Source: a virus. From it: 37,919 nt of DNA. The stretch lies in IMG/VR virus record IMGVR_UViG_3300035188_000700, positions 1 through 37,919 of that record. One strand, written 5' to 3'. Of the stretch, positions 1-37,919 are shown piece by piece; positions within the stretch are counted from its first letter, which is position 1; every line of letters begins with the position of its first letter. The notes under the pieces are model-generated. The model saw only the letters and a program-made list of their open reading frames with translations. It was not told the origin of the DNA and did not search any database. Position numbers and translations under genes: made by a program.

Positions 1-138
1 AAGCGTTACCGGATGCTCCGACCACCACAGCATAGGCATTTGCTGAAGCACCGACCACCACAGCATAGGCATTCCCGGCAGTTCCTACAACATTGGCATA
101 GGCATTTCCAGAGCGGCCTACAGTATTGGACCAAGAAT
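1..138 (-). repeat. 33-bp (11-residue) tandem repeat in fibre gene
   Basis: Successive 11-residue units read SNSWSNTVGRS, GNAYANVVGTA, GNAYAVVVGAS, ANAYAVVVGAS and the start of another. At the DNA level a 23-base core recurs exactly 33 bp apart at about 18 and 51. The array continues beyond the left edge, so its copy number is unknown. Confidence 0.8.
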
Positions 139-520
139 TACTGGAATTAGCCATAGCACCAGAATATGCATTTGCTGAAATCAAACCTACATTAGCATTA
201 TTATAAGCTGCATTAGCAACTGCGTAACCAGAAGCAATATTGACAATTGCTCCCTGTACCAAAGTATGAACAACATTTACTGAATAAGAGGATGCTATGA
301 CGTTAGGGTGTGAATTGTTTACATCGGTGGAAAGATTAGTGTCAATGTATATTACACCACCACGACCAATATTTGCTGTAACTGTTAAAGATTCTGTGTT
401 TGATCGTGCTTGAACCAGAGAACCATTTGATTCATATTCATTAATATATGAAACCGTTTGATTGGTTACAATTCTCCACTGGTCGAATGTGCTTGTAAGA
501 GCAACGTTTGAAATTGACAT
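1..520 (-). CDS. Tail fibre-like structural protein, N-terminal part (cut by window edge)
   Basis: The frame is open from an ATG at 520 to the left edge, giving the first 173 residues. AGGATAA lies 7 nt before the ATG and fixes the start. The N-terminus (MSISNVALTSTFDQWRIVTN) resembles the first residues of fibre-like virion proteins in marine T4-like phages, from memory of that family. After about residue 75 the protein becomes rich in Ala, Asn, Ser and Gly. At the edge it runs into a tandem 11-residue repeat (consensus xNAYAxVVGxx). It is the last visible gene of the late baseplate operon, downstream of the gp10-like genes, the usual place for fibre genes. It is probably a trimeric fibre shaft. 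Its C-terminal, receptor-binding part is not in the window, so the receptor cannot be guessed. Confidence 0.7.
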   Translation of the reverse strand, partial: MSISNVALTSTFDQWRIVTNQTVSYINEYESNGSLVQARSNTESLTVTANIGRGGVIYIDTNLSTDVNNSHPNVIASSYSVNVVHTLVQGAIVNIASGYAVANAAYNNANVGLISANAYSGAMANSSNSWSNTVGRSGNAYANVVGTAGNAYAVVVGASANAYAVVVGASGNA

Positions 521-532
521 TAATTTATCCTA

Positions 533-769
533 TTAATTGACTAATTTTTGCAGCAATGCTTTGATTTCGGACACATCATTCTTTACAGTTTCAAGGTCGT
601 TTAATCTATCTTTGATGGTATTTATCTCACCTCTCATTTCGATTTCCGATTGTATAGACCTTTTCTTGTTCAGGTATTCATTAGCTTTGGCATGATTGTT
701 GAGCAAGATGGCACCACTTTTCCTATCTTTTACTAATCCCTCATAGTCTTTTACTTTATCAACTTCCAT
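533..769 (-). CDS. Small coiled-coil protein of the late operon
   Basis: This is a 78-residue charged protein with no Cys or Trp. Residues 30-76 show heptad-like spacing of hydrophobic residues (motifs EIEMRGEINTIKDRLNDLE and VSEIKALLQKL), so a coiled coil is likely. Its ATG shares one base with the stop codon of the upstream gp10-like gene (TAATG), which implies translational coupling. Its stop lies 12 nt before the fibre gene start. Position between a baseplate-type protein and a fibre suggests a role as a fibre adaptor or chaperone, but this is inference. I do not recognise a named family. Confidence 0.75.
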   Translation of the reverse strand: MEVDKVKDYEGLVKDRKSGAILLNNHAKANEYLNKKRSIQSEIEMRGEINTIKDRLNDLETVKNDVSEIKALLQKLVN

Positions 770-3700
770 TAGTAAGCATCCTCTGGTAGTGCAATCGCTC
801 TGAAATCATACACATATGGAATCTTGGAAAATACTGTCCCATTTGAAGCCAGAACAATCTTCATAGCAAACTGATTGAACGTTTTGTATGTTGCCAAATC
901 AGTAGAATATGTAATGTTATTAGAAGTTAGTGATGGTCTATATTCATATTCAATTTGCTCATTGTTTAATGAATATGTGAACTCACTTGTTTTCTGTTCC
1001 ATTCTTTCCCAATTGCGGTTCTCGATTGGCTCAGGATCTAGCCAGTTTCTAACTTTGTAGTAAACTTGGACATTTGCTCCTGGTGGCTTGATAGCAGTCA
1101 AGAATACACGAAGATCACCAGCATCAAAACCATCTCTTAGAGTGATTGTCTTTGTAATGTAGCGAGCAAGTGCTGGACCACCAGAAGAACCTACTTCGGT
1201 GATAACATTGGCGGCCGCATCGGTGCCTGTTCCTGTAATCGTCACTGTGACATCATCGACATAACCTGTTCCAGCATTATCGATCACTATGCTTGTTACT
1301 TCTCCACTTGTCACATTAACAACTGCATAACCATTAGCACCGTAACCCACATTACTTGTGAACTCTACAGCAGCGTTTTGTGTATAACCAGAACCTGCAT
1401 TTGTTACGATTAATTTTTCATCCGACAATCCGGTATTATTGATACGGTTCTCAATAGCAACAAAGTTCTGTCTGTTATGGAATACAACAGGCGAAACTTC
1501 AGGATTAGTTGTTGAGAAATTTATTCTTGTATCAAAAGAATATCCTGTCTTGTTAGATGCCAAAATTACTTTTCTTTCGGTCAAATCGGTTCTTCTGTCA
1601 GGCAAGTAGCTAGTGAATGTGCTTTCGAAGCTACCATTTGCATTGCTGGTAGACTTGTAGCTATAAGCCAACTTGGTGCTTGATACCTCAATAGCATCCG
1701 ATTGTAGCTCAAAAGCATCGTAGACTGTATTTGCTGTGCCAACTCTATTCAATTTCACTTTATCTTCATTGAATCTTGCGATACCATTTGCACGGAATTC
1801 ACACTGATTAATTCTAAACATAATATCTTCATCTTGAACAGCGGTCCAAGTTCTACGATTTTGAGACTTAAATAGTGATCCTGTATAAGGTTGCTTATAA
1901 ACCTTAGCGTCAGCATTCGCTGAACCTAATGGAAGCTGCCCTAATTCAGAAAGATAATAATCATATCCAAAATCATCAGTAATTACAACGAATGAATACT
2001 CAAAGCCCGAGTTCAGATATACCGGACTTGGGAATGTAAATCTGGTGTAAGTTAGTGAGTTGCTCACATTAGGTAGCTCGGAAACTTTAACTTGTGGTGA
2101 TTCCATTAGACATGTGGCACCAGGAATAACAGTATTACTGCTTGGCTGACCGTTGACCATTGGCCTAATTTGCATTTCTAGAGGTAGTGAACCCTTATTC
2201 TTGAAGAACATATCAACAGAATCGACGAAAATGCCATCTTTATGATCAATCGTTGAAACATAGAAAGATTGTGCAATCGGATCATCGTCAACCCATGGCG
2301 TCGATGGCTCTGACCATGGATTATCACAATCACCAAAATATTGAATATTAGATTGGCAGTATGTTTGGCAATCTGATACTGTATAGAAATTTAGATAGTC
2401 CCAGCACTCTGTTATTCCACCACAGATACCAGAGAAACATGACACTGGGCAGTAACATGCAGGAGAAGGTGCCGGAGTTGGAGAAGGTGTTCTCGTTGGT
2501 GTAGGAGAAACCGGCGGCGTTCTCGTAGGAGTTCTCGTTGGAGTTGGTGTCACTGATGGTGTAGGTGTCAATGTTATAGGTGGCGTCCTAGTAGGTGTAG
2601 GTGTCACCGTAGGTGTCATTGTTGGCGTTGGTGTTCTAGTAGGTGTAGCCGAAATAGTAGGCGTCGGCGACCTAGTAGGTGTAATTGTTGCCGTAGGTGT
2701 AATTGTTGGCGTTGGTGTTCTAGTAGGTGTAACCGTCGGTGTTCTAGTAGGCGTTGGTGTTCCAGTAGGTGTCACCGTATTAGTTGGTGTTCTAGTTGGT
2801 GTAGGTGTAACCGTTGCGGTTGGAGTCACCGTTGGAGTAGGTGTTCTCGTTGGTGTAGGAGAAGCCGCAGGCGTTGGCGTAATCGAAGGCGTTACCGTGG
2901 CCGTAGGTGTAATTGTAGGCGTAGGTGTAGGCGTGTTCGTTGCCGTAGGTGTAGGCGTATTTGTTGGTGTTCTAGTTGGCGTAGGTGTTGGTGTATTAGT
3001 TGGTGTAACCGTTGGCGTTGGTGTCACCGTTGGTGTTGGTGTTCTAGTTGGTGTCACCGATGGAGTAGGCGTATTCGTTGCCGTAGGTGTAATAGTAGGT
3101 GTAGGTGTTATTGTTGGCGTTACAGTAATAGTAGGCGTAATTGTTGGTGTCACCGATGGAGTAGGTGTATTCGTTGGTGTAGGTGTCACCGTAATAGGTG
3201 GTGTTTGCGTTGGTGTAACCGTTGGTGTTGGTGTTGGTGTAGGCGTATCCGTGACCGTAGGAGTTGGTGTAGGAGTAACTGTTGCCGTAGGTGTTCTAGT
3301 TGGTGTAACTGTTGGTGTTGGCGTTGGTGTTGGAGTAGGATCAATAACCGCAGCAATCATTGTTGATACGTTGGCTACTATACTTCTCTGAATAATTTGT
3401 GCCTTTGATAGGTCTAAGCCATTAGTCACATAACGATATTCGGCCCAACTTGTGGTCTGTAGCATATCGTTTCTTGGGTTGTCCAATAGCTTGAATATTC
3501 TATCACCAGTTCTGATCTTAAAACTAGACTGAGAAGGATCAGGAATGTGAATGATTCCAGACAGATGCCCAATTTCAGAAACGAAAAGTCTTTGTGTGCT
3601 ATTTGAATACCATAGATTTCTAATATCACCAAGAGAATAAACTAGATTAGCGGTGACATTTGGCAACTCTGGAGAAACTGTAGCAGTTCTTGTAGATGCA

Positions 3701-4359
3701 TTATAGCTTTCAATTTTTGCACTTTGACCTGCTCTCGTACCATTGACAATAGTAATTACGTTACCTCTGTAGTAATCCTCTATTGTCGAGTTGGCATCTG
3801 GTGCCAATACAATGATAGTCCCGTTACTTCCACTTCTAGTTACACCAGAATAATGTATATAATTTTTAACTCTAGATGTGTAAGAAGAATCTCTACTCGT
3901 AATAGTTGAACCGACCGAAACTGAAGATGGATTCTCCCAATCTGAAACATATAATCTGGTGTTACCATCAGTCAATGATGTTTCAACACAAAGAACTGTT
4001 GCGTTTGAGGAACCAATTCTGATAACTTCTCTGTTACCGGCTTTCAAATCTTTAGGAAAAGTATTTGATGTGGTTTCTAGAATATTTGTCTTTTGGATGA
4101 ATTGATTGATAGGTTGATCATCGAAGTAACCATACATTATTCTGAATGGTCTAAGTCTATAAGCAACAAACTCTATTTCTTGACCACGGATATAGGGAAT
4201 GTAAGATGCATTTGTTAGGACAGAGGCAAGTCGATCAACTGTAGTGGTGTTTGTTACAACCGTAGTTGTCTCAAAGTTATATTGAGCGCCTGTAGGAACA
4301 GAGCCTTGTGAAAGCTGTGTTCTGGTCGTAACAATAGATCCTGAAGTGTTAGTTGTCAT
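769..4359 (-). CDS. gp10-like baseplate/virion protein with Pro-Thr stalk (paralogue A)
   Basis: This 1196-residue structural protein has four visible parts. Residues 1-340 are a beta-rich N-domain containing [20 protein letters not shown]. Residues 341-633 are an almost uninterrupted Pro-Thr stalk of TPT, TVTP and TRTP units. Residues about 634-690 form a cassette with eight cysteines starting ACYCPVSC. Residues about 690-1196 are a C-domain ending in ALPEDAY. The neighbour at 4362 has the same plan and near-identical ends, so the two arose by tandem duplication. Position after gp6, gp7, gp8 and the DUF4815 gene matches T4 gp9-gp12, so a baseplate wedge or fibre-attachment role is inferred. 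A GSGYT-type repeat module lies at about 983-1056. I see no signal peptide. The gp10 equivalence is tentative. Confidence 0.65.
2461..3338 (-). repeat. Pro-Thr-encoding degenerate repeat tract, paralogue A
   Basis: About 880 bp made of short units encoding PT, TPT, TVTPT and TRTPT. The plus strand is strongly G/T-rich (GTNGGNGTN units) with very little A or C. The units are degenerate at third positions, so the protein pattern is better conserved than the DNA. The same tract type recurs in the next gene, giving a recombination substrate between the paralogues. Confidence 0.9.
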
Positions 4360-4361
4360 AG

Positions 4362-7300
4362 TTAGTATGCGTCCTCTGGTAGTGCAATTGCTCTTAAATC
4401 ATACACATATGGTACTTTAGATGGAACAGTATCAACCGATGAAAGGGTCACTTTGATTGCATACTGGTTAAACGTTTTATAAGTTGCTAGTTCCGTATTA
4501 TATACAATATTATTAGATGTTAACGATGGTCTATATTCATATTCAATCTGTTCACCGTCTAGAGAGTAAGTGAACTCATTAGTTTGCTGAATCATTCTTC
4601 TCCAAGACAATGATTCGATTGGATTAGGATCGAGCCAGTTTCTAACTTTATAGTAAACCTGGACATTACATCCTGGTGGCTTAACTGCTGTCAAGAATAC
4701 ACGAAGATCACCAGCATCAAACCCTTCAACCAAAGTTACAGTTTTAGAAATATATCGTGTCAGTGATGGGCCGCCAGAAGGTGAGGTTTCAGTTATAACT
4801 TCTACGCCTGCTCCTGAGCCATCTCCAACAATTTCTGCTGATACATTATCAACGTAACCTGTGCCTGCATTATCAACAATAATATTTATAACATTTCCTT
4901 CAAACACTTCCGCATATGCATTAGCACCATATCCAATATCACTTGAAATAACTACGGCTGCGTTTGATGAATAATTTGTTCCTAGGTTCGTTATTGTAAA
5001 CTTATCGTAACTTAGTCCTGTGTTATTTATAATGTTTTCAATGGCAACCAAATTCTGTCTATTCTGGAAAAATATAGGTGATACTTCAGGATTTGAGGTT
5101 GTCATATCCACTTTCATTTTAAATGAATTGGAATCATTCACTGCATTAATAACTTTTCTGTAATCAAGATCGTTTCTCTTGTCAGGTCTGATGAATGTGA
5201 AAGTGTCATCCATTTCACCTGTTGCATTTGCAGTGCCTTTATAGTTATAAACCACTCTCGTCGAAGGCAACTCGATTGCATCTGATTGCATCTCAAATGC
5301 ATCATAATAAACATTAACAGAAGTTTGTTTAGCTAGTTTGATCTTATCTTCTTCTAGTTGCAATGAGCCAATTGTTGGACCAAACTGACACTGATTAATT
5401 CTAAACATAATGTCTTCATCCTGAACGGCAGTCCAAGTTCTTTGATTCTGTGATTTGAATAGTGAACCTAGGAATGGCTGCTTACTGATGTAAGTAGTCC
5501 CATTCAGTACCTGTTTGCCTATTTCAGATAGATAATAGTCATAACCAAAGTCATCGGTAACTACAACAAAAGAATATTCAAATCCTGAGTTGAGATAAAC
5601 TGGGCTCGGGAATGTAAATCTGGTGTAAGTCATTGAGTTACTTACATTTGGTGTTTCTGAAACTACAATATCTTCTGGCTCAAGAATTACGGTAGCACCA
5701 GGTATAATGTCTACGCTGCTTGGCTGACCGTTGACCATCGGTCTAATCTGCATTTCGATAGGCAAAGATTCGCCACGGTTCTTAAAGAACATATCGATAG
5801 AGTGGACGAAAACGCCATCTTTATGGTCAGTTGCCGAGACATAGAAAGATTGTGCAATCGGATCGTCTATGAATCTGCGAACTACAGACCTGCATTGAGT
5901 ATTACAATCTTGCTGTGTATAGAAATATGTCCAACCCTCAAATCTATCTCTAGCGGGCACACGCCACATACCACCTCTTCCTCCTCGACCTGTCCAATAT
6001 TCAACCACTGTTACTGGGCAGTAACAAGCGGGTGTAGGATCAGGAGTTCTCGTAGGTGTTATAGTTGGTGTTGGAGAAGGCGTATTGGTTGCTGTTCTCG
6101 TAGGCGTAGGCGTAGGAGTTAATGTATTAGTTGGCGTATTTGTTGGCGTAATCGTAGGCGTGCGTGTAGGCGTTCTAGTAGGTGTAGGTGTAGTGGTTGC
6201 CGTAACTGTCACAGTTGGAGTGACAGTTGGTGTAACCGGCGCTGTTGGAGTTATTGTAGGCGTAGGTGTGCGTGTCGGTGTTCTAGTTGGTGTAACCGTA
6301 TTAGTTGGCGTCACCGTTGGCGTAGGTGTATTAGTGCCTGTAGGTGTGCGTGTAGGTGTCACCGTTGGTGTAGGCGTATTCGTAGGAGTAGGTGTGCGTG
6401 TAGGAGTAGGAGTAGCTCCTGGTGTTTGTGTTATAGAAGGTGTAGGTGTCACAGTTGGAGTGACAGTAGCCGTAGGCGTGCGTGTAGGTGTCGGTGTCAC
6501 CGTTGGCGTAGGTGTATTAGTTGGTGTCACTGTAATAGTTGGAGTCACCGTTGGTGTTGGTGTTCTAGTTGGTGTAATTGACGGTGTTACAGATACAGTT
6601 AGTGTAGGAGTAGGTGTAACTGTAGGTGTAGGAGTAGGTGTAACCGTTGAAGTCGGAGTAGGACTTGGAGTTACCGTAGTTGTAGGTGTATTAGTTGGTG
6701 TCAGCGTTGGGCTCGGAGTTGTTGTCGGAGTCAACGTTGGCGTAACCGTTGGTGTCGGTGTAAGCGTTGGTGTTACGGTTCTCGTAGGAGATGGTGTTGG
6801 CGTAATCGTTGGTGTTGGTGTAGGCTCTATAACAACAGTTATAGTGTCATCCACATTTTCAATAACTAACTTTTGAACAATCTGCGCCTTGGTTAGATCC
6901 AAACCATTTGTTACATATCGATAATCTGCAATCGTGCTATATTGTTCAATGTCATTTCTATCATTATCGATTAGTCTTAGGATTCTATCACCAGTTCTCC
7001 ATTTGACCGTAGATTGAGAAGGATCTGGAATATGAAATATTCCTGTCAATACACCTCTTGGTGAAACAAACAAACGCTGTGTCGTGTTTGCTGGCCATAG
7101 GCTTTTAATATCACCTAGAGAGTAAGTTGCGCCAGGAGAAATATTAGAAAATGCAGGATTAACTTCTGCTATTCTGGTAGCAGCGTTATAGCTAATGATC
7201 TTGGAACTCTCACCAGCATTTTTACCAGAAACTATGGTAATTACATTTCCTGTGTAGTAATTTTCTATGCTGTTGTTAGCATCAAGGGATAGTAAAATGG

Positions 7301-7868
7301 ATGTAGAGTTGGTACCTGGTCTAACAATACCTGAATAGTGTATATAATTCTTAATGAAGGACTCACGCTTCGATGTATGTGTGTAGACACGCATACCTTC
7401 ATCAACCTGTCTAGGAGATGTTAGATCACTCACATAAATTCTTGTATTGCCATCATTCTCATTTGTTTCGATGGCCAAAACATTTGCATTAGATGAGCCG
7501 GTACTACCAGTAACGGAGAGAACTTCTCTAGCACCTGTTCCGCTCAATAGGCTAACGATGTCAGGATGTCTTGAAGTTAACTCAATAATGTTTGGTCTTT
7601 GAATAAACCTATTAATAGGAATATCATCGAAATAAGCATAGATCATTCTATAGGGTCTTAACCTATAACCTACAAACTCTATCTCCTGACCACGAATATA
7701 AGGAACATATGATATATTTGTTAATGCCGAACCGATGTCTCTTTCTACGGTTGTTGTATTAACAACTATTGAAGAAGATTCAATAGAGAATGTGGCCATC
7801 GGTGGAATAAAATTATTCGCAACCAGTTGTCTTGTAATAGTAGTAGGTAATGATGTATCTGTTGCCAT
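4362..7868 (-). CDS. gp10-like baseplate/virion protein with Pro-Thr stalk (paralogue B)
   Basis: This 1168-residue protein is a paralogue of its downstream neighbour, from which it is separated by 2 nt. It has the same N-domain ([21 protein letters not shown]), a Pro-Thr stalk at residues about 349-614, a shorter cassette with four cysteines (ACYCPV, then DCNTQC) and a C-domain ending ALPEDAY. A GSGYT-like module sits at about 960-1028. The N- and C-domains are clearly alike in the two copies, while the stalk and cassette differ in length and composition. It probably forms an elongated, possibly trimeric part of the wedge periphery, inferred from gene order. The start follows the DUF4815 stop by 15 nt, with AAGGTCC further upstream as a weak ribosome site. 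Confidence 0.65.
6029..6824 (-). repeat. Pro-Thr-encoding degenerate repeat tract, paralogue B
   Basis: About 800 bp of the same kind as the tract in paralogue A, encoding PT, TVTPT, TRTPT and TNTPT units. The order of units differs from copy A, so the tracts have expanded, shrunk or recombined independently after the gene duplication. Confidence 0.9.
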
Positions 7869-7883
7869 AAGTATTAAAGGACC

Positions 7884-10800
7884 TTATCTAGACTGACTGT
7901 TGACTATGCTCTGATATACCTCAAATCTGGTTGTTTCAATAGAATTAGTATCAGTGACAACAATATCAGGGTCAACGTTGGTGCTCTTCCAAATATCGGC
8001 TTCAGGAAGAGTAACGATGTTACCGTGGAATCCACCGTATAGGAACTCAGCAACAGGCGCATCTTTAGTCGCATATGGCTGTGTTATGAAAGGTTTAGTT
8101 GTATAATTAAGTGTTATCTTATCACGATGAACAGTAACATTAGAACTCAAAGAGGTATTCACTGCTAGATAAAGACCTGTCGTGTTTGATTGACACTGAA
8201 GGTAACCATCTTGGAAATTCATAGCACACTTATAGTCGGCCAATTCAGAATTACCTAATATATGGCCGGTGAAGCTATCAGCAAATACACCATATTTTGT
8301 TCTCTCTAGGCCATTAACGTCGGTGATAGACATATCGACGGCCTTTTTCTCTAGATTATTCAAGGTCACAAAATATTCAAGGTTTTCCACTCTCTTATCA
8401 ATCTTTCCGATATCTCTCATTGTATAACGACGATTATCGACATACCTAACAGAGATATTACTTGAATATTCTGTGTATGGTGGAATGCCAAGAGAATAAA
8501 GAACCATAACTCTGTTAGGTACAATAGGATCTTGTGGTGTCTTTGAAGGAATGCCTTCAATCAACTCAAACTCTCTCTTGGAATTCAAGACAATAAGATC
8601 ACGACGACCGAGATAGTAAGAATAATCTAACTGAAAGTCTGTCGTTGGAATAGGTGGCAGTATGCCTGATAGTGTATAATTAGGTGAAGTGTTAGAAGCA
8701 TTTTGTCTAACAGGTCTAAAGTCGATACTATCTCTTAGCTCAATCAAATCACCATTTGATCTTCTATGCTGAGGAATGATTGAGTAACCATCTCCTAGTA
8801 AATCACCATCGCTGTAGATTTGATTAGCTAGGTCGGGGTAAGAATCAACAGAGAAGTAACCTCCTCCAGTTGCTACAGTATTATGCTGATAATAATAGCA
8901 ACATACTAGCAAAGGACCCTTACATGCAGGCCAATCTGGCTTCAGTTTAATTGATGCATGATCGTAATGTGAATCTTTTTGACCATTATCAAACTCATAT
9001 CTAATGGTCACATCATCAAGCTCTGTGAGGATTTCACCTGGATCAGGAATTGGTCCACCATTTAGGTCATAGATTTTCTTAACACCAATAACATCTGAGA
9101 GATATAGAGTTTCAGGAACACCAGTCTTTCTTGATGGATTACTAATGATAACTTGGCCAGCATTTAAATAAACATTAGCCGATGAGCCAGTTGACCAACC
9201 TGTAAGATACGCAGGTGTTTCTGCGGACATTGTTTTGGTATTAGCCTGAATGAATGTCTTTAGTTTAGGTAATACACCGGTATCAAATTCCATTCTCGCA
9301 AATACAACGGAACTGAATGTGTCGTTAGGATCAGTATTGCTGGTACTGAATGTGACCTGTTCTGGAATACCAGATGTAACACTGACTGTAACAGGTATAA
9401 TATCTCCGTTTGATCTTGCGGATACTTTTTTATCGACGCAGACTACAAGGAAATTATCCATTACAGTGGAAGATGTATTTGATGACGATGTTGCGCCTAG
9501 GAATTGCTCGTTAACACCAGCAACGATAGGATCTGAAACGCCGGAATTAAAGTCAATTTCTGTATACTTCTTTCTAAAACTATAAAACATATTAGAAATG
9601 CTATTAGCAACATATGTTTCAGGTAGAGGGAACAGTAGATTATTGAGTGACGGCTCAGAAACATATGCAGAACCGGTCGGCACACGGCCAACTTTGTTTG
9701 CCACTGTTATGTTACAATTTGCATTACTTGTAGCACCGACTGTGTAGCTTCTATTGATTACAAATGATTCAGCCTCTTCAAAGTCGAAGTCAATGGAAAC
9801 ATTGCTGCTGGAAGTTGGTGTTTCAATAAAATCAGGTGCAACCGTGATTGTCTGAGAAGGACCGTTATAGCTTGTGATATTATATGTATAACCTCTTCCT
9901 GGGCCAGAAACAACTCTGAGTGAAGCTCCTTGATAACAGTTATCGATGAAAGTCAATAGAGTTGGGCTGTTCAATAGTGTAAGAGTATTTGCACTGGTGA
10001 CGCTGGCTACTGGAGAAGTAATTGTTCTATAATTTACATCGAATAGATAAAATTCATATGAACGATTATTTGTAGAAAGATCATTACTATAGAACTGCAA
10101 GTCTCTTATTCTACCAGTTCCGATTTTGGTCGTCTGATATGTTGTGTTACTGGTGAAATTGATATTAGCATAAGGTACACAATGAATATCATATAGTTCC
10201 ATTGTGGATGTATCGAAAACACCTTTGAGGCCATCAACGATAACATAATTACCGTAGTTCATATTCAATTCAAAGTCTACAATATCTCTCTTGGTTCTAG
10301 CCTTTGGAATTCTAATTTCACTATCAGCTATAGTCTCATATTCATATCCATAGATGTATGCTTTTCCTGGTGTAAGTTTTGCACGAACAAAATTGAATGG
10401 ATCAAACTTATCGAAATCAAATGAAAGAATGAATGGTCTAACTGTATAGTTTCCGGATTCGTCATATGTTCTTCTAGCAAATACTTCTTCGATCTCAGAA
10501 TAAACCGGAAATTTAATTTGCTTCTTGACAACACCATCTTCAATTCTTGCTAGTTCGATGAAATTCTTATCATCAGGCGATGTTAGGCTTCTTCTGCTTA
10601 ACACAAGATTCATCTGATATCTTGCAGCACCTGGTGCCTGATAGTTTGATGCTTCTTGTGCAGGATCCAATAGTGTAGAATCGGAATCTTCGGTAACTAT
10701 TAAATCATCCAGTTCTAGACCAACTTTACAGTTTACTGGTGTACCATACTTTGAGATAATAACAGACTGAGCAGGAACTTTTACAAAGTATCCGTTAAAG

Positions 10801-11345
10801 AAGAAGATCGAATCTCTCAAGTAAGCGAGGACCGAACCTGATCCGCTATTTGCTGTTGCTGTATTTACATAAACTTCTTCAGTGTCTATTTTTAATGTAA
10901 CATTATCAGAAAATGAACCCGGAGTAATATAACGACCAACCAATAATGGTGGATCATTTGTAGTCGATTCGGCAGTCTGGATAACTTTAAATTTGGTATT
11001 AGTTGAGCCGTCAGATAGAACTAGAACCTGATCTCTGAATCTGGACGCTACAATATCTGTACCGGCAAACTGTGGATTAAGATTGAGTGATTGAAGGACT
11101 TCATTAGGTAGAAAAATGTCACCACCGATGACAGGTGAACCATTTTCAAAAATATGACGACCGAATCTTTCGACCTGATTCTGCAAAATCGTCTGCATCT
11201 GTGTGAGTTCACGGGCCTGGACAGCATAACCAGGTCTAAACAGAATACGATGAAAATTCTTATCTTCATTGAAATCGTCGTAATACGGCGAAACTTTCGT
11301 GCTTTCTGGAACTACATAGGTGTTTGTGACATTTGCCGAAGCCAT
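7884..11345 (-). CDS. DUF4815-type baseplate/tail structural protein
   Basis: This is a 1153-residue virion protein. Its start (YYDDFNEDKNFHRILFRPGY, then AVQARELTQMQTILQNQVER) matches my memory of the DUF4815 family, large phage tail proteins found in marine and rhizobial T4-like phages. The rest is beta-rich with many Asn, Ser and Thr, as in baseplate periphery proteins. A segment around residues 465-500 (YQGASLRVVSGPGRGYTYNI) resembles a segment in the N-domains of the two gp10-like proteins ([20 protein letters not shown]), suggesting a shared beta module. It sits between gp8 and those proteins, the place of T4 gp9/gp10, so it probably links the wedge to fibres. GGAATG lies before the start ATG. 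No enzymatic motif is visible. Confidence 0.7.
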   Translation of the reverse strand: MASANVTNTYVVPESTKVSPYYDDFNEDKNFHRILFRPGYAVQARELTQMQTILQNQVERFGRHIFENGSPVIGGDIFLPNEVLQSLNLNPQFAGTDIVASRFRDQVLVLSDGSTNTKFKVIQTAESTTNDPPLLVGRYITPGSFSDNVTLKIDTEEVYVNTATANSGSGSVLAYLRDSIFFFNGYFVKVPAQSVIISKYGTPVNCKVGLELDDLIVTEDSDSTLLDPAQEASNYQAPGAARYQMNLVLSRRSLTSPDDKNFIELARIEDGVVKKQIKFPVYSEIEEVFARRTYDESGNYTVRPFILSFDFDKFDPFNFVRAKLTPGKAYIYGYEYETIADSEIRIPKARTKRDIVDFELNMNYGNYVIVDGLKGVFDTSTMELYDIHCVPYANINFTSNTTYQTTKIGTGRIRDLQFYSNDLSTNNRSYEFYLFDVNYRTITSPVASVTSANTLTLLNSPTLLTFIDNCYQGASLRVVSGPGRGYTYNITSYNGPSQTITVAPDFIETPTSSSNVSIDFDFEEAESFVINRSYTVGATSNANCNITVANKVGRVPTGSAYVSEPSLNNLLFPLPETYVANSISNMFYSFRKKYTEIDFNSGVSDPIVAGVNEQFLGATSSSNTSSTVMDNFLVVCVDKKVSARSNGDIIPVTVSVTSGIPEQVTFSTSNTDPNDTFSSVVFARMEFDTGVLPKLKTFIQANTKTMSAETPAYLTGWSTGSSANVYLNAGQVIISNPSRKTGVPETLYLSDVIGVKKIYDLNGGPIPDPGEILTELDDVTIRYEFDNGQKDSHYDHASIKLKPDWPACKGPLLVCCYYYQHNTVATGGGYFSVDSYPDLANQIYSDGDLLGDGYSIIPQHRRSNGDLIELRDSIDFRPVRQNASNTSPNYTLSGILPPIPTTDFQLDYSYYLGRRDLIVLNSKREFELIEGIPSKTPQDPIVPNRVMVLYSLGIPPYTEYSSNISVRYVDNRRYTMRDIGKIDKRVENLEYFVTLNNLEKKAVDMSITDVNGLERTKYGVFADSFTGHILGNSELADYKCAMNFQDGYLQCQSNTTGLYLAVNTSLSSNVTVHRDKITLNYTTKPFITQPYATKDAPVAEFLYGGFHGNIVTLPEADIWKSTNVDPDIVVTDTNSIETTRFEVYQSIVNSQSR

Positions 11346-11363
11346 ATTTTCTACATTCCTTTA

Positions 11364-12692
11364 TTAAAACTTGAAGATTAATTGAAAGGTTTCAGTTTGG
11401 TCGTCCGCTCTTTCAATAGGTTTGATGTTATCTATATATAGTAGTTTTCCTGTATAGGGTCTAAAGTCTGGATAAGCCACTGAATCCAAAAATCTTGCAG
11501 CGGTACTTTCAGTTCCTACAATAAGTTCATTAGCTGGTGTACCTGAGGTATCTGTAAGTTTCATTACATTGTTAGCTGAATTCCACTCTACTATTGTACC
11601 TCGGAAAGAAGCATTGAAATATGCACCACCTTGATAAACGTCCTCATCCTCAATATATTCGACCGAAGTACCATTTAGTGTTAGTTCTGTTAGTTGTGAG
11701 AACACGCTATTTGAGGCTATATTTCCTGATGCTCTATAGATCGGATCTTCAATTACCGCAATCTGTCTAAAGTCATTATGCGTTGTGAGTATGCCTAGTT
11801 CTGAATTTTCCAACTGAACATTTATCAGTAGAAATGAACCACCTAATTCGGTGATTGGGTCTGATCCGTGCCCGCCTACGGGGCTTATTACTGATCTAGC
11901 CATTGCACCTGAGCCATTTGTTGAGTCAATCAAAATGTCGGCATAAGAATATCCTACGCCTGGATCATCGATTACAATCTCAGAAATGGTATTGGTTAGA
12001 ATGTCTCTGATGGCTACCGCATTTGCTGTAATAGTACCGTCACCGCGGATCACCACATTAATATTATTAGATGTATACCCTGAACCATTTGCGGTCAGAT
12101 TTATGACATGGAGGCCACCGTCGATTGCATTTTCCTGAACAAGCCATTGCTGAGAGTTGTCATTAAGAGTTAATGTCTTGACGGGAATAAATTCACTTGT
12201 AGTAAATCTTAGCTGTTCTTCCTTGTCAATGGTATACATATACTTCCAAATATACTTGTCAGTTGTTTGGAATGGAATTAAAGTATTGAGAGAAGTAGGT
12301 TTAACGTAAGATGGCTCACCATTATTATTTGCCAGACACTTATAAACATTCCAGTCGTCTGTGACAACATAAAATGCAGTATTTGGATTCTTTAAAACTA
12401 TCGAATCTATTTGATGGTCATATGCAATATACGTGTCACCATATACCCAGTCATGGCGTGGAATAACATGTCTCATGTCGTTACCGGTGATTCTTTTACC
12501 ACCAATCATATTTTTCCAGACCTCATAGAATGAGGCTACAGAGGTATTTGCTTGTATCGGATTATTTTCATCAGGCCAAGGCTTGACTCTTCCAAAAGTC
12601 AGATAAAGATTTGAGCTAGATGGTTCAGATACCGCTTCTTTAAACTGTTTTGCGTTGTAGATTTCGAGTTCTTTAGAATGTGTTGATGCCAT
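11364..12692 (-). CDS. 8: Baseplate wedge protein gp8
   Basis: Homologous to T4 gp8, a dimeric part of the baseplate wedge with gp6, gp7 and gp10. Conserved blocks visible include NLYLTFGRVKPWPDE (T4 TIFITFGRSEPW), HVIPRHDW (T4 AVIPRRDW), YIWKYMYTI, FRQIAVIEDPI (T4 FRQISIITNPL) and the C-terminus KLLYIDNIKPIERADDQTET (T4 MIYMENRPPIIMAMDQTEE). At 442 residues it is about 108 longer than T4 gp8. Most of the extra length is a Gly/Tyr-containing insert at residues about 195-274 (GSGYTSNNINV, GVGYSYADILI), which resembles modules in the neighbouring wedge proteins. A GAGAG ribosome site and a CTAAATA late-promoter motif precede it. It is separated from the DUF4815 gene by 18 nt. Confidence 0.9.
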   Translation of the reverse strand: MASTHSKELEIYNAKQFKEAVSEPSSSNLYLTFGRVKPWPDENNPIQANTSVASFYEVWKNMIGGKRITGNDMRHVIPRHDWVYGDTYIAYDHQIDSIVLKNPNTAFYVVTDDWNVYKCLANNNGEPSYVKPTSLNTLIPFQTTDKYIWKYMYTIDKEEQLRFTTSEFIPVKTLTLNDNSQQWLVQENAIDGGLHVINLTANGSGYTSNNINVVIRGDGTITANAVAIRDILTNTISEIVIDDPGVGYSYADILIDSTNGSGAMARSVISPVGGHGSDPITELGGSFLLINVQLENSELGILTTHNDFRQIAVIEDPIYRASGNIASNSVFSQLTELTLNGTSVEYIEDEDVYQGGAYFNASFRGTIVEWNSANNVMKLTDTSGTPANELIVGTESTAARFLDSVAYPDFRPYTGKLLYIDNIKPIERADDQTETFQLIFKF

Positions 12693-12714
12693 TTACCAAT
12701 TCTCTCATTTTTCT

Positions 12715-12721
12715 TATTTAG
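12715..12721 (-). promoter_or_regulatory. Putative late promoter CTAAATA before gp8
   Basis: The minus strand reads CTAAATA, ending 23 nt before the gp8 ATG. It overlaps the gp7-like stop codon. T4 late promoters are TATAAATA, and related marine phages use shortened versions. The same motif lies 24 nt before gp25 and 26 nt before gp48, and this constant spacing is the main support. Confidence 0.5.
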
Positions 12722-15093
12722 TAGGACTTTTTGGAGATATAGACATTACCAGTGCTATTAACAGAATTTGACAGCGACACAATAACAGCTTCCGTATTTG
12801 AACCTGTTACAGTATACATTCCATTTACCAGGTTAGCTGTATCACCGTCTCTGAATAGTAAGTATAGGTTATCACCCTCTGTGTATTCTGGATAAAAAGG
12901 ATTATCACTCACTTTATTAATATAAATTATACTGCTAGTCCCATCTCCGACAGATTCATAAGGTGCTGTGGTATAAACAATTTTGGTTGTGTCTAGAACA
13001 GATACCGTGTTTTTGACCTGTAACTGATTTTCACTAATTGACAAATACTCACCAAACATCTTGGTTCCAATAGGGTGAGTTAAGTTGTTCATGAACTGTC
13101 GGAACCTATTAATAGATTCATCAACTCTCAAGACATAAGAATAGTTTTGATAGTAATTTTTATTCTGAATGAAGTTATAGGAAGATAGATGGCCATCATC
13201 ATTAACATATCTTCCTGGATAGGTGAATAGGCCTGTGACGATTACTGTATCACCTTCAGCGGTACCATCTCCTAGACCAGAGAAGTCTAGTAATGGAGCG
13301 GTAACATATCCAGAACCACCCTGCTGGACACGTAGTTGTCTAATAGAGCCAATACTTTCAGAAACCGTATTTGTTGACAGACCTTCACCTAAAATTTCTC
13401 TCACAATGATAGAGGCATTGGCGCCTGTTGCTGATTGAATATTCGCAGTTGGAAATGCCGTTTTGGTATATCCTAGACCACCAATAGGAAAGCCTGTAAC
13501 TTCTACGAATTTGACCTCGGTGATAGCACCATTTGCGGCAACATTTGAAACTTCAGCGAGAGCGCCTTCACCATATATGTTAAAAGGATAAGACTGATTC
13601 TCAAATGTGATCAGGTCACCTATAACATAGTCTTCTCCTGGATTGACGATCTCTAATCTACCTAGTATTCCTAGAGAACGAACAACGTTATTTGATCTAA
13701 TAGAGATAGATGGAATAGAAGTATAGTTTTCACCACCGACAATAACAGCAATACCTGTTGCGGGTCCAGTATTAGAATAAGACCAATAAACAGAACCATT
13801 AGCGATAGATGTATTTACATTAGCCTTTTTATAGATCACTAATGTTCTACCTGACAAGCCTGTTCCCATTCCAGGAGAGACTGTTAAGGTATCGCTATTG
13901 TTACTGATACTTGTTACGGTGACGGTTCTATTATTGACGTTTATCTGATCATATAGTTCAAAATAAACATTAGAGTTTCCTGCCCATTGACTGAGGGTAA
14001 GAGTTGATATGTTGGAACCAGGAGAACCACCTGTGCTTACCAATAGATTTGAAGTGTTAATGAAAATTGTTGCTTGATTACCAAACGCAACATTCAATGG
14101 CGTATTTGCTTCTGATTCGATTGTTGAGCCTATGATATTATATGAATTTGGATGATATCTTTCTGACTTATCTACAGCGAATACGTTACCACTAGCACCT
14201 ATACCTCCACCACCGATAATAGATATTTCATCACCCACACGATACCCGGCTCCTGTATAAGTAACAATAATTGTTCTTAGGCCACCTTTAGTCGTTCTTA
14301 GAACCGTAACTCTCGCACCTTCACCATTGATACCATCTTCTGGTATTACAGGAATGGAAGTTCCCTCTACATAATTGTTACCTGACTTTAAAACAGAGGC
14401 AGCAATAACAATACCGGAAAAGATATTTGCGGAAAAATGTTTTGACTGCCCTTCTTCTTCGATATATGTAAAGACATTTTCACCTGAAATGAAGTCCTTC
14501 TTAACACCGGAAAGTTTCAGTTCGGTGATGATTGATCCTTTTTCATAGTAACTATCAACAGACTCAACTGTAGCGACGGCATTCGATTGTTCACCTCTGA
14601 TAAGGTGGGAAGCGAATTTATATGCCGAATCTGTTACTATGGTATTAGCAAGCCTGATTTCATTAACACGAATGGACTTCTCGATGTACCACTTACCATC
14701 AGATGCACGGAGAATATCCTGCTTTGGATAATAGATATCAACTTCTTTACCGAACAATGCTCGGGTTAGGAACTTAATCGACTTCTCTGTACCACGGGAT
14801 CTATAGAAGTCCTGAACATTTTTTAGAATGACATTTTTATCAGCTATAACCGATTGCGGAATAGTCATGATATAATTATCATATAATTTTGTTAACAGGA
14901 TTTCACTATTACCAACAGCAAGATCAGGATCTAGGTGGACCGAAAACTGTTTAGCGGCATCTATAGCACCGCCTTCTTGCTCCATAAATTTATAATAAGA
15001 TTCCAAAAACTCCACGAAAGTTGGATGATCGTCTCTGACGAACTGTGGAACCTGAGATGAAACTAGGTGTGAAGTCTTATTATTTGAAATCAT
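12718..15093 (-). CDS. 7: Baseplate wedge protein, gp7-like by position
   Basis: A 791-residue structural protein between gp6 and gp8, the place of T4 gp7. The N-terminus (SQVPQFVRDDHPTFVEFLES, then YYKFMEQEG) is typical of large wedge proteins of cyanophage-like T4 relatives. Residues about 260-640 contain several Gly-Tyr modules (GAGYRVGDEI, GGENYTSIPSI, GEDYVIGDLI, GLGYTKTAF, GSGYVTAPLL) like those in gp6, gp8 and the gp10-like proteins. The C-terminal third (INRFRQFMNNLTHPIGTKMF) contains a His-Pro-Gly motif common in this family. The start overlaps the gp6 stop by 4 nt (ATGA), so translation is coupled. Direct similarity to T4 gp7 is not evident to me by eye; the name rests mainly on gene order. 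Confidence 0.65.
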   Translation of the reverse strand: MISNNKTSHLVSSQVPQFVRDDHPTFVEFLESYYKFMEQEGGAIDAAKQFSVHLDPDLAVGNSEILLTKLYDNYIMTIPQSVIADKNVILKNVQDFYRSRGTEKSIKFLTRALFGKEVDIYYPKQDILRASDGKWYIEKSIRVNEIRLANTIVTDSAYKFASHLIRGEQSNAVATVESVDSYYEKGSIITELKLSGVKKDFISGENVFTYIEEEGQSKHFSANIFSGIVIAASVLKSGNNYVEGTSIPVIPEDGINGEGARVTVLRTTKGGLRTIIVTYTGAGYRVGDEISIIGGGGIGASGNVFAVDKSERYHPNSYNIIGSTIESEANTPLNVAFGNQATIFINTSNLLVSTGGSPGSNISTLTLSQWAGNSNVYFELYDQINVNNRTVTVTSISNNSDTLTVSPGMGTGLSGRTLVIYKKANVNTSIANGSVYWSYSNTGPATGIAVIVGGENYTSIPSISIRSNNVVRSLGILGRLEIVNPGEDYVIGDLITFENQSYPFNIYGEGALAEVSNVAANGAITEVKFVEVTGFPIGGLGYTKTAFPTANIQSATGANASIIVREILGEGLSTNTVSESIGSIRQLRVQQGGSGYVTAPLLDFSGLGDGTAEGDTVIVTGLFTYPGRYVNDDGHLSSYNFIQNKNYYQNYSYVLRVDESINRFRQFMNNLTHPIGTKMFGEYLSISENQLQVKNTVSVLDTTKIVYTTAPYESVGDGTSSIIYINKVSDNPFYPEYTEGDNLYLLFRDGDTANLVNGMYTVTGSNTEAVIVSLSNSVNSTGNVYISKKSY

Positions 15094-17189
15094 GAAATAC
15101 TAACAATAGGTACTAGTTGAATTTGAATATTCTGTGGATTGTTGATGTCAATTGCCAGAATACGGTTTCTAAGAGGTGTGATGATATCTTCCTCTGGGAT
15201 AACATTAATTGTCAATACGTTTTCTGGATAAAATTCATTAGCCAGAACGTTTGTGGTAAACAGGGAAGTTAACATAACTTTTCCTGTGTTATAGTCTATT
15301 GTGCCTGCATTACCATTGACAATTACCTTTTCACCATTAGCTTTATAATAATATGTTCTTAGTAAGCCATATCTAGCTTCAAGTCTGGCCTGTGCTGATG
15401 CTCCTGCGCCTGCACCATCCACACTTGTTATAGAGATGGTCGCTCTCGTATAGTTGAAACCCTTGTTTGTTACTTTAATTGAGTTTACTTTTCCATTGAC
15501 AATAGTTGCCTCGGCAGTAGCGCCTGAACCATCGCCTGTGATTGTTACCATAGGTATCTCTAGGTAACCTGAACCGGGATTAACAATATTGATGGCATCC
15601 ACACCAGTAAATGAACCAGGAACTTCTTCATAGAAAACATCCTGTAATGTTCGACTTTCATCATATACACGTACCTGAGGGAAGCTGTATAGTTTCTGGT
15701 ATAAGTCACCCTTACCTAGAAGCGTATTAAACTTCATCTCATAATTTTTGGTCTGACCAACATCAATGGTGACCTGCTTTTGCAAGAAAATGCTGATATC
15801 GGATCCTGTTATGGAAGGATCAGAACTTTCAATATATTGCTGCAATCTGGATTTTCTAAACGTTGATTTGAAATTGTTTAGTTCTTCTGTATTATAATCC
15901 AATATGGAATTTCTAACAATTGATAATAGTTCGTTTGGTGTTTTAGAAGTTAGAGTTGGATCATAAATGACCTTTCCTCTGATCAATACGAAACAATAAT
16001 CAGGATCTACAATTTCTGGAATAACCGTAAGGACATTTCTGGTTGAAATCAAATCTTCCTTGATTCTCTCTTTCTCTAGATTAGATAGAGAATATAGACC
16101 CTTGGTCTTTAGGGACATGTAAACTTTGCCGTAAATTGGAGGATCATTTTCTTCACCGCCCCAAATCGAAACAGCATCAATGTTATTATAACCTGTTGTA
16201 ATGATAGACTCATAATCGGAGGTTGTTACCGCACGGTTCTGTGTAGTGTAGTGGATAGGTGCACGGTGCCTAATCTGCTCCAGCGTCTCCTTATCAGTTC
16301 CTGCATATGATCCAACAGTTGTGCTGATAATGACATTATCACGGAATATACCTGCGATTGGAGAAACAGAGGCAAATCTTGTAATTGAATTGGCTTCTGA
16401 GCCAACAGTGTCAAGATATGTTAGGGTGATTATTGAACCATTAGCTGGTCTTTTACCAAGAAGATTGTCACCGAAATAAATGGTATATTTTAGTGATTCA
16501 TCTTCTTCAATGAAGTAGACTCTTGAATTTGCACCAATAACCGTCAGATCGTCAGCGATTTTAAATTCTTCTGTATAGGTGTTTGAAGCAGACTGTTGAA
16601 CAGTTACAACCACTGTGGTCGTATCAACGTTCTGGGAAGGTATACGGAATCTTCTTGATGAATTATTTGCACTCATCTGGTACTGTAGAGTGATTACTTC
16701 ACCCTGTTTCAGGACAACATTAGAAAACGAAAATGCACCGTTTACTTTACCGGCAGTATTTGCATTGATCGTCACAAATGGATGATTGACACCATCAATA
16801 TCTGTTCCAATAAACTTAGTATATTTGTCCAAGATAATGTAAGAGATTGCACCGTCTTCTGTATTACCAGGAGTGGCAGTAATATTTACTTTAGCGATTG
16901 CACCTTGTCTGCTCTGTGGTACATAGTTAATAACCTTGGCATGTGACAGAATGTTCTGCCTTACTTGTGCTGTATCAAGAAAGGATTCGTTTGCCACCAT
17001 ATTTAAATAGAATGAATTGTAATATGTGTTATAGGCAAGCATGTCAAGTAGAACTGACATACCTGAACCTTCGAAATCATAGTCGGAGAATGTTTCTTGG
17101 CCACGAAGGAAGGTCTTTAGATTTTCTCTGATGGAGAAATAATCTAACTCTGTTACTCTTAGAGATGAATGGATGGTATTAGCAGACAT
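15090..17189 (-). CDS. 6: Baseplate wedge protein gp6
   Basis: Homologue of T4 gp6, which forms the ring that joins wedges around the hub. The N-terminus (ELDYFSIRENLKTFLRGQ, then DYDFEGSGMSVLLDMLAYN, YYNSFYLNMVANESFLDTA) is the highly conserved gp6 / phage J-like start. The centre has the usual pattern with DKETLEQIRHRAPIHYTTQN and AVTTSDYESII, characteristic of gpJ-type baseplate proteins. Near residues 530-600 it carries two Gly-Tyr modules (VNPGSGYLEIPMVTITGDGS and NKGFNYTRATISI) that seem to be an insertion. At 699 residues it is close to T4 gp6 (660). It follows gp25 by 4 nt and overlaps the gp7-like gene by 4 nt, in the conserved 25-6-7-8 block. Confidence 0.9.
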   Translation of the reverse strand: MSANTIHSSLRVTELDYFSIRENLKTFLRGQETFSDYDFEGSGMSVLLDMLAYNTYYNSFYLNMVANESFLDTAQVRQNILSHAKVINYVPQSRQGAIAKVNITATPGNTEDGAISYIILDKYTKFIGTDIDGVNHPFVTINANTAGKVNGAFSFSNVVLKQGEVITLQYQMSANNSSRRFRIPSQNVDTTTVVVTVQQSASNTYTEEFKIADDLTVIGANSRVYFIEEDESLKYTIYFGDNLLGKRPANGSIITLTYLDTVGSEANSITRFASVSPIAGIFRDNVIISTTVGSYAGTDKETLEQIRHRAPIHYTTQNRAVTTSDYESIITTGYNNIDAVSIWGGEENDPPIYGKVYMSLKTKGLYSLSNLEKERIKEDLISTRNVLTVIPEIVDPDYCFVLIRGKVIYDPTLTSKTPNELLSIVRNSILDYNTEELNNFKSTFRKSRLQQYIESSDPSITGSDISIFLQKQVTIDVGQTKNYEMKFNTLLGKGDLYQKLYSFPQVRVYDESRTLQDVFYEEVPGSFTGVDAINIVNPGSGYLEIPMVTITGDGSGATAEATIVNGKVNSIKVTNKGFNYTRATISITSVDGAGAGASAQARLEARYGLLRTYYYKANGEKVIVNGNAGTIDYNTGKVMLTSLFTTNVLANEFYPENVLTINVIPEEDIITPLRNRILAIDINNPQNIQIQLVPIVSIS

Positions 17190-17193
17190 TTAA

Positions 17194-17595
17194 TTATCTA
17201 ATCCTTTCGAGGAATAGGCTTGTCGTTATAGGTAGTTCTCTATTTAAAATGACATACTGTAATCTTACATTGAAGCCATTGTTGTCGGGGTCAGATTCAA
17301 CATCTACCGACATCAATCTAACTCTCTTTTCGAAGTTATTAATAGTCTGTTCAATAGCAGACTTGATCAATACTGCCGTAAAAGGTGTGATGTTTTCGAA
17401 TAACAGACCTCTCACATTCGAACCGATATACGATTGGAAAGGTCTGTCATAGAAGTTGGTAAATATCAGATTTCTAATAGAACGCTTAATAGCTTCGTCA
17501 CCTGTTTTCATCATAACATCTTTGGTAGTAGGATGCTTGCGAAAATCTAAATCGATATCAGTATAATCTGGTGCTCGATTGACGAATAGTGCCAT
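17194..17595 (-). CDS. 25: Baseplate wedge protein gp25
   Basis: A 133-residue member of the gp25 family (related to TssE of type VI secretion), which forms part of the inner wedge and is thought to prime sheath polymerisation. Typical features are AIKRSIRNLIFTNFYDRPFQ followed by IGSNVRGLLFENITP and the segment IEQTINNFEKRVRLMSVDVE. The last contains Glu89-Lys90-Arg91 where T4 gp25 and TssE have Glu-Pro-Arg. Length matches T4 gp25 (132). A CTAAATA motif 24 nt upstream is a likely late promoter, and GAGGGAC precedes the ATG. It is followed immediately by gp6, the usual partner. Confidence 0.93.
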   Translation of the reverse strand: MALFVNRAPDYTDIDLDFRKHPTTKDVMMKTGDEAIKRSIRNLIFTNFYDRPFQSYIGSNVRGLLFENITPFTAVLIKSAIEQTINNFEKRVRLMSVDVESDPDNNGFNVRLQYVILNRELPITTSLFLERIR

Positions 17596-17618
17596 TTTGT
17601 CCCTCTTTTATTTCCCTT

Positions 17619-17625
17619 TATTTAG
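17619..17625 (-). promoter_or_regulatory. Putative late promoter CTAAATA before gp25
   Basis: The minus strand reads CCTAAATAAAGGG, with CTAAATA ending 24 nt before the gp25 ATG. It overlaps the stop codon of the spike gene. The spacing agrees with the motifs before gp8 and gp48. Confidence 0.5.
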
Positions 17626-18521
17626 GCGAAGTCCGACTTAGTTGGTTGCTGACCCTTATAGCCTGCATTCTTATTTGAAGTATGGCTGATATCTTGTGCC
17701 TGCTGTGCTTCCTGTGGCTCAGGACCATTCATATGAATCTTACTGGCCTTGACAGTCTTTTGCCCAGAGAACTTCATATCCATACTAGCTGCGGCAATTC
17801 TGGAGCCACCAGATACCTTCTGATCATATGAACCAGCAACCTCATGCCTATGGCTACCTTCTGTTTTCTGGTCCCAATCACCTTGAGAGTGAGCAAAAAC
17901 TTTACCCTTCTCCGAACCAACGATAAGTTCCTGTGTTCCTGCCACTTGAGTTTTAGGTGCACCGACAAATGCTTGCTTACCTGCTGCAAATACTCCAGAG
18001 TCGCTTGCAACAACCGCAGTATGCGGTGCAGAAGCCTGATAAGCGTTACCTGCCTTATGTGTAATATCTTCAGCAACAACAGAATGATTATCTGAAGCCA
18101 ACTGGTTAATATTTTTACCACGGTGAGTAATAGAGCCTGTTGCGGTAATTTCAACGTCGCCATGAACAGTCTTTCTATAGTCACCATAAACTCTTAGTGA
18201 GCCGTCACCTTTCACAGTAATATCATTGGCACCGGTGACAGTCATGCGATTTTCACCAAAGACAATATTATATTTACCATTATGTGCAGTCATTTGGATG
18301 GCACCATTGGGTAGAAACTGTATTGCGGAGCCACCACGATGCTGTATAGTAATGCTTTCTTTTCCCTTAGAATCATCATATATTACGTTATGACCACTTC
18401 TGGTTTTAAACGAATGATAATTGGGATATTTTCCTGACTCTTTATGTTCACGGACATCTTTTGCGCCGTCCCATGTTTTTTCAGTTTTCTTCTTATTGTT
18501 TTTATGGTCTGTCTTGCTCAT
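17622..18521 (-). CDS. gp5-like tail spike protein, beta-helix part
   Basis: A 299-residue protein whose N-terminal 25 residues are Lys-rich. Residues about 40-130 read like the start of a VgrG/gp5 C-terminal spike (HNVIYDDSKGKESITIQHRG, NGAIQMTAHNG, YNIVFGENRMTVTGANDI). Residues about 95-260 contain alternating polar/hydrophobic short repeats (DITVKGDGSLRV, DVEITATGSITHRG, KVFAHSQGDWDQKTEGSHRH), as expected for an intertwined trimeric beta-helix. It lies next to the OB-fold gp5-like gene, so the T4 gp5 architecture appears divided between two genes. No lysozyme motif is present. AAGGATG precedes the ATG. It probably forms the membrane-piercing needle under the hub. The end (KSDFA) shows no metal-binding tip motif. 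Confidence 0.75.
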   Translation of the reverse strand: MSKTDHKNNKKKTEKTWDGAKDVREHKESGKYPNYHSFKTRSGHNVIYDDSKGKESITIQHRGGSAIQFLPNGAIQMTAHNGKYNIVFGENRMTVTGANDITVKGDGSLRVYGDYRKTVHGDVEITATGSITHRGKNINQLASDNHSVVAEDITHKAGNAYQASAPHTAVVASDSGVFAAGKQAFVGAPKTQVAGTQELIVGSEKGKVFAHSQGDWDQKTEGSHRHEVAGSYDQKVSGGSRIAAASMDMKFSGQKTVKASKIHMNGPEPQEAQQAQDISHTSNKNAGYKGQQPTKSDFA

Positions 18522-18532
18522 CTAATTCATCC

Positions 18533-20077
18533 TTATCCAATTAAACCACCGCCGCCACCTTGGCCTTTTAACACATCATCTTTGATAGGATTTTCACCTT
18601 TCATCAATGCTTGAACTATACCTGTTATTTGTTTTGCATCTTTACTTGTATTTGTCTTCTCGATCACTTCTTTCATTTTCTTTTCTGCTTCTGGAGAAAC
18701 ACGCTTGAGCATTTCTTGAATTTTTTTACCAACATCACCAAACATAGAGCCGGCACCAGACGCACTTGGTGTGCCTCCGCCACCACCGCCTCCGCCTCCA
18801 CCACCTCCAGAGTCTAGACCTGAGCCAATCAAGGTATTAGCAAATGAATTTTGCAGGTTCTTCGATTCTGGTGTGTGAATGATATCTACCAATCCATTGG
18901 CAAATAGTATTTGTTTTGCCATACCATAAGTAGTATCAATTGTTATTTCTGTAGGTAGAAGTTTATCTAATCCAAATAGGCTCTCATCCCATTGTAGTTG
19001 AGATAATGCAATCATCATATCTTCAACGGTACGGACTTGGCTTAATAAATCTTCCGCATTCTGTAGGTATGTTTCGGTATGAACTCTAGCACTGGTAGGA
19101 TAAGAACCAAGTGAACCGCCACCTTCTGCACCTTGAATGAGCGTTGATATGGATAGCATTGCATTTTTCATATTTTCTGGAACTTTGTGCAATACACGTT
19201 CAAAGGCAATCTGAGATTGTGCGGCCGGCCTAAAACCGGAAGTATCAATTAATTGCGATGCGCTCATTACATTTGCAGTTTCAACTGAACCTGTAATAAA
19301 CTCGCCTGTATCAGAATTTGTTACTTGACCTGTACCAACTGGGATTATGGATCCTGTTCCACCACCGGCACCACCGGCTCCGCCTGCGCCACCGGCTCCG
19401 CCTGCACCACCACCCATTCCTCCCATGAGGCCTTGAAACATTTTACCCAGAGACATGACATCACCAGGCATACCACCAAGCATACCATTGGTCATTAGCT
19501 TTTGGTAATCTTGTAATGCTGTAGGTACTTCTTTAATCTGAGGCAATCTAAACCCAGACATGTCAAACAATGCACCGTGTGTAGGAATACCTTTTAACAG
19601 ATTGTGGTGATGTTCTTTATCTTTTTCTTTAGGTATCTTGACTTTGGCACCATTAACTTCCTTCTCCTGTATATCAGGTGGAATACTAACCTTAATTGTT
19701 CTATTGAATAGTTCATTGACAATAGGGTTACTGAATAAGTCTAGATTCCCTTCAATTCTATTTGTTTCAGAGTTATGTAGATCGTTTGCTTGACCAAGAA
19801 TTGTTACTTGATTTTGACCTGTATTTTTCAATACATAGACCAGAGTTCCAGGATCCAAAGCACCAACAAATCCCTGTTGAGAATGATTTGTAGGTGAGTG
19901 GTTCATAGGTGAAAAGGCTAGATGTTCTAACTTAACACCATCTGGTGAATGTTCTAGTGGAGAATATACTTTCTGATTTCCTGAGTGATCTGTAGGTTTA
20001 TCATTGATATCACCACCTGCAATGATTCCAATCTGAATCTCACCAGGAAAGTTTTTAGGATAACCTGCCATAGACAT
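18533..20077 (-). CDS. 5: gp5-like baseplate hub protein, OB-fold part, with poly-Gly linkers
   Basis: A 514-residue hub protein. Residues about 10-100 look like the gp5/VgrG OB-fold (NFPGEIQIGIIAGGDIND, later DPGTLVYVLKNTGQNQVTIL, then GQANDL). The remainder is mostly helical and low in recognisable motifs. It contains two glycine-rich stretches, residues about 219-241 (GGAGGAGG repeats) and 421-436 (12 glycines in a row). There is no lysozyme domain corresponding to the middle of T4 gp5. Its start overlaps the end of the gp27-like gene by one base, and T4 gp5 binds gp27, so hub co-assembly is expected. The C-terminus ends in another Gly run. The assignment rests on the OB-like start and on gene order. 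Confidence 0.65.
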   Translation of the reverse strand: MSMAGYPKNFPGEIQIGIIAGGDINDKPTDHSGNQKVYSPLEHSPDGVKLEHLAFSPMNHSPTNHSQQGFVGALDPGTLVYVLKNTGQNQVTILGQANDLHNSETNRIEGNLDLFSNPIVNELFNRTIKVSIPPDIQEKEVNGAKVKIPKEKDKEHHHNLLKGIPTHGALFDMSGFRLPQIKEVPTALQDYQKLMTNGMLGGMPGDVMSLGKMFQGLMGGMGGGAGGAGGAGGAGGAGGGTGSIIPVGTGQVTNSDTGEFITGSVETANVMSASQLIDTSGFRPAAQSQIAFERVLHKVPENMKNAMLSISTLIQGAEGGGSLGSYPTSARVHTETYLQNAEDLLSQVRTVEDMMIALSQLQWDESLFGLDKLLPTEITIDTTYGMAKQILFANGLVDIIHTPESKNLQNSFANTLIGSGLDSGGGGGGGGGGGGTPSASGAGSMFGDVGKKIQEMLKRVSPEAEKKMKEVIEKTNTSKDAKQITGIVQALMKGENPIKDDVLKGQGGGGGLIG

Positions 20078-21330
20078 TAAACGACTCCTTGTCCCACAGT
20101 TTTAGATACACAGTCCATCGTAGTGGTAGAAAAACCACCTGTTCTGACTGTATGCATCATTGATGATATTAAATATTCTCCTGTACCATAAACAGGAGTA
20201 TTGTAATTATTTTTATTACCCCATTTGAAAGTAATAATCTGACCTACATGGAGATTAGCATTGAATGGCACCATAATTCTAAGGGCTATCTTATCTTTCT
20301 CTAATAGAGCCATTCTTGCCTGTCTCTTTAGTAAATATTTCTCGACACCAAAGTTACAACTGTTTTGTTCTTTTGATGTTCCATAATTAGTCAATGCGCC
20401 TTTGTAGTTATAACCACCGATACCGCAGCCTTTTGCTTGATTGCCTAGCAGCGAACCACTCTTGGATACAGGATTAAAGAATCCTCCTGAGTTCTGATCT
20501 TCACCACCCATATCTAGGCCGTTTAATAGATCAGAGAGATAATCAAAATCACATGGGAAAGAAAATGCAATCACAGCATTTGGATTACCATATGTGCCTG
20601 ACGCTGGATTATTAGGCTGTGTACCACCAGATTTACCAATACCACTATCTGAATATTCAAAAGTAGCAACTGATCCCTGGCTAGTTAGGTACTTTAGTGA
20701 CCTGAAGTGGTGGGTGCCTAGGTTTCTATATGTCATATAATGGAGAAAAGATGGGTCATTACCACCAGCCAGTGCTACGTTTGATTGCTGTGCCACCACC
20801 TGGAATGGGTGAATATTCTCCGCAATATAATCTCGGCTAGGATCACATTCTTCAACATCTGTTCTTCCACCCGCACCCGCACAGGACTGTAAGGCATAAC
20901 TAACTACATCTGACGGTCTGGTACATTTCCACGATTTGCTGACAAGAGTTTGTGCATCATTTAACAAGGTCTGATCACAAGCATGGACAATAAATTCTTC
21001 CGTTGCGCCGGTGTTGGTAGGCTGAAATTTTCTATTGTCTAATCTATAAGATATCTGGCTAACAGGTAATACACCTGCGTTATCACTTTCAAGCGTAAAT
21101 ACCATTGGCTTGTTTTTGAACTTATCGAAGTTTTTGCCAACAGGAAAATAAACGAATGACTGGAATGTTACAGATGTTTGTAGGCCTGGAGTCAATAGGC
21201 TTTCAGCCAATACTATTTCTTTAATACTGGTCTGTTCTAATTCAATACCACCTCCACCGATGTTGAATCCTTTGATATCAACAAGACTTCGGCCAGATAC
21301 ATTAGCTTCTCTATTATTATAATCAACCAT
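20077..21330 (-). CDS. 27: Baseplate hub protein, gp27-like
   Basis: A 417-residue protein with the layout of gp27/VgrG-N hub proteins: an N-terminal barrel (IKEIVLAESLLTPGLQTSVT), a middle region with DYIAENIHPFQVVAQQSNVA and NDPSFLHYMTYRNLGTHHF, and a C-terminal barrel (LRIMVPFNANLHVGQIITFK, GEYLISSMMHTVRTGGF). The middle blocks match hub proteins I know from marine T4-like phages. Nine or more cysteines are present, unusual for a hub protein. In T4 gene 27 lies between 51 and 28; here it lies between 53 and 5, so the gene has moved beside its partner. The stop and the next start overlap by one base. Function: trimeric adaptor joining the tail tube to the gp5 spike. Confidence 0.8.
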   Translation of the reverse strand: MVDYNNREANVSGRSLVDIKGFNIGGGGIELEQTSIKEIVLAESLLTPGLQTSVTFQSFVYFPVGKNFDKFKNKPMVFTLESDNAGVLPVSQISYRLDNRKFQPTNTGATEEFIVHACDQTLLNDAQTLVSKSWKCTRPSDVVSYALQSCAGAGGRTDVEECDPSRDYIAENIHPFQVVAQQSNVALAGGNDPSFLHYMTYRNLGTHHFRSLKYLTSQGSVATFEYSDSGIGKSGGTQPNNPASGTYGNPNAVIAFSFPCDFDYLSDLLNGLDMGGEDQNSGGFFNPVSKSGSLLGNQAKGCGIGGYNYKGALTNYGTSKEQNSCNFGVEKYLLKRQARMALLEKDKIALRIMVPFNANLHVGQIITFKWGNKNNYNTPVYGTGEYLISSMMHTVRTGGFSTTTMDCVSKTVGQGVV

Positions 21331-21331
21331 G

Positions 21332-22240
21332 TTATGTTACTGTTCTCAGATATGATTCTTTTGTGCCTACGATGTTTCTCAACTCAGTCATTACTCTTGG
21401 ATAATATTCCGCTTTGATTACCTTGATCGTTCTTTTATCTTCATTTACTTTTTCTTCCCAATCGTAATTGCTGATAGCTTCTCTTTTGGTGACCTGCGTG
21501 ACAGTCTTACCATCAATATTGAAAGTTTCAAACCCTTCTGATTCAGGAAGACTTAGATAATAATCAAAAGGAACGCTAGGCTGAACTATCTCATTGACTA
21601 CGCCTAGGAGGTTATAATAATAACCAACAAGAATATTGCCTACAGAAACCGAACCTCTTGTATTAGCTAGTGTAATTTGGTTATTAGAATTAGACCATGC
21701 AACCACCTCACCATAGAAGGTGTTGTTTGCCAATGACTCACCGACGAAAACCTGTTCTGTAATCAGATAGTCACCTTGGTTAGGTAATGTTAGATTTAAA
21801 ACGCCATTGGTGAGAGCATCATAATTTATCTCAAACCTGGTTTCGGTTACAACGCCTGAATCGGAGTCTGTTCTGATAATAACCTTATCATAGTGGTGTA
21901 TGGTGGTTTTAGCGTTTGCGATTGAACCATACTTGTTCTCGATATACTTACCGAATGCATCATAGTTCAATGGCCAGTCAAACTGAGGATCAATAATATA
22001 ATTTGCCATCAAAATCATCCATGCAGCACCAGCGTCACCATAAATCTTATCTGCTAGGATTTCTGGTGTGTCACCATCTTGCACCTCATAGACATAATAG
22101 GAAGAGATGTTACTTAATACTTCTCTAACGACACCAATACGAAAGAAAATATCCGTAACTCTCTCATAGCGAGAGTATAGCTGGTTATTGATATCATAGT
22201 CTAGTTGAGGAAATTTGTTAAAAAATTCTGTGTATGGCAT
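21332..22240 (-). CDS. 53: Baseplate wedge protein gp53
   Basis: A 302-residue homologue of T4 gp53, which clamps neighbouring wedges in the inner baseplate. The N-terminus (MPYTEFFNKFPQLDYD, later VTDIFFRIGVVREVLSN) is the standard gp53 start. Residues 49-88 form a LysM-like segment (YVYEVQDGDTPEILADKIYG, then AAWMILMANYI), a known feature of this family that serves protein contacts rather than peptidoglycan cutting. It is about 100 residues longer than T4 gp53 (196), the extra part being a beta-rich C-terminal region. It sits 3 nt downstream of the unknown 169-aa gene and 1 nt upstream of the gp27-like gene. Confidence 0.9.
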   Translation of the reverse strand: MPYTEFFNKFPQLDYDINNQLYSRYERVTDIFFRIGVVREVLSNISSYYVYEVQDGDTPEILADKIYGDAGAAWMILMANYIIDPQFDWPLNYDAFGKYIENKYGSIANAKTTIHHYDKVIIRTDSDSGVVTETRFEINYDALTNGVLNLTLPNQGDYLITEQVFVGESLANNTFYGEVVAWSNSNNQITLANTRGSVSVGNILVGYYYNLLGVVNEIVQPSVPFDYYLSLPESEGFETFNIDGKTVTQVTKREAISNYDWEEKVNEDKRTIKVIKAEYYPRVMTELRNIVGTKESYLRTVT

Positions 22241-22243
22241 TTT

Positions 22244-22753
22244 CTACCTTTTAAATACCCAGTCTTCGACTGGTAATTGGATTGCTTTATCATACTCACT
22301 TGGATATATTTCAATGAACTTTGATCTAACTTGGCTCCACAAATATCTATGAACACAAGGACCCATTAGCGTTTCAATCTTACTCATAGATTTCAATAGC
22401 TGATATGATATCAACAATTTTGTAGATTCATCCATTTTATTATTGTTTCTAAATTCCAATAGTTTCTCAATTAATGCGGCTCTTTGACCAAGTGAAAGAT
22501 AATGTAGGTTCAACCCAAGAAAACCATTGCTATATCTTTCAATAGGAAAAGCCATTGGAAGTTTATCATACTGGGTGAGTTTTTGCTTCCCGATTGGATC
22601 ATACTTAAAGAAATACATCTTACCTATTAGCGTAATATTGACGCCTCTCTGATCATTACCTAAAATGATTTTTCTGGCCACGCTCGTAGGCACAGTATGA
22701 GCCTTTTCGAGCAGCCATTTCTGTAGGTCTACGGATGTATACTTTTCTGCCAT
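22244..22753 (-). CDS. Conserved virion-associated protein of unknown role (gp4-gp53 interval)
   Basis: A 169-residue basic protein. The central block (GKMYFFKYDPIGKQKLTQYD, then LPMAFPIERYSNGFLGLNL, HYLSLGQRAAL) has the pattern Tyr-Asp-Pro...Leu-x-x-Tyr-Asp...Pro-x-x-Phe-Pro-Ile...Gly-Phe-Leu-Gly-Leu-Asn-Leu-His-Tyr-Leu. I have seen this in proteins of many unrelated tailed phages, without an agreed function. It lies between head-completion gp4 and wedge gp53, 13 nt after gp4, so a head- or tail-completion role is reasonable but unproven. No Shine-Dalgarno sequence is clear before the ATG; translation may depend on coupling to gp4. Confidence 0.7.
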   Translation of the reverse strand: MAEKYTSVDLQKWLLEKAHTVPTSVARKIILGNDQRGVNITLIGKMYFFKYDPIGKQKLTQYDKLPMAFPIERYSNGFLGLNLHYLSLGQRAALIEKLLEFRNNNKMDESTKLLISYQLLKSMSKIETLMGPCVHRYLWSQVRSKFIEIYPSEYDKAIQLPVEDWVFKR

Positions 22754-22766
22754 ATATCTATTTATA

Positions 22767-23216
22767 CTACTTTTTTGCGAATAGTTCTGCTTCGGTAATT
22801 AACCTAAACTCCCATCCCTTATGATGGCAATATTCTTTGGCCGCTTTCCACTTTGCTTGATTGACACCCCAAGTCATAACTTCTGTTAGATATCTCTTAG
22901 TGTTTTTCTTTGGTTTCTTTGGCTCTTGCGTCTGTGCCTTAGGTTTCACCTCAAGTAACATATACTTTATCTGATTGTCTGTCCCAATGGCTTCAACGAA
23001 AAAGTCAACGAAATACCTATGAACTTTATTATCTATAGGTGACACATAGGGTATTATCACCTCCTCAGATGACCAAGACAAAACATTTGTATTGGTATCT
23101 AACCATTGCATGACCCTCTTTTCCCATCCTGATCTATAGACGATATTCGTTGGGTCACCTCTATACTTCTTTGGATTGGTAGGTTTGAAAAATCCTTGCT
23201 TTAAATTTCCTGTCAT
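22767..23216 (-). CDS. 4: Head completion protein gp4 (PD-(D/E)XK nuclease fold)
   Basis: A 149-residue homologue of T4 gp4 (also called gp50), needed to finish filled heads before tails join. The sequence shows a TnsA/endonuclease-like core: Glu32 in SGWEKRVMQWLD, Asp71 in HRYFVDFFVEA and Glu89-x-Lys91 in YMLLEVKPK. This matches the catalytic layout of the PD-(D/E)XK fold. Length is essentially that of T4 gp4 (150). It is the first gene of the leftward late operon, and AGAGG lies just before its ATG. It is divergent from gp48 across a 44-bp gap. The nuclease activity is inferred from the residues; T4 gp4 has been discussed as a nuclease-like protein. Confidence 0.88.
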   Translation of the reverse strand: MTGNLKQGFFKPTNPKKYRGDPTNIVYRSGWEKRVMQWLDTNTNVLSWSSEEVIIPYVSPIDNKVHRYFVDFFVEAIGTDNQIKYMLLEVKPKAQTQEPKKPKKNTKRYLTEVMTWGVNQAKWKAAKEYCHHKGWEFRLITEAELFAKK

Positions 23217-23228
23217 TACATACCTCTA

Positions 23229-23236
23229 CTAAATAG
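23229..23236 (+). promoter_or_regulatory. Putative late promoter CTAAATAG before gp48
   Basis: In the 44-bp divergent gap between gp4 and gp48 the plus strand reads CTAAATAG, ending about 25 nt before the gp48 ATG and followed by a strong AGGAGG ribosome site. The spacing equals that of the CTAAATA motifs before gp8 and gp25 on the other strand. The motif is a near-palindrome, but the minus strand here reads CTATTTAG and is not a match. Confidence 0.5.
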
Positions 23237-23260
23237 TATGTAGTCTATTAGGAGGAATAA

Positions 23261-24100
23261 ATGAGCATATTGGATAACTTGGGTGAAACGATTAGTTCCG
23301 GTTGGGACTCTCTCAGAAGCCTGGCTTCAGCCGCAACTACACAGACCATCAATGCATTACCGGCTGGGCAAAACTCACAATACCAGTTCTCATACGATGT
23401 TTTTCCTGAGGATCTAGGGTCATCTCAATATGGCCATTTCATGACGATCACTGCTCTAGTAGGTGATTCAATTATCACAACGCCTACAGGTGCAATATCA
23501 CCTGCTCCACCTAATAGGTCAGTTTATACAGTAGGTATCTTCATACCATCAGGTGAATCAGGTTCAGGTATTATCTATGAACAGAAGCATGAGTATGCCG
23601 ATATTAAGTTGGCCAATCTCATGGGTTCTGCTATTGCTGCATTTGCCGGAGGTTCTGCTGGTGGATCAGATCCATCTTTGGTGACAAGTTACTTTGGTCA
23701 CCCTATTAATCCAGGTGTGGAAGTTCTTTATAGAAATACCAACCTACGTGAGTTTCAGTTTGCTTTTCTATTCGCACCTTCTTCAGAAAGAGAGTCGACC
23801 TCTATGAAGAATATTATCTTGCAGCTAAGAAGATTTGCTGCACCAGCATTGAATAATGCTACAGGTGGAATATTCTTCAATACACCTGCCGAATTTGAGA
23901 TTAAGTTCTATAATAAAGGGACAGAAAACGTCCATATTCCTAAGATCAGAAGATGCGTATTGACCGATATTATGGTTGACTTCACGCCACAGGGTGAATG
24001 GTCAACTTTCAGAAATGGCCATCCAGTTGCTTGTAGAGTGGCTCTTGCATTTAAAGAGATGGAAATCATTCACAGACAGTTCATCGAACAAGGTTACTAA
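23261..24100 (+). CDS. 48: Baseplate tail-tube cap protein gp48
   Basis: A 279-residue homologue of T4 gp48, which sits on the hub and, with gp54, starts tail-tube growth. Recognisable parts are the N-terminus MSILDNLGETISSGW, the block YQFSYDVFPEDLGSSQYGH, HEYADIKLANL and the C-terminal segment NVHIPKIRRCVLTDIMVDFT, followed by HPVACRVALAFKEMEI. The last resembles tube-fold proteins of the contractile tail family. The AGGAGG ribosome site is the strongest in the window and the gene opens the rightward late operon. gp54 follows after 3 nt. Confidence 0.9.
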   Translation: MSILDNLGETISSGWDSLRSLASAATTQTINALPAGQNSQYQFSYDVFPEDLGSSQYGHFMTITALVGDSIITTPTGAISPAPPNRSVYTVGIFIPSGESGSGIIYEQKHEYADIKLANLMGSAIAAFAGGSAGGSDPSLVTSYFGHPINPGVEVLYRNTNLREFQFAFLFAPSSERESTSMKNIILQLRRFAAPALNNATGGIFFNTPAEFEIKFYNKGTENVHIPKIRRCVLTDIMVDFTPQGEWSTFRNGHPVACRVALAFKEMEIIHRQFIEQGY

Positions 24101-24103
24101 TAA

Positions 24104-24760
24104 ATGGCTTCTTTTAATCCACAAAACCCGCCTACAAATCTAACTATGATCGATGTGAACTCCATGCTCAATACGCTTGGAGGTCCCGCAAAGCAATGTC
24201 GCTTTGCTGTCAGAATAGTCCCAGTAGGCACAAGCAATATTCTAACTAGTATGGGCTACGGCGCTTTCATGCGTGATCTAACTTATTTGTGTGAGGCTAC
24301 TGAATTGCCTGGCCGTGGTTTTGATATTGCAGAAGCAAGATATTATGGTCCAGGTTTCAATCGACCACGCAATACTAAGTATTCGGAAGGTGCAGACTTT
24401 ACATTTATTTGCCGTCAAGAATCATTTGAAAGGCAGATGTTTGATGATTGGATGGAAATTATTAATCCAACAAACATATTCGATTTCAATTATGCAAGAG
24501 ATTATATGTGTCAGATTGATGTTTTTCAGTTAGCCGAATATGCAGCACCAACTACAAGTAGCCGACCAACAGAACCTAAGGCAATGTATGCATGGACATT
24601 ACACGATGCTTGGCCAATGTTGGTGAATCCTCAGCCTGTAACCTGGGCTGACACTGATATTCTAAGATTATCAGTAACCTTTTCTTATAGATATTGGTCA
24701 CGAAAAGGTAGAGATACAGACGCAGCAGGTGGAGAAGTAGTAATCACACCTAACCCTTAA
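24104..24760 (+). CDS. 54: Baseplate tail-tube initiator gp54
   Basis: A 218-residue protein with the tail-tube fold. It carries CRFAVRIVPVG, LTYLCEATELPGRGFDIAEA, then FTFICRQESFERQMFDDWME and a C-terminal LRLSVTFSYRYW. The ELPGRG motif and the final beta strands are typical of tube proteins and of gp54. In T4, gp54 forms the last ring of the baseplate on which gp19 polymerises. The length is shorter than T4 gp54 (320). The ATG follows the gp48 stop codon after a second TAA. gp26 follows after 15 nt with GGAG as ribosome site. Confidence 0.88.
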   Translation: MASFNPQNPPTNLTMIDVNSMLNTLGGPAKQCRFAVRIVPVGTSNILTSMGYGAFMRDLTYLCEATELPGRGFDIAEARYYGPGFNRPRNTKYSEGADFTFICRQESFERQMFDDWMEIINPTNIFDFNYARDYMCQIDVFQLAEYAAPTTSSRPTEPKAMYAWTLHDAWPMLVNPQPVTWADTDILRLSVTFSYRYWSRKGRDTDAAGGEVVITPNP

Positions 24761-24775
24761 CATGGAGAATAGATT

Positions 24776-25501
24776 ATGGGATTGCCAAAGATTGATGTGC
24801 CCGTATATGATATGACGGTACCATCAACAGGAAAGGTCATCAAGGTCAGACCTTTCACTGTTAAAGAAGAAAAGATATTATTCATGGCCTTGGAATCCAA
24901 AGATATGGATTCAATCATCACCACAGTTAAACAGATTATTAATAATTGTGTGGTTGAAGGTAGTTTCGATGTAGATAAATTACCTTTCTTTGATATTGAT
25001 TATACTTTCATATTCCTGAGAGCGAAATCGGTCGGACCAGCGGTAGAAGTTAATCTGACCTGTAACAATGTTTTAGAGAGTGGTGATAAGTGTGGTAACG
25101 TTTTTGAGACTGGCATGGATATCTCTAACTGTGAGATCATGAAAGATGAGGAGGTCAATCCTGAGATTGATCTGGGTAATCAAAGTGGTGTTAGAATGAA
25201 ATATCCTAATTATGCCGTTATTAAAAGAATAGAGAATAGTGATGCAATCGATAAAAAGACCACAATGATTGTTAACTCTATAGACTATATCTGGGATAAA
25301 AAGGGTCAGTATTCATCAAAAGATTATTCTAAGGACGAATTAAAAGATTTTGTGGAGGGTCTGACCGAACAAAACTACAAGAAACTGGAAAAATTTGTTG
25401 AACACCTTCCAGTATTTGTCGTGAGAATGGAAGCAAAATGCCCTAAATGTGGATTTCATCATCATGTGAGGTATTCAGATTTCTATGATTTTTTTTTCTA
25501 A
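24776..25501 (+). CDS. 26: Baseplate hub assembly protein gp26-like
   Basis: A 241-residue protein of the T4 gp26 family. The N-terminus (LPKIDVPVYDMTVPSTGK, VRPFTVKEEKILFMALES) is diagnostic of this family. Four cysteines form a probable zinc ribbon: Cys96 and Cys106, then Cys222-Pro-Lys-Cys225, followed by three histidines (228-230). The protein ends YDFFF on a run of nine T, and its TAA overlaps the ATG of the next ORF. T4 gp26 helps hub assembly and is not clearly in the finished virion, so this may be a chaperone. Gene order gp48-gp54-gp26-gp51 differs from T4 (26-51-27-28-29-48-54) only by rearrangement of the same set. Confidence 0.87.
   Translation: MGLPKIDVPVYDMTVPSTGKVIKVRPFTVKEEKILFMALESKDMDSIITTVKQIINNCVVEGSFDVDKLPFFDIDYTFIFLRAKSVGPAVEVNLTCNNVLESGDKCGNVFETGMDISNCEIMKDEEVNPEIDLGNQSGVRMKYPNYAVIKRIENSDAIDKKTTMIVNSIDYIWDKKGQYSSKDYSKDELKDFVEGLTEQNYKKLEKFVEHLPVFVVRMEAKCPKCGFHHHVRYSDFYDFFF
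25489..25497 (+). other. Candidate -1 frameshift (slippery) site at gp26/gp51 junction
   Basis: Nine T occur immediately before the gp26 stop codon. In the gp26 frame the phase is T TTT TTT, the classic slippery heptamer form. A -1 slip continues as F-L-M-M-G into the downstream ORF without a stop and would make a gp26-gp51 fusion of about 316 residues. No experimental support is available here, and RNA-polymerase slippage on the same run is an alternative. Confidence 0.4.
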
Positions 25502-25728
25502 TGATGGGCCATGATAAGCTGGCCAATTATTATAAGACAAACTTTGGTATGATCGAGCACCACCACTGGCGCCTTGACGAACTCGAAAACATGTTGCCTT
25601 GGGAGAGATATGCATATATCGATATGCTTCAAGAATATCTCCGTGAAGAAGAAAAGAAAGCTAAACAAAGAGAACAAGAACAAAAGGCCAAATGGCAACA
25701 AATGCAACGAGCAGCCATGAGAAGGTAA
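25501..25728 (+). CDS. gp51-like baseplate hub assembly catalyst / tail chaperone
   Basis: A 75-residue helical protein. MIEHHHWRLDELENMLPWER then YAYIDMLQEYLREEEKKAKQ matches my memory of short ORFs annotated gp51 or hub-assembly proteins after gp26 in T4-like marine phages. The same Leu-x-x-Met-x-Pro-Trp-Glu-Arg pattern resembles the T part of lambda-type tail assembly chaperones. The C-terminal half is a highly charged coiled coil. Its ATG overlaps the gp26 TAA, and its TAA is followed directly by the ATG of the next gene. T4 gp51 is much longer (249), so the name is by position and family memory. Confidence 0.65.
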   Translation: MMGHDKLANYYKTNFGMIEHHHWRLDELENMLPWERYAYIDMLQEYLREEEKKAKQREQEQKAKWQQMQRAAMRR

Positions 25729-28700
25729 ATGATCAAGATAGACAAATTCAGTTATAAGAGTCTAAGAAAATTAACAGTTGGTGAAAGACTAAATGCGGTC
25801 AAGAATCCTCAGATAGGCAATTCTTTGATGTCTGCACTGACACCTACACAAATTGCCGAATTATTTCCACGTTATTACTTGATGAGGGAGCCAGATATTT
25901 CTGGATTCCTTAAAGCTGTGCCTTCTAGCGTTCAAGCTGCAAAGCAGAGATATTATGATGAACAAATTCAGAACACGGTCTCTGGTGCTAGAGAAGGTGC
26001 ACCACTGGCACCAGGTGCACCAGGTGTTAAAAAGACCTGGTGGGATAAGGTAAAAGAAACTGTCAGCGGTGGTACTGCTAGAGTTATGAAGCCAGGTGAA
26101 AAACCGCAATACAAACTCACCGATGAACAGAGGGCCACATATGATCTATTAAAGTCTGGTCAGAATATCGATGCTAACGACCCTCGTACCAAGTTCATGG
26201 CTACACTAACACCGGAGCAAATGAAGACGGTTGGTCTTGAAAAGATCAAGACCGAAGATGGAAAAGAAATGTTCCACTTCAACCCAGAGTCATTTAAGGC
26301 ATCAAGAGAGGAAGCCATTAAGAGTCTACAGACTGGTGTTACTCCGGGAACAGAAGGTCTTAAAGGATCTGCTGTTATGCAGAAAAATGTTTATGATGCT
26401 TACAGAACCGCTGGTTTTTCTCATAATCAATCATTAGCACTAACTGCCGAAGTTGGTAGAGAAAATTCGTATAGATCAAATATTATATTTGGTACTCACA
26501 CTGATCCTGCTAACAGTGCAACCAACTTGGGCATGATTAGTATGCAAGGTCCTAGACATACCGGCCTGTATAATTTTCTGAAGTCTAAAAATCTTATCGG
26601 TTCGGATGGTCAAATTGTTCATAGCCAAGAATCGTTAGTGGCCATGGCACAATACCAGAAACAAGAAATGATGACTGGTACGCATGGCGGAAGTGCAAGA
26701 CAGCAACAAAATGTAAGAGATTTTTTAAATGACCCTAATATTGATCCTGAGCAAGCATCAAGAGTATTAGGAAAAGATTATATTAGATGGAGATATGATG
26801 ACCCTAGATATGCTGCACATCATCAATATAGAAAGAACTATCTATCACAGATAGAAGATATTACAAATAAAATGAAAATCGGTGATACAGATGGCTTGAG
26901 ACGAGAGTATCCTGAAGAATTAATTCAGGCCGCAACCAGAAAATTGGAAACGGAAAAGTCTGCTAGAGGTGAACATAATCTAGCAGAGTATACCGGAGCC
27001 CAGATGGGAGCACCGGGTGCTCCAGGTCTATCAGTAACCGCACAGAACGAAGGCACCAAGAAACTAAATGAGATTACCTCATATCATTCGGCAGGTAAAG
27101 GCTATTGCGGTATCGGTACTAGACTAGCGGCCAGAGACCTGTTTGGTGACAAGTATTTCGCTAGTGGTCTATCAACAGGCGGTTCAGCACAGGCATCATC
27201 ACTCTCCAGAGATAACAACTATTTCCAAGGTTCTGGATACTATAATGCTAAACAAGACATTGAAAAAGATCGAGCAACCGATCCTAAGTATCTAAACTCT
27301 TTACCAATTGGAACAGTTATCTCAGCACAAGGTGGTAATGTTCACGGTGATGGCCACGTCCAGATTAAACTAGGACCAAACAAGTGGGTCAGTTACTTTG
27401 ATCAATCTGGTGTATTGGCACAGAGAGCCGATGGTAGGCAATATCATGGTTATTCTGTTCATATACCAAATGAAAAGGGCCTTGCTAGAATTAGTGAACG
27501 TGGTTTTGCCACAACCGTTGCAGCACCAGAAGGTCAGACAGCACCTGCTCCTACTATAGAAGAAGCGTATGATGTTAATCAAGCGCATCCAGCTGCCGAC
27601 AAACACCTAGACCAGCACACATCTGAAGTAGATGCACAAGGCAGACCAAGAGCCATAGGTCAGGCACCTTTGATGCCTGGTGAAGAAGCAGCACATACCA
27701 ATGTGGAGATAAGACGCAGAGAAGACCCATCTCAACAGCCGCAATATGAACCTGCACCTGTAACACCAGGTCGAGTAGAGCAAGCTCCTTCTATAAAAGG
27801 ATTAGAAGAACAATCTGCACCAATTCCCGTTGCACCAACACCTGGTGATCCAACGGCTGTATCTCCTAAGGTTGTCCCAAAGGGATCACAATCACCTGCG
27901 GCCGCCGTTGGTCCTAAAGAAACAGTATTCACTCTGAATAAAGATGCATACATTAGTGAAGTGGCCAGAAAGCATCCTGTAATCGATGGTCCATTCGCAG
28001 GCATGGGCCCTGTACCTGACCGTGCGGGCGTATGGAAGCAGACTGTTGATGGCTTCAAGGAGGCAGAGGCCAAGGGTATTCTGAAGTATGATCAGAAAAC
28101 AGGTAGAATAACTATCAAAGATATGAACCATCCTGAGGTACAAAAGATCCTTAAAGATATGAAGGATAATAATCTTGATAGAAACGTTTTCTTAAAACAG
28201 TATGAAGAACCTAAGCCAAAAGTTGAAACACCTAAACCAGAAGTTAAGCCAATTGCGCCTGCTCCAAAGGGCCTAGAGAAGTTTATGGAAAAACCAGAAC
28301 CTACTCCACCGGCTCCTGCACAGGCACCAGCACCAGCACCAGCACCGCAAGCTAATGTAGAACCCCCTACTATTAAGAAATTTGTTAAAGGCGAGGGCTA
28401 TGCTGCTATCAAAGATGTGCCTAATCCAAATTATAAACCACCAACTGTGACACAAACAGGTGCTCCTTCAGCAACGGTGAATCCACCATCACAGACAGGT
28501 GCTCCTGCGGCTAAACCTGAAGAGAAGAAAGATACGACACCATCACCAGCACCAGCGCAAACATCGGCTCCAGCACCTCAGGCACAACCGGTTCAGAAGG
28601 CTGAGCCACCTAAAGCTGAACCAAAGACTGATACACCCAAGGTAGAAGTGAAAGCAACAGGTGGTGAAGCTCCTGCGGATAGCCACATTCAAGCATATCC

Positions 28701-29139
28701 TATCGGTGGTCTAAGGGGTGATAATTCTGTCGTGGTCGATGCTCAACAACAGCCTTTGTTTACCATGAATACAAAGACAGAAGCTATTCTTCCAAACCCT
28801 CAGGAGAATAGAGTTGATGTGGTGCCTACACAGAAACAAACTAATAGTGCTAATCAGCAAGCACCTAATCCTATGCAGCAATTCTCCGATGACTTGGAGA
28901 ATGTTAGAACAGAAATAAAAAATGCATTTAATGATATGACAGTTGAGAGCAATGTGACAGGTAAAACAGCAAGAAATCCTGTTTCTGATAGAGATAGCAA
29001 TATGATTGATGTTCTGTTAGATGTTACAAGAACCGCATATAAAAATCCAACTTCTATGAGAGCCTTTAATCGTTCTAGATTCCATGAGACAGGTGATCCT
29101 ACAAACGACTTCCATCATAGTATTGGTAATACTGCATAA
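25729..29139 (+). CDS. Tail/hub protein with two predicted peptidoglycan-hydrolase domains
   Basis: A 1136-residue protein with an ordered layout. Residues 1-100 are a helical N-terminus. Residues about 210-385 look like a phage tail lysozyme (YRTAGFSHNQSLALTAEVGR, then ENSY, later NLGMISMQGPRHTGLYNFL), with Glu245 or Glu241 as likely catalytic acid. Residues about 450-595 look like an amidase or CHAP/NlpC-like cysteine hydrolase (GKGYCGIGTRLAARDLFG with Cys460, GDGHVQIKL with His543, then KWVSYFDQ). Residues about 610-1010 are a Pro/Ala/Lys-rich linker, and a conserved-looking helical C-terminus follows (EIKNAFNDMTVESN, SRFHETGDPTNDFHHSIG). It takes the place of T4 gp28/gp29 at the end of the hub operon. 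The gp5-like proteins lack a lysozyme, so this probably supplies the wall-cutting activity during DNA entry. Its length might also contribute to tape-measure function. Confidence 0.72.
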   Translation: MIKIDKFSYKSLRKLTVGERLNAVKNPQIGNSLMSALTPTQIAELFPRYYLMREPDISGFLKAVPSSVQAAKQRYYDEQIQNTVSGAREGAPLAPGAPGVKKTWWDKVKETVSGGTARVMKPGEKPQYKLTDEQRATYDLLKSGQNIDANDPRTKFMATLTPEQMKTVGLEKIKTEDGKEMFHFNPESFKASREEAIKSLQTGVTPGTEGLKGSAVMQKNVYDAYRTAGFSHNQSLALTAEVGRENSYRSNIIFGTHTDPANSATNLGMISMQGPRHTGLYNFLKSKNLIGSDGQIVHSQESLVAMAQYQKQEMMTGTHGGSARQQQNVRDFLNDPNIDPEQASRVLGKDYIRWRYDDPRYAAHHQYRKNYLSQIEDITNKMKIGDTDGLRREYPEELIQAATRKLETEKSARGEHNLAEYTGAQMGAPGAPGLSVTAQNEGTKKLNEITSYHSAGKGYCGIGTRLAARDLFGDKYFASGLSTGGSAQASSLSRDNNYFQGSGYYNAKQDIEKDRATDPKYLNSLPIGTVISAQGGNVHGDGHVQIKLGPNKWVSYFDQSGVLAQRADGRQYHGYSVHIPNEKGLARISERGFATTVAAPEGQTAPAPTIEEAYDVNQAHPAADKHLDQHTSEVDAQGRPRAIGQAPLMPGEEAAHTNVEIRRREDPSQQPQYEPAPVTPGRVEQAPSIKGLEEQSAPIPVAPTPGDPTAVSPKVVPKGSQSPAAAVGPKETVFTLNKDAYISEVARKHPVIDGPFAGMGPVPDRAGVWKQTVDGFKEAEAKGILKYDQKTGRITIKDMNHPEVQKILKDMKDNNLDRNVFLKQYEEPKPKVETPKPEVKPIAPAPKGLEKFMEKPEPTPPAPAQAPAPAPAPQANVEPPTIKKFVKGEGYAAIKDVPNPNYKPPTVTQTGAPSATVNPPSQTGAPAAKPEEKKDTTPSPAPAQTSAPAPQAQPVQKAEPPKAEPKTDTPKVEVKATGGEAPADSHIQAYPIGGLRGDNSVVVDAQQQPLFTMNTKTEAILPNPQENRVDVVPTQKQTNSANQQAPNPMQQFSDDLENVRTEIKNAFNDMTVESNVTGKTARNPVSDRDSNMIDVLLDVTRTAYKNPTSMRAFNRSRFHETGDPTNDFHHSIGNTA

Positions 29140-29143
29140 AAAA

Positions 29144-29163
29144 GGGGAGCATTTCTGCTCCCC
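29144..29163. terminator. Bidirectional terminator between tail operon and gp32
   Basis: Stem GGGGAGCA / TGCTCCCC of 8 bp with loop TTTC. On the minus strand the loop reads GAAA (GNRA type) and is followed by six T, ending gp32 transcription. On the plus strand it is followed by AATCTTTTT, ending the hub operon. It lies between two convergent stop codons only 31 nt apart. Confidence 0.9.
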
Positions 29164-29170
29164 AATCTTT

Positions 29171-30136
29171 TTAGTCATTTAGAAGATCGAGAAACTGCTT
29201 TAGGTCAGGATCTTCTTCCTCTTCTTCCTTCTCGACAACAGGCGCCGCCTTACGAGCAACGGGCTTCGGGTCTGTGAAAGGAACTTCCTCGCTATCTTCA
29301 ATATCACCTCTTGCCTTAACTGTAGAGGCATTGGTATTACCTGCATTTGCGAGGCCTAGAACATCGTCAAGACGACGCTTTAGTTCCTCATATGACTTGA
29401 AGTTCTTACGATCTACAATCTCTTTGAGAGAATGTTCTCTTTTCCAGATTGCTTCTAGCTCCGCATCATCATCAGATAGCGGACCAGGTGTTAGGAACAC
29501 CGACTCGTCGTAATTTGGAAACGACACGCTACGACCACCAATATTGACGTTCTGTCGTGTCATCTTTAGCTTGAAGTTAGCACCTTCCCATAGATTGAAA
29601 GGATTGATTTTCTTTTCTGACTCAAGGTCTGGATTCATCATCTTTGTAATCTTATCAAAGATTTTCTTACCATACTTGAATAGAAAAACCTTACCCTCAT
29701 TCTCTGGATTCTTAGGATCACTCACCACATAGATGTTAGAAACATAATGCAAGCGGCGCTTCTGGTCACGGGCCTGCTTACGCTCAGGAGCGTTTTCATC
29801 CTGTGTTGAATTCCATAGCTGTGAGTTGTATTCAGAAACAGGATCCTTTTCATCGAAGGTAGTCAAGGACTTTTCGATATACCACTTACCTGTAGACTTG
29901 CACTGGAAACCGTGGTCGAAATAACGAACCCAAGGTAGGGCATCGTCACCATCGACAGCGGATCCTGGCAGAAAACGAATGACTGCTAGGGCATTACCAG
30001 ACTTATCTGACGTTGGCTTCCAATAGTTGCCTTCGTCTTCCTTGTCATAGTTGTTAGTGGGATTGGAAAGTTTGTCTACTTCCTTGAGAAGATTACCGAA
30101 ATCTTTAGACTGTTTCTTGAGGTTTGAAAAGTTCAT
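29171..30136 (-). CDS. 32: Single-stranded DNA-binding protein gp32
   Basis: A 321-residue homologue of T4 gp32, which coats single-stranded DNA in replication and recombination. Start: I place it at the internal ATG (MNFSNLKKQ) because GGAG lies 10 nt before it, although the frame is open 25 codons further. Features: a basic N-terminus; SGNALAVIRFLPG (T4 GNGQAVIRFLP); DHGF then GKWYIEKS; NPENEGKVFLFKYGKKIFDK; FNLWEGANFKLKM; FPNYDESVFL; and an acidic C-tail with EEEEEDPDLKQFLDLLND. The T4 zinc ligands Cys77, Cys87 and Cys90 are replaced (EKS at residues 88-90, DPVSEY at 98-103), while the His (His75) is kept. A near-perfect sigma70 promoter lies 60-90 nt upstream, and a terminator follows. 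Confidence 0.95.
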   Translation of the reverse strand: MNFSNLKKQSKDFGNLLKEVDKLSNPTNNYDKEDEGNYWKPTSDKSGNALAVIRFLPGSAVDGDDALPWVRYFDHGFQCKSTGKWYIEKSLTTFDEKDPVSEYNSQLWNSTQDENAPERKQARDQKRRLHYVSNIYVVSDPKNPENEGKVFLFKYGKKIFDKITKMMNPDLESEKKINPFNLWEGANFKLKMTRQNVNIGGRSVSFPNYDESVFLTPGPLSDDDAELEAIWKREHSLKEIVDRKNFKSYEELKRRLDDVLGLANAGNTNASTVKARGDIEDSEEVPFTDPKPVARKAAPVVEKEEEEEDPDLKQFLDLLND

Positions 30137-30196
30137 ATATTTTCTCCGTATAACGTTGTATAGTTTCTTGTCCACATAATCATCATATAATAAGGT

Positions 30197-30225
30197 ATTA
30201 TAACAGAACATTCTCGCTCTGTCAA
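30197..30225 (-). promoter_or_regulatory. Consensus sigma70-type promoter of gp32
   Basis: The minus strand reads TTGACA (30220-30225), a 17-nt spacer and TATAAT (30197-30202), an exact match to the bacterial consensus. The start would fall about 55 nt before the gp32 ATG. A GATAAATA element just upstream (30230-30237) could be a separate phage late promoter. Confidence 0.85.
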
Positions 30226-30251
30226 GTGGTATTTATCTACCACTCCATAAT

Positions 30252-30279
30252 AAAGGCAGGGACCGAAGTCCCTGCCTTT
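30252..30279 (-). terminator. UUCG-loop terminator after the 55-aa ORF
   Basis: A 12-bp stem (AAAGGCAGGGAC and its complement) with loop TTCG on the minus strand. The closing C-G pair makes a cUUCGg tetraloop, the stable type favoured in T4 terminators. Followed by TTTATTATGG, it should end transcription 9 nt after the small ORF and insulate the gp32 promoter. Confidence 0.85.
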
Positions 30280-30287
30280 TCGGTATA

Positions 30288-30455
30288 TTACTTACCGAAC
30301 TCTAGCCCAGTACCTCTGTGCAGGATCTTTCCTGCAATAACAGAATACTCTGGATGAATAGCATAAAGATCATAGATCATCTGTGCTGCAACAGAAGCAT
30401 CTTTATTGTTTCTAATGAGAATGGCCATTGCCTCTAGGATTTCTTCTTTTGTCAT
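30288..30455 (-). CDS. Small conserved-looking protein, 55 aa
   Basis: ATG at 30455 with AGGAG 9 nt upstream opens a 55-codon frame (MTKEEILEAMAILIRNNKDA, AAQMIYDLYAIHPEYSVIAG, ending TGLEFGK). The protein is mainly helical, with no Cys or Trp. A strong ribosome site on one side and a strong terminator on the other support it as a real gene, the last of the gp59 operon. No family is recognised. Confidence 0.75.
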   Translation of the reverse strand: MTKEEILEAMAILIRNNKDASVAAQMIYDLYAIHPEYSVIAGKILHRGTGLEFGK

Positions 30456-30478
30456 TACTCTCTTTCTCCTTTTGTTTC

Positions 30479-30667
30479 CTAAATTTCACAAACGCATTGC
30501 TCAATTAAAATGTTTAGATAAAATTCAACCTCTTCTGAAATGGCAAAAGTCTCACCGTTCAAATCTTGAAGTAAGAGTTTATTTGATGAAGAATCTTTCA
30601 CCATTTTAAGTTTACCATCTGCAAAATCTAATATTATATCAGATGCCCTACCCTCTAGTAACCTCAT
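30479..30667 (-). CDS. Hypothetical protein, 62 aa
   Basis: Starts inside the end of gp59 (20-nt overlap) with GGGAG before its ATG. The N-terminal half is beta-like (DIILDFADGKLKMVKDSSSN, KLLLQDLNGETF), and the C-terminal half is a helix (EVEFYLNILIEQCV). It lies in the interval where T4 has gp33, but I see no gp33 resemblance. Function unknown. Confidence 0.65.
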   Translation of the reverse strand: MRLLEGRASDIILDFADGKLKMVKDSSSNKLLLQDLNGETFAISEEVEFYLNILIEQCVCEI

Positions 30668-31253
30668 CGATTTTCTCCCTCAGTATGGCTTTGAATTTAT
30701 CTCTGTCATACTTTACAAAAGGTTTATATCGCCTGAGTTTCAAAGCAACCTTCGTCCAAATTATGTCATTTTGACCGAAACGATCATCAAACTTCTCGAA
30801 AAAATGTATAAAGTCTTGCAATATAACCATAGTCTCTGGGCATACATTTTTTCCTAGGTATGCAGTGATTATGTATGGATATTCCTCATCTTTAATCTCG
30901 AAGGGTTTTTTAGCTCCATATTTAAACACCACATCTAAGTTTTGTGCGAACACATATGATAATGACTGATTTCTTGCCTTGTATTTAGTAAAATTTGCAA
31001 CTGCGTCATCTTCTAGGAGTTGTGTCACATAGTTTCTATCTTCGAGCCTGTTAGAGACAAAAAAGTCTATAAGTTCTCTATCAGTATACTCTTTGGCCAC
31101 TTTTTCAAAGAACCACTTATCAGGTCTCTTTTCATATGCTGATCTTGATGCATTAACCTTCTTGTGCTTGAACATGTCAAAAGTTGGCGAGCGGAAGTGT
31201 GTCCGCACCGTGACGAAAATTACATATGCTCCATAGCCTGAGAAATGTGCCAT
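30648..31253 (-). CDS. 59: gp59, loader of the replicative helicase
   Basis: A 201-residue homologue of T4 gp59 (217), which places the gp41 helicase on gp32-coated forks and recombination intermediates. The best-matching block is ASRSAYEKRPDKWFFEKVAK then EYTDRELIDFFVSN, equivalent to T4 SDAAYQKRRDKYFFQKLSEK and ELALIFISN. The C-terminal half keeps the helical pattern (VILQDFIHFFEKFDDRF, IIWTKVALKLRRYKPFV; T4 ILLDSFLNIIDKHDE, LVWNNYSIKLKAY). Residues before the block are basic and match the T4 N-terminus in length, supporting this start. The ATG overlaps the preceding stop by one base. It is near gp32 as in T4. Confidence 0.9.
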   Translation of the reverse strand: MAHFSGYGAYVIFVTVRTHFRSPTFDMFKHKKVNASRSAYEKRPDKWFFEKVAKEYTDRELIDFFVSNRLEDRNYVTQLLEDDAVANFTKYKARNQSLSYVFAQNLDVVFKYGAKKPFEIKDEEYPYIITAYLGKNVCPETMVILQDFIHFFEKFDDRFGQNDIIWTKVALKLRRYKPFVKYDRDKFKAILREKIDEVTRG

Positions 31254-31975
31254 TATGTGATTGTATAGATTTTGTTTGAGTATCCGTATTCTAGATTGGA
31301 ATACACTTCCTCATCATAGATTTCTGTTGGATTTTCCAACTGTTTCAGTATATTATAGTCTACTATCTTTGTCAACTCTCTGAAGGTGTTGGATGAAAAA
31401 TAGACTTCTTTTCCATTAGCATGACAATCTAATAGGAAGTTCCAATTCCTAATGGCCTCATCTTCTTGTCTAAAAATGTTGGAAGCTATAATCACATCAC
31501 ATTCATGTAGGTTGATATATGTTCCAAAAGCATAAGGAGAGCTTTCATTACCTATAACAGAAAGCACGGCACCAGTCCTTGTCAAAGGAGGCAGGCTACC
31601 ACCTACAAGGTTTAGACCACATTGCTTGATTTGTATGTTCAAAGAACCATAGTCCATGCAATATGTCTGTATCTTTTTGTTATTGAAATGGATATAGTTT
31701 CTTCTAACAAAATTAGCCAAATTGAAAGAGTGGATAAACTTTACGGCATTTGTATCAAAAGAAAAAATGCCTGAGTATTCATCAATGAAGTACCCACTCT
31801 GTAATAGTGGTTTAACTGAATAGTAATCTTGCATTAGGATATCATAGTAGTAATCCAGCAATTCACCGTCGTGAAAAGGGCTATCGAAAAAACGATGAAA
31901 CTTTCCTATCCAATCTTTATGTGAAGGGATAGTTTCATCTATAAGTTGGTCGAAGGGTGAGAGATTATATTTCAT
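31253..31975 (-). CDS. Unknown protein, 240 aa
   Basis: The protein begins with an aromatic-rich helical half (HKDWIGKFHRFFDSPF, DYYYDILMQDYYSVKPLLQS). The C-terminal half has alternating strands and helices (LNIQIKQCGLNLVGG, HECDVIIASNIFRQEDEAIR, GKEVYFSSNTFRELTKIVD) that vaguely suggest a Rossmann-like fold such as a methyltransferase or nucleotide-binding protein. The usual glycine motif is missing. It overlaps the nucleotidyltransferase gene by 4 nt (ATGA) and gp59 by 1 nt, so it is part of the same operon. I do not recognise it. Confidence 0.75.
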   Translation of the reverse strand: MKYNLSPFDQLIDETIPSHKDWIGKFHRFFDSPFHDGELLDYYYDILMQDYYSVKPLLQSGYFIDEYSGIFSFDTNAVKFIHSFNLANFVRRNYIHFNNKKIQTYCMDYGSLNIQIKQCGLNLVGGSLPPLTRTGAVLSVIGNESSPYAFGTYINLHECDVIIASNIFRQEDEAIRNWNFLLDCHANGKEVYFSSNTFRELTKIVDYNILKQLENPTEIYDEEVYSNLEYGYSNKIYTIT

Positions 31976-32907
31976 TTTGTTTGTTTTAGATAGTCCAATG
32001 TTATTTTAGTATCACTACGAAGTATATTATCCATTTCATTCATCGAATTAGGTCCGTATTTGCTTATAATGTCATCGAGTTCAAATGGCTTTTTGATATC
32101 GCCAATCGCATTTCTGGTGAGGTGATCATGATAAGAATTATTCTTCCTATTAGCTATATTTTGTAGCGCCGTCCTAATGTCTGCCGCAACTTGCGTCGCA
32201 TTGGCCGTCGGCACACTAGGATATTTGACCTTACGAAGCATATCCTCTAGTGACTGTGACTTTGACTTTAGTGGCGCTTCAATCAAAAGGTCTTCTTCTG
32301 TCTTCCAACCACGTTGTCTAAACTTATTAAGACGATTGCTTTTCACTTTTTTATTACCATTGACAATAAGGTGTTTGTTCATAATAGCCTCATAAGTCTG
32401 ATGGCTAATGTAAAGTCTGCCTCCATGATAGGATGCCATACAGTGAATGAAGTCAAAATGATCAATCAGTGCCTTGCGATCCGTGAAGTCGGTCTTGATA
32501 TACTGGACATTTGAATCGTGATTTCGTGCTGTAGCAAAGATATGTTCATTGCTATAATCATCATCCTCGTCCAGATGATACTTTACTGACCATGTACCCG
32601 GCTTATACCTAAACATATTCTCAAATTTCTCATGTGGCGTGGGACTTTCAGGATTGAATGATTCATCTTTTAGAAGAAAGGTATCAATGTCGTTGATGCG
32701 TTCATCCCTTAGCAGAGAACTAATACAACCACCAGCAACGACCATAAATTCTTTATTATAATCATCAAAAATGGTTACCGTATCACTTTTATCCCAACTT
32801 GGTCGTCTTCTTTCATAAAGGCCAACGTCATTGATTAGTCTTTCTAGTTTCTGTTTGACATCGGCAATGTGCTGCACTTCTTTGTCGGTAAAATCTTCAC
32901 TAGACAT
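31972..32907 (-). CDS. Nucleotidyltransferase-fold protein
   Basis: A 311-residue protein with the polymerase-beta / CCA-adding type active-site pattern. VVAGGCISSLLRDERINDID includes Gly59-Gly60 and Asp73-x-Asp75 as metal ligands. The later HFDFIHCMASYHGGRLYIS supplies a possible third acidic residue, and SNRLNKFRQRGW resembles the Arg-Leu...Lys-Tyr...Arg-Gly-Phe block seen in related phage proteins. The substrate is unknown: tRNA repair, protein nucleotidylation or an RNA tail are all possible. Its ribosome site is AAGGG. The gene lies between the probable gp33 and the unknown 240-aa gene and is translationally coupled to the latter. Proximity to a phage tmRNA about 1.1 kb upstream is interesting but not evidence of a link. 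Confidence 0.68.
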   Translation of the reverse strand: MSSEDFTDKEVQHIADVKQKLERLINDVGLYERRRPSWDKSDTVTIFDDYNKEFMVVAGGCISSLLRDERINDIDTFLLKDESFNPESPTPHEKFENMFRYKPGTWSVKYHLDEDDDYSNEHIFATARNHDSNVQYIKTDFTDRKALIDHFDFIHCMASYHGGRLYISHQTYEAIMNKHLIVNGNKKVKSNRLNKFRQRGWKTEEDLLIEAPLKSKSQSLEDMLRKVKYPSVPTANATQVAADIRTALQNIANRKNNSYHDHLTRNAIGDIKKPFELDDIISKYGPNSMNEMDNILRSDTKITLDYLKQTK

Positions 32908-32918
32908 GATGTAACCCT

Positions 32919-33143
32919 TTATAAAGGAAGTTGTGAGGTATTAGATTTCTTGAGGAAGTGGAGTTCTTCGGCTTCTAGTTTGATTTTGGATTTGAGAACA
33001 CCCGAGACTAACTTTGCTGCGGTCTCTATCTCGAATCCCGTTTTTTCACAGTAAATAATTATAGCATCTATATAAGAGATATCTTTCATATAAACTAGAT
33101 TCTCGATCTCCATACTGAATTTATTGATATCATCTGTTGTCAT
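32919..33143 (-). CDS. 33: Probable late-transcription coactivator gp33
   Basis: A 74-residue helical protein. EIENLVYMKDISYIDAIIIY then CEKTGFEIETAAKLVSGVLK and SKIKLEAEELHFLKK follow the pattern of short proteins annotated as late promoter transcription accessory protein (gp33) in T4-like marine phages. T4 gp33 links RNA polymerase to the sliding clamp at late promoters. The C-terminal end (SQLPL) could be a clamp-binding tail. It overlaps the next gene upstream by 4 nt (ATGA). Presence near gp32 and gp59 fits T4 gene order. The CTAAATA motifs in the structural half would be its targets. Assignment is from memory of the family, so moderate. Confidence 0.6.
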   Translation of the reverse strand: MTTDDINKFSMEIENLVYMKDISYIDAIIIYCEKTGFEIETAAKLVSGVLKSKIKLEAEELHFLKKSNTSQLPL

Positions 33144-33376
33144 AGTGTTTTTGTTCCTGTGACGAAATGGTTCAACTGCTCCGCTACCTGAATGATTTTA
33201 TTTGCGTCAATAATTTCCAACTCAGGAAAGTTTGGAGGAGTAGTATGATTAGCAAGTGCTAATTCTCTCTGTGAATGCCAGTCTTGTTCTAGTCTGGTCC
33301 TTGTTGCTAGAGTCCTATCAGATTCGATAGACTGTGCAAGTTTTAAAAGCTCTAAACGTATCTCGAACGTTGTCAT
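33140..33376 (-). CDS. Hypothetical T4-like conserved small protein, 78 aa
   Basis: I place the start at the ATG at 33376 because AGGAGA lies just upstream; an earlier in-frame ATG at 33397 lacks a ribosome site and overlaps the previous gene. The product begins MTTFEIRLELLKLAQSIES and ends with a helix (ANKIIQVAEQLNHFVTG). The opening resembles small unnamed proteins of T4-like cyanophages. The stop overlaps the gp33 start. Function unknown. Confidence 0.75.
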   Translation of the reverse strand: MTTFEIRLELLKLAQSIESDRTLATRTRLEQDWHSQRELALANHTTPPNFPELEIIDANKIIQVAEQLNHFVTGTKTL

Positions 33377-33393
33377 TTTGTTTCTCCTGTGTA

Positions 33394-34023
33394 TCAAAAA
33401 ATGATTTCTCCGGGTAGGCCTAATTGCATTGAGCCTTTTACAAATACATCAAATGCTAAACAATATCTGGTTGTGTCCGAATTGTTCTGTTCTGTTGAGT
33501 GACCTAGGTAAGAAGGGAAGAATACTAGCATATTGTTTTTAGGTTGGACAAAAAACCTCTCACAGTTGTATATGTTCCAATTCTTGATATTCCATTCAAA
33601 CCATTTTGTCATAGGATCAATATGAGATGGAGGTCTATGAAAGTTTATTCTACTACTGTCATCAGGGACATCAAGATAAAGAACACCGGAAAATATAGAC
33701 TTGGAATGATAATGTTCATCTGCATAATCACCAGGTTCTAGCTTGAGAACCCATGATGTTTTGATAAGGAATTTAAAATTTTGTGTATCTATACCTTGAA
33801 CAGTTTCTATGTAATCGTCTAAAGCTGATTCAATCTGTTCTTTGAGCATTTGACAATGAGGATCATCTAGTACCTTTTTTGCAACCGAATAGGAGCAACA
33901 ACCGTTTCTGACCCTCTCGAAAGGTAAACTATATAGATAATCTTTCAATGTATTATCGATACCGCTAATTGTTGTCGTAGCAACAGGTATCGAAAATAAC
34001 GGGACAATATCAAAAGAGTTCAT
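33394..34023 (-). CDS. Putative 2-oxoglutarate-Fe(II) oxygenase (downstream of tmRNA)
   Basis: A 209-residue protein with the signature of the phage-common 2OG-Fe(II) oxygenase family: WVLKLEPGDYADEHYHSKS, then IFSGVLYLDVPDD with His104 and His106, and MLVFFPSYLGHSTEQN with His175, followed by Arg186 in TTRYCLAFDVF for 2-oxoglutarate binding. Such enzymes hydroxylate proteins, nucleic acids or small molecules; the target is unknown. The ATG lies only about 17 nt past the apparent end of the tmRNA coding piece, with AAGGATT as ribosome site. The gene may therefore be transcribed from the tmRNA promoter. Confidence 0.8.
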   Translation of the reverse strand: MNSFDIVPLFSIPVATTTISGIDNTLKDYLYSLPFERVRNGCCSYSVAKKVLDDPHCQMLKEQIESALDDYIETVQGIDTQNFKFLIKTSWVLKLEPGDYADEHYHSKSIFSGVLYLDVPDDSSRINFHRPPSHIDPMTKWFEWNIKNWNIYNCERFFVQPKNNMLVFFPSYLGHSTEQNNSDTTRYCLAFDVFVKGSMQLGLPGEIIF

Positions 34024-34043
34024 AGTAATCCTTATGCTAAGTT

Positions 34044-34072
34044 GCCACCATTTCTGTTTCTAGGCTGGTGGC
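34044..34072 (-). other. Hairpin near 3' end of tmRNA coding piece
   Basis: GCCACCA (34066-34072) and TGGTGGC (34044-34050) form a 7-bp stem with a 15-nt loop, 11 nt after the tag stop codon, comparable with helix P5 in other tmRNAs. Confidence 0.65.
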
Positions 34073-34083
34073 CCACCCACAGG

Positions 34084-34128
34084 TTATGCTGCTAGAGCAA
34101 AAGCCTCATATGCATTGTTGTCGTTTGC
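34084..34128 (-). other. tmRNA tag-peptide reading frame
   Basis: The resume codon GCA at 34126-34128 is followed by a frame encoding ANDNNAYEAFALAA and TAA. Start ANDN is typical of alphaproteobacterial tags, and the LAA end is the ClpXP-type degradation signal. It is preceded by AAATCGTAAAT, similar to the region before other resume codons. Confidence 0.93.
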
Positions 34129-34191
34129 ATTTACGATTTGCTTTCGATCTCCTTACGACCTTACTGAATCCCGTCGAACCTGTTCGCCCCC

Positions 34192-34284
34192 ATCAAAGAT
34201 ACACTGTTGGACCCTCTGTCTTGTTCCAACTTTTCTCATAAAGAGTTGCGGGTTCCTATCTTTTCAGTCTAGGCAGTGTATCTA
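34192..34284 (-). other. Intervening segment of tmRNA precursor
   Basis: 93 nt lie between the CCA end and the 5' end of the coding piece. The segment is closed by a perfect 10-bp helix (34274-34283 with 34197-34206, AGATACACTG and its complement). This would hold the two ends of the acceptor stem together until processing removes it. Confidence 0.8.
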
Positions 34285-34357
34285 TGGTGGAGGCGGTGGG
34301 AATCGCACCCACGTCCAAGAAACCTATATTTCGTCTCTCAACGACCTAAGCATAGTA

Positions 34358-34386
34358 TTTATAGCACATATGGTCTTTCTTGTCAA
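34358..34386 (-). promoter_or_regulatory. Sigma70-type promoter of the tmRNA
   Basis: TTGACA (34381-34386), a 17-nt spacer and TATAAA (34358-34363), with TGC directly before the -10 (extended -10). The predicted start at about 34351 is the 5' end of the acceptor piece. The -35 box begins 5 nt after the stop of the upstream oxygenase gene. Confidence 0.88.
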
Positions 34387-34391
34387 GTTTT

Positions 34392-34973
34392 TTAAATGGA
34401 ATAATAAGAAAACCAACCGGTATAGATATACTTTTCCTGTGTTGGTGAGGCCACGCCTCTATGTGTGAAGGTCCAATCCGTTGGCCATATGATAGTTAGT
34501 CCTTTCTCAGGTCTTATTTTCAATTTCTGATGGTAAAATTCCGTCTCACCTGCATCGGTAACGTCGTTCAAATAGGTAATGAAAACTAGGTGTCGAGAAG
34601 AATTAGGCTGGACGGATGTGGATCTTTCACAATGCCAAGCATGATAACCGGCCTTTGGTGCATAATATTGGATATTTCCTCTTTCTATAGTTTTCCAAGG
34701 GAAACCACAATTGCATCTAGGGTATTTTGTAATGTAAAGATCAACACATTTCTGTAGTTCCGAAAAATATTTTTCTGATATGATATCATCATCTATGCAG
34801 GCATCGATACTATCTTTTATAGTTTTATCAACTCTTTTTCCAGCACCAGTCATTCCTTCCCATTTGTTTGGATAAGATTTATGGTACTCAATGAGTGCAT
34901 CACATACGTCACCATCAATGTACCAACCACATATAAAATTATCCAATTGGTTTATAAAATGTTCTCTCAACAT
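34392..34973 (-). CDS. Putative 2-oxoglutarate-Fe(II) oxygenase (upstream of tmRNA)
   Basis: A 193-residue protein with a prolyl-4-hydroxylase-like layout: GYHAWHCERS gives His114-x-Glu116, RHLVFITYLNDVTDAGETEF follows as in P4H-type enzymes, and FTHRGVASPTQEKYIYTGWF gives His171 and Lys181. Glu in place of Asp in the first metal motif is tolerated in some members of the superfamily. An N-terminal Cys-containing region (CNCGFPW) precedes the catalytic core. The start follows a 27-codon ORF directly (TAAATG) and has no good ribosome site of its own, so it may need translational coupling. It is unrelated in detail to the other oxygenase at 33394. Substrate unknown. Confidence 0.78.
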   Translation of the reverse strand: MLREHFINQLDNFICGWYIDGDVCDALIEYHKSYPNKWEGMTGAGKRVDKTIKDSIDACIDDDIISEKYFSELQKCVDLYITKYPRCNCGFPWKTIERGNIQYYAPKAGYHAWHCERSTSVQPNSSRHLVFITYLNDVTDAGETEFYHQKLKIRPEKGLTIIWPTDWTFTHRGVASPTQEKYIYTGWFSYYSI

Positions 34974-35057
34974 TTAGTCTACTGTGTTTTCGTAATCGTC
35001 TAAATCTGGTCCATGTATACCACCAGGTCCATCACTGACACGGTTTATTAGTTGCAT
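34974..35057 (-). CDS. Possible 27-aa ORF overlapping lipoprotein gene
   Basis: The ATG at 35057 opens a 27-codon frame (MQLINRVSDGPGGIHGPDLD, DYENTVD) in a different frame from the lipoprotein end, which it overlaps by 26 nt. It stops directly before the oxygenase ATG. Its ribosome site is weak (TGGG). It could couple translation across the gap. Small size makes this uncertain. Confidence 0.35.
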   Translation of the reverse strand: MQLINRVSDGPGGIHGPDLDDYENTVD

Positions 35058-35151
35058 CCCATACAACGCACTTACCGACGGTCGCCAAAACGCAACCAGA
35101 CAAACCCAAACTAAGAAACACCAATGCTACTGCTAGATATACTTTTCTCAT
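35032..35151 (-). CDS. Small phage lipoprotein, 39 aa
   Basis: The ATG at 35151 overlaps the exonuclease stop (ATGA). The 39-residue product has a classical lipoprotein signal: MRK, a hydrophobic stretch YLAVALVFLSLGL and lipobox LSGC at 17-20. The predicted mature part is only 20 residues, with three cysteines (Cys20 plus two). Small phage lipoproteins can act as outer spanins or in superinfection exclusion; neither is shown here, and no inner spanin partner is visible next to it. Confidence 0.7.
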   Translation of the reverse strand: MRKVYLAVALVFLSLGLSGCVLATVGKCVVWDATNKPCQ

Positions 35152-35825
35152 AGTCCTGTCTCCTCTCTGAACTGTTTTATTTTTCGTGCTAATTCAGGCA
35201 TATAATCGTTACGATCTTTCACGAATACTTGAGGTTGTTCGTGGTCAACCGATATCAGCACCACAATCTGCTTACACCTGATACTTGTCATTTCTTCATA
35301 CATCAAAGAATAACAAGTGCATTGTTCGAAGTAGCTTAGAATCCAATCTTCTCTCTTAGGCTTCAATGATGTTTTAAAATCAATAATAGAAGGAACACCA
35401 TCAAACTCAGCAATACAGTCCACTTGACCAGCGAGACCAAGAGTTTCAGAGTATAGCATAGTTTCCAGATAGTGAACATTGTCAAGTCTATCAAGTATAG
35501 GAACAAACTGATTGAAAGCCTGTCTCATATCAGGCATGATGTCAGGATCTTTTAAGAAGTTTTCCTGGTTACCGATATAAGATTCCATAATAGAATGAAA
35601 TTTTGTACCTCTTCGGCTTGCTCGTCCTGAAATTTTGTTCGCTTCTTCTTCCCCGACTTTCTTTCTCCACTTTTGAATGGAGTCACCTTTGAAATGAGAT
35701 AGAAAAGTAGTAACCGACGGGAGTTTAACACCATTTGGCGAGACATAATATCGTTTTCCATTATGTTCTTCTCTTTTCAGGTTCACTAACACTGGGTCAT
35801 TGTTTATATGCTTAAAGGTTTTCAT
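35148..35825 (-). CDS. RecB/Cas4-like PD-(D/E)XK exonuclease
   Basis: A 225-residue nuclease. I start it at the ATG at 35825 (MKTFKH); a TTG two codons earlier is possible but less likely. The full RecB-family motif set is visible: RRGTKFHSIMES (His77, Glu81), GLAGQVDCIAEF (Asp136), PSIIDFKTSLK (Asp149, Lys151) and the Gln168-x3-Tyr172 motif in YFEQCTCYSL. Such enzymes degrade or resect DNA in phage recombination and replication. The ATG overlaps the stop of a 13-codon minigene (TAATG) that carries the ribosome site. The promoter at 35883-35911 lies just upstream. Four iron-sulfur cysteines, as in Cas4, are not evident. Confidence 0.85.
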   Translation of the reverse strand: MKTFKHINNDPVLVNLKREEHNGKRYYVSPNGVKLPSVTTFLSHFKGDSIQKWRKKVGEEEANKISGRASRRGTKFHSIMESYIGNQENFLKDPDIMPDMRQAFNQFVPILDRLDNVHYLETMLYSETLGLAGQVDCIAEFDGVPSIIDFKTSLKPKREDWILSYFEQCTCYSLMYEEMTSIRCKQIVVLISVDHEQPQVFVKDRNDYMPELARKIKQFREETGL

Positions 35826-35866
35826 TAGCAACCGACATCAAAATCTTCATCATCTGTTTCTTCCAT
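35825..35866 (-). CDS. 13-codon acidic minigene before exonuclease
   Basis: ATG at 35866 with AGAGGG upstream encodes MEETDDEDFDVGC and ends in a TAA that overlaps the exonuclease ATG. It holds the only convincing ribosome site for the pair, so it may be a coupling leader peptide. Could be chance, but the arrangement is neat. Confidence 0.4.
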   Translation of the reverse strand: MEETDDEDFDVGC

Positions 35867-35882
35867 AGTTACCCTCTCACAT

Positions 35883-35911
35883 ATTATATAGTAAAGGGCT
35901 GGAGAAGTCAA
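35883..35911 (-). promoter_or_regulatory. Sigma70-type promoter embedded in terminator hairpin
   Basis: TTGACT (35906-35911), 17 nt, TATAAT (35883-35888). The -35 box is exactly the six-base loop of the terminator hairpin, and the spacer includes its second arm. Likely drives the exonuclease, lipoprotein and oxygenase genes. Confidence 0.75.
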
Positions 35912-35921
35912 TCTCCAGCCC
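35896..35921 (-). terminator. Terminator after PhoH gene
   Basis: A 10-bp perfect stem (GGGCTGGAGA and its complement) with a 6-nt loop, followed by TTTACTATA on the minus strand. It lies 8 nt after the PhoH stop. The T-run is short, so termination may be partial. Confidence 0.75.
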
Positions 35922-35928
35922 GGTTATA

Positions 35929-36642
35929 TTATAGGCCCATTTCAGTTTTCTGAATGATATATTCTTTGACGACACCGGAGCGAACGATGTCCTCAATACC
36001 AAATTCAACATGTTCGAATGATGGCATACGGCGAGTAATAGCCATCAATTCTTTAATACCTGTCTTATCATGTGGCTTATGCAAATCGGTCTGGCGATAA
36101 TCACCGCAAAAGATAATCTTAGAGTTATTACCAATACGTGTCATAACTGTATCGACCTCTTGGAAGGTCATATTGTTGCACTCGTCAACAATGATAATTG
36201 AATCATTGAAAGTAGTACCACGTAGAAACGATGTGGTGGTAAACTCTACCATTCTCTTTAACTTCAATATACGCCATCCATCACCACGGCCAAATAGATC
36301 GTCACAAATTTCTTGGTAGGGTTGTTCGTAAACTTCCGCTTTTTGTTTATCGGTTCCTGGTAGAAAGCCCATGTCTCTGGTTGGAACTACGGAGCGGATG
36401 ATAACGACCCTCTTATATATGTCGTCTGATAACACCTCCTTTAGTGCTAGATATGATGATAGAAAGGTTTTACCGGTACCGGCATAGCCATGCAGCATAA
36501 GATTGGAGCCATTCGAATATGCGTCCCACACTCTCTGTTGGTTTACTGTTAGTGGTTTGATGTGACGCAATTGAAAGTGGTTATGCTCCTCAAAGTTTTG
36601 CTGATTTTGCTGCTTGCTATTTCTTCTATTCTTACGTGACAT
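35929..36642 (-). CDS. phoH: PhoH-family ATPase
   Basis: A 237-residue P-loop protein, starting at the ATG at 36642, which is preceded by AAGG; a GTG 10 codons earlier is less likely. Walker A is GYAGTGKT (52-59), Walker B SIIIVDECNN with Asp153-Glu154, and the sensor region is KIIFCGDYRQTDL. The other family blocks, VIIRSVVPTRDMGFLPG and EVYEQPYQEI, are present. The N-terminal 25 residues are basic and Gln/Asn-rich. PhoH-like genes are widespread in marine and soil T4-like phages; the fold is RNA-helicase/ATPase-like and the exact role is unsettled. It forms a single-gene unit between two terminators. Confidence 0.92.
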   Translation of the reverse strand: MSRKNRRNSKQQNQQNFEEHNHFQLRHIKPLTVNQQRVWDAYSNGSNLMLHGYAGTGKTFLSSYLALKEVLSDDIYKRVVIIRSVVPTRDMGFLPGTDKQKAEVYEQPYQEICDDLFGRGDGWRILKLKRMVEFTTTSFLRGTTFNDSIIIVDECNNMTFQEVDTVMTRIGNNSKIIFCGDYRQTDLHKPHDKTGIKELMAITRRMPSFEHVEFGIEDIVRSGVVKEYIIQKTEMGL

Positions 36643-36687
36643 ATATTTTACCTTATTGCTATTGTTAGTCACATCATCATAAACAAA

Positions 36688-36720
36688 AGAGGTCGATGCC
36701 TTCTTACGGGCACGACCTCT
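36688..36720 (-). terminator. Terminator between the 87-aa gene and PhoH
   Basis: On the minus strand AGAGGTCG-TGCC pairs with GGCA-(T)-CGACCTCT around an 8-nt loop, with a single-base bulge, followed by TTTTGTTT. It ends the ligase-side operon and lies about 46 nt before the PhoH start. Confidence 0.8.
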
Positions 36721-36751
36721 AAACTTTTTTGAAGGTATTTCTTCTGACAGG

Positions 36752-37015
36752 TTAAATCTCCTTGGGAATATCCCAACGCTTACTCGCTACAGCATCAGCT
36801 TGAGGCACCGAGTTTTTGATTCTGCCTAAAACGTATTTTTGGAAGTCGGAGGGAGGTTTAGTGACACCGATAGAAACAGGATCAGCAAAGTTTACTGCAA
36901 GAATAACCTGCTCCCAATCTGGCTTATCGTCTAGATATGTGTCATGTTCCGCCATCGTCATCTGAACGGTGACTTCTTCATTGGTATTCTTATTGCGAAA
37001 TGTGTAATAGGGCAT
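36752..37015 (-). CDS. Conserved T4-like hypothetical protein, 87 aa
   Basis: The start at 37015 has an AAGGAGG ribosome site, the best on this strand; an earlier ATG six codons upstream lies inside that site's leader and is rejected. The N-terminus (MPYYTFRNKNTNEEVTVQMT) resembles FmdB-like proteins of T4-like phages, which begin with a beta-hairpin of the zinc-ribbon type, but here the cysteines are absent. The rest (DWEQVILAVNFADPVSIG, ending SKRWDIPKEI) is unremarkable. The ATG overlaps the stop of the upstream gene by one base. Function unknown. Confidence 0.78.
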   Translation of the reverse strand: MPYYTFRNKNTNEEVTVQMTMAEHDTYLDDKPDWEQVILAVNFADPVSIGVTKPPSDFQKYVLGRIKNSVPQADAVASKRWDIPKEI

Positions 37016-37560
37016 TATGCCTCCTTCAACCACTCTGGCGCATCACGGTTCTTCCACTTATGAAGATGTGCCTTACCATGCTTGTAATAGTTCCGATAGT
37101 TGTGTATCGCATTTTCCGATATGATGTATTTAGTATCCATCGCACTTGGCGGTTGTGTAAAATGAATATTTGGAATATTATTTGGTGGATACATCAAACG
37201 ATTTAAAAGTCCACTCGTATCAACTTTGTGCAGTTTGCCATAACGATGATTGTATTCACAACAATGTTCATACAGATACGACCATAACCAGGTGTAGTTA
37301 CAATTGGATTCACGGCACCACACAGCACAGGGATGATTAACATGCGTGGCAGAATACAGAATCGATTCACGGGCATCAGGCAGACGCCAACGCTTTACAT
37401 TGCGACCAGTCTTTGTCTTATCGGTATACTCTACACCATCGAGCAATCGGTGAGCAGTGGATAAAAGTTGGGCACTCTCAAGTATCATCTTAACACAATG
37501 AGAGTCAACAGCCCACTCGGCACACAGTTTAGGATCAGAATGTAGATAAAATATATTCAT
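37015..37560 (-). CDS. Conserved T4-like hypothetical protein rich in His/Cys, 181 aa
   Basis: Start at 37560 (MNIFYLHSDP), preceded by GAGGA. A 25-codon upstream extension lacks a ribosome site and lies within the preceding gene. Two blocks are strongly conserved in T4-like phages as I remember the family: AVDSHCVKMILESAQLLSTA then HRLLDG, and THVNHPCAVWCRES. They include several His and Cys that could bind a metal. A third is RYGKLHK. No enzymatic function is agreed for this family. It overlaps the end of the 60-aa gene by 26 nt. Confidence 0.8.
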   Translation of the reverse strand: MNIFYLHSDPKLCAEWAVDSHCVKMILESAQLLSTAHRLLDGVEYTDKTKTGRNVKRWRLPDARESILYSATHVNHPCAVWCRESNCNYTWLWSYLYEHCCEYNHRYGKLHKVDTSGLLNRLMYPPNNIPNIHFTQPPSAMDTKYIISENAIHNYRNYYKHGKAHLHKWKNRDAPEWLKEA

Positions 37561-37717
37561 TTGCTTTGTCCTCATCAAACATATCCAACCAACCCCACTC
37601 CCACATCTTGGCGAGAACATCCGAAACACCTTCATAAGGGCAGTCGGCGAGCATTACATCGTCTTCAAAAGCCTTTGCGCCTTCGTTATAGGCGATTTGT
37701 TTCATTTCATCTGTCAT
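37535..37717 (-). CDS. Small protein with Rmf/CrpP-like pattern, 60 aa
   Basis: The 60-residue product includes NEGAKAFEDDVMLADCPYEG then MWEWGWLDMF. The spacing Gly-x-x-Ala...Pro-Tyr...Trp-x-x-Gly-Trp recalls ribosome modulation factor-like short proteins found on plasmids and phages. The resemblance is by eye only. The ATG overlaps the ligase stop (ATGA); AAGG is 12 nt upstream. If real, it might act on ribosomes. Confidence 0.6.
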   Translation of the reverse strand: MTDEMKQIAYNEGAKAFEDDVMLADCPYEGVSDVLAKMWEWGWLDMFDEDKANEYILSTF

Positions 37718-37919
37718 AGGTCACGCTTACCTTTCCAGAAAGCAACGATAACAGGAAAACGAAGTTTGCCGTCTTCCGTTTTGTTCTGATATCTCACGGT
37801 AACGTCCGTGCCGATATAATCATTAGCATTATACAGCAAGTCCTTGAGCATGTCAAATGAGCCACGCACTCCCGAAAACTGTGTCGTTCCATCTTTCAAA
37901 CGGATTTCCACACGCTTGG
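37714..37919 (-). CDS. ATP-dependent DNA ligase, C-terminal fragment (cut by window edge)
   Basis: The frame is open to the right edge with no start inside, so only the last 67 residues are visible. The segment VTVRYQNKTEDGKLRFPVIV is the typical final OB-fold motif of phage and bacterial ATP-dependent ligases (Val-Thr-Val-x-Tyr...Asp-Gly-x-x-Arg-Phe-Pro). The catalytic Lys and adenylation domain would lie outside the window. In T4-like phages this ligase (gp30) seals Okazaki fragments. A GTG near the edge is not a start, since the frame continues upstream. Confidence 0.75.
   Translation of the reverse strand, partial: KRVEIRLKDGTTQFSGVRGSFDMLKDLLYNANDYIGTDVTVRYQNKTEDGKLRFPVIVAFWKGKRDL

Follow-up and report, generated by a model that had tools for sequence, protein, structure and literature searches.

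Two-piece tmRNAs are an already known kind of RNA in phages: a 2022 survey of phage genomes lists 53, of which 50 are marine or aquatic, and postulates their early expression (PMC9004378). The cultured Pelagibacter phage Mosig EXVC030M (MT647606), a T4-like phage, carries an annotated permuted SsrA gene preceded by a PD-(D/E)XK nuclease gene and followed by gp33 and gp59. In the cultured Methylophilales phage Melnitz (MZ577095; PMC9004378), which infects a gammaproteobacterium (OM43), an alpha-type SsrA gene lies in the same slot, after PhoH and before a transcription coactivator; it has a TTGACA-17-TGGTATAAATA promoter, a 142-nt segment with a closing helix and a glutamine riboswitch at its 3' side. 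The alphaproteobacterial two-piece tmRNAs (RF01849, e.g. SAR11 ssrA) are likewise permuted, with a G3-U70 pair and a tag of the form AN...AA (ANESYALAA or ANESYAIAA in SAR11). Finally, one-piece tmRNA genes with a group I intron and LAGLIDADG have been described, in which a homing endonuclease gene occupies a non-mature part (PMC11915505).

Here we analyse a gene of this kind on a 37,919-nt stretch of DNA from an IMG/VR virus record (the window). It adds one member to the known phage group, shares its slot with Mosig and Melnitz, and resembles Melnitz in promoter and closing helix, while lacking the riboswitch. It differs from Mosig, which has a 44-nt segment and the ARAGORN tag GEDNFALAA, from SAR11 in its tag, and from the intron-bearing genes in that it contains no endonuclease gene. 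The first-pass annotation had confined permuted tmRNAs to a few bacterial lineages; with Mosig, Melnitz and the other published phage cases, novelty of a phage-borne one is not supported. What comparison with relatives adds is a spacer that appears exchangeable and sometimes protein-coding, together with a predicted early-and-late promoter.

Anatomy of the tmRNA locus

The minus strand of the window holds, at about 34351-34040, a circularly permuted two-piece tmRNA gene on a T4-like phage contig (Table 1). The first-pass annotation had placed it, with its promoter, at 34040-34386, which is correct to within a few bases. ARAGORN detects a permuted tmRNA at 34377..33993 (-) with the tag ANDNNAYEAFALAA. 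Two Rfam covariance models agree, both matched as full models on the same strand: tmRNA_permuted (RF04321) at 34346..34084 with 95.2 bits (E 2e-17, gathering 47), and alpha_tmRNA (RF01849), the check that had been suggested at the outset, at 34390..34040 with 79.6 bits (E 3.5e-20, gathering 50). The two-piece order is present, the acceptor piece with its CCA preceding the coding piece. The acceptor stem GGGGGCG/CGCCUCC forms 7/7 pairs including G3-U70, the T-arm is visible, and the tag frame runs from a GCA resume codon to a TAA stop with a degradation-type end. Folding of the unit lies 3.8 sd below that of shuffled sequences and beats 100/100 shuffles. P2 and the pseudoknot are predicted less securely than the acceptor stem and T-arm; the 3' hairpin combines a 6-bp stem with a weak second stem, and its sequence differs in relatives, pairing being possible in some of them. 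No riboswitch was found at E<=5 between 33900 and 34500, and no terminator was found 3' of the tmRNA on the same strand.

Table 1. Features of the tmRNA locus and its neighbours in the window, and protein-coding inserts in related loci (positions in related loci carry the locus name)
Feature	Position	Strand	Remarks
PD-(D/E)XK exonuclease gene	35148..35831	-	Upstream marker of slot
2OG-Fe(II) oxygenase gene	34392..34973	-	Directly upstream; only in some relatives
-35 element TTGACA	34381..34386	-	Sequence; motif conserved in relatives
Spacer, 17 nt	Between -35 and extended -10	-	Sequence
Extended -10 TGCTATAAATA (TGC+TATAAATA)	34356..34366; octamer 34363-34356	-	Also T4-type late-promoter motif
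Acceptor (3') piece, ~67 nt	34285..34351	-	Sequence, ARAGORN, Rfam; 5' end predicted from promoter
T-arm, 5 bp, loop UGCGAUU	34312-34296	-	Sequence
Acceptor 3' strand CGCCUCC	34295-34289	-	Followed by A73
Encoded CCA	34287-34285	-	Sequence
Intervening segment, 93 nt	34192..34284	-	No conserved protein gene; identical in L277 and L223
Closing helix, perfect 10 bp	34283-34274 with 34206-34197	-	Closes intervening segment
Coding (5') piece, ~152 nt	34040..34191	-	G1 (GGGGGCG at 34191) to end of 3' hairpin
GGUUCGAC	34180-34173	-	In coding piece; sequence
Tag reading frame ANDNNAYEAFALAA	34084..34128	-	Resume codon GCA at 34128, TAA 34086-34084; tag shared with relatives
Pseudoknot-like 3' hairpin	34044..34079	-	GCCACC/GGUGGC and weak second stem UGGGU/GCCUA; partly supported by relatives
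2OG-Fe(II) oxygenase gene	33394..34023	-	Directly downstream
gp33-like late-transcription coactivator gene	32919..33143	-	Downstream marker of slot
HNH homing-endonuclease-like genes	L228:6727-7161; L251:6766-7236		Within tmRNA segments
Hydrophobic-peptide loci	L010, L037, L044, L045, L051, L067, L074, L083, L090, L096, L099, L116

The 5' hairpin that RF01849 places on the bacterial acceptor piece is present in the bacterial loci and missing in the window and its phage relatives; we therefore term the window tmRNA 'alpha-type-like' and do not file it as a bacterial alphaproteobacterial tmRNA. Its identity to the nearest phage relative is 95%, against 64% at most for any bacterial tmRNA in the comparison, a set drawn from one pattern and dominated by SAR11. 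An alphaproteobacterial host had initially been deduced from the tmRNA class. These identities and the missing hairpin speak against that deduction, and the class cannot name the host because Melnitz, whose tmRNA in this slot is of alpha type, infects a gammaproteobacterium.

Conservation among phage relatives

An independent pattern scan of IMG/VR returned at least 120 viral stretches. Among the matches listed, 118 of 120 keep an acceptor strand with 7/7 pairs, with matched changes at stem positions 5 and 6: the variants GGGGGCG, GGGGGUG, GGGGCUG, GGGGUCG and GGGGAUG are each matched by the opposite strand. Of the remaining two loci, one has a 499-nt segment and the other runs off the end of its contig. 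In closer relatives, matched changes were also seen at positions 4 and 7 (GGGCCGG, GGGCCAG, GGGGCAG and GGGGACG, all fully paired). Because homologues keep the acceptor pairing through matched changes, a chance origin of the tmRNA features is excluded.

The tags of the 120 listed loci vary internally, but all start with AND and end with AA, and the resume codon, an intact tag and the stop are kept in every one. This bears on whether the RNA might be a tmRNA-like decoy, binding host SmpB or AlaRS and blocking host ribosome rescue instead of performing it. There is a documented precedent for blocked rescue in a tag-less, tRNA-like piece of a mycobacteriophage-type tmRNA: RNA consisting of the tRNA domain alone, as in phage DS6A, inhibits tmRNA (PMC11915505, PMC4131195). 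A decoy, however, needs no tag, and with the tag frame so uniformly intact we hold this explanation to be quite improbable. The window locus is instead very likely to be a working phage-encoded two-piece tmRNA.

A fixed slot among phage genes

The contig encodes gp32, gp59, PhoH, two 2OG-Fe oxygenases, a gp33-type late regulator and an exonuclease, and related contigs reach 164 kb, so that the phage linkage assumed in the first reading holds. The tmRNA gene occupies a fixed slot in the order PhoH, PD-(D/E)XK exonuclease, tmRNA, gp33, gp59. At least one of these four neighbours was seen at 118 of the 138 phage loci examined; the exonuclease lay upstream on the same strand in 91/91 cases and gp33 downstream in 100/100. 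Among close-relative contigs with both flanks, which were fetched with the window's exonuclease, the slot was filled in 45/45: 34 of the tmRNAs were detected by ARAGORN and the other 11 by covariance models or from the sequence itself. Empty slots in these relatives were thereby ruled out, since the loci missed by ARAGORN hold tmRNAs, the segment reaching about 490 nt in some. Cyanophage S-ShM2 leaves no space for a tmRNA, its exonuclease gene overlapping the gp33 gene. A constant link between tmRNA and 2OG-oxygenase was also considered and dismissed, as the oxygenases occur in only some relatives; those with the upstream oxygenase and the tmRNA together include a 164-kb contig.

The tmRNA gene is co-inherited with its slot neighbours. 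Mantel correlations between tmRNA and flanking-protein distances were 0.74 for the exonuclease, 0.73 for PhoH, 0.70 for gp33 and 0.58 for gp59, and for none of the four did any of 2000 permutations reach as high a value. With the T4-like genes on the contig, this co-inheritance rules out a host-chromosome origin. It bears equally on a recent capture of a host ssrA copy without selected function, which might be envisaged since phages do acquire host RNA genes and the window RNA matches bacterial covariance models. Co-inheritance and the fixed slot, the distance from the bacterial tmRNAs compared and the conservation of acceptor stem and tag argue strongly against such a capture, which we regard as very improbable indeed.

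Other features were observed in these contigs. Two adjacent proteins of about 1,200 aa, encoded at 769-4359 and 4362-7868 (-) in the structural gene region of the window, are apparent paralogues, both containing a long linker of Thr-Pro repeats. Marine T4-like phages L216, L217 and L002 carry manA RNA motifs close to gp33/gp59. L325 (PBDU01000009.1), titled as a Euryarchaeota MAG, also has a tmRNA of phage type, with a promoter region of the TATAAA type; it is probably a phage contig that was assigned to an archaeal MAG during binning.

A promoter with a late-type -10 element

The extended -10 promoter announced ahead of the tmRNA can be read directly from the sequence, as TTGACA-17-TGC+TATAAATA, and the window and most relatives share the form TTGACA-17-TGnTATAAATA. 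A promoter-like pair is present in 91 of 97 non-redundant phage loci, with a 17-nt spacer in 82, TG before the -10 in 58, and TATAAATA as the -10 octamer in 61 (TATATATA in 11); these counts come from related loci, which are not independent. The octamer TATAAATA was found at 62/78 tmRNA promoters, against 8/151 TTGAC/TATA sites of the same spacing elsewhere in the same contigs, whereas the bacterial ssrA loci compared have mostly TATATT or TATAAT as -10. In its last base the hexamer TATAAA departs from the sigma-70 consensus, which has T there, and it was not listed by a scan of the sequence. The composite promoter was not detected in Mosig, and in several close relatives the -10 box is of the TATAAT type.

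TATAAATA is the late-promoter motif of T4 and is similar to NATAAATA of cyanophages, for some genes of which overlapping early and late promoters have been proposed (PMC2984593). Within the window its occurrence as a late promoter was at chance level (4 vs 3.4 expected), so enrichment was tested in Mosig instead, where the motif lies at most 90 nt upstream of 14/126 genes, prohead, neck and baseplate genes included, with 1.1 expected. Since the -10 element matches the phage late-promoter motif, the tmRNA is predicted to be transcribed both early and late.

This predicted timing also touches on the suggestion made for Melnitz that the tmRNA chiefly tags host proteins early, for amino-acid recycling by the phage (PMC9004378). 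The degradation-type tag and the consensus -35 would suit such a role; the -10, however, is of late type in most relatives, and a tmRNA acts on stalled ribosomes and does not select host proteins. We therefore judge tagging of host proteins improbable as the main function, although such tagging can accompany ribosome rescue as a by-product.

The intervening segment

The segment between the two pieces has a median length of 78 nt in these phages, against 12 nt in the set of bacterial genes compared. Its ends pair with one another: over 84 genes the mean duplex energy was -13.7 kcal/mol within a gene and -5.2 kcal/mol with ends swapped between genes, and the closing duplex reached -8 kcal/mol or below in 83 of them. 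TGAT stands right before the coding piece in 81/110 segments, and the interiors are wholly different even between close relatives. Yet L277 and L223, with other promoter regions and other tags, share the complete 93-nt segment of the window without a single difference; parts of the tmRNA gene therefore recombine, making it a mosaic gene. The segment thus appears to be an exchangeable module, swapped between phages and closed by a covarying helix. In L277 and L223 the acceptor piece is near-identical to that of the window and the tag half differs (AANDNVPFDFALAA); the acceptor end of L223 reads ATCA, not ACCA. The segment of L240 contains two T-arm-like hairpins, GGTGGTTCGATTCCACC and GAGGTTCGATTCCTC.

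No protein gene was found in the window's own segment; an ATG frame that begins there continues through the coding piece, without an obvious ribosome-binding site. Protein-coding frames do occur in relatives: 17 of 110 non-redundant segments contain one that spans 30 codons or more and has a Shine-Dalgarno sequence, with 1.0 expected after shuffling. A frame of 144-158 aa lies inside the segment of L228, L229 and L231 (one common arrangement on three contigs), of L249 and L251-L253, and of L411 and L412-L414, with acceptor stem and tag intact around it. The first 50 residues of the protein match phrog_655 'homing endonuclease' (E 7e-13), and there is a weak match, under the cut-off, to Pfam HNH; this cargo is likely an HNH-like homing endonuclease. 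Its pN of 0.22-0.31 compares with a pS of 0.56-0.74. In 12 further loci, with segments of 159-183 nt, a hydrophobic peptide of 38-44 aa (MKNPLVKKISVVMFKLYI...) is encoded, preceded by AAAGGAGA, which supplies a Shine-Dalgarno directly 3' of CCA, and by a short overlapping frame; its stop codon lies 1 nt before the coding piece in 12/12 loci, and its pN/pS is 0.30. These ratios indicate that both kinds of segment gene are under purifying selection. Further frames of 43-120 aa were noticed inside the segments of L220 (tmRNA 5863-6395), L077, L084, L020 and L019.

In isolate phages, only partial relatives of the endonuclease were found, all in Synechococcus phages; the hydrophobic peptide was absent from those searched and the 69-aa frame of L220 had no match among them. 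A literature search of limited extent returned no report of protein-gene cargo in a tmRNA spacer. The relatives with this cargo resemble the one-piece genes of PMC11915505 in bearing a homing endonuclease gene in a non-mature part, but no intron is involved: the HNH-like gene lies in the permutation spacer and would be removed by tRNA-type processing.

We think it rather likely that the tmRNA spacer is an exchangeable cargo site in this group of phages. The covarying helix and the usual TGAT before G1 would frame inserts that can replace one another, some being translated genes for the HNH homing-endonuclease-like protein or the conserved hydrophobic peptide; a single transcript would give rise to the tmRNA and, from the excised part, to a mini-mRNA. 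The window insert would then be a non-coding one, shared by recombination with relatives of different tag, and homing may drive the exchange.

Discussion

The window tmRNA is real and probably functional, and its features suggest how it might work. Host RNA polymerase would transcribe the precursor from TTGACA-17-TGnTATAAATA, and the gp55/gp33-programmed polymerase probably transcribes it late as well, because the -10 doubles as a T4-type late promoter. RNase P and 3'-end nucleases would excise the intervening segment while the closing helix keeps the two acceptor strands together, giving base-paired acceptor and coding RNAs of about 67 and 152 nt. Host AlaRS would charge the molecule via G3-U70. 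Seven related records, those of 164 and 162 kb included, yielded no SmpB, so that host SmpB would be used to bring the tmRNA to ribosomes stalled on broken messages, where the tag would mark the stalled peptides for host proteases. The phage would probably benefit by keeping ribosomes free while mRNAs get cut in infection, and that it may control ribosome rescue during this time is a reasonable inference.

If the cargo reading of the spacer is true, it would represent a new way of packing protein genes within a structural RNA gene and would offer a test case for intron-less homing. The single slot kept across many T4-like contigs, together with a promoter predicted to act early and late, speaks for a benefit of ribosome rescue to the phage during the whole of infection.
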